55,931 nt of DNA. It comes from a filamentous cyanobacterium CCT1 (GTDB lineage: Bacteria > Cyanobacteriota > Cyanobacteriia > Phormidesmidales > Phormidesmidaceae). Both the position numbers and the translations under genes were made by a program. This document shows positions 1-55,931 of this stretch, one piece after another; within the stretch, counting starts at the first letter, position 1; each line of letters starts with the position of its first letter. Below the pieces are notes generated by a model that was not told the origin of the DNA, did no database searches, and worked only from the letters and a program-made list of their open reading frames with translations. The DNA lies in NCBI GenBank assembly GCA_003017855.1, contig PYER01000007.1, positions 1-55,931 on the forward strand, in the 5' to 3' direction.

Positions 1-683
1 AATCGCCAAGTCAGAAAGAAACTGGCAGATAGGGAAGAGTCCATCTTTTCCTCTGTCCTTTACTAAAATGTACTACCTGCTCCCGAATGTCGCTTTATTC
101 TATTATCCAGTGCTGCAGTCTATGGTAATCCAGCTTCAATTCCCATTAGCGAAAGACTGATAACATCTCCTATCTCTCCCTACGGGTTCCACAAATTGCA
201 ATGTGAGCAAATCTGTTTGGAGTTTACCAAGCTCTATCAAGTGCCTACTGCCTCCGTGCGCATTTTTTCAGCCTATGGGCCTGGGTTGCGCCGTCAGGTA
301 CTCTGGGACATTTGCCAAAAAGCCATCGCCCATGATTCTGTTTTGCTTCAAGGCACTGGAGAGGAGAGCCGGGACTTTATTCACGCCTTAGACATTGCCA
401 AAGCGTTGGTTACAATCGTCAAGGCTGCCCCTCTGGAGGGCGAAGCTTATAACTTAGCAGCAGGCAGAGAAGTGACCATTGCCGAACTCGCCGGGTTGGT
501 GCTAAAACCCTGGAATTTGAGGGGAAATTGGAATTTGATGGCAACGTTCCAATCGGGAATCCCTTGCATTGGAAAGCAGACATCTCAAAACTGCAAACCC
601 TAAGGTTCACTCCTTCTGTTGCATTAGAAAGGGGCGTGCAAACCTTCACAAACTGGTGTCGCGCGGAGTTGGTTGGCGTATGA
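1..683 (+). pseudogene. Broken NAD-dependent epimerase/dehydratase (sugar nucleotide epimerase), 5' part missing
   Basis: This is the remnant of an extended short-chain dehydrogenase/reductase sugar-nucleotide epimerase. From about 67 to 500 one frame encodes the SSAAVYGNP block, the catalytic YGFHK (Yx3K) and a GTGEESRDFIHALDIA block typical of UDP-glucose/GDP-mannose epimerases. Three lesions are visible. A TAA at 64-66 interrupts the frame upstream. The frame shifts at about 495-507. The conserved C-terminus (PLHWKADISKLQ, FTNWCRAEL) then continues in another frame to the stop at 681-683. The N-terminal GxxGxxG half lies outside the window or is lost; nothing upstream of 64 is clearly recognisable. 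The TGA at 681-683 overlaps the ATG at 680 of the next gene, so the old translational coupling survives. A sequencing indel could explain the frameshift but not also the stop. Confidence 0.75.
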
Positions 684-1870
684 GTAAGCCTCTAAAGATT
701 TGCCTCATAATGCAAGGCGGGCGTGATTGGATTGGTGGTAGCGAATATATCAAAAACATTATCTTAGCAATGGGAAGCTTGCCAGCCGAAACTCAAACAA
801 CCTTTGAATTAAATCTATTGTGTGATGATAAGTTAGAGGAAGAAATTAAAGGCCAGATTTATCCATACTTAGCTAGAATTTATACTCAGAAAGATCTTCA
901 GCCTATAACATTATCGAATAGAATTCGTTGGAAACTTTCTCGCAGCCTCGCCAAAATCGATAATCCACGACTGGAATCTTTCTTTGATAACAATCAAATT
1001 GATTTTGTATATCCTTACTCTAGTCGAACTGCTAGGAAAAGGTCGTATCGTTCAGCTGCGTGGATTTGTGACTTCCAACACAAACATCTACCGCACTTTT
1101 TTACGAGTGAGATGATTAATCATAGGAATAAAATATTCGCCGATACTGCCAAATATTCACCTACTGTAGTCTTAAGCAGCAAAACCGCTGAATCTGACGC
1201 ACATAGATTTTTTCCGGAAACAATTAATAAAACCATTACTCTCCCTTTTAAGACTTCCCTTCGTTCTGAATATTATGCACATGATCCTTTGCAAATACAG
1301 AGAAAATACTGTTTGCCTGACCGATTTTTCATTGTTAGCAACCAGTTTTGGCAGCATAAAAACCACCTGATCATTTTCGAGGCGTTAAATCTGCTAAAGG
1401 AAAAACTGATTTGTCCAGTCGTTGTTTGTACAGGCCATGTTTACGATAATCGACAGCCTGCTTATTCAGATACTATTCTGCAAACAATTCATAAATGGGG
1501 ATTGGCTCAGCAAGTACTTCTGCTAGGGTTAATCCCAAAAAACGATCAAATGCAACTTATGCGGCGTGCGCTGGCAGTAGTTCAGCCCTCTTTATTTGAA
1601 GGATGGAGCACCTTAATTGAAGACGCGAAATGTCTTGGAAAACATCTGATTCTATCAGATTTACCTGTCAATAAAGAACAAAACCCACCTCACAGCGTTT
1701 TCTTTAAGCGGAACTCTGCAGAGCACTTAGCAACTTTCCTCGCAAACTGTTGGCAACATTTGATGCCCGGACCGAGTCCAGAAGATGAGGCAATGGCAAA
1801 AGCCAATAATCTAAAGGAAATCAAAATATTTGGTGAGACTTTTCTAGAGATTGCTCAAACACTTGGGTGA
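680..1870 (+). CDS. Glycosyltransferase family 4 (GT-B)
   Basis: A 396-residue glycosyltransferase that probably adds one sugar to a lipid-linked exopolysaccharide repeat unit at the cytoplasmic face of the membrane. The N-terminus (KICLIMQGG) followed by GGSEYIKN is the usual first strand and acceptor-side loop of GT-B enzymes. Near the C-terminus, SLFEGWSTLIEDAK matches the donor-binding region of the EGWSTxxED subfamily, a variant of EX7E. The ATG at 680 was chosen because it overlaps the stop of the preceding epimerase remnant (ATGA) and gives the expected N-terminus; an in-frame ATG at 569 lies inside the older gene. Its sugar specificity cannot be read from sequence. It is the first intact gene of the polysaccharide cluster. 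Confidence 0.85.
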   Translation: MSKPLKICLIMQGGRDWIGGSEYIKNIILAMGSLPAETQTTFELNLLCDDKLEEEIKGQIYPYLARIYTQKDLQPITLSNRIRWKLSRSLAKIDNPRLESFFDNNQIDFVYPYSSRTARKRSYRSAAWICDFQHKHLPHFFTSEMINHRNKIFADTAKYSPTVVLSSKTAESDAHRFFPETINKTITLPFKTSLRSEYYAHDPLQIQRKYCLPDRFFIVSNQFWQHKNHLIIFEALNLLKEKLICPVVVCTGHVYDNRQPAYSDTILQTIHKWGLAQQVLLLGLIPKNDQMQLMRRALAVVQPSLFEGWSTLIEDAKCLGKHLILSDLPVNKEQNPPHSVFFKRNSAEHLATFLANCWQHLMPGPSPEDEAMAKANNLKEIKIFGETFLEIAQTLG

Positions 1871-1908
1871 TTTCAAAAAAGGAGGAATGATATCGCGCAG
1901 TTACATCT

Positions 1909-2976
1909 ATGCCACAAATAACAAAAGCTCTTACTCTCAATGACTTGCCTGCCCCTCCCCCCGGCAAAACCGGGTGGCCTTGGACTGAGCAAAGTGAACT
2001 CGTAGACGAGCAGGTGTTAGATGGCTCAGAATATCTGCGTATTAGCATTGTGACACCCAGCTACAATCAGGGACAGTTTATAGAAGAGGCGATTCGGTCA
2101 GTTTTATTACAGGGCTATCCTAATCTTGAGTACATCATTATTGATGGTGGAAGCACTGACAATACAATTGAAATCATCAAGAAATATGAGGGCTTTTTGG
2201 CTTATTGGGTTAGTGAAAAAGATGAAGGACAAAGTCATGGCATTAATAAAGGATTTCATCGTGCCACCGGTGATTTAGTGGGATGGCAAAATTCAGATGA
2301 CTTCTATTACCCTAGCGTGTTTTTTAAGGCCGCAGTTAAGTCTAAACATTTTTCAGACTACGCTGTATTTTACGGCACTAAAACATATTTGAATTTAGAG
2401 GATCAAGGGGCCTTTACTGAAGACATTAATATGTCTGACTTTGATCTACTAAAGATGATTCCACATAGCAATATGTCCAACCAGTCAATGTTTTTTAGGC
2501 GAAAAGTTTTTCAAGAAGGAAACTTCTTAGATCAATCGTTTAACCATTGTATGGATATAGAGTTTTTCTGGAGGCTGATAGAAAGAGGATATAAATTTAA
2601 GTTTGTGCCCGAGTTGAAAGGGTGTTACCGTCTGCACGAAAATTGTAAGGGGCAATCCGATAATAATAGTTATCTCTCTGATATCCTGAAAATACACGAA
2701 AGGATTTATTTAAATAAGAACTTCAAGCCTGCGGTTAGAAAGAAGGCCTGGCAATCTCTTAGAGCTTCTTGCCTAAATCTCTATGCTAAGTCACGGCTTC
2801 CAGAGTTTAGGAAGCGTTGCAAAAGACTCTGGGAATTGAGCGACTTTGACGCTAATAATTTGATGCTGCTCGATTTTGAAATCATTGGCAAGTATTTATT
2901 GTCTCTTTGTGGAAACTCTTTCTTGCAGCAAATCAGACACTACAAATCTACTCTGCTGACTCAACGTAAGTCATAG
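1909..2976 (+). CDS. Glycosyltransferase family 2 (GT-A)
   Basis: A 355-residue inverting glycosyltransferase of the GT2 type, expected in the cytosol and building polysaccharide repeat units. The N-terminal PPPGKTGWPWTEQ stretch is a familiar leader of cyanobacterial GT2 enzymes. The GT-A core begins with RISIVTPSYNQG (residues about 44-55), followed by IIIDGGSTDNT (76-86), the metal/nucleotide-binding NSDD (128-131) in the DxD position, and DIEFFWRL further on, where the catalytic base region lies. A strong AGGAGG-like sequence at 1880-1885 is rather far from the ATG at 1909; no better in-frame start was seen. It follows the GT4 gene by 38 bases and precedes another transferase by 8 bases, so it is almost certainly co-transcribed. 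Confidence 0.88.
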   Translation: MPQITKALTLNDLPAPPPGKTGWPWTEQSELVDEQVLDGSEYLRISIVTPSYNQGQFIEEAIRSVLLQGYPNLEYIIIDGGSTDNTIEIIKKYEGFLAYWVSEKDEGQSHGINKGFHRATGDLVGWQNSDDFYYPSVFFKAAVKSKHFSDYAVFYGTKTYLNLEDQGAFTEDINMSDFDLLKMIPHSNMSNQSMFFRRKVFQEGNFLDQSFNHCMDIEFFWRLIERGYKFKFVPELKGCYRLHENCKGQSDNNSYLSDILKIHERIYLNKNFKPAVRKKAWQSLRASCLNLYAKSRLPEFRKRCKRLWELSDFDANNLMLLDFEIIGKYLLSLCGNSFLQQIRHYKSTLLTQRKS

Positions 2977-2984
2977 AAAAGGGT

Positions 2985-3869
2985 ATGAATAAAGCAATTG
3001 CAACTCTGATTATCGGAAAAAAATATCAAGAGAGATGGCAAGCAACCTGCAAAGAGAATTGGTCGCGATATGCTGAAAACCACAGCTATGATATTATTTG
3101 CATTTCTGAATCCTTAGATGAGTCGAACCGAGCTTTAGCTCGGTCTCCTGCTTGGCAGAAGTGCCTGATTTTAGGCCATGAGAAAGTTAAGCAATATCAT
3201 CAGATTGTATGGATAGATTCAGATGTACTGATAAATCCTTATGCTCCTTGTATAGCCTCTCAAGTTAGAGAGCCGCAAAAGGTAGGGGCGGTTGAGATGT
3301 TTTCTGGCCCTCTAGGTGAAACTTTTCCCAGTCCTTCTGCAAAGCTTGAGTCGTTAGCAGATAGGTCTAAATCACTTTGGAACTGGCCATTTAGCACAGG
3401 AAAAGAATTTTATAAAAATGTAAGCTTATCAGACAATTTTTCAGAGGTAGTTCAGACAGGTGTAATGGTTTTGTCTCCTAAACTCCATCGCGACATCCTC
3501 GAGTACGTGTACCATACGTATGAACATCGAAATGGCCAAGCCTTTGAGATGGAATGTCTCTCGTATGAACTAGTTAAGGCCGACTTAGTTGATTGGCTTG
3601 ACTATCGATTCAATCGATTATGGATTGAGTGCATTTTACGAGATTATCCGTTTTTGCTCCCTTCAGAACCAAGTAAAAATAAAATCATACGACATGGGCA
3701 GAAATACTTGAATCATATTTCCAAGCTTTCTAAGAAAAAATTGACTGATCGTTGTATTAACACTGCTCTAATAAATAATTATTTTTTGCATTTTGCAGGT
3801 ATGGCTCAGTTCATGAATGATTTTGAGCCTTATGCTTCTTCTTGGCAGCAATTAAGAGGTAGTCTATGA
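2985..3869 (+). CDS. DxD-type nucleotide-sugar transferase-like protein
   Basis: A 294-residue protein with the look of a retaining GT-A transferase (GT8/GT34-like). The first strand is IATLIIGKKYQERW, a tryptophan/lysine-rich helix follows, and the metal-binding DSD lies in VWIDSDVLINPYAP (Asp78 and Asp80). A later VQTGVMVLSP block and ECLSYELVK resemble the acceptor region of such enzymes. It begins 8 bases after the GT2 gene, within the cluster of consecutive sugar-transfer genes. The exact family is uncertain and no donor or acceptor can be assigned. It is AT-rich, like its neighbours. Confidence 0.65.
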   Translation: MNKAIATLIIGKKYQERWQATCKENWSRYAENHSYDIICISESLDESNRALARSPAWQKCLILGHEKVKQYHQIVWIDSDVLINPYAPCIASQVREPQKVGAVEMFSGPLGETFPSPSAKLESLADRSKSLWNWPFSTGKEFYKNVSLSDNFSEVVQTGVMVLSPKLHRDILEYVYHTYEHRNGQAFEMECLSYELVKADLVDWLDYRFNRLWIECILRDYPFLLPSEPSKNKIIRHGQKYLNHISKLSKKKLTDRCINTALINNYFLHFAGMAQFMNDFEPYASSWQQLRGSL

Positions 3870-3921
3870 GCCCAACTCTAAGCTTAAAAACTGCTTGCTA
3901 GTGCAGGAGAAATTGACTTAA

Positions 3922-4503
3922 ATGGATCTGTTGCAGGATGAAGGTAGCAAACGCTCCTATGATTCTACCAAGTCATTGGTTCTATCTGTAGGATGTGGTA
4001 AACGCGACCCTGAACCAGGGGTTGTTAGGCTTGATGTATCTAAAGACGTTTCGCCAGACTATGTCTGGGATTTAGACAATACTCCTTATCCTTTTGAGGA
4101 TAAAATATTTTCAAAAATTGAATGCTTCGATGTTATTGAACATCTTACTAATATTCCTAAGACACTTGAAGAATTTCATCGGATTTTGAAAACTGGAGGT
4201 GTCTTAATTATCACAACACCTCACTTTAGTTGTGCAAACTCATATATTGATCCAACTCACAAATATCATTTAAGCTATTTTTCCTTTGACTATTTTTGTG
4301 ATGGTCATGAACTAGCTTATTACTCTAATGCACGATTTGAACTTCAATATCGCTTTTTGATGTTTCAAGGGGGGCGATTTAATCGGTCAATTGTTTCCCA
4401 TTTGGCAAATCGTTTTCCTAAATCCTATGAAGAACGATGGGCTTGGATTATTCCGGCCTGGTTTCTCTATTTTGAGCTGAAATCTATTGCGAAGGTTGAT
4501 TGA
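3922..4503 (+). CDS. Class I SAM-dependent methyltransferase
   Basis: A 193-residue Rossmann-fold methyltransferase. The SAM-binding motif I is VLSVGCGKRDPEPG near the N-terminus; RLDVSKDV supplies the acidic residue for the ribose. FDVIEHLTNIPKTLEEFHRILKTGGVLIITTP is the usual post-II/III segment of methyltransferase type 11 proteins, here seen as DVIEHL followed by LKTGGVL. In a polysaccharide cluster it most likely O-methylates a sugar or caps a chain. Its TGA (4501-4503) shares a base with the ATG of the next glycosyltransferase, which indicates translational coupling. Confidence 0.8.
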   Translation: MDLLQDEGSKRSYDSTKSLVLSVGCGKRDPEPGVVRLDVSKDVSPDYVWDLDNTPYPFEDKIFSKIECFDVIEHLTNIPKTLEEFHRILKTGGVLIITTPHFSCANSYIDPTHKYHLSYFSFDYFCDGHELAYYSNARFELQYRFLMFQGGRFNRSIVSHLANRFPKSYEERWAWIIPAWFLYFELKSIAKVD

Positions 4504-5591
4504 TGCGTGTTGCTCACATTACCCCCACTTATTTTGACAACGATTCAGTCATCGGTGGCGGAGAGCGATACCCAACTGAATTAGCTATATGGATGGCAAA
4601 ACGTACCCCCGCTACACTAGTCAGTTTTGCTCCCAGTCGCCAGACTCACTATGTTGGTAGTCTCCGAGTTGAAACCTATCCGGTCAAGCACTTTATCTAC
4701 GGAAACCGCATTAACCCTATCAGTCTTCGCTACCTTACGTCAGTGATTGACGCTGATATTGTCCATATTCACAACATCAATACCGTTGTATCGGATGTGG
4801 CTTGTTTGGTAGGTCGGTTGCTTGGTAAAAAGATATTTGCAACTGACTATGGGGGCGGTGGCAATTTAGTGCTCAACCGCAAACTTCCAGTATTTCAGGG
4901 ATACCGAGCAGCCATAGCTTACTCCCAGTTCGGAATTGGCTTTATTCCTGAACCACTGCAGCAAAAAGCGACATTAATCAAAGGCGGCATTGACATCGAT
5001 AAATTTTGCCCCGATCCTTCCTTGCCGAAGGAAAACAAAATTCTCTATGTAGGACGTCTATTGCCTCACAAGGGCATTAATTACCTAGTCAATGCCATGC
5101 GCTTACTCCGGGAAACGGGTTATCGCCTAGTCATCATCGGCAGAGCTTATCATGACCAGTTCTACAGCGACTTGAAAGAGCAGGCAGAGGGATTACCTAT
5201 TGAGTTTATTCATGATGCTGATGATCAGCGCCTTATCGGCGAATATCGGACGGCAAAGGTAACTGTATTGCCTTCTGTACATACTACTTGTTATGGCAAC
5301 TATACTCCCTTCCCAGAACTTATGGGCTTTACGTTGCTAGAGTCACAAGCTTGTGGAACTCCAGCCATTTGCACCGATGCGGGGGCAATGCAGGAGTTTG
5401 TAGAGCATGGGCAGACGGGATGGGTAGTTGAGCAAAACTCAGGAGAGGCGATCGCTCAAGCTATCCGCAAAATCATTAATTTATCTCCAGAAGAGTATGA
5501 GCATTGGCAAACCCATTCTCGTCAATGGGTAACGGATCTAAACTGGGAAAACGTTGTAGAGCAGCATCTAGAGCTTTATGCAAATTCCTAG
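4503..5591 (+). CDS. Glycosyltransferase family 4 (GT-B)
   Basis: A 362-residue GT4 enzyme. The N-terminal VAHITPTYF and GGGERYPTELA loop bind the acceptor side. KILYVGRLLPHKGI starts the C-terminal donor domain. The catalytic EX7E motif is clear in FPELMGFTLLESQACG, followed by TDAGAMQEF. The ATG at 4503 overlaps the preceding stop; a TTG one codon upstream is less likely. The gene ends inside the start region of the next glycosyltransferase. It probably adds one residue of the exopolysaccharide repeat unit; specificity is unknown. Confidence 0.9.
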   Translation: MRVAHITPTYFDNDSVIGGGERYPTELAIWMAKRTPATLVSFAPSRQTHYVGSLRVETYPVKHFIYGNRINPISLRYLTSVIDADIVHIHNINTVVSDVACLVGRLLGKKIFATDYGGGGNLVLNRKLPVFQGYRAAIAYSQFGIGFIPEPLQQKATLIKGGIDIDKFCPDPSLPKENKILYVGRLLPHKGINYLVNAMRLLRETGYRLVIIGRAYHDQFYSDLKEQAEGLPIEFIHDADDQRLIGEYRTAKVTVLPSVHTTCYGNYTPFPELMGFTLLESQACGTPAICTDAGAMQEFVEHGQTGWVVEQNSGEAIAQAIRKIINLSPEEYEHWQTHSRQWVTDLNWENVVEQHLELYANS

Positions 5592-6705
5592 TTTACACCA
5601 GGACATGAACAAAAAAAATGAAAAACGGTCTCTCCGGATTCTGATAGCAACCCATGCACCGTTATTCCCTGAGTATGGAGCTGCTCAGATGGCAATTAAT
5701 CTGGGTCAGGCCTTTAAAGACCTGGGGCATAGCGTTACTCTCTGGTCTCCCACACCAGTTCCAACTTCAGTTCGCAGTTGGAATCGTTATTCTTATATGC
5801 AAAAAAGTTTCCGGACTTATCTTGAAACGCAATCGGGCTTTGATGTAATTGATTGCCCACCTTTTTTGATTACTAATTCAATTAAAAGCAGAGCACTGAT
5901 TGTCTGCCGCGATGTACAGCCCGATCTGCTTTACTTACTCAGCAGTCTAAGCATAGATATAGAGCAAGGCTGGAGAAACGTGCTACGGTTTCCTCTCCAT
6001 TGTATAAACACTGGCTTACATACTATAGATGTTATACGTGGATGGTCAGGTGCTGACCAAATATATTGCTTGGGAACTCATGAACTTAAGTGGATGGAAA
6101 AGTACTTCCCTTTTTGGAAAAAGAAATTAGCTGTTTACTACAATGCTATTTCTGCAAGTGATCAAGAAAAGTTAGAGCATATCAGAACAAAACGTTTGCA
6201 ACCAGAAGCAAAGCCAATCAAATTTTTATGGATTGGGCGTTGGGTTCATCACAAAGGAACTACTGAACTCAGCCATTTTATCCGAAATTGGCTGGTTATG
6301 AACCCCCAGGACAGTTTTACAATTGCCGGATGTGGCGATTGTCGATTTTCTAAGTCGCTCTCCAAATTGAGTCAGAATTGTCACGTGAATATTATTCCAA
6401 AGTTCAGTAGAGCAGAGCTTTTTGGCCTACTAGCCAATCACCACGTAGGACTGTTTAGTAGTCGTGTAGAAGGGTGGGGGCTTTGCCTCAATGAAATGTT
6501 GGAATCAGGTATGCCCGTTTTTGCAACGACAGCAGGTGGTGTAGAGGACTTGCGCCCGTTACTGGGCAGTCAATTGAAACCCTTTCCTCCAACACTTGAA
6601 ACGCTTGCTAACATTTCTGATCTGGCTCCTTGGCCAACCGATTATTATCAGCACTTCTCCTGGGAATCGATCGCTGAAAGATATTTAAGGGAATTGGTGA
6701 CTTAA
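5578..6705 (+). CDS. Glycosyltransferase family 4 (GT-B)
   Basis: A glycosyltransferase of 375 residues from the ATG at 5578, or 366 if translation starts at 5605 (MNKKNEKRS). The core begins RILIATHAPLFPEYGAAQ. The donor domain begins KFLWIGRWVHHKGT. EX7E is seen in RVEGWGLCLNEMLESG, with FATTAGGVEDL after it. The first start overlaps the previous gene by 14 bases; neither start has a convincing Shine-Dalgarno sequence. This is the last gene before a 530-base gap, so the first transcription unit of the island may end here. The predicted role is sugar transfer in repeat-unit assembly. Confidence 0.88.
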   Translation: MQIPSLHQDMNKKNEKRSLRILIATHAPLFPEYGAAQMAINLGQAFKDLGHSVTLWSPTPVPTSVRSWNRYSYMQKSFRTYLETQSGFDVIDCPPFLITNSIKSRALIVCRDVQPDLLYLLSSLSIDIEQGWRNVLRFPLHCINTGLHTIDVIRGWSGADQIYCLGTHELKWMEKYFPFWKKKLAVYYNAISASDQEKLEHIRTKRLQPEAKPIKFLWIGRWVHHKGTTELSHFIRNWLVMNPQDSFTIAGCGDCRFSKSLSKLSQNCHVNIIPKFSRAELFGLLANHHVGLFSSRVEGWGLCLNEMLESGMPVFATTAGGVEDLRPLLGSQLKPFPPTLETLANISDLAPWPTDYYQHFSWESIAERYLRELVT

Positions 6706-7236
6706 TCAGGCTTAGAAGGCTCTTCCGAATCTAGGATAATAGTTGTATGATGAGTTACACTTACGGATATTGGTGGTATAGATGTCTACATAAATACGTT
6801 ACCCAATTTCCCAGATGCAACGGTTAAGTAGTGCATTCAGAAAGCTGAAGATGTAGTTCTGACACCGCGATTACTCAACGATGTAGATGATTATTCTAGT
6901 TGTGAGCGATCTAGTGGAGAATTTTCCCAGAGCTAATCAGTCTTATGGCGTGATTTATCCATTTTAGAGGAGCTAAATTGCCTGCTCATCAAAGATGAAT
7001 CATTGGTAAGTGGGCCTAATATAAAGCTGAAGAAACTACAGCTTTATATATTTATCAAATTAAGACAGTTGGATAAGGGCTGTTTGAGTGCAGTACTTAA
7101 CTCTCCCAACAAAACACCACGTAAGGTTATATAAGAGCACAATCAAATAAATTTAGAACTTGAAAGGGTAGGAAATTTTTTTTCAAAAGATTACCTTTTA
7201 TAGGTTTGTACTACTCATAGAAATACGTCATTATTT
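6706..7236 (+). other. 530-base AT-rich gap with a possible gene remnant
   Basis: No intact gene is present. From 6766 to the TAA at 7132-7134 one plus-strand frame stays open for about 123 codons except for two stops (a TAG at about 6829 and a TAA at about 6934). Its translation has ordinary protein composition (for example EDVVLTPRLLNDVDDY). This could be a decayed gene like the two certain pseudogenes in this island, but I recognise no family, so it remains a weak suggestion. The promoter of the following sulfotransferase gene should also lie here; no clear -35/-10 pair was picked out. Confidence 0.35.
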
Positions 7237-7986
7237 GTGAACCAAACTACTATACTTTTCACCCACATACCAAAAACTGGTGGTACATCAATCAAGAAAA
7301 GCTTGATCGTAAGTCAAGATATTGAAAAATATAGGTTCAAGGGTTTTGCAAGCATTTTCCTAAAGGATTTTGGCAATATCGCCTTCTTGGAAGGCCATTA
7401 TCCCTATGGAGTCCATCATTTTTTGAGGAATAGTAACAGAAAATATTATTTTGTAATTTTAAGAGAACCTCTAGAGCGGGCAGTTTCATACTATCACTTC
7501 GTGCGGCAATGCGATACACTACACTATCGACATCCAAATCTAGAAGATGTAAAAAGATACTCTATCGGCGAATTTTATAAACATGAAAAATATAAAAACA
7601 TCCAAACAAAGTTTATTGCAGGCTTTCCTTGTAACAAAATTTCAAAAATTTTACCAAGAAAGACTGCAGAAAGAACTATTCTCAAATATGCCAAAAAGAA
7701 TCTCAAGTTTAATTACAACTTTTTTGGTTTATTAGAGAACATAGACTTTTGCCAAGCCATCCTGTCAAAGGAGTTAAACCTTTCGAACTTTAAAGTTAAA
7801 GATCTTTCGAAAGTTACTCAAAATCGGCCTAAACTAGAGGATTTAGATCAAAAGAGTAGGGATGTTATTTTAGAGGCAAACTTACTGGACTTTGAGTTGT
7901 ATAATTACGCAAAAAAAGTTTTTTGCAAACGCTATAAAACAGAACTCTTTCCCAGCATAGAAAAAACTCTGAACCAGAATTTTTAA
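7237..7986 (+). CDS. Sulfotransferase (Sulfotransfer_2-like)
   Basis: A 249-residue PAPS-dependent sulfotransferase that would transfer sulfate to a carbohydrate. The 5'-phosphosulfate-binding loop is HIPKTGGTSI (residues 10-19), with the lysine and threonines that bind PAPS. The 3'-phosphate-binding region is LREPLERAVSYYHF (about 75-88), with Arg76 and Ser84 in the expected spacing. The start is GTG at 7237, because no in-frame ATG gives a complete N-terminus and the loop sits only ten residues in, as is normal for the family. It is very AT-rich with many lysines and asparagines, unlike the GC-rich right part of the window. It is adjacent to a second, unrelated-looking sulfotransferase. Confidence 0.85.
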   Translation: MNQTTILFTHIPKTGGTSIKKSLIVSQDIEKYRFKGFASIFLKDFGNIAFLEGHYPYGVHHFLRNSNRKYYFVILREPLERAVSYYHFVRQCDTLHYRHPNLEDVKRYSIGEFYKHEKYKNIQTKFIAGFPCNKISKILPRKTAERTILKYAKKNLKFNYNFFGLLENIDFCQAILSKELNLSNFKVKDLSKVTQNRPKLEDLDQKSRDVILEANLLDFELYNYAKKVFCKRYKTELFPSIEKTLNQNF

Positions 7987-8003
7987 TCAAGACAAACTTT
8001 ATT

Positions 8004-8933
8004 TTGGCTATTAATGATCTTGAGAAGCAGTGGCAAAGATTGATAGATATGAGTTTAAACTATGCTGCTGTATTAGGATGTCCGCGATCGGGAACCACCT
8101 TTTTGATGAGTTGCTTGAATGCGCTTCCTTATACCGAATGTTTGTCAGGTATATCTTTTCCAGTTCCTGTTATTCACCTTATTGCCACTCAGAAGTTCAC
8201 TAACATCAGCCAAAAGTGTATGGACTATGCTTTAGAATCTACTCTAAACGTCTATCTTGATGCTTATTCAGGATCTCGAGCAAAAGCAATACAACATTTT
8301 GTCTGCGGCTCTTTAACCTTGAAGGAGTTAAGAGAGATCTTTCAACGCAATCACCAGATCAAAAGAATTGTTTATAAGGAACCCTTTTTTAGTTTTACCC
8401 CCGAATTTGTTTATAGAGCACTTCCCGAGTGTAAAATCATATATTTAATTCGTGATGGTCGAGATTGTGCTAATTCTTTAGTTAAGAGCTATGGTTCATT
8501 AACTGACGAAAAATTAGGTAGCCATCGCACATCAGAATCACCACTGGGCTACTTTTGCAAAGATCGATATATACCTTGGTGGGTCGATTCAAATGAAGCT
8601 GATGAATTTATTCAAGCTTCAGAGTATGTGCGCTCAATTTGGATGTGGAAAGAAATGGTCAAACGCTGTGATGATTTCTTTTCTAAAAGGGATGTGACTC
8701 TCGGCAGTCGGGTTCTACAGATAAAATATGAAGAGTTAGTAACTCAGCCTATAGTCACTGGCCAAAAAATAACCGATTTTTTAGATGTAGATTTTGATAA
8801 ACGTTTCATTAAAAGGTTGCAGAAAGCATCGCCTAGCTCAATTGGAAAATATAAAAGTCGAGATCAATCGGAAATAGATTCAGCAGAAAAAGTAGCACGT
8901 AGTGAATTAAAAACGTATGGTTATATCAATTAG
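8004..8933 (+). CDS. Sulfotransferase (Sulfotransfer_1/3-like)
   Basis: A 309-residue PAPS-dependent sulfotransferase. The phosphosulfate loop is GCPRSGTTFL (residues 25-34), and the 3'-phosphate site is IRDGRDCANSL (149-159), the classical RDxRDxxxS-like arrangement. VYKEPFF precedes the second motif, as in other family members. The listed start is TTG at 8004; an ATG at 8049 (MSLNYAAVLG) would place the loop ten residues from the start and is a credible alternative. It lies 17 bases after the other sulfotransferase and is probably co-transcribed with it. Two different sulfotransferases suggest sulfation of the polysaccharide at two positions. Confidence 0.85.
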   Translation: MAINDLEKQWQRLIDMSLNYAAVLGCPRSGTTFLMSCLNALPYTECLSGISFPVPVIHLIATQKFTNISQKCMDYALESTLNVYLDAYSGSRAKAIQHFVCGSLTLKELREIFQRNHQIKRIVYKEPFFSFTPEFVYRALPECKIIYLIRDGRDCANSLVKSYGSLTDEKLGSHRTSESPLGYFCKDRYIPWWVDSNEADEFIQASEYVRSIWMWKEMVKRCDDFFSKRDVTLGSRVLQIKYEELVTQPIVTGQKITDFLDVDFDKRFIKRLQKASPSSIGKYKSRDQSEIDSAEKVARSELKTYGYIN

Positions 8934-9045
8934 ATCGCAGGCGGTTGTAAGGGCATATACTGAAGGCGTGGAATAAAGCTAAATATTACTCTTCATTCTT
9001 ATTCAGTGGCCTATTCCATCTAATCCTTAAAAACCTTAAATTATA

Positions 9046-10167
9046 GTGCGACTGGCTAAAACGAGAAAAGCATGGCGAGTTATTTCCATAATTCCACGTC
9101 TTTCTCCCTCTATTGATGGGGTGGGTGATTACGCCCTTGCCCTAGCTCGTCAACTTCGGTCGGATTTTAGTGTTGAAACTCATTTTGTGGTTGGAGATCC
9201 CACCTGGGTTGGCGATAATCAACTAGAAGGGTTTCACACCACCAAGGTTACGGAACGGTCAGCAAAAGAATTATGTACTCAGTTAGTGCAAGTTCGCTGT
9301 GTAAAGACTGTACTGTTGCACTACGTAGGCTACGGCTATGCTAAGCGAGGCTGCCCTAAATGGCTAGTCGATGGTTTGCTCCATTGGAAAGCTAGCTATC
9401 CAAAAGCGTGCTTGATCACGATGTTTCATGAGGTAGCAGCATCAGGTCTCCCCTGGACGAGTGCCTTTTGGCTCTCAGGTTCGCAGCATCAACTAGCGAA
9501 ACGATTGGTTTTGTTGAGCGATCGTATCCTCACTAGCAAGCATTCTTACGCAGAGCTACTTCAGAACTATGCGCCAGAACGGTTTGCGACTATTCCAACA
9601 CTTCCTGTCTTTTCAACCGTAGGCGAGCTACAAAACCCTTCCAGCTTGTCTGAACGTATACGCCGTCTCGTCATTTTTGGAGGACGCAGCAAACGCACCA
9701 AAGTCTACGAAGATTCATTAGAGCAGTTGCGCCAAATTTGCCAATACCTAGATGTACAAAAGATCTTTGATATTGGTCCTCCCCTTAGCTCACTTCCCGC
9801 CAATATAGGTACTGTACCGGTTACCGCTATGGGTTGCCTTCCGAGTGAAGAGATTTCTGTCATTCTCTCCGGCTCCATAGCAGGTTTTTTCAACTACAGT
9901 CCTGCATTTCTTGGTAAATCCACAATTTTCGCAGCGTACTGTGCTCACCGAGTCATACCCATTAGCGCCAATATGTCTAATCTCCATGAAGAGGGGTTGC
10001 AACCTGGCAAGCATTACGCTCTTTCAGCACAGTACAACACCGAAAAAAAGGATCTGGCATTGATGCAGTCGATCGCAGATAATGCCTATTCTTGGTATCA
10101 GGTCCATAATTTAAGGGCTCAGGCTCAGGCATACAATGCTCTTTTCTATAGTTTAAATGCAACTTAG
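9046..10167 (+). CDS. GT-B glycosyltransferase, divergent
   Basis: A 373-residue protein with the N-terminal fold of a GT4 enzyme: VISIIPRLSPSIDGVGDYALALARQL is a recurrent cyanobacterial glycosyltransferase opening (seen here as SPSIDGVGDYALAL). HYVGYGYAKRGCPKWL is also typical. The C-terminal domain lacks a clear EX7E motif; FGGRSKRTKVYEDSLEQL stands at the start of the domain. Activity or donor type may therefore differ from the neighbouring enzymes. The GTG start at 9046 is the first possible start after an in-frame TAA at 9037. A 112-base gap separates it from the sulfotransferases. Confidence 0.7.
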   Translation: MRLAKTRKAWRVISIIPRLSPSIDGVGDYALALARQLRSDFSVETHFVVGDPTWVGDNQLEGFHTTKVTERSAKELCTQLVQVRCVKTVLLHYVGYGYAKRGCPKWLVDGLLHWKASYPKACLITMFHEVAASGLPWTSAFWLSGSQHQLAKRLVLLSDRILTSKHSYAELLQNYAPERFATIPTLPVFSTVGELQNPSSLSERIRRLVIFGGRSKRTKVYEDSLEQLRQICQYLDVQKIFDIGPPLSSLPANIGTVPVTAMGCLPSEEISVILSGSIAGFFNYSPAFLGKSTIFAAYCAHRVIPISANMSNLHEEGLQPGKHYALSAQYNTEKKDLALMQSIADNAYSWYQVHNLRAQAQAYNALFYSLNAT

Positions 10168-10883
10168 CTATGGATCAATGATCATTAACCCCAATAACCT
10201 TACAGCAGCAGAGAAAATTTTGGCTGATTTCAGTGCTGGCATTAGCAATTCAGTCGTCTATGCTCGCTCTGAAAATTTTCTCAAAGAGCATTCTGCATCA
10301 GGAGCAGCTTTTGACTGGGGGGCAGGACAAGGATTACTAACTCGCCGACTGCTAGATTTAACCCTTTCTGAATTTATCATATTAGTAGATATTCAAACTA
10401 AAACTACAACCTCTTGATCTCGCTGTTATATGGATGCAGCCAGGTCTAAGCAACCCCTTAGATCTAAAAAACGAAATATTTGACACCATTGTTTTAGCAA
10501 AGGTTATTGAACATCTTAAAAATCTTAGGGCGACTGTTCGGGAATGGTTTGGGCTGCTTAAGCCTAGCAGGCTCTTAAGTTTTTAGTACCCTTAATAATG
10601 AAAGCTAGCGTTCGATCCTTGCTCTAGTCATCTGTAATCATCTTGCTGATTTTGGTGAATTATCATACCTTACCTACATCACTGCGTTAGTTCTTCAAGA
10701 TATTTCTCAAATCCTCAAAGAATCAAGACTTCTTAAATCCCGAGCTTTTGAATAAAAATTCGGGGAGAACTCCAAAGTTTTCTTAATATCATTGGCAAAA
10801 AATCCATTGGCTCATTCTGGGGTCGACGGTTTAGTGCTAATATTCTAGCAATTGTTAGAAAGCCGAGAAATAGCAGCCTATGA
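10157..10883 (+). pseudogene. Frameshifted class I SAM methyltransferase
   Basis: A methyltransferase gene broken by at least three lesions. The first frame (10157 or 10178 to 10417) encodes motif I as FDWGAGQGLLTRRLL and then stops. A second frame continues with FDTIVLAKVIEHLKNLRATV and FGLLKPSRLL (about 10420-10586), the canonical post-I motifs. Fragments downstream read AHITALVLQDISQILKES and, in a third frame, GRRFSANILAIVRKP, ending at TGA 10881-10883. That order matches an intact cyanobacterial methyltransferase of about 230-240 residues. The final TGA overlaps the ATG at 10880 of the next methyltransferase. The multiple lesions make sequencing error an unlikely explanation. Confidence 0.8.
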
Positions 10884-11539
10884 ACCATGTATTGACTGAA
10901 TTCACCATGGTTAAAGGACTCCATGAGTCCTTAGCTCTTGCCGTTGAGGCTAGATTTGACAAGAACTCAAACATTCTTGATCTTGGTGCAGGGGCAGGTG
11001 CCTGGTTAGAGCGATTAGGAAATTCTGGCTATCACAACCTGTACGGTGTAGATAAGGATGTAGAGCGATTCCAGGCATCAAAAGGTAAATTTATTGTGGC
11101 CGATCTCGATTATGGCACTATTGGACTTGAAGGACAAACCTTCGATCTAATTACTTCCATTGAGGTAATTGAGCATCTAGAAAATCCAGGTCGGTTTTTG
11201 CGTCATGTTGCCGAGTTTCTTAACCATGACGGCTACTTTCTATTGACGACTCCTAATTTACATTCTGTTCTATGTCGTATACGCTTGCTTTTGACCGGTA
11301 ATCTTCGACAGTTTGATACTAAGGGTGAACCCACTCACATCTATCCTGTTTTTCTAGAGCCTCTTAAGCGTCTACTAACGCTCCATGAGCTTGAAATTAT
11401 CGAATCGTGGACATTTCCGAAGTCTACATCAGTAACGTCACGTCCTAGCCTTAAATTACTCTCGTCACTGGCTACGGTTTTTCTAAGGGATGATTTGCCA
11501 GGAGATATTTTGTGTCTTTGGATTCGAAGAAAGCCTTAA
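10880..11539 (+). CDS. Class I SAM-dependent methyltransferase
   Basis: A 219-residue methyltransferase. Motif I is ILDLGAGAGAWLERL, the acidic residue is in YGVDKD, and motifs post-I to III are FDLITSIEVIEHLENPGRF and DGYFLLTTPN. The C-terminal half (HIYPVFLEPLKRLL) resembles cyanobacterial methyltransferases found in polysaccharide and surface-glycan clusters. Its ATG overlaps the stop of the broken methyltransferase upstream, so the two may have acted in succession or be diverged copies. The likely substrate is a sugar or lipid-linked glycan; this is inference from context. Confidence 0.82.
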   Translation: MNHVLTEFTMVKGLHESLALAVEARFDKNSNILDLGAGAGAWLERLGNSGYHNLYGVDKDVERFQASKGKFIVADLDYGTIGLEGQTFDLITSIEVIEHLENPGRFLRHVAEFLNHDGYFLLTTPNLHSVLCRIRLLLTGNLRQFDTKGEPTHIYPVFLEPLKRLLTLHELEIIESWTFPKSTSVTSRPSLKLLSSLATVFLRDDLPGDILCLWIRRKP

Positions 11540-11550
11540 TCTAATGGCTC

Positions 11551-12573
11551 ATGAATATTTTGATTTCGTCTCGTTTTTTCTACCCTAGTTTAGGTGGCAG
11601 CGAGACAAATGCTGAGATTCTGGCCCGTGAATTTATTCGACTAGGGCATCAAGTCAAGCTAATCACTCATACTCTCGTTGTATCAGAAAATGGTAAGGAA
11701 AAGCAGTTTCCTTTTCCAGTTATTCGACGTCCTAGTCCAACTCAGCTGCTAGCGCTAACACTCTGGTGTGATGTCTGCCTCCAAAACGGTATGCTTCTGA
11801 AACAGGCTTGGGCCATCTTATTGACTCAAACCCCTTGGGTTATTCGTCACCAAACCTGGCTCCAACATCCCAGTCAGCAGTCTACCTGGCTGACGAAATT
11901 AAAGCTTTTTATGGTGAGATTTTCCACTTCAATTGCTATTAGTCAACCCATCGCTGATCATCTCAAACACCCCTCAATCCTGATTCCTAATCCTTACCGA
12001 GATAGCCTATTTTATTGTTTAACAGACGTACCGCGTACCAAGGAATTAGTTTTTCTAGGGCGCTTAGTCTCCGATAAAGGTTTAGACTTGCTGCTAAGCG
12101 CGATCGCAGACCTTAAAAAAAAGAATCTCTTTCCTCGGCTTACGGTCATTGGTACAGGCGAAAATGATGTGGTCCTACGGCAGCAGGCTCAAGACTTAGG
12201 AATAGACATTCAGGTTACTTTTATTGGCCCAAAAGTCGGTGATGAGCTAGTTCGCTTACTCAACGAGCACCAAATTTTAGTCGTTCCATCGCGTTGGCAT
12301 GAACCCTTTGGCGTGGTAGCGTTAGAAGGCATTGCTTGCGGTTGTGTGGTTGTTGGCTCATCAGGGGGCGGACTTAAGGAGGCTATTGGCAATTGTGGCC
12401 CTACGTTTCCTAATGGCGATCAGTCGGCTTTAGCTCAAACGCTAGAGCAATTGCTAACTCAGCCTACTTTACTTGCTCGGTATCGAGAAAGCGCTTCTAG
12501 TCATCTGCGAAAACATCATCAGGCTACCGTAGCTAAAGCCTATCTCCAAGTTTTAGATGAGGCGCTTTCATGA
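11551..12573 (+). CDS. Glycosyltransferase family 4 (GT-B)
   Basis: A 340-residue GT4 enzyme with NILISSRFFYPSLGGSETNAE at its start (residues 2-21), shown here by the key FFYPSLGGSE. The donor domain begins LVFLGRLVSDKGLDLLL. The EX7E motif is WHEPFGVVALEGIACG, followed by GSSGGGLKEAIG. It is 11 bases downstream of the methyltransferase, and its stop overlaps the ATG of the membrane polymerase-like gene by four bases (ATGA). It presumably adds a sugar to the repeat unit that the polymerase then handles. Confidence 0.9.
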   Translation: MNILISSRFFYPSLGGSETNAEILAREFIRLGHQVKLITHTLVVSENGKEKQFPFPVIRRPSPTQLLALTLWCDVCLQNGMLLKQAWAILLTQTPWVIRHQTWLQHPSQQSTWLTKLKLFMVRFSTSIAISQPIADHLKHPSILIPNPYRDSLFYCLTDVPRTKELVFLGRLVSDKGLDLLLSAIADLKKKNLFPRLTVIGTGENDVVLRQQAQDLGIDIQVTFIGPKVGDELVRLLNEHQILVVPSRWHEPFGVVALEGIACGCVVVGSSGGGLKEAIGNCGPTFPNGDQSALAQTLEQLLTQPTLLARYRESASSHLRKHHQATVAKAYLQVLDEALS

Positions 12574-13979
12574 GCAATATACTTTTAGCTTCTGTTGCTC
12601 TTAGCTTAGTGATCCTAATTGCTGCCCATGACTGGCGTCGTTCTGTCAAAGCTATTTTAATCTTGGTCGTGCTGGAGGGGGCTTTACGCAAATGGGTGCT
12701 TCCCCAAGCGAGTCAGTTTATTTATTTCCTTAAAGATTTTGTTTTAATTGGTGCTTATTTACGTTACTTCTTACTTTCTCAGAGTCAAAATCGGATTTTC
12801 ACTAAAACCCCAATCGTTCTGATGTTATTAGCTTGTGTAGCGGTTTGGGGAAGTCTGCAAGCTTTTAACCCTAGTCTGGGTTCAATAGTTATTGGCCTTT
12901 TTGGCCTCAAAAATTATTTTCTCTATATACCTCTCATTTGGCTGGTACCTCAAATATTTGAAACTGAGGAGGAGCTATACCAGTTTATCCGTAACTACTT
13001 ACTCCTGCTTATTCCGGTGGGTATATTGGCAATTTCTCAATTCTTTAGCCCGCCAACTAGTCCTTTGAATGTTTATGCCTGGAGCGATGAAGCCCCAGGC
13101 ATAGCTGTCTCTGGCTTAGGTACTGTCCGGGTAACAGGTACATTCTCTTATTTGTCAGGTTACACAACATACCTCTTGGCTTGCCTATGTCTGTTGCTGC
13201 CTATGCTGGCGCGCCCTCAACCCCGACTATGGCAAATGCTAACTCTAGTTGAGGTAGTCTTCCTTGCCGTTACTTCGTTTATGACATTGTCACGAGGTGT
13301 TATTCTTGGATCTGTCTTAATGATTTTAAGTTATTTTGGCATCCAGGCAATAACTAACTTCTCCGGTTTTTCCCGGAGTGTTCGTAACATATTTTTGCCA
13401 GCACTTATTGGCTTTATTGTTCTTTCTCAAAGCTTTCGTTACGCCTTCGATTCGTTTTTCACACGTGCGACAACAAATGAAGATGTACCGAAACGAATAA
13501 CTGGTAGCTTTATCGAACCCATCACAAATTCTGAATTTAAAGGACTCGATGGCTATGGCTTAGGGGCTACTTTTCAGGGCAACTCCATGCTGCGTAAGAC
13601 GTTTCACCTTTCCCCAGGAGAAGTGATTCCAGTTTACTACGAGAGCGAAATGGGACGTATTATGCTAGAGGTCGGTCCGGTTGGATTCTGCCTATGGTAC
13701 GGATTGCGGCTCGTGCTGCTCTATTCCCTGTTTAAGGTTTACCTTAAGCTTAGTCATCCATTTTTGCGTCAGTTGGCCCTTAGCGCTTTTGTCTATCAAG
13801 GCGTAACATTTATTTCTCAAATGGTTTACAACCATACTGCTAATGTTTACCACTGGTTTTTCTACGGCTTTATTCTTTTGCTGCCTCACCTACAGCGTGT
13901 AGACCAGTGGCAAAAAGCTCAACAACCAGGTCTTTTTTATGGGTATTCGACGTATATCCCTGGTGCATCACACCACTAA
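12570..13979 (+). CDS. Polytopic O-antigen ligase/polymerase-like (Wzy-like) membrane protein
   Basis: A 469-residue integral membrane protein with about ten or more hydrophobic segments, starting at residue 2. A long periplasmic-type loop lies at roughly residues 285-360 and contains FKGLDGYGLGATFQGN. MTLSRGVILG, a serine/arginine segment, precedes it. This layout is typical of the Wzy/O-antigen ligase superfamily, whose members polymerise or ligate undecaprenyl-linked repeat units in the periplasm. Sequence conservation in this superfamily is low, so the call rests on topology and on the surrounding glycosyltransferase genes. It overlaps the gene before by four bases and the gene after by 41. 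No flippase (Wzx) or Wza/Wzc exporter was seen in the window. Confidence 0.75.
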   Translation: MSNILLASVALSLVILIAAHDWRRSVKAILILVVLEGALRKWVLPQASQFIYFLKDFVLIGAYLRYFLLSQSQNRIFTKTPIVLMLLACVAVWGSLQAFNPSLGSIVIGLFGLKNYFLYIPLIWLVPQIFETEEELYQFIRNYLLLLIPVGILAISQFFSPPTSPLNVYAWSDEAPGIAVSGLGTVRVTGTFSYLSGYTTYLLACLCLLLPMLARPQPRLWQMLTLVEVVFLAVTSFMTLSRGVILGSVLMILSYFGIQAITNFSGFSRSVRNIFLPALIGFIVLSQSFRYAFDSFFTRATTNEDVPKRITGSFIEPITNSEFKGLDGYGLGATFQGNSMLRKTFHLSPGEVIPVYYESEMGRIMLEVGPVGFCLWYGLRLVLLYSLFKVYLKLSHPFLRQLALSAFVYQGVTFISQMVYNHTANVYHWFFYGFILLLPHLQRVDQWQKAQQPGLFYGYSTYIPGASHH

Positions 13980-15198
13980 CCCTTTTGCTCGTAATGCCGC
14001 GATCGCACTAGCCGAAGCAGGACTGTTACACGAGGTAGTTACAACAATTGCCTATAATCCTAAAGGTCAGTTAGCTCGAGCCATTCAACTACTGCCTAAT
14101 TCGATAGAGCGATCGCTAAGTCGGGAGCTAGAACGACGCGCTTGGGTTGCCCCTGAGCGTGCAGTCCTACGGACTCATACTTGGAAAGAAGCCCTGAGAG
14201 TGTCCTTAGTAAAGTCAGGCATCAGTGCTTACCTGGGCCTAGGGAAATGTGGGCCTATAGACTGGGTTTATACCGCACTAGATGACCACGTAGCAAAGCA
14301 CCATCTCACTCATGTCGATGCTATTTATGCCTATGAGGATAGTGCAGCCTCTACATTTCAAGTGGCTAAACAGCGAGGTATAGCGTGTTTCTATGAATTA
14401 CCGATTGTGTTTCACTGCACAAGTCGCCAGATTCAACAAGACGAAGCCAATCTTTTTCCAGAACTTGCTTCGTCTTTACAAGCTGTACATGAGCCAGCAT
14501 GGAAGCTTGAGCGCAAAGATCAAGAAATTAACTTAGCCGATCACATCTTTGTACCTTCTTCTATGACGCAGCAGTCGCTCTTGGAGGTAGGGGTAGCACC
14601 AGAGCGCATCTCAGTAATCCCTTATGGTGCGCCGGTTGATTATTTTCGACCTCAGCCCAAGCGCGACACAACATTTCGTGCGCTATTTGTAGGTCGAGTT
14701 GGTCCCCGAAAAGGCATCCACTATTTATTGCAAGCCTGGAAAAACCTTCAACTCAGCGATGCCGAACTGAAGTTACTTGGGATTAACGAATTTCCTCAAG
14801 GGTGGCTAGAAACCTATCAAGATCACATTCACTATCTACCTAGCGTTCCCCATGCTAGCCTAAGTCAACATTACTGTGGTGCTAGCGTATTCGTGTTGCC
14901 ATCTTTGGTCGAAGGTTTAAGTCTTGTGCAGCTTGAAGCTATGGCCTGTGGAGTTCCTATAATCACTACCCCCAACGCCGCTGGACCTGAGATTATTACT
15001 GATGGAGTCGAAGGCTTTATTGTCCCTATTCGCGATGCTGACGCACTTCAGGAAAAGCTGGAGTGGTGTTACCAAAATCCTGAAAAGTTAGCATCTATGG
15101 GGGTTGCTGCTAGACGCCGTGCAGAACGCCTTACTTGGGAGAATTATCGGCGGAAATTTTTGGGAGAAGTTTCAAAATTGCTCGATGGTGGATTCTAA
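13939..15198 (+). CDS. Glycosyltransferase family 4 (GT-B)
   Basis: A 419-residue GT4 enzyme. The N-terminus reads RRISLVHHTTNPFARNAA, with HTHV-type acceptor residues further on (HVDAIYAYEDSA). The donor domain starts ALFVGRVGPRKGIHYLL. EX7E is LVEGLSLVQLEAMACG, followed by TTPNAAGPEII. It starts 41 bases inside the end of the membrane polymerase gene, so the two are tightly coupled. Several GCGATCGC-like palindromes occur in it. It is slightly longer than its neighbours, which is within family range. Sugar specificity is unknown. Confidence 0.9.
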   Translation: MGIRRISLVHHTTNPFARNAAIALAEAGLLHEVVTTIAYNPKGQLARAIQLLPNSIERSLSRELERRAWVAPERAVLRTHTWKEALRVSLVKSGISAYLGLGKCGPIDWVYTALDDHVAKHHLTHVDAIYAYEDSAASTFQVAKQRGIACFYELPIVFHCTSRQIQQDEANLFPELASSLQAVHEPAWKLERKDQEINLADHIFVPSSMTQQSLLEVGVAPERISVIPYGAPVDYFRPQPKRDTTFRALFVGRVGPRKGIHYLLQAWKNLQLSDAELKLLGINEFPQGWLETYQDHIHYLPSVPHASLSQHYCGASVFVLPSLVEGLSLVQLEAMACGVPIITTPNAAGPEIITDGVEGFIVPIRDADALQEKLEWCYQNPEKLASMGVAARRRAERLTWENYRRKFLGEVSKLLDGGF

Positions 15199-15233
15199 AA
15201 CTCGTTTATCATTTGCTCTTAATCATCTTCTCC

Positions 15234-16424
15234 ATGGATAAATCTGTTCAAGACCATCTGGCACCTCTCAATCCTACTTCAAAAGGTATCTTACATCTAT
15301 GGATACCCAATGTGTTTGAGTTTAAGGGCGGAATACAGGTATATTCTGACTTCCTGTTACGGGTTATTCAATCCACTGCTATCTTTAAACATTCTGAGGT
15401 CTTTATCAAGCACGATCGTCAGGCAGTCTTGAGCACTGAAATGTGGCCAAATTTACGTTTTCACTGTTTCGGAGGCTGGCCTAAGGCTATGCGAACAGTT
15501 GCTTATGCAATTAGTCTCTTGCTTTGGGGCTGTTTGAAGCGGCCTCAACTAATTTTCACTACACATCTTAATTTCACTCCTGTAGCCTACGGGCTGAAGC
15601 GATTTCTTGGCATACCCTATTGGACTGTAGCCCATGGAGTGGATGCTTGGAATATTCAAGATCCTTTGTTGAAGACATCATTGCATCATGCCAATCTTAT
15701 CCTTGCGGTTAGCCATTACACTCGCAACCGGCTTTTAAGTGAACAAGATCTGGACGAAAATCAAGTTATTGTTTTGCCCAACACTTTTGAAACAAAGCGA
15801 TTTAAAATTGCCGCCAAATCACCAGCATTACTTGAGCGTTATAACTTGCATGCTGAGCAGCCTGTTATCTTAACGGTATCCCGACTTAGCAGCAGCGAAC
15901 GCTATAAGGGGTATGATCAAATAATAAAGGCTTTACCGGAGATTCGTCGATTTTTGCCCACGGTTCACTATATCTTGGTCGGCCAAGGCAGCGATCGCCC
16001 ACGTATTGAACAGATGATTGCCGAGTTAGATCTTCAAGACTGCGTGACCTTAACCGGTTTTGTGTCTGACAATGAGTTGTGTGACCATTACAACCTCTGC
16101 GATGTCTTCGCTATGCCCAGCAAAAGCGAAGGCTTTGGCATTGTTTACCTTGAAGCCTTAGCTTGCGGTAAACCTACGGTCGGGGGCGACCAAGATGGTG
16201 CTATCGATGCGCTATGTAACGGCGAATTGGGGGTTTTAGTTGATCCTGACAGTGTGGAAGAAATTGCCCATACTTTGATAGACATTCTTCAGGGTAAGTC
16301 ACCACACCCTATTCTCTATAAACCAGAGGTTTTGCGAGAAAAGGTAGATACAATTTATGGATTCCCTAAATTTCAGGCTAACTTGTTAGCTTTACTCAAA
16401 GAATTTGATTTTGCAGCACCGTAA
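15234..16424 (+). CDS. Glycosyltransferase family 4 (GT-B)
   Basis: A 396-residue GT4 enzyme. The start at ATG 15234 (MDKSVQDHL) lies after the previous stop at 15198; the frame is open further upstream to 15135, but that would add an unusual hydrophobic leader. Core blocks are LHLWIPNVFEFKGGIQVYSD, AHGVDAWNI, ILTVSRLSSSERYKGYD and the EX7E motif SEGFGIVYLEALACGKP. GVDAWN and RYKGYD are typical of cyanobacterial GT4 enzymes acting on exopolysaccharide. It overlaps or abuts the next gene, depending on that gene's start. Confidence 0.88.
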   Translation: MDKSVQDHLAPLNPTSKGILHLWIPNVFEFKGGIQVYSDFLLRVIQSTAIFKHSEVFIKHDRQAVLSTEMWPNLRFHCFGGWPKAMRTVAYAISLLLWGCLKRPQLIFTTHLNFTPVAYGLKRFLGIPYWTVAHGVDAWNIQDPLLKTSLHHANLILAVSHYTRNRLLSEQDLDENQVIVLPNTFETKRFKIAAKSPALLERYNLHAEQPVILTVSRLSSSERYKGYDQIIKALPEIRRFLPTVHYILVGQGSDRPRIEQMIAELDLQDCVTLTGFVSDNELCDHYNLCDVFAMPSKSEGFGIVYLEALACGKPTVGGDQDGAIDALCNGELGVLVDPDSVEEIAHTLIDILQGKSPHPILYKPEVLREKVDTIYGFPKFQANLLALLKEFDFAAP

Positions 16425-16425
16425 T

Positions 16426-17646
16426 ATGAAAGTTCTTCATGTGCTACCGTCGCTGAGCTACAAGTTAGGGGGACCAACTCAGGCAGCCCTTAATACGGTT
16501 CGTGCCCTGCGAGATCTTGGCATAGATGCTGAAATAGCTACCACCAATGACGATGAAGCTGGTTTGCTAAGTGTGCCAACTGGTTGCCAGGTTGACTATA
16601 ACGGTATCCCAGTTTGGTTTTTCTCTCGATTGGCTCGGTTTAAGGAGTTTATTCCGTCCGCTGAGCTAACTCAGTGGTTTATTGCGCATCTGAGTGAATA
16701 TGACATCATCCACACCCACTATCTTTTTTGCTATGCTCCAACTATAGCGGCAAAATTAGCCTATCACTATCATATTCCGTACATCACTCGAACTATTGGC
16801 CAGCTTTCTCCCTGGGCACTCCAGCAAAGCCAGCGCAAGAAACAAATTTATAGTCGATTAATAGAGCGACCTACCCTAAATCGGGCTGCTGCGATTCATT
16901 GCACAACCTCAGCTGAAGCAGAGGATGCTCATCGTTTTGGAGTTCTCGCCCCTACTATAGTCTCACCCTTGGGGGTCAAGGCTACACCCGTTGTCGCTAA
17001 TGCATCACAACAGTTGCGCGATCGCTACCATCTACCACCCGACTGCAAGGTCATTCTATTCTTGTCGCGTTTACATGAGAAAAAACGCCCTGATTTTTTG
17101 CTAAACGTCTTTGCCCGACTCCATCCAAAAATCCATAATTATCACCTTTTTCTAGCAGGTGACGGAGACACTGGATACTGCGATCGTCTCAAAGCCTTAG
17201 CCCACACCTCGAAAATTTCCAAAAATGTTACCTTTACTGGGTTCATCTCTGGCATAGACAAAGATATCCTGCTTCAAGGTTCTGACCTATTTGCGTTACC
17301 GTCCCATTCAGAAAACTTTGGCGTTGCTGTAGCTGAAGCTCTGGCGGCTGGCTTACCCGTAGTGATTACCCCAGATGTACAGATCTCCCCAGCAATTCAA
17401 GAGGCAACTGCTGGTTTAGTTGTGCCAGGCTACTCTAGCGGTTGGGTTTCTGCCCTAGGTAAATTGTTGACCTCATCAAAGCTGAGGCAGAAAATGGGGC
17501 AGAACGCTCAAAAACTAGCTCAAGAACAATACAACTGGCCTCAAATTTCTCTGAGGCTAGCTCAGACCTATCAAGAAGTTTTATCTAAAAAACCTCTTTC
17601 TTTAGAATATTCAAAGTCTCAACAAAACAACAAACCTAATAAGTAA
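16426..17646 (+). CDS. Glycosyltransferase family 4 (GT-B)
   Basis: A 406-residue GT4 enzyme and the last plus-strand gene of the island. The start at ATG 16426 gives MKVLHVLPSLSYKLGGPTQA, the normal opening of the family; an upstream TTG at 16405 would add seven residues overlapping the previous gene. IIHTHYLF, RTIGQLSPWALQQS, ILFLSRLHEKKRPD and the EX7E motif HSENFGVAVAEALAAG are all present. The gene ends 12 bases before the left end of an IS982-family element, so it escaped disruption but may have lost its native terminator. Confidence 0.9.
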   Translation: MKVLHVLPSLSYKLGGPTQAALNTVRALRDLGIDAEIATTNDDEAGLLSVPTGCQVDYNGIPVWFFSRLARFKEFIPSAELTQWFIAHLSEYDIIHTHYLFCYAPTIAAKLAYHYHIPYITRTIGQLSPWALQQSQRKKQIYSRLIERPTLNRAAAIHCTTSAEAEDAHRFGVLAPTIVSPLGVKATPVVANASQQLRDRYHLPPDCKVILFLSRLHEKKRPDFLLNVFARLHPKIHNYHLFLAGDGDTGYCDRLKALAHTSKISKNVTFTGFISGIDKDILLQGSDLFALPSHSENFGVAVAEALAAGLPVVITPDVQISPAIQEATAGLVVPGYSSGWVSALGKLLTSSKLRQKMGQNAQKLAQEQYNWPQISLRLAQTYQEVLSKKPLSLEYSKSQQNNKPNK

Positions 17647-17658
17647 TCAATCTAATCA

Positions 17659-18622
17659 ACCTGAGTTCGGGTTAAGCCGAAGGCGGAAGAGCGAAGTCAA
17701 GATTGAGCGAGGGCTTCTTGGGCTGATGGCAGTAGGCAATCAAGCCACAGATAACATTGACCATGAAGTTAGCGGGGCTGCGATGCCTGGAATGCTCAAT
17801 CTGGGAGATGTTCTTGAGCTGGTCAATAACGGTTTCGACAATGGCACGCTTGCGGGCTAGTAACTTGTCGGTGAGCCGCATCAAGTGGTTTTTCATGTTG
17901 CGCCTGGGTTTGGCAAAGAACTCGATGCCACAGGTCTCAAAGAGCCGTTCTGCAAGTGCTTTGGAGACATAGCCCCGGTCAGCAAAGACCTTGCCATAGA
18001 GGCCTTGAAGCAAGTCCTCGACGGGCTTGCGGTCGTCGGTATTGCCCGGCGTGATTTGGATGTTGAGCAACTCCCCTTGGTCATTGACGACCAGGTGGAG
18101 TTTGAATCCAAAGAACCAGTCAACGGAGGTTTTGCCACGGGCCGCCAGGCCGCGAAACACCTTGTGGCGCCGAATCCGACGGTTGTGGCACACCTTGAGA
18201 CTGCTGCTATCGATAAAGCTGATGCCTGTGCAGGCCCCAAAACAGTGCTTGAGGTACACGCATAAGGGCAGCAGGGCTGAGGGCATCCATTCCACAAAGC
18301 GGTTGTAGCTGACCAGTCCGGGAAAGGCCTCTCGCCAGTGAACACAGACATGTTTGCAGTAGAACGCCTTGAAGTTGCGATAGTGCTGCTGATGGAAGCA
18401 CACCAGGATTGTCATCACCTCGCTCAAGCTCAGCGATCGCTGGCGCTGACGCTGCTGAACGCCTTCACCCAGCAGCAAGGAGTGCCATTTCGGCTCGAAC
18501 TGCTGGCAGAAATCATCGATATGGCAAAACAGCTCTTCTAGACTGTCCATAGGGGGGCCTGCTGAATCGTTTAGGTGATTTCAGCTTACAGAGCCCCTCC
18601 TTTCCTTATCCCGAACTGAGGT
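17659..18622. mobile_element. IS982-family insertion sequence, complete
   Basis: A 964-bp element bounded by 18-bp imperfect inverted repeats: ACCTGAGTTCGGGTTAAG at 17659-17676 and the complement of ACCTCAGTTCGGGATAAG at 18605-18622, with two mismatches. The hexamer TAATCA occurs directly outside both ends (17653-17658 and 18623-18628), consistent with a target-site duplication. Size, repeats and the single transposase fit the IS982 family. The matching duplication and intact transposase suggest a recent insertion. It sits between the last polysaccharide glycosyltransferase and the SGNH hydrolase and does not interrupt a recognisable gene. Confidence 0.88.
17672..18550 (-). CDS. IS982-family transposase
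   Basis: A 292-residue DDE transposase. The N-terminal domain ([14 protein letters not shown]) is typical of IS982. Catalytic-domain landmarks are [16 protein letters not shown], which provides the first Asp; [17 protein letters not shown] and [12 protein letters not shown], which provide the second Asp; and [13 protein letters not shown], which provides the Glu. The length is normal for the family and no frameshift or stop was seen, so the enzyme is probably active. The gene fills the insertion sequence and is much richer in GC than the flanking polysaccharide genes. Confidence 0.92.
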
Positions 18623-18677
18623 TAATCAGCATTTGGCAGCATAAGTTGACCAACGTGCTTTGAATAGAACAAGCAGC

Positions 18678-19682
18678 CTAACCCCCTTGTCTATCATTGA
18701 TCAACTTTTTATTACGCAGTACTGGTCCCTTTAAACTTGAAAAGATTGCATCGGCTAGTACTTTTTGGCCAGCCTCGGTTGTGTGAATTTCATCTCTATA
18801 GATGTTGATGCCACGGCTGATAGACTCTCGGTAGAATGGCTCTGAGGAAATTGCTGAAATACCCAATTGCTCACATAATTCGATAATCTTGTAATGTCCC
18901 TCTTTGAACTGTCCTAATTCCAGTTCCTGTTTCTCTAAGTGCAAAAAAACTATTACTGTTTGAGATTCGGTCCTAGCTAAGGTTAGAAAGTCCTTCAAAT
19001 CTTGTAACCCTTGCTCAATGTCCTCTGAACTAGCCTTCTGGGTTGCAGCCTGGCTTTCATCGTGGTTTTCATTTCTTCTAACTACCCACTTATTCCAAAA
19101 CATGGGTAAATAACGGCTTAGAGCTTCTGTGAGTGCAGATTTAGGACGACGGACTGGGTGAGTATTCAAGTTAAGGGGGGCAAAGGAAGGGTTGTCGGCA
19201 TAATCATCACTAGATAGTACTAGCAGGACAATATTGGCATCAAAGAAACCATACTCCTTTGCGTAGGCTAACCAATTACCTGGCCCCCAGCTTCCTGCCG
19301 ATATGTTACCAACGGTTACCTGCCTATTTTGGCTCTGGGCTATCTGCTGCGAAAGCAGCGTTGTCGCTAAATTTTCATGACCGATTTGGCTGCCCCCGTT
19401 TAAAACTGAGTCCCCAAACACCATAACTCTGATCTCATCAGAACCTGAGTACTTAGCAGGAAAATCTTCTGATCGCATTCCATACTGGTTGATGAGAATA
19501 TGATTGCCAAAACGGTAGACATCCTGCCCAGGCCTAAACATATACTCGATGGTAGGATGCTTAATTGTCAAAGGCGGTGTGCCTAGCCCGAGGGCAAAGC
19601 GGACAAAAAGTTCTCCTGCCAAAATTACAGCTAGCGACACGCTAAAGATGAGTGCGATCTTACCAAGTTTTATTGGCATCAT
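18678..19682 (-). CDS. Membrane-anchored SGNH/GDSL-type hydrolase
   Basis: A 334-residue esterase-like protein with one N-terminal membrane segment (residues about 8-30) that places the catalytic domain outside the cytoplasm. Block I is VMVFGDSVLNGGS (nucleophile Ser92), block II is ISAGSWGPGN, and the catalytic dyad is Asp297 and His300 in YRDEIHTTEAGQ. In polysaccharide clusters such SGNH proteins often add or remove O-acyl groups; here that role is inferred from position. It runs opposite to the glycosyltransferase genes, and the insertion sequence separates them. Two ATG codons open the frame (MMPIK). Confidence 0.78.
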   Translation of the reverse strand: MMPIKLGKIALIFSVSLAVILAGELFVRFALGLGTPPLTIKHPTIEYMFRPGQDVYRFGNHILINQYGMRSEDFPAKYSGSDEIRVMVFGDSVLNGGSQIGHENLATTLLSQQIAQSQNRQVTVGNISAGSWGPGNWLAYAKEYGFFDANIVLLVLSSDDYADNPSFAPLNLNTHPVRRPKSALTEALSRYLPMFWNKWVVRRNENHDESQAATQKASSEDIEQGLQDLKDFLTLARTESQTVIVFLHLEKQELELGQFKEGHYKIIELCEQLGISAISSEPFYRESISRGINIYRDEIHTTEAGQKVLADAIFSSLKGPVLRNKKLINDRQGG

Positions 19683-19770
19683 AATGCCTACTTTATTTTA
19701 GAGCTATGTTTCTCAGTCAATAGAAGATAGCTCAGAAGTATAGTTTTGACACGGTAGCAAACTAAGGCAG

Positions 19771-20076
19771 CTAATGAATTGCCAAATCACAAATTAGCTG
19801 CCGAATCGCAACTTCATTCGAGGACGCAGTCGATTCATTTGGATTCACGACATAGGGGCGGCAGTCATAGTATTTTGTGGGCTGCTGCCCACCGTCAATG
19901 CTAACAATAGCTCGATATTGCCAGACATATTTCGTGCTGCGTTTAATGGTTTCAAGGCATATCTGTTGACTCACTAGATCTCGACAGAAGATGCTGGCGC
20001 TGGCATCAGCACTACAGGCCGGTAATCCTAATATCCAAATCAACCCGGCGATTGCCAAAATAAACGCTTTCACCAC
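19771..20076 (-). CDS. Small secreted or lipoprotein-like cysteine-rich protein
   Basis: A 101-residue protein of unknown function. The N-terminus is a signal sequence (VKAFILAIAGLIWILGLPAC). LPAC is a possible lipobox with Cys21 as the lipidated residue, although Pro at -2 is uncommon. The mature part has four cysteines (FCRDLVSQQIC, YYDC and LIC), suggesting two disulfides, and no domain I recognise. It lies 20 bases downstream of ubiD on the same strand and could share its transcript. It is probably periplasmic or outer-membrane attached. Confidence 0.55.
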   Translation of the reverse strand: MVKAFILAIAGLIWILGLPACSADASASIFCRDLVSQQICLETIKRSTKYVWQYRAIVSIDGGQQPTKYYDCRPYVVNPNESTASSNEVAIRQLICDLAIH

Positions 20077-20096
20077 TGCTTTACCTTTGGCTCAAT

Positions 20097-21608
20097 TTAC
20101 CTCAAGTCATAGCCAAACAAATTCGGGTCCACTTCGCCTAAGTTCAAATCGCTCAAGCCATACTCCGCCCAGCGGCTGTCCACCAGCGTTGCTGTCTCTG
20201 GGTCGGGGGTCAGCTCCTCACTCCAAGGCCGATCGGTTTCGGGATAGACCTTCGTCGTCGCATCAATACCCATACGGCTGCCCAGACCTGGCCTCTCCGT
20301 GGCAAAATCCAGCCGATCGAAAGGGTTATTGGGCAAGATGAACACATCGCGTACGGGGTCCACTTTCGAGGTCACCGCCCACATCACCTGACGGGGGTCA
20401 CGAATGTTGATCGCCTTATCGACCACAATCACAAACTTGGTATAGCTAAACTGGGGCAGCGCTGACCAGAAGGCTAGGGCCGCCCGCTTCGCCTGGCCCG
20501 GATACGACTTTTCGATCGAGAGCACCGCTGCTTTGTAGCTCAGGCCTTCCATCGGCAAAAAGAAGTCCTGAATTTCGGGTACCTGCTGGCGCAGGATGGG
20601 GTTGTAAATGCGGTTGAGGGCGATCGCCATCATGGCGTCTTCCTTCGGCGGGCGACCGCTAAAGGTGGTCATGTAGATCGGGTTTTTGCGGTGGGTCATA
20701 CAGTGGAACCGCAGCAGAGGCGCGGCTTCGTTGACGCCGCCATAGTAGCCAATGTGGTCGCCAGCGGGGCCATCGACGGCGGTTTCGCCAGGGGTGATGG
20801 TGCCCTCTAGCACGATTTCAGAGGCGGCAGGCACCTCAAGATCGACAGTTTTGCATTTGGCCAGACTCAGCCCCTTGCCCGCATACAGCCCGGCAAACAG
20901 CCATTCCGACAGGTCAATGGGCAGCGGCGTGGCGGCGGCGAGAATGACCAGCGGATGTACTCCGATCGCGATCGCCACCTCCAATTTTTTGCCCATCTCG
21001 GCGGCTTTGCGCAGGTGGCGGCTACAGCCCCGCACCGACAGCCACTGCACCGTCGCGGTATTTTTCGACTGCTGCTGAAGCCGGTAGACACCCACGTTAG
21101 GAATCTTGGTCTCCGGATCTTTGGTAATCATCAGCCCCAGGGTAATCACCTGGCCGGCATCGCCGGGGTAGACCCGCAGCAGAGGCATTTGGTTGAGATC
21201 CACCGCATCATCCTTAAGCACCACCTGCTGGCAGGGCGGCAGCAGATCGCGCACGGGCTTGGCCTTGACCACATCGAAAAGGGCTTTTCCCAAGTCAATC
21301 GCCTGGGAAAACTGCTTGGGGGGGCGGGGTTGGTAGAGCAGCGCTAGCTTTTCGCCCAGGGTTTCCAGCTCCGCCGGATGCTCCATACCCATGGCCCAGC
21401 ACACCCGCTCGACGGTACCCAGCACGTTGATGGCCAGCGGCATAGTCGCCCCCTGCACATTCTCAAACAGCAGCGCGGGGCCGCCGCCGAGCAGTAGGCG
21501 ATTGGCGATTTCAGCAATTTCAAGATCGGGGCTAACGGGGGCCGCAATGCGGCGCAGCTGCCCGCGCTGCTCCAGCAGGGTCAAAAATTGCTGTAGGTCT
21601 TTTGCCAT
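20097..21608 (-). CDS. ubiD: UbiD family decarboxylase
   Basis: A 503-residue prenylated-FMN-dependent decarboxylase. In bacteria UbiD removes the carboxyl group from 3-polyprenyl-4-hydroxybenzoate; in cyanobacteria a homologous step is thought to serve plastoquinone synthesis. The N-terminus (DLQQFLTLLEQRGQLRRIAAPVS) is the usual UbiD opening, shown by QFLTLLEQRGQL. Further landmarks are NVGVYRLQ, the metal/prFMN region GETAVDGPAGDHIGYYGG and the C-terminal GSRMGIDATTK. Its length matches the family. It is divergent from the lipoprotein gene at 21813, with 204 bases between the starts. No UbiX flavin prenyltransferase gene is in the window. Confidence 0.92.
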   Translation of the reverse strand: MAKDLQQFLTLLEQRGQLRRIAAPVSPDLEIAEIANRLLLGGGPALLFENVQGATMPLAINVLGTVERVCWAMGMEHPAELETLGEKLALLYQPRPPKQFSQAIDLGKALFDVVKAKPVRDLLPPCQQVVLKDDAVDLNQMPLLRVYPGDAGQVITLGLMITKDPETKIPNVGVYRLQQQSKNTATVQWLSVRGCSRHLRKAAEMGKKLEVAIAIGVHPLVILAAATPLPIDLSEWLFAGLYAGKGLSLAKCKTVDLEVPAASEIVLEGTITPGETAVDGPAGDHIGYYGGVNEAAPLLRFHCMTHRKNPIYMTTFSGRPPKEDAMMAIALNRIYNPILRQQVPEIQDFFLPMEGLSYKAAVLSIEKSYPGQAKRAALAFWSALPQFSYTKFVIVVDKAINIRDPRQVMWAVTSKVDPVRDVFILPNNPFDRLDFATERPGLGSRMGIDATTKVYPETDRPWSEELTPDPETATLVDSRWAEYGLSDLNLGEVDPNLFGYDLR

Positions 21609-21812
21609 GGTGCCGAAATAGTTGTAAACGAGTGTTAAGAGCTATCTTCATTATGGTGGAGATTGGGAGCAGTCCGGCAAAAATCGCGCCCTTACGTTGC
21701 GGCTGAAGGTAGTAGAGACAGCATGCGCAAGAACGCCATTGCTGCCACAATCGAGTATTACTATGGTCAATACCCGATTCAAATCTTTCAAATTTAAGGA
21801 TTTACTGGCTCG

Positions 21813-22553
21813 ATGGACAGGCGCAACCCAACCTTTCGCGTAATGCTCTCAAAATCCTTGCTGGGGCTGCTGGGGCTGGGAACCCTGGGCCTGACCGCCT
21901 GCAGCAATCGCCTCAACACCGCCGACATTGAAGCCAACATTCAGGCTGATATCGAACGTCAGGGACGGCGGTTGACCTTGCGCGAGGTGCGCTGCCCCGA
22001 TGATGTCAGCCGTCAGGCGGGGGCCTATTTCCGCTGCGTGGGGGAGCTAGACCCCGAAGGTACATTCACGATCAATGTGACTCAGCAGGACGACCAGGGT
22101 AACGTCACCTGGGAGATACCCAACTCAACGGTCATGCTCAACCTGCCCACGGTCGAAGACACGATTCAACAGGGGCTGTCTCAGGCCTTTGGCAAGCGGG
22201 CCTTAGTCGACTGCGGCACCGCTATTTACCGGATCAATCAGCCGGGCGATCGCTTTCAGTGTCAGGTCGTGGGCGGTCTTGAAACCGGGGCTAGCACCAT
22301 CGACTCGGTGCTGGTCAGAATTGACCCCGATGGTAATCTAAGTTGGCAAGAACTCCAGTCCGCCTCCACGGCGATGGTGCCCGTAGCGCTCAGCGGTGCC
22401 TCAACCGCCGCGGCGGTTGAAGCCCAGGCATCCTCTGCTCCCCCGGTCGATGGTGCCAGTCCGCAGGCCGCTCCGGCTGTCAAGACAACTACCGTGACTG
22501 GTCCTACGGGCCGGGTGATTAACCGTCCTTATCTACCAGGCGACAGTGACTAA
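21813..22553 (+). CDS. Lipoprotein with two DUF4333-like repeats
   Basis: A 246-residue predicted lipoprotein. The signal sequence ends in LTAC (Cys30), a standard lipobox; translation may instead start at the second Met (residue 11), which would give a more normal signal length. Two tandem modules follow, about residues 35-100 and 112-178. Each has a helix, a paired cysteine (VRCPDDV...FRCVG and VDCGTAIY...FQCQVV) and a VTWE/LSWQ end, as in DUF4333 proteins. The C-terminal 65 residues are Ala/Pro/Thr-rich and probably disordered. Function is unknown. Confidence 0.72.
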   Translation: MDRRNPTFRVMLSKSLLGLLGLGTLGLTACSNRLNTADIEANIQADIERQGRRLTLREVRCPDDVSRQAGAYFRCVGELDPEGTFTINVTQQDDQGNVTWEIPNSTVMLNLPTVEDTIQQGLSQAFGKRALVDCGTAIYRINQPGDRFQCQVVGGLETGASTIDSVLVRIDPDGNLSWQELQSASTAMVPVALSGASTAAAVEAQASSAPPVDGASPQAAPAVKTTTVTGPTGRVINRPYLPGDSD

Positions 22554-22710
22554 TATGGGAATAATAGAGATGCGAGCTCAATCTGTTTTGTTTAATCTGT
22601 TCTTAAAGCGCTAAATCCCATCCGTTAATGTGTGAGGCAGTGGCTTTCGATAGGCTTATCGTGGTGGACGCACCTGCTAGCACAACCAACTCCAACCTTA
22701 GTTCTGGGCT

Positions 22711-23403
22711 ATGACAACTGTTCTTGATTTTTTGGCAAAGGGTGGGCCGGTCATGGTGCCCATTGTGGGTTGCTCGGTGCTGACCATCGCCACCGCCCTG
22801 GAGCGCGCCCTGTTTTGGACTAAGCTGCTGCGTCGCGAAGACCAGGTGGTCAGCGAGGTGCTCGATGCCTCCCGCCGTGACCTCACCGAGGCTGCCGCGA
22901 TCGCGGCCCAGGCCCAGGACCTGCCGATTGGGCGGTTTTTGCTCGCGCCCCTGCGGCTCAAGCAGCCCTCCCCCGACACCTTTCGGCTGGCGATGGAAAC
23001 AACGGGCGATCGCGAGTTCGTCAAAATGCGCAAGGGCGACAAACTGCTCGAAACCATTGTGGCTGTAGCTCCCCTGCTGGGTCTGCTGGGCACAGTAACC
23101 GGCCTGATTGCCACCTTTGGCAACCTCAACATTGGCGGCGGCGGTACGGGGGACCAGGCAACAGCGGCAGCGGCGGGCATTGGTGAAGCGTTGATTACCC
23201 CCGCCGCGGGCATGATTGTCGCCATCATGGCGCTGCTGATCTTTCGCGTGCTGGTCAGCCTCCAGGCCCAGCAAATCGACTACTTTTCCGATGCTGGCAA
23301 CGAGCTAGAGCTGATCTACCGCCAGTACTGGTACGAGCCTGCCACTCTGGCCCCCGACAGTACCCGCCACGGCGACTTTGTCGGCACCCCAGAGCGAATG
23401 TAG
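22711..23403 (+). CDS. exbB: MotA/TolQ/ExbB family proton channel
   Basis: A 230-residue inner-membrane proton-channel subunit. ExbB pentamers with ExbD use proton flow to energise TonB-type outer-membrane transport or related machines. There are three hydrophobic segments: the N-terminal one (GGPVMVPIVGCSVLTIATALERALF), then APLLGLLGTVTGLIATF, and AAGMIVAIMALLIFRVLV. The last two carry the family's conserved small and polar residues (GTVTGLI, and TPAAGMIVA). The gene is followed 9 bases later by exbD. No TonB gene is seen nearby, so the energised partner is unknown. Confidence 0.88.
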   Translation: MTTVLDFLAKGGPVMVPIVGCSVLTIATALERALFWTKLLRREDQVVSEVLDASRRDLTEAAAIAAQAQDLPIGRFLLAPLRLKQPSPDTFRLAMETTGDREFVKMRKGDKLLETIVAVAPLLGLLGTVTGLIATFGNLNIGGGGTGDQATAAAAGIGEALITPAAGMIVAIMALLIFRVLVSLQAQQIDYFSDAGNELELIYRQYWYEPATLAPDSTRHGDFVGTPERM

Positions 23404-23412
23404 TAGCCTCCC

Positions 23413-23823
23413 ATGCGCTTCAAGTCCAAACTCAGCCCCAACCCGCCCCAGGTCGATCTGGTGCCCATGTTGACAGTCATGATGGGCATCCTGGCCTTCT
23501 TCGTCACTATCACCATGACCCTGGGCAGCGAAAGCCTCATTGAAGTCCAGCTGCCTGCCGAGCAGCAGGACAGTACCCCGCCACCCTTGCCCGCCGACCC
23601 GTTCATTGTGGAGCTAGTCGGCGAAAACCAGGTGCAGCTCAACGGACAGCCCATTGAGGTTGACGCCCTCAAGGGTCAGGTTGAGGCCTACCTGGGCCGC
23701 AATCCCGAAAACATCGTCTTTTTGCTGCCCAGTCAAGACCTTCCCTACGAGCAGGTCATGCAGTTTTTGGGCGAAATGCGCTCGGTGGGGGGCGATCGAG
23801 TCTCTTTAGCAATTGAAGAATAG
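23413..23823 (+). CDS. exbD: ExbD/TolR family protein
   Basis: A 136-residue single-span protein with a short cytoplasmic N-terminus, one membrane helix (about 14-35) and a periplasmic domain. VDLVPMLTVMMGILAFFV contains the conserved Asp that carries protons in ExbD/TolR, within the expected VDxxPMxxxxxxLxxFF pattern. The C-terminal ILPSQDLPYEQVMQFL-like end (FLLPSQDLPYEQV) is also typical. It is paired with exbB upstream and almost certainly co-transcribed. It ends facing the WcaI-like gene, with 55 bases between the stops. Confidence 0.87.
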   Translation: MRFKSKLSPNPPQVDLVPMLTVMMGILAFFVTITMTLGSESLIEVQLPAEQQDSTPPPLPADPFIVELVGENQVQLNGQPIEVDALKGQVEAYLGRNPENIVFLLPSQDLPYEQVMQFLGEMRSVGGDRVSLAIEE

Positions 23824-23832
23824 GCGTAGGAG

Positions 23833-23875
23833 GGTAAGCGACCGCCTGGGCCAAGGGAAATAGCGATCGCTCACC
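23833..23875. terminator. Possible bidirectional terminator between exbD and wcaI-like gene
   Basis: Between two convergent stops, GGTAAGCGA (23833-23841) can pair with TCGCTCACC (23867-23875), nine positions with one mismatch. The right arm includes part of an AGCGATCGCT palindrome. No T-run follows, so intrinsic termination is uncertain. Confidence 0.3.
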
Positions 23876-23878
23876 AAC

Positions 23879-25180
23879 CTACTTCTGCACCGGCTGTAGC
23901 GCCAGCACCACCTCCCCATCCAGCGGCTGCCGCTGAGGCGCAGTCAGCGCGTAGAACAGGGCCTCATAGCGGTCGATCGCGCGCTTAGCCGAGTAGTGCT
24001 CCAGCGCATACTGACGCCCCTGACGGGCCAACGCTTGGGCCTTTTCGGGCTGGTGATACAGGTCAAGAATTCCCCTGGCCAGAGCCGTCGGGTTCTCAGG
24101 TTCAACGACAATGCCGCCGCCGCTGGCCATTATCGCCTGAGCCGCCGTGCCGTGGGCCGGTACCGAAGCTAAGATGGGTCGACCGCTGGCCAGTAGCACC
24201 TGAGTTTTAGACGGCATGTTGAAGCCCACCACGCCCTGCTTCTGCAAAATTAGCCCCACATCGGCGGCGGCTAACATATCGGGCAGCTCGGTTCGGGGCA
24301 CAAAGGGCAACAGCAAAACGTTGGTCAGCCCCAGCTGCTGGCAAAATCGTTCGAGCACCGCCAGCTGTTTTCCTTCCCCCACAATCACCATGCGAATATC
24401 GGGGTAGGCGGCTAACGCCTGAGCGGCGCGAATAGCCGTTCTAATTCCCTGAGTTTCGGCAATATTGCCCGTGTAGAGCACCACAAACTTGTCCTGCAGC
24501 TGGTGGCGGCGGCGAAACTCGCTGCTAGCCTGGGGACGAGGCGTAATAAAATCGACATCGACCCAGTTCGAGATGGACACCATTTTGGCATCGGGTACCC
24601 CTTTGGCCAGCAGGTTATCGCGGAAGCCCTGGGCAATCACGCTGACGCGGGTGGCGCTATGGTAGGCAAATGACTCCAATAGCTCAAACAGGCGAATAGC
24701 CCAGGGGTTGCGGAGCAAGCCGGTTTGGACGGCAGCCTCAGGCAAAATATCCTGCAGGTTGAGTACGCTGGGGCACTGAAACAGCGTCTTGAGAATGGCG
24801 ACGGGCAGACAGGCCGGCAGCGATGGACTGGTGTTGAGAATAACGTCGGGACGCCAGCCCCCCAGAGCTGAAACCAGCGCTGGCCACAGGCTCAGGGTAA
24901 TGAAGCTCGACTCCAGCAGCAGTCGACCCACCAGCCCGCGTTTCTGGCAGGTCAGCACAAAGCAGCGTTGAATCGTAACGCCCTTGCGCTTTTCGGTCGC
25001 ATAGAGACGGCCGCGATACTGAGGATAAATACTGCGCTCAGGATAGTTGGGCATGGCGGTTATAACCCGCACCTGGTGGCCCCGAGCGGCCAGCCCCTCA
25101 GCCAGCTCAGTCATCAGTGGCGCAATACCAATAGGTTCAGGGTGGTAGTTATAAGAATAAATTAGAATTCGCATGGACAA
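23879..25180 (-). CDS. WcaI-like GT4 glycosyltransferase
   Basis: A 433-residue glycosyltransferase resembling the colanic-acid WcaI group. The N-terminus RILIYSYNYHPEPIGIAPL is nearly diagnostic, followed by VITAMPNYPERSIYPQYRGR. The donor domain begins KFVVLYTGNIAETQGIRT. NMPSKTQVLLASGRPILASV replaces the EX7E region, as in other WcaI-type enzymes. WcaI adds fucose in colanic acid; the cyanobacterial donor is unknown. It stands alone on the minus strand, outside the AT-rich polysaccharide island, with unrelated neighbours. Translation may start at either of the first two Met codons. Confidence 0.85.
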   Translation of the reverse strand: MSMRILIYSYNYHPEPIGIAPLMTELAEGLAARGHQVRVITAMPNYPERSIYPQYRGRLYATEKRKGVTIQRCFVLTCQKRGLVGRLLLESSFITLSLWPALVSALGGWRPDVILNTSPSLPACLPVAILKTLFQCPSVLNLQDILPEAAVQTGLLRNPWAIRLFELLESFAYHSATRVSVIAQGFRDNLLAKGVPDAKMVSISNWVDVDFITPRPQASSEFRRRHQLQDKFVVLYTGNIAETQGIRTAIRAAQALAAYPDIRMVIVGEGKQLAVLERFCQQLGLTNVLLLPFVPRTELPDMLAAADVGLILQKQGVVGFNMPSKTQVLLASGRPILASVPAHGTAAQAIMASGGGIVVEPENPTALARGILDLYHQPEKAQALARQGRQYALEHYSAKRAIDRYEALFYALTAPQRQPLDGEVVLALQPVQK

Positions 25181-25719
25181 CGCCTGCTTTAGAAACCACG
25201 TGCAAGATGTCTGTAGGGGGCGGTTTGGGGCTAGGGGGCTGTTGGGGCTTTAACTAGCCCAGATGGCTTTTGGCTCGCATTAAGGTCGGTACCTGGGTGC
25301 AGCGCCTGAGCGCCTGGTGGTTGATTTTGCTTAGCTTGCTTCTACTAAACTGAAGGCTCAGGGGGCAATCAGGAAGCCTTTGGGCGTCGTTTATAGAAGA
25401 TTGATGCATTACCTCGGTTAACCTCACAAAAGCTTTAGCCTCGGGAGGTAGCTGAAGGACTCGGCCAACATCCAGGTGCTCTAGCGATCGCTAAGGGAGT
25501 CATCAGCGCCACAAATCATCGATAAATTCAGCATACCCAGGCCCAATCGTTGGGTTAATGAGTAAATTCACAGAAAAACGTCTCGGTTGTGGTCGCCTCG
25601 CCTGGCCATATCTCCATGGCATCCGAGATTTTGCTGTAAGCTAAACTTCATTCAAGTTCAGAAGTGAAGTTCTACCTGTGGGAAAACTACAGATCCCGAG
25701 CTGAACTTGGTATATCACT
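25181..25719. other. 539-base divergent intergenic region with a G-rich tract
   Basis: No gene is recognised between the divergent WcaI-like and CIA30 genes. At 25216-25247 four G-tracts (5, 4, 5 and 4 Gs, spaced by 6, 3 and 5 bases) fit a G-quadruplex pattern on the plus strand. They lie about 36-67 bases upstream of the WcaI-like start. The rest should hold two promoters; none was assigned with confidence. Confidence 0.4.
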
Positions 25720-26814
25720 ATGGTTTGGAACCCTCTACGGCTGCTTAAAACACTGGCTCACTTCGATGTGGCCGGGCCTTTATCTCCAGTATTGAGAGGG
25801 TTGTCTGGGCTAGCTGATCCAGGTACCGCAATGACTCAGCCCCTCAACCCCGCCAGTCTAATACCGACCCCAGCCCAGCCGGGCGTATATCTGTTAGGCG
25901 CGACGACCGCCTGGGCCAATAGCCTAAACGAACCTTTGGGTTCACTGGGGTACAGGGTTGAGGCCCCGGGCCAGGACTCTGTACCGGCTGGTATGACGAA
26001 TGCTGCGCTGGTTGTTTGGTCAGCCGCTGGCCCTGAAGATAGCCTTCAGCCTTGGCTGGAGCAATTGGCGCAAACGACGACAGATCAGGAGGCCACCCTG
26101 ATCCATTTTCGGCAGCCTGACCCAGCGATTGCAGCCCTGTGGGGCAGCCTGGACGATGGGGTGATGGGAGGCGTCAGCAGCAGCCAGGTGCAGTGGCAGG
26201 AAGGTCTGCGGTTTGGGGGGCAGGTTTCTACGGCCAACAGCGGCGGGTTTGCCTCAATTCGCACTCGTAATCTCGAGCCGCCGCTCAGTTTGGGGCAGTG
26301 GCAGGGCACGGTGCTCTATGCCCAGGGCGATGGCCAACGCTACAAATGGATTCTGCGCGATAACCCCGGCTGGGATAGCCTGGCCTACTGCCATTCGTTT
26401 GATACCCAAGCCAACCAGCTAACCGTGGTCAAAATTCCGTTTTTAGAGATGGTGGCTACTCGCCGCGCCCGCACAGTGCCCGATGCCACCCCACTCAACC
26501 CGGCCCAGCTCCACTCAATGCAGCTGATGCTGAGCAAGTTTGAGTACGACGGCGAGCTAAATCCAGCCTTTCAACCTGGTTCTTTTGGGCTAACGCTGCA
26601 GCGCCTGGGGGTGTACCGTCAGGCGCCAAAGCCGCTGGTGGTGCTGCCTCAGCAAGGGTCTGAGGTCGCCCCACAGCTGACGGCGACCGGGCTGACGGGA
26701 GTGATTCCTCAAGGTACTGGGTTTGCGGTCATTGGTGCCAGCAGCAAATTGCCGCCGGAGATTAAACCTGCGGTGGTAGAGGCGATATTTCAGGCGGTGA
26801 ATCAGCCCACCTAG
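25720..26814 (+). CDS. CIA30-domain protein (NDUFAF1-like)
   Basis: A 364-residue protein with a CIA30 (complex I intermediate-associated protein 30) domain at about 135-305. Landmarks are LWGSLDDGVMGGVSSSQVQW, FGGQVSTANSGGFASIRTR and LGQWQGTVLYAQGDGQRYKW. In mitochondria CIA30/NDUFAF1 assists complex I assembly; cyanobacterial members may act on NDH-1 or in other pigment-membrane processes, which is unproven. The first ~130 residues contain VYLLGATTAWANSL and LVVWSAAG and look like a reduced Rossmann-type module. Many cyanobacterial CIA30 proteins carry a full NAD(P)-binding domain, and here the glycine-rich loop is not preserved. Confidence 0.8.
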   Translation: MVWNPLRLLKTLAHFDVAGPLSPVLRGLSGLADPGTAMTQPLNPASLIPTPAQPGVYLLGATTAWANSLNEPLGSLGYRVEAPGQDSVPAGMTNAALVVWSAAGPEDSLQPWLEQLAQTTTDQEATLIHFRQPDPAIAALWGSLDDGVMGGVSSSQVQWQEGLRFGGQVSTANSGGFASIRTRNLEPPLSLGQWQGTVLYAQGDGQRYKWILRDNPGWDSLAYCHSFDTQANQLTVVKIPFLEMVATRRARTVPDATPLNPAQLHSMQLMLSKFEYDGELNPAFQPGSFGLTLQRLGVYRQAPKPLVVLPQQGSEVAPQLTATGLTGVIPQGTGFAVIGASSKLPPEIKPAVVEAIFQAVNQPT

Positions 26815-26822
26815 GATAAAGG

Positions 26823-26882
26823 AGGGACCGGGTGTCTGCGCCTAAGCCTAGATCTATGTATTAGGACAGGCGCCCAGTCCCT
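26823..26882. terminator. Stem-loop between convergent CIA30 and DUF3318 genes
   Basis: AGGGACCGGGTGTCTG (26823-26838) pairs with CAGGCGCCCAGTCCCT (26867-26882): 16 positions with one mismatch and two G-U pairs, and a 28-base loop. It starts 8 bases after one stop and ends 15 bases before the other, so it is well placed as a bidirectional terminator. No T-run follows. Confidence 0.5.
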
Positions 26883-26897
26883 AAGTAGCTATGAGTT

Positions 26898-27551
26898 CTA
26901 ATAAGCCGATCGCATGTCGCCCCGTTCGGCGCGGGCGCTTTCTTTGGCTTTGGCGGCGCTCTTCTTGAGTGCTTCTAGACGTTTGATGTAGCGGTCGCGC
27001 TGGCGCTTCTTGGGGGTTTGCTCAATCAGGGTTTTGAGAGCGCTGCCCAGGCTCTTGTAAGCATTGGGCAGGGTGTAGCCAAAGCGAGTGGCAATGGCGA
27101 TCGCACGCTCGTCGGCGCTGATGCTCTCCTGCAGCGTTTTTTGGTTGTTGTTGCGCTTGTAGAGCCGCCAGCTAGAGAAGCCGCACAGGCTCAGGGCCAG
27201 CATGAGCAGCAGCCCGTCTTGCACCCACAGTTCGCCCACGGCACCGCCGAGGCCAATGGCCAGCGCCGCCATCTCCCAGCCATCGCGAGGAATGGTGTCG
27301 TTTTGGATGCGGCCCACCTCGTGCCAAAACAGCAGGTTGCGTTGATCGAGGGCCAGCTGCTCCCATTTGATCAGATCGACCTGAATTTCGACCTGGTCTT
27401 TGCCCAGTTCTTCACAGGTGATCAGCGGCGGGGTGACATCAATGGCTGACTCCACCGTCACCCAGCTTTGCAGCTCGGGGGGCAGTAGGCTTCTCAGACG
27501 GCGAAGCTCACCCATATCGGCGCGGGCAGTGGCGGTGGCGTACGAGGTCAT
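26898..27551 (-). CDS. DUF3318-type cyanobacterial membrane protein
   Basis: A 217-residue protein of the kind annotated DUF3318 in cyanobacteria. The N-terminal half contains ELRRLRSLLPPELQSWV and DQRNLLFWHEVGRIQND, the latter resembling a degenerate HExxH-like segment (FWHEVGRI). Two hydrophobic stretches follow (about 95-135). The C-terminal part is helical and strongly basic (KKRQRDRYIKRLEALKKSAAKAKESARAERG). Function is unknown. It is convergent with the CIA30 gene and 75 bases upstream of dusB on the same strand, with no sign of a shared role. Confidence 0.65.
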   Translation of the reverse strand: MTSYATATARADMGELRRLRSLLPPELQSWVTVESAIDVTPPLITCEELGKDQVEIQVDLIKWEQLALDQRNLLFWHEVGRIQNDTIPRDGWEMAALAIGLGGAVGELWVQDGLLLMLALSLCGFSSWRLYKRNNNQKTLQESISADERAIAIATRFGYTLPNAYKSLGSALKTLIEQTPKKRQRDRYIKRLEALKKSAAKAKESARAERGDMRSAY

Positions 27552-27626
27552 GGAGATTACGGGGAGGAAACTGCAAATTAAATTTATTAATAGATCCTAC
27601 CTTAAAGCCCATTAGTCAAGGGGCGG

Positions 27627-28703
27627 TTATCCGACGGGTAGAACTTCATGACGGTTAACCGGCCAGGACGGAGGACGTTCGATCGCTGCGATCGCATTAT
27701 CTAGCTCAGCGATCGCGCCATCGAGCAGGGCGTATCCGGCTTCAACCGTATCGATCTGGCAGAGCCGCTGACGCAGGGGAGCAGCTCCCTCAAAGCCTTT
27801 GACATACCAGGCCATGTGCTTGCGGGCCTGGTAGATACCCTTTTGCCCCTTGTACTGCCACAGCAGGCCGAGGTGCTCGCGGGCGCAGCGCAGCTTATCG
27901 ATGGGTGTGGGCGCTGGCGGCACGGTGCCAGTTTTGAGAAACGTATCAATTTCACCGACCAGAAAGGGATAGCCCAGGGTGCCCCGTGAGCACATGACGC
28001 CGTCGGCCCCGGTCTGCTCCAAACAGCGCACCGCCGACTCTACTGAGACAATGTCGCCATTGGCGATGACCGGAATGCTCAGCGCTGCCTTGACCTGGGC
28101 GATCCACTTCCACCGGGCGGGGCCGTGGTAGCCCTGGTGGCGGGTGCGGCCGTGGAGAGTGAGCATTTGCGCCCCGGCGGCCTCCATGCGGCGGGCAAAG
28201 TCAATGGCATTAATGGAGTCGTCATCCCAGCCAATGCGGGTTTTGACGGTAACAGGCACCGGCACCGCCGCCGCAACGGTGCGCACGATCGCCTCGGCCA
28301 CATCGGGCTGGCGCAGCAGCGACGAGCCGCCCCCTTTTTTTGTGATCTTATTCACCGGGCAGCCCATGTTGATGTCGATGGTTTTCGCCCCTTCGGCGAC
28401 GGCTTTAGCGGCGGCGGCGGCCATAAAGTCAGGCCGACAGTCAAACAGCTGAATGCTGATCGGCTGCTCGCTGGCGTCAATATCCATGATTTTTTCGAGC
28501 TGTTGGGCGTGACAGAGGCCCGTGGCCTGCACCATTTCGGTGTAGAGCATGGAGTCGGGGGCGTAGCGGCGCACCAGCTGGCGAAAGGCGCGATCGGTGA
28601 CGCCGGAGAGGGGCGACTGCAACACCCGGCTATGCAAGGTTACAGCGCCGATCGCTAGAGGCGATCGCAGCCGCTGCTGCAGGGTGGGAGACAGGCTGAC
28701 CAT
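27627..28703 (-). CDS. dusB: tRNA-dihydrouridine synthase
   Basis: A 358-residue FMN-dependent enzyme that reduces specific uridines in tRNA to dihydrouridine. It is a TIM barrel with LQSPLSGVTDRAFRQL at the start and the catalytic cysteine in INMGCPVNKITKKGGGSSLL (Cys115). FMN and RNA contacts lie in VKTRIGWDD, LHGRTRHQGY, VIANGDI and TGADGVMCSRGTLGYP. The length and the NMGCP motif fit the DusB group. It is flanked by unrelated genes and has 176 bases of upstream sequence containing a short 15-bp tandem repeat. Confidence 0.93.
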   Translation of the reverse strand: MVSLSPTLQQRLRSPLAIGAVTLHSRVLQSPLSGVTDRAFRQLVRRYAPDSMLYTEMVQATGLCHAQQLEKIMDIDASEQPISIQLFDCRPDFMAAAAAKAVAEGAKTIDINMGCPVNKITKKGGGSSLLRQPDVAEAIVRTVAAAVPVPVTVKTRIGWDDDSINAIDFARRMEAAGAQMLTLHGRTRHQGYHGPARWKWIAQVKAALSIPVIANGDIVSVESAVRCLEQTGADGVMCSRGTLGYPFLVGEIDTFLKTGTVPPAPTPIDKLRCAREHLGLLWQYKGQKGIYQARKHMAWYVKGFEGAAPLRQRLCQIDTVEAGYALLDGAIAELDNAIAAIERPPSWPVNRHEVLPVG

Positions 28704-28812
28704 GGTTTAAATCAGGCGTTGATGAACCGAGGGGGGGTAACGGAAAGGTCAATCGGTCGCTTTAGCTGGCAGGTTTTAGCTAATAGGCTGTGACCCGTGC
28801 CAATTACTTTAG

Positions 28813-28857
28813 GCTTTGGGGCTCTAGTCTTTGAGGCTCTGGCCTTTGGGGCCTCGG
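28813..28857. repeat. Three tandem 15-bp repeats
   Basis: Units GCTTTGGGGCTCTAG, TCTTTGAGGCTCTGG and CCTTTGGGGCCTCGG follow each other without gaps between dusB and the diguanylate cyclase gene. Each pair differs at four to six positions. It may be a simple-sequence expansion with no role. Confidence 0.55.
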
Positions 28858-28879
28858 CTAACTCAACTGATGCAATCCC

Positions 28880-30886
28880 CTAAGCCGATTGTATCCTCTC
28901 AGACCAGAGGCAGTAGCTATTGCGACCGCTCTCCTTGGCGGCGTAGAGGGCCTGATCAGCCCGCTGGATCAGGAGTTCGGTCGATAGGGTCGGGACCGGC
29001 GTTAGAACGGCAATCCCAAAACTGACGGTGACCTGCCCGTACAGGGGCGAGGCTGCGTTGGGAATGGCCAGGCGAGTCAAATAGGTTTTGGCTTCTGTGG
29101 CCAGGGCGATCGCCCCAGCCGAATTTGTATTGGGCAAAACCAGAGCAAATTCCTCCCCACCGTAGCGAGCGGCTAAGTCGGCAGGGCGTTTGGTCACCTG
29201 GTCTAGCAGTCGGGCGATCGATCGCAGGCAGTCGTCACCAGCCAGGTGGCCGTAGGTATCGTTGTAGCCTTTGAAGTGGTCAACGTCGGCCAAAACCAGG
29301 GCTAGGCTGCCCTGTTCGCGCTGCAGCCGCTGCCACTCCTGAGCTAGGTAGCGGTCGAACTCGCGACGGTTGGCAATCTGAGTCAGCCCGTCGAGGTGGG
29401 CCAGCCGCCGGAGTTCATCATTGGCCGCCTGGAGCTGCTGGTACAGGGCCGCCTGCTGTAGCGCCTGACTCAGCTGCATGGCCACCTCTTCTACCAGGCT
29501 CAGGTCGCTGTGCTCCCACTTGCTAGTTTTGTCAATGCTGCTCAGGTGATTGGGGGCGGGGCAGGCCCACAGCACCCCCTGCACCTGGTTATCAATACGA
29601 ATGGCCGTAGCCAGGTAGGTGTTTTCGCCCTGAACCACGAGCTGAGCCGCGTTGGAGCGCATCTGTAGTGGGTTGACCCGATAGGGCAGCACAATCAGGT
29701 CGTTGTCGAGCATGAGCTGCTGCCGCAGCGCTTCAGTAATCTCTAGAGGGGTGACAGGCTCACTCAGGGCTGGAGCCTGCACCGTCACCACAAACGGCGT
29801 GGGTAGGCCGGTCAGGTTGTGGCGCAGCAGCGTGATACCGCACTGGCGCAGGTTAAGGGCGGTGCCCAGGTGCTCTACAGTGCAGGTGAGAATGTGCTGC
29901 ACATCCAGGCTGGCGCGGATTTCATCCAGAATGTGGTTGAGCAACATCTCCTGGCGAGCCTGGTGCCGCACCTGCTCAAACAGGCGGCTCTGCTGAATGG
30001 CGATCGCCAGGTGGGCCGATATTTCCTGCAGTAGCTCAACCTCATCGGTCTGCCACCGCCGGGGCTGGTAGCACTGATGCACAATCATTAATCCCCACAG
30101 GTAGCGGTTCTGCCCCGGCAGGGTGTGAATGATAGGTGCCACCAGGTTGGCCCGAATGTCAAAGCTCAGCAGCATGTCGCGGTAGCACTGGCTAACGTTG
30201 CCCAAAGCCTCTACATCGCCGATGTACCCAACTCGCCCTGACCAGTACTTAACCGCGTGCTCTTGGTCAAAGCAGGCATCTTCTACCTGGCGGTGCAGCA
30301 CGCTGAGGCGCTCATCGAGCACGGCTTCGTGGGTTACCAGCCCCCGCCCATCCTGGCCAAACTGGTAAATAATGACGCGATCGGCAAGGATTTGCTGGCG
30401 TACATCCTGCACAGCCGTCTGCAAAATAGTGTTTAGATCGAGGGTGTTGTGCAGCCGCTGCAGGCTGTCTTTCAGCAACGAGGGGCGGATGGGCCTGGCG
30501 GTAGCAACGTCAATCCAGTGACTGACGCGAGCGGCTACATCGGCGGCTATGAAGGGAGACTCTAGATAGTCCACGCCACCTGCAGCAAAGACCTGCTCTC
30601 GGCTAGCAGCGTCTTTAAAGGTGCCAGCAAAGATTAGCGGTATGGCGGCTGTAGCAGGGTTGCCCTTTAGCCTGCGGCCCAAGCGATAGCCGCTGCTATC
30701 GGCCCCAAACACTTGCAAAAGGATTAGATCGGGCCATCGCTCTGGTCGCTGGGGTTGGGGTAAGATGTCGGCCTCGGCGCGCACCTGCACCTGATAGCTG
30801 GCGGCGACCAGCATTTGAACCAGGGCCTCTGTCTGGTGGGGGGGCGCTTCTGTAATGAAAACCGTTGCTGGCTGAAGTAACGTCAT
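28880..30886 (-). CDS. Diguanylate cyclase with degenerate REC, DXCF-type cyanobacteriochrome GAF and second GAF
   Basis: A 668-residue signalling protein predicted to make cyclic di-GMP under light control. Residues 1-128 form a receiver-like domain lacking the phosphoacceptor Asp (PDLILLQVF has Gln58). The first GAF (about 140-305) contains DACF (203-206), matching the DXCF motif of dual-cysteine cyanobacteriochromes. The canonical bilin-attachment position is Cys234 in SQCYRDML, 29 residues later, with Tyr instead of the common His. A second GAF spans about 325-480. The GGDEF domain (about 492-660) has DVDHFKGYNDTYGH, the active site GGEEF (576-580) and an inhibitory RxxD site (567-570). 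The two-cysteine pattern predicts a blue-absorbing form paired with a green- or teal-absorbing form, known from the family; binding of bilin here is inference. Confidence 0.85.
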   Translation of the reverse strand: MTLLQPATVFITEAPPHQTEALVQMLVAASYQVQVRAEADILPQPQRPERWPDLILLQVFGADSSGYRLGRRLKGNPATAAIPLIFAGTFKDAASREQVFAAGGVDYLESPFIAADVAARVSHWIDVATARPIRPSLLKDSLQRLHNTLDLNTILQTAVQDVRQQILADRVIIYQFGQDGRGLVTHEAVLDERLSVLHRQVEDACFDQEHAVKYWSGRVGYIGDVEALGNVSQCYRDMLLSFDIRANLVAPIIHTLPGQNRYLWGLMIVHQCYQPRRWQTDEVELLQEISAHLAIAIQQSRLFEQVRHQARQEMLLNHILDEIRASLDVQHILTCTVEHLGTALNLRQCGITLLRHNLTGLPTPFVVTVQAPALSEPVTPLEITEALRQQLMLDNDLIVLPYRVNPLQMRSNAAQLVVQGENTYLATAIRIDNQVQGVLWACPAPNHLSSIDKTSKWEHSDLSLVEEVAMQLSQALQQAALYQQLQAANDELRRLAHLDGLTQIANRREFDRYLAQEWQRLQREQGSLALVLADVDHFKGYNDTYGHLAGDDCLRSIARLLDQVTKRPADLAARYGGEEFALVLPNTNSAGAIALATEAKTYLTRLAIPNAASPLYGQVTVSFGIAVLTPVPTLSTELLIQRADQALYAAKESGRNSYCLWSERIQSA

Positions 30887-31254
30887 CCCTGAAATCCTCT
30901 ACCAGAGCCTCACCAAACTCTGGCGCGGCTGAATTGAACCCCACCTCGATCTAAGACAGCTGGCCCATCTGCCGTCTTTAAGACAACTAAATGAACAAAT
31001 AAATAACGGGTTACCCCTAGTTGTTGCGTTGACCTTATCCTTCCCTCGAGCGCCATTGGCCTAGCACTGAGCCTCAGGTAAGGCCACGTGTGTAAACCTT
31101 GATTACGCTATCATAGGCGCCGAATATGGCGCTGGCCAATAGGCCGAAAACGTGATGGTGACCTGTTGCCAAAACTGCGGAAGCTAGCCTGTAGCCATCG
31201 CCTGTAGGTTGACAGTTAAAACCTCTAACCGCTGTGGTGATAGCTAGAACCTGG
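30887..31254. other. 368-base gap between two signalling genes
   Basis: No gene, RNA or strong stem-loop was recognised. Both flanking genes are on the minus strand, so the promoter of the diguanylate cyclase gene should lie here. A small GCGCC/GGCGC hairpin with a 6-base loop near 31118-31133 is too weak to call. Confidence 0.4.
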
Positions 31255-32742
31255 TTAAAGTCGCCCTACCAACCAGTAGGTCATCATTTGGCCACGGCCT
31301 TTGACCGCCACGTAGCCGCGCTGCTCAAACTGAAACTGGTCCTTCAGCCGTTCGTATAGCTCTGGAGTGACCTGAATGCGCTGGGCTTCGCCAGTCGCTT
31401 CCATGCGGCTGGCGATGTTGACGGTATCGCCCCAGAGGTCGTAAGCAAACTTGCGCCGCCCAATTACCCCGGCGACAACCGGTCCGGTATTGATGCCCAC
31501 CCGAATTTGAAAGGTTTTGCCATCGGGACGCTGAAACTGCTTGATCGCGTCGCAGATATCGAGGGCAAACTGCGCGATCGCGACCGCGTGATCATCGTTA
31601 GGGACGGGCAAGCCCCCCGCCACCATATAGGCATCGCCAATCGTCTTAATTTTTTCTAAACGGTGAAACTCGGCCAGCTGATCGAACATCGAGAAAACTT
31701 CGTTGAGCATCTTGACCAGCTGGCGCGGCGTCATCTGGCTGGAGGCGGCAGTAAAGTCAACCAGGTCGGCAAACAGCACGCTGACCTGGTCGAGGCTTTC
31801 GGCAATGGTGCGGGCACCCCCCTTGAGGCGCTGGGCAATGCGGTAGGGCAAAATATTGACCAGCAGGCGATCGGCCTGCTGGCGCTGCTGGCGCAGTTCG
31901 GTCTCCATCTGGCGCCGTTCGCTAATGTCGTGGACAATGCCCTCGTAGTGCAGAAAGGTGCCCACTTTATCCCACACCTTCCAGATGTCTTCGCTGACCC
32001 AAAAGGTGGTGCCGTCTTTACGAAATACCTCTGATTCGGCGTCGGTGATTTTGTCAAAGCGGTTGAGGTAGACCACCAGCTCATCGCGGCGCTTGGGCTG
32101 AAGATAGATCTGGCGGCTAATATCGGCGACGGTAGCCACCATCTCCTGGGCCGACTCATAGCCGTAGAGACGCGCCATGGAGGGGTTGACGCTGAGCAAC
32201 TGCCCCTTCGCCGAGGCTTTAAAGATGCCCACCGTGGCGTTTTCAAAAATGCTGCGGTAGTTCATCTCGACCGCAATCAGCGCCTGCTCCATCTGGGTGC
32301 GCTCGTTCACCTCCTGGATGAGCAGAGCGTTTTGCTGGCTGAGCTGGTGCCGCTGCTGAGCCAATCGCAGCTGGTTCTGCACGCGCACCAGCACTTCCTG
32401 CACGGCAAAGGGCTTGGTGATGTAGTCGGTCGCTCCGGCCTGGAAGGCTTTGACCTTGTCGATGGAGTCGACCAGAGAACTCAGCACAATCACCGGGATC
32501 TCGGCGGTGACAGGGTTTTGCTTGAGCTGCTGACAGAGGCTATAGCCGTCCATGTCGGGCAGCAGCAGATCGAGCAGCACCAGGCCGGGCCGAGACGCCA
32601 CAATGGAGGCGATCGCCTGCTGGCCACTTTCGGCCACCTGGATTCGGTACCCTTGCTGGCTCAGCAGCCGCTGCAGCAGGCACGAAGTCTCAGCATCGTC
32701 GTCGACGATGACTAGATCAATGGCAGCGAAGGCATCATCCAC
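31255..32742 (-). CDS. REC-PAS-class III adenylate cyclase
   Basis: A 495-residue cyclase predicted to make cAMP. The receiver domain (about 9-125) is intact: acidic pair Asp14/15, phosphoacceptor Asp58 in LVLLDLLLPDMDGY and Lys110 in YITKPF. A PAS domain follows (about 155-275, ending HDISERRQ) and then a helical linker. The catalytic domain (about 310-490) has metal-binding Asp326 and Asp370 (FADLVDF, IGDAY), the adenine-selecting Lys366 and Asp435 (KTIGD, YDLWGD), and the transition-state residues Asn442 and Arg446 (VNIASRM). These residues favour ATP over GTP. Phosphorylation by a histidine kinase probably controls it; no kinase gene is adjacent. Confidence 0.9.
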   Translation of the reverse strand: MDDAFAAIDLVIVDDDAETSCLLQRLLSQQGYRIQVAESGQQAIASIVASRPGLVLLDLLLPDMDGYSLCQQLKQNPVTAEIPVIVLSSLVDSIDKVKAFQAGATDYITKPFAVQEVLVRVQNQLRLAQQRHQLSQQNALLIQEVNERTQMEQALIAVEMNYRSIFENATVGIFKASAKGQLLSVNPSMARLYGYESAQEMVATVADISRQIYLQPKRRDELVVYLNRFDKITDAESEVFRKDGTTFWVSEDIWKVWDKVGTFLHYEGIVHDISERRQMETELRQQRQQADRLLVNILPYRIAQRLKGGARTIAESLDQVSVLFADLVDFTAASSQMTPRQLVKMLNEVFSMFDQLAEFHRLEKIKTIGDAYMVAGGLPVPNDDHAVAIAQFALDICDAIKQFQRPDGKTFQIRVGINTGPVVAGVIGRRKFAYDLWGDTVNIASRMEATGEAQRIQVTPELYERLKDQFQFEQRGYVAVKGRGQMMTYWLVGRL

Positions 32743-32951
32743 AACGCGGGGGCGGGCAGGCTAGGTCATTGGTCTAAGCATACGGGCATTGAGTCAAAAC
32801 GATGCACCGGATCTATACCCTAGGCTATAGGGTAGCGCCGTTACTTCACCCATAGCCGGGTAATCACCTGAATTGTTAAGCGCTCTGGCCGTGAGCGCCT
32901 GGCAATGACAATGGTAATCGGTGGCTTAGGCCATACCTTAGCGCACTTACC

Positions 32952-34037
32952 TTAACGCACTTTGAGAGAGCCGCCGCGATCGCGGTAGCCGGTCACTAGC
33001 CCCTGCCGAAAGGTAACTTCACCGTCGCTGAAATGAAACACTTCCTCGCAGTTGGTATCGTTGCGGCTGATTGCGACGGGGGTTTGCGCTTCGGCCCGCA
33101 GCACTTCGGCGCGGCTAGAGCCCATTGTCCAGAACGGCGGGGCGGCCTGGTCAGAGGCTGGGGCGGGCAACTGCAGCGACACCTTGAGGTTGTTGTCGGA
33201 GTTTAGGTAGCCAATCACCTGGCCATTTTCAAACAGCACGGAGCTTTTGCCGTAGTAAAAGGTGGTAAACCGCTCAGAGGTGTACTGTTCCTGACGGGTG
33301 GGCGCGCCCTGAATTTGCACCACATCGGCCTGGGTAGACCCCAGTGTCCAGCTGCCCTGGGCGGCTTTGGCCGATACAACGGTTGACTCATTGGCAAGCA
33401 CCCGCAGATTGCCGTCGGCGTTGTCATACTGTTTGACGTAGCCGTTGTGCAGTTCGACAAAGCTGTTGCCGTAGCGCAGGGTTTGCTGGCAGGCGGTGTG
33501 GTACTGCATAGTCTGGGAGGGTGCCCCCTGAATCGCCATCACCAGGTCGCGGTCGGAGCCCAGCGTCCAGTAGGTTTTATCGGTGGGGGTGCGGCGGTCA
33601 CGGGTGCCGACATTACTCTGGGCGTACTTCAAGTTGCGCTCGTACTCGACCACTTTTTGCTGGGCCAGGGCGCCGTTGGGGCTGGCCTTGGGTACCGATC
33701 GCATGTGGGCGATCGCCTGTTGCCAGAGCATAGCGACCTCGGTCCAGTCTTCGCTAAATTCTGCGGTTTGGGTCAGCTCTGCGGCAGCCATGGCCTGCCC
33801 GGCTCCCTGGCGAAAGGGGTCGTTCTGAGCGGCGGCGGCGGCTCGATTGGGCCAGGACCACGATCGCGCCTGGGGAACCAGCAGAAAAGCGCTGGCAGCT
33901 ATGCCTAGCCCCACGGATAGCCCCAGTGCGCCCCAGGTCAGCCGTTCTCGCAGGGTTTGGCCGGGGCGTTTGAGTTGGAATGTGTATAGGGTTTGAGGGT
34001 TTTGCCCGTCTAGCTCAGGGTGGCTATGCTTAGTCAT
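32952..34037 (-). CDS. Membrane-anchored protein with three tandem WTLGS repeats
   Basis: A 361-residue protein of unknown function. A basic cytoplasmic start (TLRERL) precedes one membrane segment (about 34-56), an Ala/Gln-rich helical region, and three modules of about 57 residues (157-213, 230-286, 303-361). The modules open with WTLGSDRD, WTLGSTQA and WTMGSSRA and close with GNLRV, NNLKV and GSLKV. The middle of each reads like RYGNSFVELHNGYV, a BamE/SmpA-like strand pattern (QGAP turn followed by FxNG). ATG 34037 was preferred to the GTG seven codons upstream. It stands alone between the cyclase and recJ. It probably projects from the membrane. Confidence 0.65.
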   Translation of the reverse strand: MTKHSHPELDGQNPQTLYTFQLKRPGQTLRERLTWGALGLSVGLGIAASAFLLVPQARSWSWPNRAAAAAQNDPFRQGAGQAMAAAELTQTAEFSEDWTEVAMLWQQAIAHMRSVPKASPNGALAQQKVVEYERNLKYAQSNVGTRDRRTPTDKTYWTLGSDRDLVMAIQGAPSQTMQYHTACQQTLRYGNSFVELHNGYVKQYDNADGNLRVLANESTVVSAKAAQGSWTLGSTQADVVQIQGAPTRQEQYTSERFTTFYYGKSSVLFENGQVIGYLNSDNNLKVSLQLPAPASDQAAPPFWTMGSSRAEVLRAEAQTPVAISRNDTNCEEVFHFSDGEVTFRQGLVTGYRDRGGSLKVR

Positions 34038-34058
34038 AGTAGTTCGTAAGGAGTCCAC

Positions 34059-34382
34059 AACCCCAGCTGCAGCCTGCTCAACCAGGGGGCTAAAGCAGCA
34101 TTTGCCTGGGGCTTCCGTTAAAGGTGGGCCTGTAAATATCGGGGGCGGTGGGGGCTGTTCAGCCCCAATGTGCCGACCTAGGATAGATAATTAAGTATGA
34201 ATGTATTCAGCCAGATGGACGAAATTTCAGTACTTATAACTCTATCGCAGGACATAGATCTAGAATTTCTAGGCCTTCTTGATTTTACGGAAGCTTATTT
34301 AAACTGCCCTGGTCGGTCCGTCCTGCATCACTCCGATATCACTTTTCCTGACTGAATTCCTTAATCATTCTTAATTAACCCT
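34059..34382. other. 324-base divergent gap upstream of recJ
   Basis: No gene was recognised. A perfect 6-bp stem-loop (GGGGCT at 34151-34156, loop GTTC, AGCCCC at 34161-34166) lies in a G-rich stretch. The 180 bases before recJ are AT-rich and probably hold its promoter. Confidence 0.35.
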
Positions 34383-36707
34383 ATGGATGCCCCAGTGTCG
34401 CACTGGCACCTGCCGACCGATGACGTTTGCCCCGATCGCTGGGTGGAGGCGGTAGCTGAAGTGCTGCCGGGGGCGGGGCGTCGGCTCGCTCAGGTGCTGT
34501 GGCAGCGCCAGGTGTGTTCGCTCGAAGACCTGGCGGGCTGGCTCAACCCAGCGGCCTATCTGCCCACACCGGCCAGCGCCATGGGCGACGATATGGCGAT
34601 CGCCGTTACTCGCCTGCAGCAGGCGATCGCCCGTCAGGAGAAAGTGGCTATCTGGGGTGATTTTGATGCCGACGGAGTGACTGCTACCGCCGTACTCTGG
34701 GATGGGTTGGGCCAGGTGATCCCCAAGGGCGATCGCCTCACCTACTTTATCCCCAACCGGCTGAGTGAATCCCACGGACTGTCGCGGCGCGGTCTTGATC
34801 ATTTAGCCGAATGGGGGGCTACCCTGCTGGTGACCTGCGATACCGGCAGCACTAGCGGGGCCGAAATTGCCTACGCCAAGAGCTTAGGTATGGCGGTGAT
34901 TGTGACCGACCACCACACCCTGCCAGAGGCCGATATTGGCGCAGTAGCCCTGATTAACCCCCGCCGTCTGCCGCCGAACCATCCCCTGGCAACCCTGTCG
35001 GGGGTGGCGGTGGCCTACAAGCTGCTGGAGGGGCTGTATGAATCGCTCGACGCGCCGCCGCCCCTGCCCCTAGACCACGTCCTAGACCTGGTGGCCATTG
35101 GCCTGATTGCCGACCTGGTGGAGCTGCGGGGCGACTGTCGCTATCTGGCCCAGCGGGGGCTGGCGCGGCTGCAGACCCAGACCCAACCCCAGCCGCCCTA
35201 CCCGCGACCGGGACTGGCGGAACTGCTGGCGCTATGTAAGCGCACGGGCGATCGCCCGACAGACATTTCCTTTGGGCTGGGGCCGCGCATCAATGCGGTT
35301 AGCCGCATCCACGGCGACGCCAGCTTTTGTGTAGAGCTGCTGACCAGTCAAGACCGCGATCGGGCCAAAACCCTAGCCTACGAAGCTGAGCTGGCCAATA
35401 CCCGCCGCAAAGCCCTGCAGCGCGACCTCTACGAGCAGGTGATGGCGCGGCTAACCCAGGTCGATCTCGCGACTACCCGCTGCCTGGTCCTGGCTGATGA
35501 ACAGTGGCCAACCGGTATTCTGGGCCTGGTGGCAGGGCAGGTGGCTCAGGTGCTGGGGCGACCCACCATTCTGCTGCGCATCGACCCACCCAGCGAGGAT
35601 GGTCGCCCTCGCCTGGCGCGGGGGTCGGCGCGATCGGTAAAGGGGCTCGATCTGTATCAGCTGTTTCAGGCCCAGGCCGAGTTGCTCAGTAGCTTTGGCG
35701 GGCATCCCCTGGCGGCGGGGCTGACCCTGCCGGTGGAGCACATTGAGGTGCTGGCGGCGGCGCTCAACCGCATGGTGCGCGAGCAGCTGGGCGGCGACGG
35801 TGTGCCCCAGTCTGTTCTAGAGATAGATCTGGCGGTGACGGTAGCTGAGCTGGGCCAGCCCCTGTTTCGGGAACTCAAGGGGCTGGAACCCTGCGGTATG
35901 GGCAATCCGGTGCCGAAGCTGCTGGTCCGTAACGCCTGGTTTCAAAACGCGTTTCACAAGCGGCTGCGCGATCGCCAGAACAAGGCGGTCGGCTTCATCA
36001 AAACTGAGTTTGAGCTGTGGGATGACGGGGCCTTGGCCGGGTTTCCGGGCGAGTGGTGGGGGCACTATCGCGACGAGCTGCCTGCGGGTCGCTGCGATGT
36101 GGTCGTGGAGCTAGACTTCAACAGCTACAACGGCTACCACGTCAAACTGGCAGATGTGCGTCCGGTCCTGAATGCAGCCACTGAGCAGCCTCCCCAGCCA
36201 GCTGCTCCAGTTTTGGACTGGCGGCAGACGGTTCCAGCTGAACCAAAAGCCGTGCTCAAAGTAGACCAAGCGCCGGCACAGTGGAGCGATTGGCAGGCCT
36301 GGCAGCGGCAGGCGGCACAGACCGGGTTGCCCCTGGCCCTGACCTTTTCTGCCGACAACGACAGTCTGTCGCCAGTCGAGGTATGGCAAGAGCTGGTGGG
36401 GAATGCCAAGTATCTGGCTCGTACCGAGCAAGGGGTAGCGCGATCGCAGCTCAGCGATCGGCTGCGCCTTGCGGCCACTAGTCTGTCCCTTGGCTTGGCT
36501 GCCCTGGCGACGGCTGGGTTTGAGGTCACAGCCCTAAAGGATGACGTGATCGCCATTCGAGCTGGCTCGGACCCCGCTGACTCCAAGCTGGAACCTGATG
36601 CAGAGCCCAATGTAGAGATGGTGCAACGATTTCTAGATGCAGTACAAGAGGAGCAGTTTCGTCGTCGCTATTTTGCCCAGGTGCCGGTAACAGCGCTTTC
36701 CTGGTAG
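34383..36707 (+). CDS. recJ: Single-stranded-DNA-specific exonuclease RecJ
   Basis: A 774-residue 5'-3' single-strand exonuclease acting in recombinational and mismatch repair. It has the DHH core: DFDADG (93-98), VTCDTGS (Asp153), and the namesake DHH (176-178). ALINPRR and LSGVAVAYKLLE follow. The DHHA1 domain has GILGLVAGQ, SARSVKGLDLY and SSFGGHPLAAGLT. A typical cyanobacterial C-terminal extension follows from about residue 570. The order and length fit RecJ. sfsA begins 30 bases after the stop and may be co-transcribed. Confidence 0.95.
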   Translation: MDAPVSHWHLPTDDVCPDRWVEAVAEVLPGAGRRLAQVLWQRQVCSLEDLAGWLNPAAYLPTPASAMGDDMAIAVTRLQQAIARQEKVAIWGDFDADGVTATAVLWDGLGQVIPKGDRLTYFIPNRLSESHGLSRRGLDHLAEWGATLLVTCDTGSTSGAEIAYAKSLGMAVIVTDHHTLPEADIGAVALINPRRLPPNHPLATLSGVAVAYKLLEGLYESLDAPPPLPLDHVLDLVAIGLIADLVELRGDCRYLAQRGLARLQTQTQPQPPYPRPGLAELLALCKRTGDRPTDISFGLGPRINAVSRIHGDASFCVELLTSQDRDRAKTLAYEAELANTRRKALQRDLYEQVMARLTQVDLATTRCLVLADEQWPTGILGLVAGQVAQVLGRPTILLRIDPPSEDGRPRLARGSARSVKGLDLYQLFQAQAELLSSFGGHPLAAGLTLPVEHIEVLAAALNRMVREQLGGDGVPQSVLEIDLAVTVAELGQPLFRELKGLEPCGMGNPVPKLLVRNAWFQNAFHKRLRDRQNKAVGFIKTEFELWDDGALAGFPGEWWGHYRDELPAGRCDVVVELDFNSYNGYHVKLADVRPVLNAATEQPPQPAAPVLDWRQTVPAEPKAVLKVDQAPAQWSDWQAWQRQAAQTGLPLALTFSADNDSLSPVEVWQELVGNAKYLARTEQGVARSQLSDRLRLAATSLSLGLAALATAGFEVTALKDDVIAIRAGSDPADSKLEPDAEPNVEMVQRFLDAVQEEQFRRRYFAQVPVTALSW

Positions 36708-36737
36708 GGTGGGCACTGCCCACTTCAAATCCCTGAT

Positions 36738-37469
36738 ATGACCACTGACTGGTTCTACCCCTTTCCTCCCCTTCTCGAAGGCACATTACTGAAGCGTTAC
36801 AAGCGATTTTTTGCCGACATTGAGTTAGAGACAGGCGAGGTCATCACCGCCCACTGCCCCAATACAGGGCCAATGACGGGGGTTTGCCACCTGGGTGGTC
36901 GGGTACTCGTTTCGCACAGCGCCGACCCTAAGCGCAAACTGGCCTACACCTGGGAGCTGGCGGAAGTGCGCGATACGGTGCCCACCTGGGCGGGGGTGAA
37001 CACAGCCCTGCCGAACCGGGTCGTGAAGTCACTGCTGGAAGCGCGTCAAATTCCAGAGCTGGGGGAGTACAGCGCTATTCGCCCCGAGGTGTGCTACGGT
37101 GGCGACGGCAAAAGCCGCATTGACTTTGTGATTTCTGGGGAAGATAACGTGATCCCTACCTACATTGAGGTCAAAAACACGACCTGGGCCAAGGGTACTC
37201 TCGCCCTTTTTCCAGACACGGTGACGACTCGCGGCCAAAAGCACCTAAAAGAGTTGACAGCGCTCATCCCCCAGTCCCAGGCGGTGATGCTGTACTTTAT
37301 CAACCGCAGCGACTGCACCGATTTTGCCCCCGGTGACGAGGCCGACCCTACCTACGGTGTGCTGCTGCGGGAAGCGATGCTCAAGGGTGTGAAGGTGCTT
37401 CCCTGTCGTTTTGAGATCACGCCAGCGGGAATTCGGTATTTGGGATTGGCGAATTTAAGGGTGGATTAA
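36738..37469 (+). CDS. sfsA: SfsA family protein
   Basis: A 243-residue member of the SfsA family, named for sugar fermentation stimulation in E. coli. The family has an OB-like N-terminal half and a PD-(D/E)XK nuclease-like C-terminal half. Landmarks are RYKRFFADIELETGEVITAHCPNTG (key HCPNTG), KSRIDFVI with Asp and YIEVKNTTW (ExK) in the nuclease-like site, and FPDTVTTRGQKHLKEL. The length is normal. The biological role is unclear across the family. A short inverted-repeat element begins at its stop codon. Confidence 0.92.
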   Translation: MTTDWFYPFPPLLEGTLLKRYKRFFADIELETGEVITAHCPNTGPMTGVCHLGGRVLVSHSADPKRKLAYTWELAEVRDTVPTWAGVNTALPNRVVKSLLEARQIPELGEYSAIRPEVCYGGDGKSRIDFVISGEDNVIPTYIEVKNTTWAKGTLALFPDTVTTRGQKHLKELTALIPQSQAVMLYFINRSDCTDFAPGDEADPTYGVLLREAMLKGVKVLPCRFEITPAGIRYLGLANLRVD

Positions 37470-37575
37470 TAACAAATCCGAATCATATAACCCCGATTTC
37501 AAACAGGCGACTTGCGTAGGAGCAAACGGTGTTTATCCAGCCCAATCGGGGGTAGCCAAGGCAAATTCAGTATTA
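37466..37575 (+). repeat. MITE-like element, copy 1
   Basis: A ~110-bp sequence related to the one at 46058-46165 (in the opposite orientation). Shared blocks in order are CAAATCCGAATCA, ACCCCGATT, GTAGGxGCxAAxGG, CAATCGGGGGTA or its equivalent, CCAAG and AGTAT. The ends form a weak inverted repeat (TAATA/TATTA). It overlaps the last bases of sfsA and ends seven bases before the stop of the WecG-like gene. Its internal palindrome has decayed compared with copy 2. Confidence 0.65.
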
Positions 37576-37581
37576 AACCTT

Positions 37582-38343
37582 CTAACGAGCGGAATAGGTG
37601 AGCGATCGCAGGGCAAAATGTGGCAGCGCCAGCATGCGCCGCCAGCGCCAGGGCTCTTTGTAGAGACGGTAGAGCCACTCCAGGTGGTTGTCGCACATCC
37701 ACTGCGGAGCACGAGACTTCACCCCGGCCCAGATGTCAAAGCTGCCGCCGACTCCAATCCAAATGCTGTTGGGGCAGAGGTGGCGGTGCTCGTGAATCCA
37801 CAGTTCCTGTCGGGGAACGCCCATACCGACCAGAATGACGCTGGGCTGCAGCTGCTCCAGGCGCTGCAAAAATTCAGGCTGGTCTTCAGGTCCTAGATAG
37901 CCGTGCTGGGTGCCGGCAACCTGTAACCCGGCCAGCTGTCGCTGCCAGTAAAGGCCAGCACGTTCGGCCACGCTGGGCACACCGCCGTACATAAAGACGG
38001 TTTCTGTCGGCGACAGGCGCTTGAGCACCGCAGCGGCCAGCTCAATGCCCGGTGCCCGCTCAATGCGCTGTCCTCGGGCACGAAAGTATAAAACCACCCC
38101 GGCTCCATCGGGGATCACCAGCTCGGCATTGAGAATGACCTGGCGCAGGGCCGGATTCTGGTCGGCCTGCATGGCCATTTCGGCGTTGAGGGTGACCACG
38201 TGGGCCCCATGCCCCTGGCGGTACCGATCGATTAGCCAGCCCGCATAGTCAGCCCGCCAGTGAACGGGTAAACCCATCACCTTTAAATCTTTTGAGGTAT
38301 TTGACCGATCTGCCAACACCATACGCCCCTTCCCGACCTGCAT
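37582..38343 (-). CDS. WecG/TagA/CpsF family glycosyltransferase (GT26)
   Basis: A 253-residue GT26-type enzyme, which transfers ManNAc-type sugars to lipid-linked carriers in wall teichoic acid and polysaccharide synthesis. Landmarks are VVTLNAEMAMQADQNPALR, AELVIPDGAGVVLYFR (the conserved Asp), and VFMYGGVPSVAERAGLY, followed by VILVGMGVPRQELWI and WIGVGGSFDIWAGVKSRAP. ATG 38343 gives a slightly long N-terminus; MVLADRS (38322) or MGLPVHW are alternatives. It lies downstream of cpcF on the same strand with 150 bases between them and is not functionally linked to it. Confidence 0.88.
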   Translation of the reverse strand: MQVGKGRMVLADRSNTSKDLKVMGLPVHWRADYAGWLIDRYRQGHGAHVVTLNAEMAMQADQNPALRQVILNAELVIPDGAGVVLYFRARGQRIERAPGIELAAAVLKRLSPTETVFMYGGVPSVAERAGLYWQRQLAGLQVAGTQHGYLGPEDQPEFLQRLEQLQPSVILVGMGVPRQELWIHEHRHLCPNSIWIGVGGSFDIWAGVKSRAPQWMCDNHLEWLYRLYKEPWRWRRMLALPHFALRSLTYSAR

Positions 38344-38493
38344 CTCTAATGTAAAACGGCTTGGGGTCTGGACTGAATTCCTCAGCTAGGAAACTCAATC
38401 CACTAATGTTTGATTCAAGCCGCGATTAACCATAGAGACCATACCTCGAAATTGAGTTAATATGTCGCATCTCTCAACATTCTGGCAAAGGCT

Positions 38494-39159
38494 TTAATGG
38501 GGGGCTGCCAGGGCATCTAGAGCCAGGCGGGCGCGGGCCTGCACGGTCGGAGTTTCATCCTGCTCAAAGATGCGGCGAAGGAAGGCGAGAATGAGCGGTT
38601 TTTCCTCAGGGTTGACCAAGTCTGTCGCTAGGGTCTGCAGCCCGGCCACCGCAGCGTAGCGTACGACCCATTCTGGGTCGGCAGTGGCCTGGGTGAGCAC
38701 CTCTAGCACGTCGCGCTGCGCGATCGCGGCCTGGTCAGCAGGCAGCAGCGCCCAGCGGATGGTGCCCAGCCCTCGGGCGGCGGCCCGGCGCACGCTGAGG
38801 GCGAAGTCGCCTCTGGCGGTCTCAAGCAGCACGGGCAGGGCGCGGGGGTCGCCAATCAACGCCAGGGCGCGAATGGCCCAGGCGCGAGCGCCGTAGTTGT
38901 AGCCGTCGATTTGTTCCAGTAGGGCGGGCACGGCGGCGCTGCCCAGAGCGGCTAAGCCATTGACGGCCGCCACCGCTGCCCCAGGGTTGTTATAACCCAG
39001 TACCGTAATCAGGGAGGGAATAGCGGCCACATCCCGAGCCGCGGCCAACTGATTGACCGCCACCACCATTGCGCCTTTAGAGTCAGCGGTTTCGATCGCT
39101 CGAACCAGCTCTGCTACGGTTGCACCCACGCCTGCTTCACAAGTCCTACAACAGCTCAT
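38494..39159 (-). CDS. cpcF: Phycocyanobilin lyase subunit beta (CpcF)
   Basis: A 221-residue HEAT/PBS-repeat protein. CpcF acts with CpcE as a heterodimer that attaches phycocyanobilin to Cys84 of the phycocyanin alpha subunit. Repeats of about 31 residues (AIPSLITVLGYNNPGAAVAA, AVPALLEQIDGYNYGARAWA, ALPVLLETARGDFALSVRRA) are visible, each opening with a helix and a Pro. The start overlaps the end of cpcE by 14 bases, so translation is probably coupled. It is the last gene of the cpc operon; the next gene downstream is a glycosyltransferase. Confidence 0.9.
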   Translation of the reverse strand: MSCCRTCEAGVGATVAELVRAIETADSKGAMVVAVNQLAAARDVAAIPSLITVLGYNNPGAAVAAVNGLAALGSAAVPALLEQIDGYNYGARAWAIRALALIGDPRALPVLLETARGDFALSVRRAAARGLGTIRWALLPADQAAIAQRDVLEVLTQATADPEWVVRYAAVAGLQTLATDLVNPEEKPLILAFLRRIFEQDETPTVQARARLALDALAAPH

Positions 39160-39991
39160 CCATTAATACCAGCACCCGGCGGGCCTCGTCACTCAGCACC
39201 TGGTTGGGAAAGTTAGACTGGCGCAGGTGCGATTCTAAAACCCCCTGCAGGGCAATCAGCTTGAGGCTATTTTCGGCTAGGGTAGCCGCGATCGCTTCCG
39301 CCGCCGGCAGGTACCCAATTGCCCCCAGATCCATCATCGCCGATCGCCGGAGCTGCAGGTTGGGCTCTTGCAGACGCTCGACCAGGCGATCGCAGTAGGT
39401 GGCATCGCCCGTCAGTTGGTACAGGGCGCGGGTAGCCGCATTTTGCACCTGGGCCACGTCGTGCTCCAAAAAAGGAGCAATATCTTCAACGGCGTCGGTT
39501 GCGCCCAGGGTGCCCAGGGCCTCTAGCACGGCATTGTAGGGCTGTACGAGATGGGGCTTGCCGGGTACCGCCACAGCGGCAGTGACACCGCCTCTCAGCA
39601 GTGCCCTCAGCGCCGGAATCGCCAGAGGATCGCCCAAAGATTCTAAGGCCTGAGCCGCCGCTTCTCGAACGTAGTAGTCGTCGCACGCCAGACAATGGAT
39701 CAGGGCAGGAACAACGGTGCGATCGCCCAGCTTTCCTAACGCCCTGGCCGCATTGCGCCGCAGCGGATACCCCCCATCGGGGGCGCGATCGCTCTCATCC
39801 TCTAGGGCAATGACCAGGGCCTTAACCGCCGCTGGCTCCGACACACGAAAACGCCCTAGCCACCAGGCGGCGTAGTAGCGCAGTCCTGTATCGGCGGTTT
39901 GGCGCAGGTTGGCAATGGCCTGCTCAACCGTGAGAGGTTCTCCCTCAGCATTGATCGGCTGTTGCAGATCCTGTTCCATGCTCCACTGCAT
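39146..39991 (-). CDS. cpcE: Phycocyanobilin lyase subunit alpha (CpcE)
   Basis: A 281-residue HEAT/PBS-repeat protein, partner of CpcF in loading CpcA. The sequence EPLTVEQAIANLRQTADTGLRYYAAWWLG is characteristic of CpcE (key LRYYAAWWLGRFRV). Repeats with RRNAARALGKLGD, REAAAQALESLGDP and RRSAMMDLGAIGY run through the protein. It follows cpcD by 21 bases and overlaps cpcF by 14. The length is typical. Translation may start at the first Met or at MEQDLQQ four codons later. Confidence 0.92.
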   Translation of the reverse strand: MQWSMEQDLQQPINAEGEPLTVEQAIANLRQTADTGLRYYAAWWLGRFRVSEPAAVKALVIALEDESDRAPDGGYPLRRNAARALGKLGDRTVVPALIHCLACDDYYVREAAAQALESLGDPLAIPALRALLRGGVTAAVAVPGKPHLVQPYNAVLEALGTLGATDAVEDIAPFLEHDVAQVQNAATRALYQLTGDATYCDRLVERLQEPNLQLRRSAMMDLGAIGYLPAAEAIAATLAENSLKLIALQGVLESHLRQSNFPNQVLSDEARRVLVLMDELL

Positions 39992-40012
39992 CTCCAGCGA
40001 TATTCAGGTCGC

Positions 40013-40249
40013 CTAATCAGCCGCCAGGGGCTGAATGCTGACGATCTTGCCGCCCATGCGAGTAATGCGCTGCATTTCTTCGTTCATACGGCTGTAGGGC
40101 ACCTTAATAAAGGTGCTGCCGCTCTGGCGGATGGGGTAGTTGTTTTGGTCGGTGGCGTCGTTTTGGCGCAGCCCCTCAACTTCATAGAGAAAAATGCGGT
40201 TGCCGGAGGGGGAGGTGGTCTGACTGCCAAAGGCGTTTTGAGCGAGCAT
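40013..40249 (-). CDS. cpcD: Phycocyanin rod-capping linker CpcD
   Basis: A 78-residue linker that caps the distal end of phycocyanin rods. The whole protein is one CpcD domain: RIFLYEVEGL, then FIKVPYSRMNEEMQRITRMGGKIVSI. The start MLAQNAFGSQ at 40249 was chosen because an AGGAG site lies about eight bases upstream and because CpcD proteins are about 80 residues; the open frame extends upstream without such support. A perfect 14-bp stem-loop stands between it and cpcC1, which may lower its expression relative to the linkers upstream. Confidence 0.93.
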   Translation of the reverse strand: MLAQNAFGSQTTSPSGNRIFLYEVEGLRQNDATDQNNYPIRQSGSTFIKVPYSRMNEEMQRITRMGGKIVSIQPLAAD

Positions 40250-40305
40250 AGGAAACTCTCCTGGTCGTTGCGAGATCTCGATTACGGCGATTACGGCGAT
40301 TGTAG

Positions 40306-40339
40306 GTAATAGGCGCACCGCTGAAGGTGCGCCTATTAC
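40306..40339 (-). promoter_or_regulatory. Perfect 14-bp stem-loop between cpcC1 and cpcD
   Basis: GTAATAGGCGCACC (40306-40319) and GGTGCGCCTATTAC (40326-40339) are exact complements with a 6-base loop (GCTGAA). It starts nine bases downstream of the cpcC1 stop. There is no T-run, so it may pause polymerase, mark an RNA processing site or protect the upstream mRNA. CGATTACGG-type short tandem repeats lie next to it at 40279-40300. Confidence 0.75.
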
Positions 40340-40347
40340 TGTCTAAG

Positions 40348-41223
40348 TTAGAGGCTAGCAGGGGTAACGCTGGTTACCCTACCACCCATGGCGTTAATCT
40401 GCTGCAGCTTGGCCGACAGCTTTTCGTAGGGCACCAGGTAGGAGGTGTTGATCCGCCGTACCTTGGGGTAGCGGGGCAGGTTGGCACCCATGACCTCGAT
40501 GCGGTATACCCTCCCGGCGTTGGCACCGTAGGGGGTAGACCCGCCCAGAGCCTGACTGGGGGTAGCCAGCTTATTGGCCTGAGACGACCAGCCCGCGGCC
40601 GCACTGGTAGGTGCAATCACCGATGAGGAGGTGTTGCGGCCCAGTTCACCCGCCAGGCGCGACTTTTTGCCGCCCGCTTGCGAGGTATCGCTGGTGGCGT
40701 AGCCCCGATACATTTGGAACATGCGGGTAAAGCCCACCGAACGCTGCCCGGCCTGGTAGACAAAGCTGCGGTAGTAGGGCACTACGTTGTCGCCAAAGTT
40801 GGCCTGGTACTCTTCGCTGTCGATGAAAGAATCAACGTCGGCGTCGTAGCCCTGGGTTTCGTAGCGATCGAGGTGCTCAACGACTTCAGACTCGTCGTAG
40901 ACGGCGCGACCCAGCAGGTGCTTGGTGTGCAGCTCAATCACGCGGGTCTGAAAGTTGCCGTAGAAGAACTTTTCTTTGTAGAGCTCAGACTTGGCCACGG
41001 CCCGCACAAAGTCGCGCACGCTAATGTAGCCATTCTTCAGCAGTGACTCAGCCCCAACCAGGCGCTCAGACTTCATTAGGTAGTCGTTGCCCAGCAGCTG
41101 GCGGTACACAGCCTTAATCACGAGTTCGGCGTCTTCGGGAGACCAGTTGGCGCGTAGCTCTACGGGCGAACTTTCGTCGTACGCAGCGGTCCCCAACCGG
41201 GATGCTGCCGTTGTAATAGGCAC
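40348..41223 (-). CDS. cpcC1: Phycocyanin rod linker CpcC1
   Basis: A 291-residue rod linker. The N-terminal Pfam-type PBS linker domain (about 20-150) has [42 protein letters not shown] and [18 protein letters not shown] (key FGDNVVPY). The C-terminal CpcD-like domain (about 235-290) has YRIEVMGA and [21 protein letters not shown]. It joins phycocyanin hexamers into rods and tunes energy transfer. The start is GTG at 41223, preceded by a strong AAGGAGG. It is the second of two paralogous linkers after cpcA, the order seen in other cyanobacteria (cpcBA-C2-C1-D). Confidence 0.92.
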
Positions 41224-41293
41224 AGGAATATCCTCCTTATCAACACAGTCTTATCAACACGGTGAGCGTGAGCCCACTCAACACAGCAGAATA

Positions 41294-41422
41294 AAAAAAT
41301 GGCGGAGCACTCTCGGCCAAACTCATCTCAAGCCGAAGCGATCGCAGACCTTAGCCCCCGTCACCCCCGCTCAAATGAGATCGCCATAGAACCTTGCCAG
41401 AGCAAGACCAAGCACTCCGCCA
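41294..41422 (-). terminator. Structured region with T-run between cpcC2 and cpcC1
   Basis: Read on the minus strand, TGGCGGAG (from 41422) can pair with CTCCGCCA (ending 41300), followed directly by a run of seven Ts (41294-41299 region). The loop is long, about 106 bases, with smaller hairpins inside. It may be a partial terminator that limits read-through to cpcC1. Confidence 0.45.
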
Positions 41423-41443
41423 GAGAGGTATTAAAGCCGCAAC

Positions 41444-42256
41444 CTAGGCCAGGTCGACTTTAGTTACCCGACCGCCAGTGCGGTTAACTTGCTGAAGCTT
41501 GCGAGACAGCTGCTCGTAGGGCACCAAAAACTCGGTGCAGGTGCGCCGCACCTGGGGGCTGCCCGCCACGGCAGCCTGAGTTACCCGAACCCGGTAGAGC
41601 TTCTCGCGATCGCCTCCAGACCCACCGACAATAGCGGCTCCGGTAGCTCCGCTGCCCACGGGCGAAGCAGAGTTTTTAGCAATTTCAGATACCAGCTTGG
41701 CTCGCGCGCCTTGGGCGCGATCGCTGGTACCATAGCCCCGATAGAGCTGAAAGAAGCGGGTAAACCCGACCGTCTTTTGGCTCCGCTGGGTCAGGTGACC
41801 GCGATAGCTGGGCACTACGTTGTCCCCAAAGTTGTCGCGGTACTCTTGGGAATCAAGGTAGGAGTTGATTTCCGCTGCGTAGCCGTAGGTGTTGTAAAGG
41901 TCGGTGTGAAAAGCGATTTCGTCCTGGCCGTAGGGCGCCCGACCCAGCAGGTTTTTGTAGTTCAGCTCAATAAAGCGATTTTGCGGACCACTCAGGAAAA
42001 ACTTGTCCCGATATAGGTCTGATAGGGCCAAAGCCCGCACAAAGTCACGAACTGAAATGTCTCCTTGCCGGAGTAACGACTCGGCGCTGGTATTGCGCTC
42101 GCTAGCCATAATGTACTGGTTGCCAAAGACCTGGCGGTAAGCAGCCCGAATCACTGCTTCCACATCGCCTTCAACCCAGTTGGGCCGTAGCTCAACCCGC
42201 ATCGACTCATTGTAGGGCGAAACGCCAAGGCGTCCCGCCGCAGTGGTCACTGCCAT
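41444..42256 (-). CDS. cpcC2: Phycocyanin rod linker CpcC2
   Basis: A 270-residue rod linker, paralogous to CpcC1. The linker domain has [38 protein letters not shown] and [17 protein letters not shown]; the C-terminal CpcD-like domain has [10 protein letters not shown] and [16 protein letters not shown]. The ATG at 42256 ([11 protein letters not shown]) was chosen because AAGGAGG lies six bases upstream; the frame is open to 42304 without a comparable site. It follows cpcA with a perfect 9-bp stem-loop in between. It should sit in outer rod positions. Confidence 0.92.
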
Positions 42257-42289
42257 GGTTGCCTCCTTGGGCGTATATAGATACAACAA

Positions 42290-42348
42290 TGCCCGGAGCA
42301 ACAAACAATCGCTAACAAGTCGCTAACAACTGTCTGCCCCTCCGGGCA
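42290..42348 (-). promoter_or_regulatory. Attenuator-like stem-loop between cpcA and cpcC2
   Basis: TGCCCGGAG (42290-42298) and CTCCGGGCA (42340-42348) are exact complements with a 41-base loop. The loop holds a direct repeat, TCGCTAACAA twice (42309-42318 and 42320-42329). The stem starts 11 bases after the cpcA stop. Read-through control at this position would keep cpcBA mRNA in excess over linker mRNA. No clear T-run follows. Confidence 0.55.
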
Positions 42349-42358
42349 AATGGCCAAC

Positions 42359-42847
42359 CTAGCTTAGAGCGTTGATGGCGTAGTCGATGTAGGAGTTGGC
42401 TTCAACGGCGCCGTCGCCAGACAGACCGTGGTTAGCTTTGATGTGCTTCAGAGCTTCCACGTACCAGCTGGGAGACAGTTCGAAGGTGCTGTTGATTTCA
42501 TCCAGGCCAGCAACCAGGTACTCATCCATGGGGCCAGTACCGCCAGCGATCAGGCAGTAGGTGACCATCCGGAGGTAGTAGCCGATATCGCGAGCACACT
42601 TGGCTTTACCGCGCTCGTCAGCAGCGTAGTTAGGCCCCTGCATTTGGGTGGTGTAGGGGAACTTGTTGTACACGGCTTGAGCGGCGCCGCTTACCAGAGA
42701 GTCAGACTTGGTGGTCAGAGCTTTAGCAGCTTCTAGACCAGACTGAGCCTGGCGAAAACGGCCAAAGGCGGTTTGCATCTCGGTGCTGCTCAGGAAACGG
42801 CCCTGGGAATCAGCAGCAGCCACAGCTTCGGTCAAAGGGGTTTTCAT
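42359..42847 (-). CDS. cpcA: Phycocyanin alpha subunit (CpcA)
   Basis: A 162-residue globin-like light-harvesting protein of exactly the usual length. The chromophore cysteine is Cys84 in [13 protein letters not shown]. The start [20 protein letters not shown] (key TPLTEA...AADSQGRFL) and the C-terminus [14 protein letters not shown] are canonical. It pairs with CpcB in (alpha-beta) hexamers of the phycobilisome rod. AAGGAGA lies upstream of the start. It is the second gene of the operon, 109 bases after cpcB. The sequence is phycocyanin, not phycoerythrin, since it has a single bilin cysteine and matching length. Confidence 0.97.
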
Positions 42848-42956
42848 AGCTTAAGGTTCTCCTTCAGTGGTCTTCACAGCGAGTAAATCAAATGAAAGGG
42901 ATTGCGCGAATGGCCCGTGGCCAGCAGGCGCAAACCGACGAAGCGCTTGGTTAAAC

Positions 42957-43475
42957 CTAAGCAACTGCAGCCGCAGCCAGGTCGAAGTAGCTGCCGATCT
43001 CGGAAACGAGGGAGCTGCAATCACCCTGGGTGATGTTGCTGGTGTCGTTAACGATAGCGATAGCGGCGCCTTTCATTTTCTCAACGCCAGCGGCCACAGA
43101 AGCACCGGGGGTACCCAGAGCAACGTAGGTCTCACGCAGGCCGTTCAGGCAGCGATCGTTGAGAACGCTGGCATCGCCAGAGAAGATAGCGTAGGTAACG
43201 TAGCGCAGGATGATCTCCATGTCGCGGAGGCAAGCAGCCATGCGACGGTTGGTGTAGGCGTTGCCACCGGGAGCGATCAGCTGGGGTTGCTCGGCGAACA
43301 GAGCGCGAGCAGCATCAGAAACGATCTTGGAAGAGTTGCTGGTGATGCGGTTCACGGAGTCCATACGCTTGTTGCTGTCGGCAACCATGCGCTGAAGAGC
43401 ATCGATCTGATCGGTGGAGAGGAAGTCGCCTCGTGCGTCAGCTTGGGAAACGACTTTAGTGAATGCGTCAAACAT
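42957..43475 (-). CDS. cpcB: Phycocyanin beta subunit (CpcB)
   Basis: A 172-residue phycocyanin beta chain. Both bilin cysteines are present: Cys82 in [15 protein letters not shown] and Cys153 in [12 protein letters not shown]. Asn72, the residue normally methylated in beta phycobiliproteins, is in PGGNAY. The ATG at 43475 (MFDAFTKVV) has an AGGAG site upstream and gives the standard length; the frame stays open a further 23 codons without such support. It is the promoter-proximal gene of the cpcBAC2C1DEF operon and should be among the most highly expressed genes of the cell. Confidence 0.97.
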
Positions 43476-44164
43476 CGACTCAAATCTCCTAATATTTTTG
43501 TCGCTGAGTTTGCTTGAAAATGGTCCTAAGACCGAGTTAATCATTAGTTCAGCCGGAGCTGCCTAACCAATCTATAGGAAGGATCTTAAAGATCAGCGTG
43601 CTCGGTTTTCTCATCTAGTTTACATTTCTTCAAGCTTGTTCAAGCTTCTACACAATCGGCTCAACACACTTGAAAGGAAGGTGGATGAGAGTGAGAAAAA
43701 GCGGCTCTGTAAGAGATCCGCAACATTCCTCGAAACCGTTGCCTGAATTGGCTTTCGCTAATTCAATTAACCCTCCAGACATGTTTATACACCGCCCGTG
43801 TGTCTTTATCTTTTACAAGTTATTAAGGAAAAGCGACCCTTGTGTCGGGGGCAAAGCGAAAGAATTCAGCCGCTCTGGGCACTCTAGCTCTTCGCAGGGC
43901 TCTTCAAGTCTTCTCAGACGGCGTAACATTACTCAACAAAAGGGCCCGCCCTGGCCGATTTACAGTGGGGGCTGCTGCCGCCTCTGCCAAAGCGTTAACC
44001 CCTCTTCTGATGGGCGATCGCGCCTTGTACAGCCGTCTATTCCAGAGATTGGCGGCATTCACCCTGGTGGCAGCGGTATGATCCATGCAGAGCAGTACGA
44101 CCAGTGCTTGCCGGGCTGAGTCGATGCATTTCTGAGAACGCTAGTAAGTAATAGAACCTGCCCC
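43476..44164 (-). promoter_or_regulatory. Divergent cpcB/cpcS control region and probable long cpcB leader
   Basis: The 689 bases between cpcB (minus) and cpcS (plus) hold no recognisable gene. Notable items are a TTCAAGCTTG/TTCAAGCTTC direct repeat at 43629-43648, just next to GTTTACATTT (43618-43627), which resembles one half of an HLR1-type RpaB site; and a 9-bp hairpin TGAATTGGC (43744-43752) with GCTAATTCA (43757-43765). Long untranslated leaders are common for cpc operons. The promoter itself is not pinpointed. Confidence 0.5.
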
Positions 44165-44752
44165 ATGGACGTAATGGACTTTTTCCGCATGAGTGCGGGC
44201 CAGTGGAATTCTCAACGCACCACCCACCACCTGCCCTTTCGCCGGGCCGAACTGGGCGGCTCAACTATTTCGGTAGAGGCCCTCGAACAGGGGCACCCCA
44301 GCGTAGTCGAAATTTGCCAACTCCACGATGTCGACCCTGCCCTGGCGGTCGGTGGAGCCTATGTGACCTGGGACGGCGCGATGGCCTGGGATAAAGACGA
44401 TGAAAACCACGCTGGCAGCACGGTGTTTGCCCTGGTGCCCGATGTCGACGACCCCAGCCGTGGGCAGCTCTTGCGCGAGCGCGGCTACGCCGAAATTGTG
44501 CCCGTGATCGGTCGCTACGAAATTGATGGCGATGGTGGGCTGCTGCTGATTACCGAATATGAAACGATGAGCTCGGTCGAGCGATTTTGGTTTGCCAACC
44601 CCAACCTGCGGCTGCGCACCAGCGTGGTGAAGCGGTTTGGCGGCTTTAGCACGGCGTCGTTTTGCGCCGAGTCGCGTTTGGCTGAGCCTGCCGCTGAAGC
44701 TGAAGACGCCAAGGAACAGGTGTTGGCCCCTGTCTCAGCCTTCGGCTGGTAA
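44165..44752 (+). CDS. cpcS: Phycobiliprotein lyase CpcS/CpeS family
   Basis: A 195-residue lipocalin-fold lyase that attaches phycocyanobilin to Cys82-type positions of beta phycocyanin and allophycocyanins. The N-terminus MDFFRMSAGQWNSQRTTHH is diagnostic (key FFRMSAGQW...RTTHHL). Later blocks are VEICQLHDVDP, VTWDGAMAWD, VPVIGRYEIDGDGGLLLITEYETMSSVERFWF (key EYETMSSVERFWF) and LRLRTSVVKRFGGFSTASFCAE. It complements CpcE/CpcF, which load CpcA. It is divergent from cpcB and followed by a stem-loop. Confidence 0.92.
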   Translation: MDVMDFFRMSAGQWNSQRTTHHLPFRRAELGGSTISVEALEQGHPSVVEICQLHDVDPALAVGGAYVTWDGAMAWDKDDENHAGSTVFALVPDVDDPSRGQLLRERGYAEIVPVIGRYEIDGDGGLLLITEYETMSSVERFWFANPNLRLRTSVVKRFGGFSTASFCAESRLAEPAAEAEDAKEQVLAPVSAFGW

Positions 44753-44793
44753 GCGCTGGGCCGATTCCTTGTCGGTAGTGTAAACAGCATCAC

Positions 44794-44835
44794 CATAGGC
44801 AAAGCCCTCCCTGATTTGGAGAGGGCTTTGCTATG
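44794..44835 (+). terminator. Stem-loop terminator candidate after cpcS
   Basis: CATAGGCAAAGCCCTC (44794-44809) pairs with GAGGGCTTTGCTATG (44821-44835): 15 base pairs with one bulged G and an 11-base loop. It begins 41 bases after the cpcS stop. There is no T-run on the plus strand. Confidence 0.6.
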
Positions 44836-45282
44836 TGCGTAGCCAACTGTAGGTTCTACAGCAAAGCCGAACTCAATCTGTAGGGGTTGCCGTGGGACGA
44901 ATGGCGTCATCCTGCTGCTGCGCTGATAACGCCATTGGGCCACCTCTACCGAATTTAGCCCGCCTGTAGGCTAGGCATCTGATTTAGGCTAGATGCCCAG
45001 GTGGGAACGCGGCTGGCATCGTCATTAAATTCTTTTTAGAGTAGAAAATAATGCTGCTTCAGCAACTTTGAAGAAACGTGACTGATTGTTACTCTCCCTG
45101 TCGAAATAAGAATGTCTGATCCCCGTTGCTCGTAGGCTAGGCCTTAGCTGTTTCTGACCCAGTTACAGTTAAAACCCAAGCATAGTTGAGGGTCTATAAA
45201 TAACTACGGAGATTGTCAATTTGGTGTGATTACTGATAGTTGATGAAAGCCATTTTATTTTGCGTATGGAGGAAAAATCGTT
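44836..45282. other. Upstream region of cpcL
   Basis: About 450 bases without a recognisable gene. AT content rises from about 45030 on, and a GGAGGA ribosome-binding site (about 45269) precedes the GTG start of cpcL. I looked for the tandem CTTTNCNATTT motif bound by CcaR upstream of cpcG2 in Synechocystis and did not see it, so regulation may differ. Confidence 0.45.
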
Positions 45283-46026
45283 GTGACTTTGCCGCTATTA
45301 ACCTATGCCCCTAGCAGTCAAAACCAGCGCGTGGAGGGCTATGAGGTGCCTGGAGACGAGCATTCTAGAATTTTTACGCTGGAGCAAAACCACGATAAAG
45401 ACGATGTTGATGCCTTAGTGACGGCGGCCTATCGACAAATTTTTCACGAGCAGCAAATGCTGAAAAGCAATCGCCAAACATTGCTGGAGTCTCAGCTGCG
45501 GGGCGGTTTGATTTCGGTCAAAGATTTTGTGCGGGGCCTCGCTACCTCTGATGCGTTTCGCACCTGGAACTATGAGGTAAACAACAACTATCGCTTCGTC
45601 GAGTTGTGCGTGCAGCGGCTGCTCGGACGCAAGGTTTACGACGACAAAGAAACCCTGGCCTGGTCAATTGTGCTGGCGACGAAGGGGGTTGAGGGGCTGG
45701 TTGATGCTCTGATGAGCAGTGAAGAGTATGTGACCAATTTTGGCGATCGCACCGTACCCTACCAGCGGCGGCGGGTGCTGCCCCAGCGATCGCAGGGCGA
45801 CCTGCCCTTTGAGCGCGTACCTCGCTACACCCGCGACCACCTGACCACGCTGGAGGCTCTGGGTTACGACTTTTCGAGCGATCGCCGCCTTGACCAGGAT
45901 GACTGGATGGCAACGCCCGACGGCGTGCGCAAAGCGGCTGGGGCCGTAACGGCGGGCTTGGCCATTTTCTTCGGCCTGATAGCGGTGGCGGTCGTGCTGT
46001 CGTGGTTCGGCTGGATCACCATTTGA
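45283..46026 (+). CDS. cpcL: Membrane-anchored phycobilisome rod linker CpcL (CpcG2-type)
   Basis: A 247-residue rod linker. The PBS linker domain (about 35-165) has DDVDALVTAAYRQIF, ISVKDFVRGLATSDAFRTWNYEVNNNYRFVEL (key FVRGLATSDAFR) and EEYVTNFGDRTVPYQRRR, the CpcG-type signature. Unlike core-binding CpcG1, the C-terminus ends in a hydrophobic helix (about 219-243, GLAIFFGLIAVAVVLSWF), the hallmark of CpcL. CpcL assembles core-less phycocyanin rods that anchor in the thylakoid and feed mainly photosystem I. The start is GTG at 45283, with GGAGGA upstream. A T-rich terminator lies 168 bases after the stop, with a MITE-like element in between. Confidence 0.92.
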   Translation: MTLPLLTYAPSSQNQRVEGYEVPGDEHSRIFTLEQNHDKDDVDALVTAAYRQIFHEQQMLKSNRQTLLESQLRGGLISVKDFVRGLATSDAFRTWNYEVNNNYRFVELCVQRLLGRKVYDDKETLAWSIVLATKGVEGLVDALMSSEEYVTNFGDRTVPYQRRRVLPQRSQGDLPFERVPRYTRDHLTTLEALGYDFSSDRRLDQDDWMATPDGVRKAAGAVTAGLAIFFGLIAVAVVLSWFGWITI

Positions 46027-46057
46027 TCGTCAAGGTGGGACCATCCCCCGGCTTGAC

Positions 46058-46165
46058 TGATACTAAATCCTGCTTGGATACCCCCAATACCTCTGGGCGA
46101 ATGCCATTCGCCCCTACAGGTTGGCCTTTTGGGAATCGGGGGTTTGTGATTCGGATTTGGTATGA
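46058..46165 (-). repeat. MITE-like element, copy 2
   Basis: A 108-bp element with terminal inverted repeats (GATACTAAATCC at the left, GGATTTGGTATGA at the right, imperfect). At the centre is a perfect palindrome, GGGCGAATG-C-CATTCGCCC (46095-46113). Outer CCCCCAAT and ATCGGGGGT blocks also pair. It encodes no protein. It is homologous to 37466-37575 in the opposite orientation and lies between cpcL and its terminator. Confidence 0.7.
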
Positions 46166-46193
46166 CACAACGTTTGCCTGCGCCTGTGACGTT

Positions 46194-46225
46194 GCCCTCC
46201 GATAGCCTCGGGGGGCTTTTTCTTT
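46194..46225 (+). terminator. Intrinsic terminator downstream of cpcL
   Basis: GCCCTCCGA (46194-46202), a 5-base loop and TCGGGGGGC (46208-46216) form a nine-pair stem with one G-U pair, followed immediately by TTTTTCTTT. This is the clearest factor-independent terminator in the window. Confidence 0.75.
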
Positions 46226-46251
46226 GGGCATGCCGTACTGCTTGGCCTGAA

Positions 46252-47436
46252 CTAGATCAGCGGTGGAACGGTAAGGCCTTTGAGAGTTTTGGCCTGATCC
46301 GTCAGATCCTTACCCTGGATCAGCACCACAAAGTTGCCCAGCCCCATGGGGTTAATCAGCTGGTGCAGCCGATCGCGCCGCTGGATGGCGAGGTTGACGC
46401 TGGTCGGGTCATTGGCTTGAATTTGGCCCAGGGCGGCGAGGCGATCGCCCAAACCCAGCGCCATTAGAAACATTCCCTGCTGGGTTGCTCCTAGGGTTTC
46501 TAGGCCACAGCGCTCCCCCTGACGTTCTAGCGCCGTGAAGTTGACGTGGGCGGTAATATCCTGATAGCCCAGGTGGGTGTAGGGGTCGTTGTGGTGGGCG
46601 TGCTGGTAGTAGCACTGCAGCGTGCCCTGGGCGCGGGCGCGGTTGTAGTAGCGGCTGGCGGGGTAGCCGTAGTCAATGGTGAGAACGTAGCCCCGGTGAA
46701 GTTTGGCCGCAACCAGCTTCATCCAGTCGAGCGCAGCCAGGTGAACTTCGGTGCGGTAGCCGGGAGCATACTGTGGGTCGGCCAGGTCAACGCCGACAAA
46801 GGCGAAGTAGTCGGCCAAACGCGGAGTGGAGGGGGTATCTACGACTTCTTGTACGGGAGAATCTGGGTCGTCGGTCAGGGTGATGTAGACCTCCTGCAGC
46901 CCTGATTCTGCGATCGCTACCTGATGCACGGGCAGGGCATCGACCAGTTCATTCGAAAACAGGCAGCCGGTAATGCTGTCGTTGGGGATGTCTTTTAAAT
47001 TTAGCCAGCTAACTTTGCCAGCCCACAGTGAAAGACGCTGCTCTTGGGCGGCTCGCAGCTGGTTAGACTTTTCGACAATTTGATAATTCAGGGCGGCAAA
47101 GCAGTCGGGGAAGTGATTTTGCAAAGTTCTCAGCACATCGGCGGCGACCAACCCCTGACCAGCGCCCATTTCTACCAGCGCAAAGGGATTGGGACGGCCC
47201 AGATGCGCCCACATCTCGGCGAACTGGGTGGCCAGCAGCTCGCCAAAGTCGTGGCCCAGGTGAGCCGAGGTAACAAAGTCGCCTTCAAACCCAAGGATGG
47301 CGTCTTTGGTGCTGTAGTAGCCCCCCTCGGGGTGGTAGAGGGCCAGGTCCATAAACTCGGCAAAGGAGATGCGGTTCTGGGGCGACTGCTGAATGCGATC
47401 GCGCAGAACCTGGTACAGCACTGGGTTGTGGGGCAT
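46252..47436 (-). CDS. MidA/NDUFAF7-like SAM-dependent methyltransferase
   Basis: A 394-residue methyltransferase of the family that includes mitochondrial NDUFAF7/MidA, which methylates an arginine of a complex I subunit during assembly. The N-terminus ISFAEFMDLALYHPEGGYYS is characteristic (key FMDLALYHPEGGYY). The SAM site is ALVEMGAGQGLVAADVL, and CLFSNELVDALPVHQV is another conserved block. HYxQHAHxxxP-like CYYQHAHHNDPYTHLGYQDIT completes the pattern (key DITAHVNFTAL). The cyanobacterial substrate, perhaps an NDH-1 subunit, is not established. It lies next to a DUF255 gene on the same strand, separated by seven bases. Confidence 0.87.
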   Translation of the reverse strand: MPHNPVLYQVLRDRIQQSPQNRISFAEFMDLALYHPEGGYYSTKDAILGFEGDFVTSAHLGHDFGELLATQFAEMWAHLGRPNPFALVEMGAGQGLVAADVLRTLQNHFPDCFAALNYQIVEKSNQLRAAQEQRLSLWAGKVSWLNLKDIPNDSITGCLFSNELVDALPVHQVAIAESGLQEVYITLTDDPDSPVQEVVDTPSTPRLADYFAFVGVDLADPQYAPGYRTEVHLAALDWMKLVAAKLHRGYVLTIDYGYPASRYYNRARAQGTLQCYYQHAHHNDPYTHLGYQDITAHVNFTALERQGERCGLETLGATQQGMFLMALGLGDRLAALGQIQANDPTSVNLAIQRRDRLHQLINPMGLGNFVVLIQGKDLTDQAKTLKGLTVPPLI

Positions 47437-47443
47437 GGGGGAA

Positions 47444-49513
47444 TTAGCTCAGCTGCTGCCTTAGTTTATCGATAGATTTGGCCACGGCCAGACATTTAGT
47501 GCCTCGACAGACCATTCCCACTGCCCTAGGCGGCAGGTTATGGGCTACAGCAAAGACCGTAGTAGGCCAATACTCGGTGATTAGTTCAGGGATGATAGCC
47601 GCTGTGGCCTGAACAACAGTGCCGTTGAGGAACCAGTTGAGACCGTCAAACAGGCTGGGGCAGGCGCGGGGAACTTGCTGCATCACAGTGCCAAAGGCCT
47701 GCAGGGCGCGTTCGGCGCGATCAAGGTAGGCCAGATCGTCGGTGAGCAGGGCGAGGCGAACCAGGTTGGCGACGGCCACGCCATTCGCTGCCGGGGTGGC
47801 GCTGTCCTGGTAGGGGCGCTCCTGGACTAGCAAATCGGCGTTGGCGGTGCTGAGGTAGCCGCCTTGGTCGTCGCTCCACAGCCGGTGGTCGAACTCTTGC
47901 TGGGTTGAGACGGCAAGCGATAGCCAATCAACTTTGGGCAAATCGGCAATCGCGTCTGGGGCCGGGGCCGTAGGGGCGTGGGCGATCGCCAGCTCGGCCT
48001 GGTGCAGGTCCAAAAATGCCTTGATCAGCAGGGCGTAGTCTTCGGCCTGAGCCAGCACCTGAGGCACATTATCGTAGCCCAGGCGGTGCAGATGGCTGCC
48101 CACCCACTGGTGCTGGCGAATGTAGTCGGCGGCAGTGGCAGCGGTCGCCAAATACTCAGGCTTCTGCAAAACCATCGCCGCTCGGGCCAGACCAGAGATC
48201 ATCAGGCTGTTCCAGGCCACAATCAGCTTGGTATCGGTGACCGGGGGAATGCGACCGGGCCAGGGCTCAGTTTTGGCGGCCTGGCTGGTGGGAGCCGGGG
48301 GAAAGGTGCTCAGCTTGGTTGCTGGAGTTCCGTAACGCAGGGTAAACAGCTTATCCAGTGCCGATTCTATAGCGAGGGAGAGGGGGTCGGAGTGCGATCG
48401 CTGCAGCACAATCTTCCCCTCAAAGTTGCCCTCGGTTGCCAGGGCAAACGCCTTTGCCAGGGCCTGAAGCTGCTCTTCTGTCAGGGTCGATTCCAAAATT
48501 GAGTAGGGCCAGACGTAGAATGCGCCCTCCTCAGGCTCGGCGTCGTGGCGGGTGACAAAGCTATCGGCATCCTGAGCGGCGTAAAAGTAGCCCTCAGGAG
48601 CGGTCATCTCGCGCTTTAGCCAGGTGTGGGTGCGCGCGATCGCCCGCTCAAAGGCAGGTTCTCGCTGCCCGCTGGCCCATAGATTGGCCAGATACTCCAC
48701 AATCATGCCGTTGTCGTAGAGCATTTTTTCGAAGTGGGGCACCGTCCAGGTGGGGTCAACGGTATAGCGGTGAAAGCCGCCGCCCACGTGGTCGAAAATG
48801 CCACCCAGGGCCATGTCCCGGCCCCGCTGCCCGCAGATATGGGCAATGTCTAGCTCCAGGTCAAGCCGCAGCCCACCCAGCACCGCTGCGGCATAGGGAA
48901 TCATCGGAAAACAGGTGCCCTGGCGGCTCGGAATGAGAATTTTAGCGTTTGTGCCCAGCCCGGCATAGAGCAAATCTGTGGATGGAATCGTCATTGCTTC
49001 AGGCAGTTGTGCCTCCTGGTGCAGGTTACTCACCACCGCCTCGGTAATCTCAGCCAAGCGAGATTTCTCGGTGTCATAGAACTGGCGCAGGGAGGTGAGC
49101 ACCTGCAAAAAGCCCGGTCGTCCGTACTTCGGCTCCGTGGGAAAGTAGGTGCCGCCGTAAAAAGGCACCCGTGTTTCGGGATGTAGCACCACGTTGAGCG
49201 GCCAGCCCCCCTGCCCAATCAACATTTGCAGCGCCTGCATATAGATGCTGTCGATGTCGGGCCGCTCTTCGCGATCGACCTTAATGGGCATAAAGTTGGC
49301 GTTCATGTAGGACGCGATCGCCTCGTCCGAAAACGCCTCCCCCTCCATCACCGTGCACCAGTGGCAGCTAGAATAGCCGATCGACAGAAAAATCGGCTTG
49401 TCGTCCTGCTTAGCCCGCTCCAACGCCTCGTCGCACCAGGGCCACCAGTCGATCGGGTTTTCGGCATGCTTGCGCAGGTACAAACTGGGCGAATCTGCCA
49501 GACGATTAGTCAT
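47444..49513 (-). CDS. DUF255/YyaL-type thioredoxin-fold protein
   Basis: A 689-residue protein of the YyaL/spermatogenesis-associated-20 family. The N-terminal thioredoxin-like domain has NPIDWWPW and the CHWC motif (Cys50-Cys53), followed by FMPIKVDREERPDID and GGWPLNVVLHPETRVPFYGGTYFP (key GGTYFP). An (alpha/alpha)6-barrel-like domain follows, with GGGFHRYTVDPTWTVPHFEKMLYDN (key PHFEKMLYDN) and FYAAQDADS. The role is unknown; a redox or sugar-related function has been suggested for the family. Length and motifs are complete. It is divergent from the endonuclease V gene. Confidence 0.9.
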   Translation of the reverse strand: MTNRLADSPSLYLRKHAENPIDWWPWCDEALERAKQDDKPIFLSIGYSSCHWCTVMEGEAFSDEAIASYMNANFMPIKVDREERPDIDSIYMQALQMLIGQGGWPLNVVLHPETRVPFYGGTYFPTEPKYGRPGFLQVLTSLRQFYDTEKSRLAEITEAVVSNLHQEAQLPEAMTIPSTDLLYAGLGTNAKILIPSRQGTCFPMIPYAAAVLGGLRLDLELDIAHICGQRGRDMALGGIFDHVGGGFHRYTVDPTWTVPHFEKMLYDNGMIVEYLANLWASGQREPAFERAIARTHTWLKREMTAPEGYFYAAQDADSFVTRHDAEPEEGAFYVWPYSILESTLTEEQLQALAKAFALATEGNFEGKIVLQRSHSDPLSLAIESALDKLFTLRYGTPATKLSTFPPAPTSQAAKTEPWPGRIPPVTDTKLIVAWNSLMISGLARAAMVLQKPEYLATAATAADYIRQHQWVGSHLHRLGYDNVPQVLAQAEDYALLIKAFLDLHQAELAIAHAPTAPAPDAIADLPKVDWLSLAVSTQQEFDHRLWSDDQGGYLSTANADLLVQERPYQDSATPAANGVAVANLVRLALLTDDLAYLDRAERALQAFGTVMQQVPRACPSLFDGLNWFLNGTVVQATAAIIPELITEYWPTTVFAVAHNLPPRAVGMVCRGTKCLAVAKSIDKLRQQLS

Positions 49514-49649
49514 AAAGGTGAGGCAGTGAAGGGCATGATCACCCTAGCATGGCAGTAGTTGGAGGGTTTACGGTCTAGGGTTTGAGATTGAGGGTAAGGG
49601 TACAAAGCGTTTACAAGCACCTATTTTAGGATCGGCAAAGCACACTACC

Positions 49650-50360
49650 ATGCAGATTCAGTTTCCAGAGCACTGGCCAACCACGCCTGCGGAGGCGATC
49701 GCTCTCCAGCAAACCCTTGCGCCCCAGGTTGTCCTCGAAGACCGCCTGCCCGACCCGATTCGCTACGTTGCTGGGGTGGATGCGGGGTTTGAGGATGAAG
49801 GCCAAACCACCCGTGCTGCTGTAGTGGTGCTGTCGTTTCCCGATCTGACTCCGGTGGACGAGGTGCTGGTGCGGCGGCCCACCACCTTTCCCTACGTGCC
49901 GGGGCTACTGTCGTTTCGCGAGGTGCCTGCGGTGCTGGCGGCGCTGGCGCAGCTGCAAACTGAGCCGGATGTGATTCTCTGCGATGGTCAGGGCATCGCG
50001 CACCCTAGGCGGTTAGGGATTGCGTCGCATTTGGGGTTGCTGTGCGATCGCCCCACGGTGGGCGTGGCCAAGTCGCGCCTAGTCGGCACCTATATCGAAG
50101 TACCGACCGATAAAGGAGCTTGGGTACCGCTGAGCGATCGGGGAGAGCGAATTGGAGCTGTCCTTCGCAATCGCGCCAACACTAAGCCGCTGTACATTTC
50201 TCCCGGCCATTACATGACGCTAGAAACTGCGATCGACCTGGTATTGCGATGCACGACCAAATATCGCCTGCCCGAAACTACCCGCTACGCCGATCGCCTG
50301 GCATCTTCTGGTACGGCGCGATCGGCGTTGGAGAATGTTCAGCAAGGTTACCTATTTTAG
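49650..50360 (+). CDS. nfi: Endonuclease V
   Basis: A 236-residue repair nuclease that cuts near deoxyinosine. Landmarks are YVAGVDAGF (catalytic Asp44), FPYVPGLLSFREVP (catalytic Glu), VILCDGQGIAHPRRLGIASHLG (key DGQGIAHPR, second Asp) and TVGVAKSRLVG. All expected metal ligands are present. It is convergent with the VapC-like gene, with 38 bases between the stops. The start at 49650 gives the usual N-terminus (QAxLAxxVVLEDRL-like). Confidence 0.92.
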   Translation: MQIQFPEHWPTTPAEAIALQQTLAPQVVLEDRLPDPIRYVAGVDAGFEDEGQTTRAAVVVLSFPDLTPVDEVLVRRPTTFPYVPGLLSFREVPAVLAALAQLQTEPDVILCDGQGIAHPRRLGIASHLGLLCDRPTVGVAKSRLVGTYIEVPTDKGAWVPLSDRGERIGAVLRNRANTKPLYISPGHYMTLETAIDLVLRCTTKYRLPETTRYADRLASSGTARSALENVQQGYLF

Positions 50361-50398
50361 ATTTGATGAGACGGTAGAAGATTCCTCGACAGCAAGAG

Positions 50399-50785
50399 TC
50401 AAGCCTGGGCAATATCTGTTTGAGAAAAATCGTTTCCTTTGAACAGTAGAGGTTCATTTCTAGATTTAGCCAGGGCGTAGGCAAAGCAATCGCCAAAGTT
50501 TAGGCCAGCCGGATGCCGACCTTTGCCATAGGTTCGCCAAGCTGTTGCAGCCAAATCAGCTTGTAGTCGATCGAATTCCACTACGGTTAGATCTGCTTCG
50601 TGGACAAATAGTTCAAACTCAGCGCGGCCTAAAGCCTGTTTGCGAGCTTCAATCACCAAGTTGCATTCCAGCCAACTGGGAGCCGAAATAAGGCGAGTTG
50701 TGGCGGCAGCAATCTTTTCGTTAAAGGTCTCCCGCTCAGGTTCGGCAAAGAGAATGGCCACGATCGCCGAGGTGTCGATCACCAT
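50399..50785 (-). CDS. vapC: VapC-type PIN-domain toxin
   Basis: A 128-residue PIN-domain ribonuclease, the toxin of a type II toxin-antitoxin module. The acidic metal ligands are Asp4 (MVIDTSAIVAILFAEPE), Glu40 (WLECNLVIE), Asp99 (NFGDCFAYALA) and Asp119 (FKGNDF). All are intact, so the toxin is probably active. It starts at the last base of the antitoxin stop (TAATG), the usual coupling for such pairs. Confidence 0.88.
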   Translation of the reverse strand: MVIDTSAIVAILFAEPERETFNEKIAAATTRLISAPSWLECNLVIEARKQALGRAEFELFVHEADLTVVEFDRLQADLAATAWRTYGKGRHPAGLNFGDCFAYALAKSRNEPLLFKGNDFSQTDIAQA

Positions 50786-51042
50786 TAGCTTGGTAGCCCG
50801 TGCTTGTCGTAGCCCAAAATTTCGTCTGCACTGCGGTTGTCATAATCGGGTAGGGCCGCACAGCGCAAGGCAATTTCGTTTAGGCGATCGACTAAGGGGA
50901 GCGGCTGCGGGTCGGGTTTGCTGGTCTTAAGTTTAGCCAAAGCCTGTTGAAGCGCCATTTTGACGGCATCTGTTAGACTTTGGCCGGTCAGTTCTGCCAG
51001 CTCTTGCGCCATACGATGAGCTTGGGGATCTTGAATGTTCAT
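50785..51042 (-). CDS. vapB: VapB-type antitoxin
   Basis: An 85-residue antitoxin. The N-terminal MNIQDPQAHRMAQELAELTG is the ribbon-helix-helix/Rv0623-like DNA-binding part (key DPQAHRMAQELAELTGQSLT). The C-terminal half (VDRLNEIALRCAALPDYDNR and ADEILGYDKHGLP) wraps the toxin; DEILGYD-HGLP is typical of VapB partners. ATG 51042 was preferred to a GTG two codons upstream. The protein normally represses its own promoter, which should lie in the 70 bases upstream. Confidence 0.86.
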   Translation of the reverse strand: MNIQDPQAHRMAQELAELTGQSLTDAVKMALQQALAKLKTSKPDPQPLPLVDRLNEIALRCAALPDYDNRSADEILGYDKHGLPS

Positions 51043-51118
51043 ATTCACTGAAAGCCCCGATGAATCGATAGCGCCATTTTACTCCTCTCAATAGCGCGGC
51101 ATCCATAGGGCCAGGTCG

Positions 51119-52048
51119 CTACTGCCCCAAACTGCTCAGCAGCTTTCCTGCCTTACGGCTGAGAGTTTGCATGGGAGAGGGGGCTGCGGCTGGAACTTCT
51201 ACCGGGCGGCTGTTGGGGTCGCGCAGGTAGCGGTAGTGAGCCCAAATATCCCAGTAGGGGCAGCCGGGCTGAATGCGGTAGCCCGCCCAGTGCAGGTAGT
51301 CGAGGGGCTTGTTCACATTCGGATCTACCAGCGTCATGCCCTCTTGGACAAAGTGAGGGCTGCCCGCCCAGTTGCCGGGGCCGCCGCCGGGCTGGCGCAC
51401 CAGGTTAAACCGCCGCGCCATGCGCTTGAGAATTAAATAATTGATGATCGGCTGGTCAGAGGTTTTTTCAGAAAAGTCGAAGTAGTCCGGGTGGGTGGCG
51501 CATTCGGCAAAGGTGTCGTAGAGGTCTTGCTCGCTGACCAACCCTTTTTTTGACCCCCAAAAGCCGCAGTTAAACATATCCTCTAGCTCGGCGGTGGTGA
51601 AAACGCCCTGCTCGATAATGGCGGGGGCAAACACGTTGCGAATGCCGCCCCGGTGCTGGTAGTCGTAGCTGATGAAGTCGTGGTTATCCAGGTGATTTAG
51701 CACGTCTGCGATCGCGCTAAACACCACCACATCGGTATCAATGTAGAGGAAGCGATCCAAGGGGCCAAACCAGCAGGCCTGCTTGCGAAACTGGTTGGGC
51801 CGAGCAAAGAACCCTTCGCCAAAGATAGCGTGCAAATTTTCTGACAACCGCTGAATAAACTCTAGATCGGGGTAGACCTCCACGCCGTAGTCACGGCCCA
51901 GCACTTCGGCTACCTGGTGGTAGTCGTCGTTATAGGGAATCAGCATTACCGGAATGTTGGGGTCGTGGGCGCGAATGCTGTTGAGACAGGCGATCGCGTG
52001 GTCGAGCACCTTGTCGTTGGCTGTGATGTAAATACCGCGCGAAGTCAT
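51119..52048 (-). CDS. DxD glycosyltransferase-like protein, paralog A
   Basis: A 309-residue GT-A-like protein. GIYITANDKVLDHAIACLNSIRAH (key YITANDKVLDHA) is the first strand and helix. The metal-binding motif is DTD in RFLYIDTDVVVF. Later blocks are ISYDYQHRGG, FNCGFWGSKKG and SDQPIINYLILKRM; the last two match the acceptor-side DQ motif of GT8-like proteins. HWAGYRI near the end supplies a possible second metal-binding His. It is a tandem paralog of the gene at 52058, nine bases apart. Substrate is unknown. Confidence 0.65.
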   Translation of the reverse strand: MTSRGIYITANDKVLDHAIACLNSIRAHDPNIPVMLIPYNDDYHQVAEVLGRDYGVEVYPDLEFIQRLSENLHAIFGEGFFARPNQFRKQACWFGPLDRFLYIDTDVVVFSAIADVLNHLDNHDFISYDYQHRGGIRNVFAPAIIEQGVFTTAELEDMFNCGFWGSKKGLVSEQDLYDTFAECATHPDYFDFSEKTSDQPIINYLILKRMARRFNLVRQPGGGPGNWAGSPHFVQEGMTLVDPNVNKPLDYLHWAGYRIQPGCPYWDIWAHYRYLRDPNSRPVEVPAAAPSPMQTLSRKAGKLLSSLGQ

Positions 52049-52057
52049 AGCAATTCC

Positions 52058-53047
52058 CTAAGGGAGTAGATGGGCCAGAGGTTTGAGGTACCGTCGCCAG
52101 CCTTGGGGCTGGGCTGTCACTAGTTTGCCCAGTAGGGCGGGACGATTCGCGGCGTCGTGCAAATATCGGTAGTGCAAGAACACGTCGCGGTAGGGCAGGT
52201 CTACATTCTCGCCATTGCAAAGACGGGCAAACAACTTAGATGACAGGCCGATGTAGTGCAGATACAGCAGCGGTATGCCCTTGTCATATACGCGATGATT
52301 TTCAGTGGTGAAGTGGCTGGAAGTGACCGAGTTGCCGGTGCGTTGATCGGTTGGCAACGTCAGCGCCAGGTTGCAAGAATTCACCCCGTTCCGCATCACC
52401 AGGTAATTGAGAATGGTTTGGTCGGGAGCCATGGGATACAGCACCGCCGCTTCACCAGAGGTCAGCCAGTTCAGAATGTCTTGGCCCCGATCGGGGGCAA
52501 ACAGCCCCCGGCGACTGGCGTAGAAGCCTGAGCAAAATGCCTGCCTCTGCACCTGCTCCGCCGAGAACAACTTTTCTATCCAGCCAGAGTCAACGTCGTA
52601 CACGTGGCTGAGGTCTTTGTGCTGAAAGTCGTAGGTGACCCAGTCGTACTCGGTCAGCGCGTTGAACACCGAAGCCGGATCACTCAGCAGCAGCGTATCG
52701 GCATCCATATAAATGAAGCGATCGAAAGGACCGTCGAAGGCGCAGAAGCGGCGGTGGGTGCCCATGCGGTGAATGCCTGCACTGCCGATCGCATCCCACT
52801 GCTGCCGAGCGGTGGGGTGGGTAGCCCAGATTTGCTCTACCCAGATATCCCACCGCTGGATGGAAGCGCTGTCGTCGTAAAGGGTGAGGTTGGGCCGCGA
52901 TCGCACCAGTTCTCTTAACCGCTCCACCCGGTCGTCGTAGGGGTAAATGCACACCGGCATACCTGGGGCGAAGACCTCGATGCTGTTGATCAGAGCGACG
53001 ATTTGGTCGTAGACGCGATCGTTGCCGAGGGTATAAATGCCGTCCAT
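52058..53047 (-). CDS. DxD glycosyltransferase-like protein, paralog B
   Basis: A 329-residue protein sharing the architecture of its downstream neighbour. It opens GIYTLGNDRVYDQIVALINSIE, has DAD in RFIYMDADTLLLSDP, then VTYDFQHKD, FCSGFYASRRGLF and APDQTILNYLVMR, and closes with YLHYIGLS. These line up block by block with paralog A (YDYQHRG, FNCGFWGSKKG, SDQPIINYLI, YLHWAGY). The pair probably arose by duplication and diverged. The 288 bases upstream hold no gene, only a decayed GAAACCCGGTTT-type repeat around 53131. Confidence 0.63.
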   Translation of the reverse strand: MDGIYTLGNDRVYDQIVALINSIEVFAPGMPVCIYPYDDRVERLRELVRSRPNLTLYDDSASIQRWDIWVEQIWATHPTARQQWDAIGSAGIHRMGTHRRFCAFDGPFDRFIYMDADTLLLSDPASVFNALTEYDWVTYDFQHKDLSHVYDVDSGWIEKLFSAEQVQRQAFCSGFYASRRGLFAPDRGQDILNWLTSGEAAVLYPMAPDQTILNYLVMRNGVNSCNLALTLPTDQRTGNSVTSSHFTTENHRVYDKGIPLLYLHYIGLSSKLFARLCNGENVDLPYRDVFLHYRYLHDAANRPALLGKLVTAQPQGWRRYLKPLAHLLP

Positions 53048-53335
53048 AGCGCTGTCTGACTGCCTATCGCTGGTTGGTACAAAGTCCTACAGAGAAATTG
53101 CCCGTTCCCTAGGCCGAAATTAAAGAGAAACCCGGTTTTTAAGAAACTGGTTCTTTGGGGTGCTCCCTGATGCCAGGTAAGGGATCTTCACAACACCTGA
53201 TTTTCTGGGGGGAGGAGGGCTGCAATTTTTTAAGCCTTGCCCCGGTGCCCATGGTTATTGCAAGGTCAGGAAATCGGTAGGGCTGACAGATTCTAGAATG
53301 GGGCTGGAGCTGCGATCGCCCTGTAACCTTCACCC

Positions 53336-53752
53336 ATGGCTGCCAAAGATCTGTTTCACGATGCTGTTAGACACGCCCTTGAGAAAGACGGTTGGACAAT
53401 TACCCACGATCCGCTTTTCATCAGCTTCGGTGGCGTCGACATGTACGTTGACCTGGGAGCTGAAAGAATTTTGGCGGCACAGCGGGGAAACGAGAAAATC
53501 GCGGTGGAGATCAAAAGTTTTGTGGGTTCTTCTGCCACAACCGAGTTCAGCACGGCGCTGGGCCAATTTCTCAAATATCAGCTTGCCCTAGAAGAAGAAC
53601 AGCCCGAGCGCACCCTCTACCTGGCCATCCCGGTAGATGCAGAGCGGGAATTTTTTCGGCTAGAGCTGCCCCGCCGCTTGGTGGAGCGCTACCAAGTCCG
53701 TTTGGTGATCTACGATCCTGAGGAGGAGGTGATTGTGAAATGGCCAACTTAG
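53336..53752 (+). CDS. xisH: XisH family protein
   Basis: A 138-residue XisH protein, named for a factor controlling excision of the fdxN element in Anabaena. The opening AAKDLFHDAVRHALEKDGWTITHDP is diagnostic (key HDAVRHALEKDGW). It contains a PD-(D/E)XK-like nuclease pattern: Asp39 in YVDLGAERI, then Glu58 and Lys60 in AVEIKSF, plus GQFLKYQ. The end of the gene overlaps xisI by 13 bases. No fdxN, nif gene or recombinase (XisF) is in the window, so excision control is not the obvious function here. Confidence 0.9.
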   Translation: MAAKDLFHDAVRHALEKDGWTITHDPLFISFGGVDMYVDLGAERILAAQRGNEKIAVEIKSFVGSSATTEFSTALGQFLKYQLALEEEQPERTLYLAIPVDAEREFFRLELPRRLVERYQVRLVIYDPEEEVIVKWPT

Positions 53753-54075
53753 AACATTACCGCCCGCTGGTTCAAGAGATGCTGGCTGAGTATAGCCAGG
53801 TGGACTTCAGCAATCCAGAGCTAGAGACCGAGCTGATTTTCGACACTGAGCGCGATCGCTACCAGGTCGTCCACGTGGGCTGGTCAAACAAACGGCGGGT
53901 CTACGGCTGCGTGCTGCATGTCGATATCAAAGACGGCAAAATTTGGATACAGCACGACGGCACCGAGGGCGGCATTGCCAACGAACTGGTCGATCGCGGC
54001 GTGCCGAAGCACGACATTGTGCTGGGGTTTCACTCGCCCTTTAAGCGTCAGTTCACCGAGTTTGCCGTAGGCTAG
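53740..54075 (+). CDS. xisI: XisI family protein
   Basis: A 111-residue XisI protein, invariably found next to xisH in cyanobacteria. Landmarks are LEHYRPLVQEMLAEYSQ, FDTERDRYQVVHVGWSNKRRVYG (key YQVVHVGW), HVDIKDGKIWIQHDGTEGGIANELVDRGVPK (key DGKIWIQHDGTE) and IVLGFHSPFKRQFTEFA. Complete and of normal length. It overlaps xisH at its start and the convergent GT10 gene by four bases at its end. The two-gene overlap layout is reminiscent of a toxin-antitoxin pair, which is speculation. Confidence 0.9.
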   Translation: MANLEHYRPLVQEMLAEYSQVDFSNPELETELIFDTERDRYQVVHVGWSNKRRVYGCVLHVDIKDGKIWIQHDGTEGGIANELVDRGVPKHDIVLGFHSPFKRQFTEFAVG

Positions 54076-55061
54076 CGCTGCTCTTGCCCCACCCATTCTG
54101 ACAGCCAGTTCATTAGGTTGAGCTTGTGGAGGATTACCTGGCGGGCTTCGGCGATCGCATCCTTCGACTCTATCCACGCATCGGGGCTAGCCGTTACCTC
54201 ACGAATGTACTCAATCCCCTTCGTGTCCAGACTGGGCAGGCGCAAAAAGCTGCCGGGGGGCAAGAGCTGCTCAGCCGCGCCGCCGCCGTAGTAAATGGGC
54301 AGACACCACGATAGCAGCGCATCCCACAGTTTTTCGCTGGCGTACCAGTCATTGTCGGCGTAGTTTTCGATCGCCAGGTTGTAGGTGTAGGGGGCCATGC
54401 CCGACCACTTGTTGCTCAGTTCTCCAGCGGAGCGGGTGCCGGGGGGCAGGTCACGTCCGTAGACCTCAACGGGCACGTTGCTGTCCTGAAGCTGCTGTAG
54501 AAAGGCCAGCCGCTGGCAGTGGCTCTCGGTGCGGTTAATGCCGGAGGTGATCCAGCTACAGGGGCTGTGCTTTTCTGGGGGCGGCGCCTCGTTCAGTTCG
54601 CGGAATGATACGTTGACGTACCAGATGGCGGGCATGTAGGCGGGCACCGGAGCCGCGTCGTCGGGGCCAGAGACGTAGCCGCAGTAGTCGCGGGCGTAGG
54701 CGTAGTTGAGCAGGTTTTGGTGCCGCACCTCGGGCAGGGGCGGCTCGCGCAGCAAAAAGGCAATCCGCTCTCTGGGTACCTGGCTAAACTGGGGCGGCAG
54801 CTTGTCCAGGACGTCTACTGCTGTTTTAGGCCGAGCCAGGGACAGCGCATCGTGCAGCAGCTGGGTTTTAGACCGGCGTGGGGGAGCAAACTGCTCGTGA
54901 AAGTTGAACTGGTACAGCAGCAGGTAGTCGGGCTGGGGATCCTGCGACTGCAGCTGCATGTTGCCCCAGATGCCAAAGGGCTGAGGGGTTTGCTTCCATA
55001 GCCAGTCGCACTGGGTGAGGCCACCGTAGCTAGAGAGCATGCCGACACTCGGGCGGGTCAT
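54072..55061 (-). CDS. Glycosyltransferase family 10 (fucosyltransferase-like)
   Basis: A 329-residue protein. The C-terminal half carries the GT10 signature: YNLAIENYADNDWYASEKLWDALLSWCLPIYYGG (key AIENYADNDWYASEKLWDAL and PIYYGG), in which the Glu and Lys bind GDP-fucose. RQKLAFLQQL-like LAFLQQLQDSNVPVEVYGRDL precedes it, matching the usual strand before the donor site. GT10 enzymes transfer fucose in alpha-1,3 linkage; here the donor is inferred. The start overlaps the end of the truncated GT4 upstream by four bases, so they form one transcription unit. Confidence 0.82.
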   Translation of the reverse strand: MTRPSVGMLSSYGGLTQCDWLWKQTPQPFGIWGNMQLQSQDPQPDYLLLYQFNFHEQFAPPRRSKTQLLHDALSLARPKTAVDVLDKLPPQFSQVPRERIAFLLREPPLPEVRHQNLLNYAYARDYCGYVSGPDDAAPVPAYMPAIWYVNVSFRELNEAPPPEKHSPCSWITSGINRTESHCQRLAFLQQLQDSNVPVEVYGRDLPPGTRSAGELSNKWSGMAPYTYNLAIENYADNDWYASEKLWDALLSWCLPIYYGGGAAEQLLPPGSFLRLPSLDTKGIEYIREVTASPDAWIESKDAIAEARQVILHKLNLMNWLSEWVGQEQR

Positions 55062-55912
55062 AGGTGTTCTCCCGGCAGTTGAGGGTGGTACTGGGCGTCT
55101 ACGTAGGACAGAATTTTCTCAATGCGGGCCTCCCAAGAATAGGGCCGCAGGGCGGCTGCATTTGGGGTAAACCCCTCAGCCGGGCGCGGGTGTTTTTCTA
55201 GCAGGTGGCTAAGGCTATCGACAAAGGCCTGGGGCTGGTTAGGCTCGCACCAGGCGGCGATCTGGTCGGCCAGGGGCCAGTTTTCAAGCGATGGAATGCG
55301 GGTGGCCACGACCGGAGTGCCCGAGGCGAGGTAGTCAAACAGCTTGAGGGGTGAGGTAAAGGTGGCGGCCTTGCCTAGTAAATGAGGATGGGCCAGGGCG
55401 TCGGCAGCCTGCAGCAGGTTGGCCAGGTCGTGCTGATCTAAAAATCCAAGCATAGCCACATTCTCGATGCCTAACTCGGCGATGCGATCGCGGTAGTGCT
55501 GCTGCTGCTCGGCGGGGCCGCCGGCCAGGGCAAACTTTACCTGGGGAAACTGAGGCGCGATTTCTAGCAGTAGATCAACGCCTTTGAAGTTGTGCAGGGC
55601 TCCGGCGTAGACGACGAGCTGGGTGAAGGGTGGGGTGAGGAGGCGACCGCGCCACCCCTGCGCCGCCTCTGGATGCCGCGCCAGAAAGCCAGCGTTGAAT
55701 CCGTTGGGCACGGTGACCACTTTTTTCTCGGGTATGCCGTTGCGAATAATGCTCTCGCGTACCGTGTCGATGACGGTGACCACCACCTGCAACAGGGGAT
55801 GGGTAGCCATCTCGGGCTCGAAGGGTTTTTCGGTGTGGTGGTGGCACTCAAACACCACGGGCACCCCCTGCTTCAGGGCGGCTTTGGCAAAGTTCCAGTC
55901 GCGGGTGTGGAC
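55058..55912 (-). CDS. Glycosyltransferase family 4, 5' end missing at contig end
   Basis: The C-terminal 284 residues of a GT4 enzyme. The visible part starts VHTRDWNFAKAALKQGVPVVFECHHH (key VHTRDWNFA and ECHHH), then VPNGFNAGFL, LVVYAGALHNFKGVDLLL for the donor domain, and SPLKLFDYLASGTPVVAT for the donor-binding region, which here replaces EX7E. The N-terminal ~90 residues are missing. The apparent start, MYKRQ, is encoded by the adapter bases at 55913-55927 and is not part of the protein. The gene overlaps the downstream GT10 gene by four bases. Confidence 0.85.
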   Translation of the reverse strand, partial: VHTRDWNFAKAALKQGVPVVFECHHHTEKPFEPEMATHPLLQVVVTVIDTVRESIIRNGIPEKKVVTVPNGFNAGFLARHPEAAQGWRGRLLTPPFTQLVVYAGALHNFKGVDLLLEIAPQFPQVKFALAGGPAEQQQHYRDRIAELGIENVAMLGFLDQHDLANLLQAADALAHPHLLGKAATFTSPLKLFDYLASGTPVVATRIPSLENWPLADQIAAWCEPNQPQAFVDSLSHLLEKHPRPAEGFTPNAAALRPYSWEARIEKILSYVDAQYHPQLPGEHL

Positions 55913-55931
55913 CTGTCTCTTATACACATCT
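55913..55931. other. Tn5/Nextera mosaic-end adapter sequence
   Basis: The last 19 bases read CTGTCTCTTATACACATCT, the exact Tn5 mosaic end used in tagmentation library kits. It is untrimmed adapter, not genome. Read on the minus strand it adds the artefactual residues MYKRQ in frame with the truncated glycosyltransferase. Confidence 0.97.

Follow-up and report, generated by a model that had tools for sequence, protein, structure and literature searches.

A probable DXCF cyanobacteriochrome diguanylate cyclase with a degenerate receiver domain in the filamentous cyanobacterium CCT1

Results

Gene, domain layout and relatives

The window analysed here, the whole stretch of 55,931 nucleotides from the genome of the filamentous cyanobacterium CCT1, contains on its minus strand a gene for a multidomain protein that begins with an N-terminal receiver and ends with a GGDEF domain (Table 1). 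The reading frame starts with ATG, ends with a stop codon at 28880-28882 and lies at exactly the coordinates given by the first-pass annotation, which had named no strand; read on the plus strand, the same interval is interrupted by many stops. Pfam recognizes the GGDEF domain (residues 496-656, 1.5e-51) and two GAF stretches (the better one at residues 150-297, 1.8e-24), while its Response_reg model reaches 21.9 bits, below the cut-off of 30.2. Among NCBIfam models, that of PleD ranks first with 164.9 bits, far under its cut-off of 474, and the general GGDEF model scores 160.9 bits, above its cut-off of 37.4. The earlier description of the protein, as a diguanylate cyclase with a DXCF GAF domain, was right for the parts that it named, but it mentioned neither the strand, nor the receiver, nor the second GAF domain, and it did not note the gene order around the gene or its scattered occurrence among close relatives. 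In the full-length predicted model residues 8-129 show the alternating order of strands and helices that resembles a receiver; the pTM of this model is 0.41, hence the geometry between its domains is uninformative.

Table 1. Coordinates of the gene, its predicted domains and motifs, and its neighbors
Feature	Coordinates	Strand	Description or evidence
Whole gene, 668 aa	28880..30886	-	Degenerate REC / DXCF GAF / GAF2 / GGDEF
Degenerate REC, residues 7-125	30512..30868	-	Sub-threshold Pfam match, columns compared with 12 relatives, strand/helix alternation in the model
GAF1, residues 140-305, bilin-binding-type cyanobacteriochrome domain	29972..30469	-	Pfam, profile alignment, predicted fold
DACF motif, residues 203-206, second Cys = Cys205	30269..30280	-	Alignment to TePixJ, conservation
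Cys234-Tyr235, canonical bilin-attachment Cys	30182..30187	-	Alignment to TePixJ, conservation
GAF2, residues about 315-480	29447..29944	-	Second Pfam GAF stretch, model, alignment
Part of the long predicted helix (459-524) joining GAF2 to GGDEF	29402..29512	-	Model
GGDEF diguanylate cyclase domain, residues 496-660	28907..29401	-	Pfam, NCBIfam
RPAD (RxxD) product-inhibition site, residues 567-570	29177..29188	-	Column comparison
GGEEF active-site motif, residues 576-580	29147..29161	-	Column comparison
Upstream neighbor: REC-PAS-class III nucleotide cyclase, receiver intact	31255..32742	-	Pfam
Downstream neighbor: tRNA dihydrouridine synthase DusB	27627..28703	-	NCBIfam

At a threshold of E 1e-100, with the best 21 candidates per genome scored, the gene was found in 7 of the 26 genomes of the same genus, CCT1 included. 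A search with GAF1 only, in which every candidate was scored, returned identities of 74-99% in the same seven genomes and of at most 47% elsewhere. Among the best 80 of 162 matches, which fall on 79 loci, the whole protein was matched at two, in the filamentous cyanobacterium CCP3 and in Nodosilinea sp. LEGE 06152, and the other loci listed match mainly the GGDEF part. Five further relatives from three other genera were recovered among 37 other-genus genomes (63 genomes of the order were searched). We aligned the CCT1 protein with 12 relatives that are 37-95% identical to it, which gave a set of eight same-genus proteins and five from other genera. The GGEEF and RxxD motifs, which the first-pass annotation had read as intact, are invariant in all 13 proteins.

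GAF1 has a cyanobacteriochrome/phytochrome-type predicted fold and both cysteine positions of the DXCF class

The DACF motif containing Cys205 and a second cysteine, Cys234, 29 residues farther on can be read in the sequence, as had been reported before. We built a profile from 31 DXCF GAF domains, chosen for the motif out of 38 domains, and the profile alignment to TePixJ (3vv4) pairs Cys205 with the Cys of the DPCF motif and Cys234 with that of ECH. Against the PDB, 107 distinct sequences pass 1e-8 with this profile (60 shown), and a phmmer search with GAF1 returned 30 distinct sequences at E 0.01 or better, including RcaE and TePixJ. The AlphaFold2 model of GAF1 (mean pLDDT 86.1) gave, in Foldseek, query-normalized TM scores of 0.86-0.88 to 6oap and 6ob8, 0.78 to 4glq and 0.73-0.75 to 3vv4, the last two entries being the TePixJ GAF according to their Foldseek titles. 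In VIA-align, all 50 matches listed (Z 22.5-24.5 over 145-166 residues) are cyanobacteriochrome or phytochrome GAF domains or fluorescent proteins derived from them; TePixJ, present in the Foldseek results, is absent among these 50. The placement of both cysteines in the chromophore pocket, as proposed in the first pass, thus agrees with the alignment to the bilin cysteines of TePixJ and with the predicted fold; the refuting result named there, an alignment that sets either cysteine outside the pocket, did not occur.

In sequence, the solved structures nearest to GAF1 are 6oap and those of the miRFP670nano proteins, and these carry Tyr in place of Cys205; hence, the DXCF assignment of GAF1 rests on the motif and its conservation, and not on overall likeness. 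None of the 13 aligned proteins departs from Asp203, Cys205, Cys234 or Tyr235, and since identity in this set goes down to 37%, these motif residues are not there by chance; Phe206 is kept in 11 of the 13 and is replaced by Leu in the proteins from genomes G062 and G063. One could still regard the two cysteines as a coincidence and GAF1 as a non-photosensory GAF domain, given that the DXCF cysteine is missing from the nearest solved structures and that, of the 18 top-scoring profile matches in the CCT1 genome, 11 are without the full motif pair. However, with both residues positioned on bilin cysteines in the profile alignment and with their invariance among all the aligned proteins, we find such a coincidence hardly credible. 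Alignment and model together support the assignment to GAF1 of the bilin-binding cyanobacteriochrome/phytochrome fold with both cysteine positions of the DXCF class.

The first-pass annotation had taken the DXCF motif and the spacing of 29 together as defining this class. The motif does lie at the position of the TePixJ DPCF, but the spacing is not a defining feature: it is 28 in Tlr0924 and, counted on the 3vv4 alignment, in TePixJ, and among the 31 DXCF GAF domains it is 28 in 19, 29 in 8 and 30 in 4. We therefore discarded the spacing of 29 as a hallmark, 28 being the commonest value (19/31); within the 31 aligned domains, 29 is confined to the CCT1 protein and its same-genus counterparts (eight in all). 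The suggestion that Tyr replaces a common His after the canonical cysteine did not hold either, because Tyr is about as frequent there as His (17 versus 14 of 31), and the reading of Tyr235 as an anomaly was dropped. Counted on the 3vv4 alignment, and with the canonical cysteine of TePixJ taken by us to be residue 522, Leu239 is equated with Leu527 and occupies the Tyr/Leu tuning position, as in ordinary DXCF domains. Leu527 is named as the TePixJ residue at the tuning position in PMC7504144.

The receiver has lost its phosphorylation residues within the genus

In the CCT1 receiver, Gln58 (30713-30715) stands in place of the phosphoacceptor Asp, Ser in place of the Lys of K-P-F, and the acidic pair reads Glu-Ala. 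The eight same-genus proteins have Gln (seven) or Pro (one) at the phosphoacceptor site and Ser (three), Tyr (two), Leu (two) or Pro (one) at the Lys site, and they retain one residue of the acidic pair or none; Asp, Lys and the acidic pair are all present in the five relatives from other genera (5/5). The CCT1 domain thus does not have the residues of a phosphorylated, PleD-like response regulator, and the comparison suggests that phosphorylation has likely been lost as a receiver input in CCT1's genus. The five other-genus relatives also have about 150 extra residues between the receiver and GAF1. Three of these stretches were scanned with Pfam: that of G084 contains PAS_4 (1.2e-10), and those of G032 and G085 gave nothing at 0.001.

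Since the receiver is kept in eight same-genus proteins without its phosphorylation residues, it appears still to do something. A degenerate receiver may serve dimerization, by analogy with PleD, and the N-terminal domain of the CCT1 protein may act as a dimer or docking platform. GAF2, which has neither a DXCF nor a canonical-Cys motif in the 13 aligned proteins, was rejected as a second bilin site. The retention of the receiver, along with that of the second GAF domain in all 13 proteins, would also fit an enzyme for which light is not the governing input, one whose GAF1 binds bilin but which either acts mainly as a scaffold or is under the control of a GAF2 ligand or a receiver partner. Yet it is the bilin motif of GAF1 that is invariant in the alignment, whereas the receiver and the middle of GAF2 have few invariant columns, and we regard such an enzyme, not governed by light, as quite improbable.

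A conserved two-cyclase neighborhood from which the gene is often absent

CCT1 shares the order cyclase, diguanylate cyclase, dusB with the six remaining carriers of its genus, with LEGE 06152 and with three genomes of two other genera, G032, G084 and G085 (in G085 about 2 kb separate the diguanylate cyclase gene from dusB). Neither the cyclase nor dusB was seen in the 13 kb read around the genes of G062 and G063. The loci of these two genomes (L170 in G062, L172 in G063) thus lie outside the conserved gene order; in their proteins DXCF has become DPCL, with both cysteines kept.

The REC-PAS-class III cyclase has a match at 1e-120 in 24 of the 26 same-genus genomes and adjoins the diguanylate cyclase gene, or else dusB, in the 19 same-genus regions that were read. 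Nineteen of the 26 genomes are without the diguanylate cyclase gene. In all 12 gene-less regions read, the cyclase and dusB adjoin directly, with a gap of 15-247 bp (15-19 bp in seven of these regions); in the remaining seven genomes, the flanks lie on separate contigs or at a large distance from each other, or one or both flank matches are missing. No remnant of the gene was detected by tblastn in the 12 empty sites, the matches there being to the neighboring cyclase's own receiver, apart from one 14-residue match with E 7.6.

The tree of four flanking proteins and the tree of the diguanylate cyclase place the carriers in the same order, and, as the same gene order also occurs in two other genera, gain by transfer in the carriers is not favored. 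Counting changes gives five losses against four changes if one loss is followed by three regains at one site. Of the accounts that avoid reinsertion at a single site, the simplest in our judgement is one with five separate losses; this is a judgement only, because four changes suffice when regain is allowed and one node bearing on the choice has a support of 0.52.

Other genes in this part of the window can be noted. A protein of about 368 aa (32952-34058, minus strand) adjoins the cyclase throughout the regions read in this genus; it has no NCBIfam match, and its one Pfam match is sub-threshold. A 217-aa protein (26898-27551, minus strand), also without an NCBIfam match, was seen in 18 same-genus regions; its identity across them is 93.5-100%, which exceeds the conservation of its neighbors. 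Farther away, a transposase-like frame of 292 aa (17672-18550, minus strand) was recognized by eye where it borders a block of glycosyltransferase genes.

Bilin synthesis and other DXCF proteins in the CCT1 genome

The CCT1 genome contains one match to Fe_bilin_red (bilin reductase) and one to PilZ, along with two heme oxygenases. Within the window, phycobilisome linker and phycobiliprotein-like genes were recognized by eye at 40348-46026, consistent with a bilin-making host. The DXCF GAF profile returned 39 matches in the genome, 18 of them above 70 bits, and in 7 of these 18 both the D-x-C-F motif and the canonical cysteine could be read from the aligned rows. Of the six that remain besides the protein described here, Pfam scans of two show C239 to be an EAL-GAF-GGDEF protein (with DTCF and PCH) and C293 a GAF-PAS-GAF-GGDEF protein; C173 and C430 are probably DXCF GGDEF proteins as well, since for each the open frame that holds the GGDEF match is listed with the same length as that of the GAF match. 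The genome would accordingly encode at least three DXCF GGDEF proteins and probably five, a multiplicity that recalls SesA, SesB and SesC of Thermosynechococcus.

Discussion

We propose that the CCT1 protein in all likelihood couples a dual-cysteine cyanobacteriochrome of the DXCF type to a diguanylate cyclase under its control; its motifs and predicted fold make a light-regulated enzyme of the kind of SesA (Tlr0924) of Thermosynechococcus very probable. The likeness to SesA, drawn from published descriptions of Tlr0924, lies in the combination of a two-cysteine DXCF GAF domain with a GGDEF domain subject to RxxD product inhibition (excerpts of PMC5871770 and PMC4223177). The CCT1 chain differs in having a degenerate N-terminal receiver and a second GAF domain, the N-terminal domains of SesA being outside this comparison, and in its cysteine spacing of 29, as against 28 between Cys499 and Cys527 of Tlr0924 (PMC4223177, in part). 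SesC, a bifunctional cyanobacteriochrome diguanylate cyclase/phosphodiesterase of the same organism, would share light-controlled c-di-GMP turnover with it (PMC5871770, in part), but the CCT1 protein has no phosphodiesterase domain; in the CCT1 genome it is C239 that carries EAL together with GGDEF. TePixJ has the same GAF fold and both bilin cysteine positions, yet it is a chemotaxis-type transducer and its canonical cysteine is followed by His, unlike the Tyr of CCT1. PleD-type diguanylate cyclases likewise combine an N-terminal receiver with a C-terminal GGDEF domain, but the CCT1 receiver is without the phosphorylation residues and two GAF domains lie between receiver and GGDEF. A similar design is seen in the REC-DXCF GAF-GAF-GGDEF proteins of G032, G084 and G085, which share the gene order, a DXCF/CY GAF, a second GAF and the GGDEF domain, whereas their receivers are intact (Asp, Lys) and are followed by about 150 more residues before GAF1.

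As to the bilin, the colors, the direction of control and the physiology, we infer them by analogy with SesA/Tlr0924 and the DXCF class, as described in PMC5871770, PMC4223177, PMC8846402 and PMC11284453. Phycocyanobilin (PCB) would be attached to GAF1 through Cys234 and isomerized by this domain, fully or partly, to phycoviolobilin (PVB). In the dark 15Z state, a second, reversible bond from Cys205 to C10 would produce a blue-absorbing form; blue light would then flip the D ring to 15E and release Cys205, giving a green- or teal-absorbing form. The change would pass via GAF2 and the long helix into the GGDEF dimer, which would make c-di-GMP, with product bound at RxxD holding synthesis in check. 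Most likely, blue light would switch synthesis on, as in SesA. However, with a second GAF domain between sensor and cyclase, the coupling may differ from that of SesA, and photoactivation could run the opposite way.

The excerpts of PMC11284453 and PMC6628166 typically link the DXCF motif with PVB and with a dark state that absorbs blue light. Such cysteine pairs do not always mean PVB or a blue/green cycle, since Tlr0924 holds a mixture of PCB and PVB (PMC4223177, in part) and AM1_1186g2, a dual-cysteine domain with PCB, has a red/blue cycle (PMC6628166, in part). GAF1 might accordingly be an atypical bilin sensor that keeps PCB, with no PVB formed, or has an inverted photocycle, so that green or red light turns synthesis on. 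The PCB fraction of Tlr0924 and the red/blue cycle of AM1_1186g2 lend this some plausibility, as does the restriction of the spacing of 29 to the eight same-genus proteins; but spacings of 28 and 30 are both found in other DXCF GAF domains, and the usual association of the motif is with PVB and a blue-absorbing dark state. We therefore consider an atypical sensor of this kind improbable and retain the SesA-like, blue-activated cyclase as the preferred reading.

Taken together with its neighborhood, the gene may belong to a two-messenger cassette present in three genera, in which a receiver-controlled class III cyclase (probably producing cAMP) and a light-controlled diguanylate cyclase are adjacent. 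In the ancestor of the genus, an integrator of phosphorylation and light would have turned into a light-only switch through decay of the receiver and loss of the linker; several lineages would then have deleted the diguanylate cyclase cleanly while keeping the cyclase, and so uncoupled light from c-di-GMP at this locus. We offer this history tentatively, as a possibility that falls somewhat short of even chances.

In Thermosynechococcus, light-controlled c-di-GMP signaling leads to aggregation and switches phototaxis (excerpts of PMC5871770 and PMC9090330), and in Leptolyngbya boryana a different protein, CHASE2-PAS-GGDEF, suppresses gliding and biofilm formation (PMC10581220, in part). A literature search that mostly covered sources other than subscription papers, and not full texts throughout, returned no REC-CBCR-GAF-GGDEF architecture, and the titles and abstract openings of four papers in which both Nodosilinea and cyanobacteriochrome occur mention no light-gated diguanylate cyclase. 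The kind of protein is already known, and its basic mechanism is established for SesA; what adds interest is that the receiver has decayed, that the two-cyclase neighborhood is conserved and that the gene is absent in patches. If our reading is right, a light-gated diguanylate cyclase would be added in a Nodosilinea-type filament. The decayed receiver would offer a natural experiment on input loss in multi-input c-di-GMP enzymes, and the seven genomes with the gene and the 12 empty sites read would provide natural with/without sets of close relatives in which a role in motility or biofilm formation may be sought.
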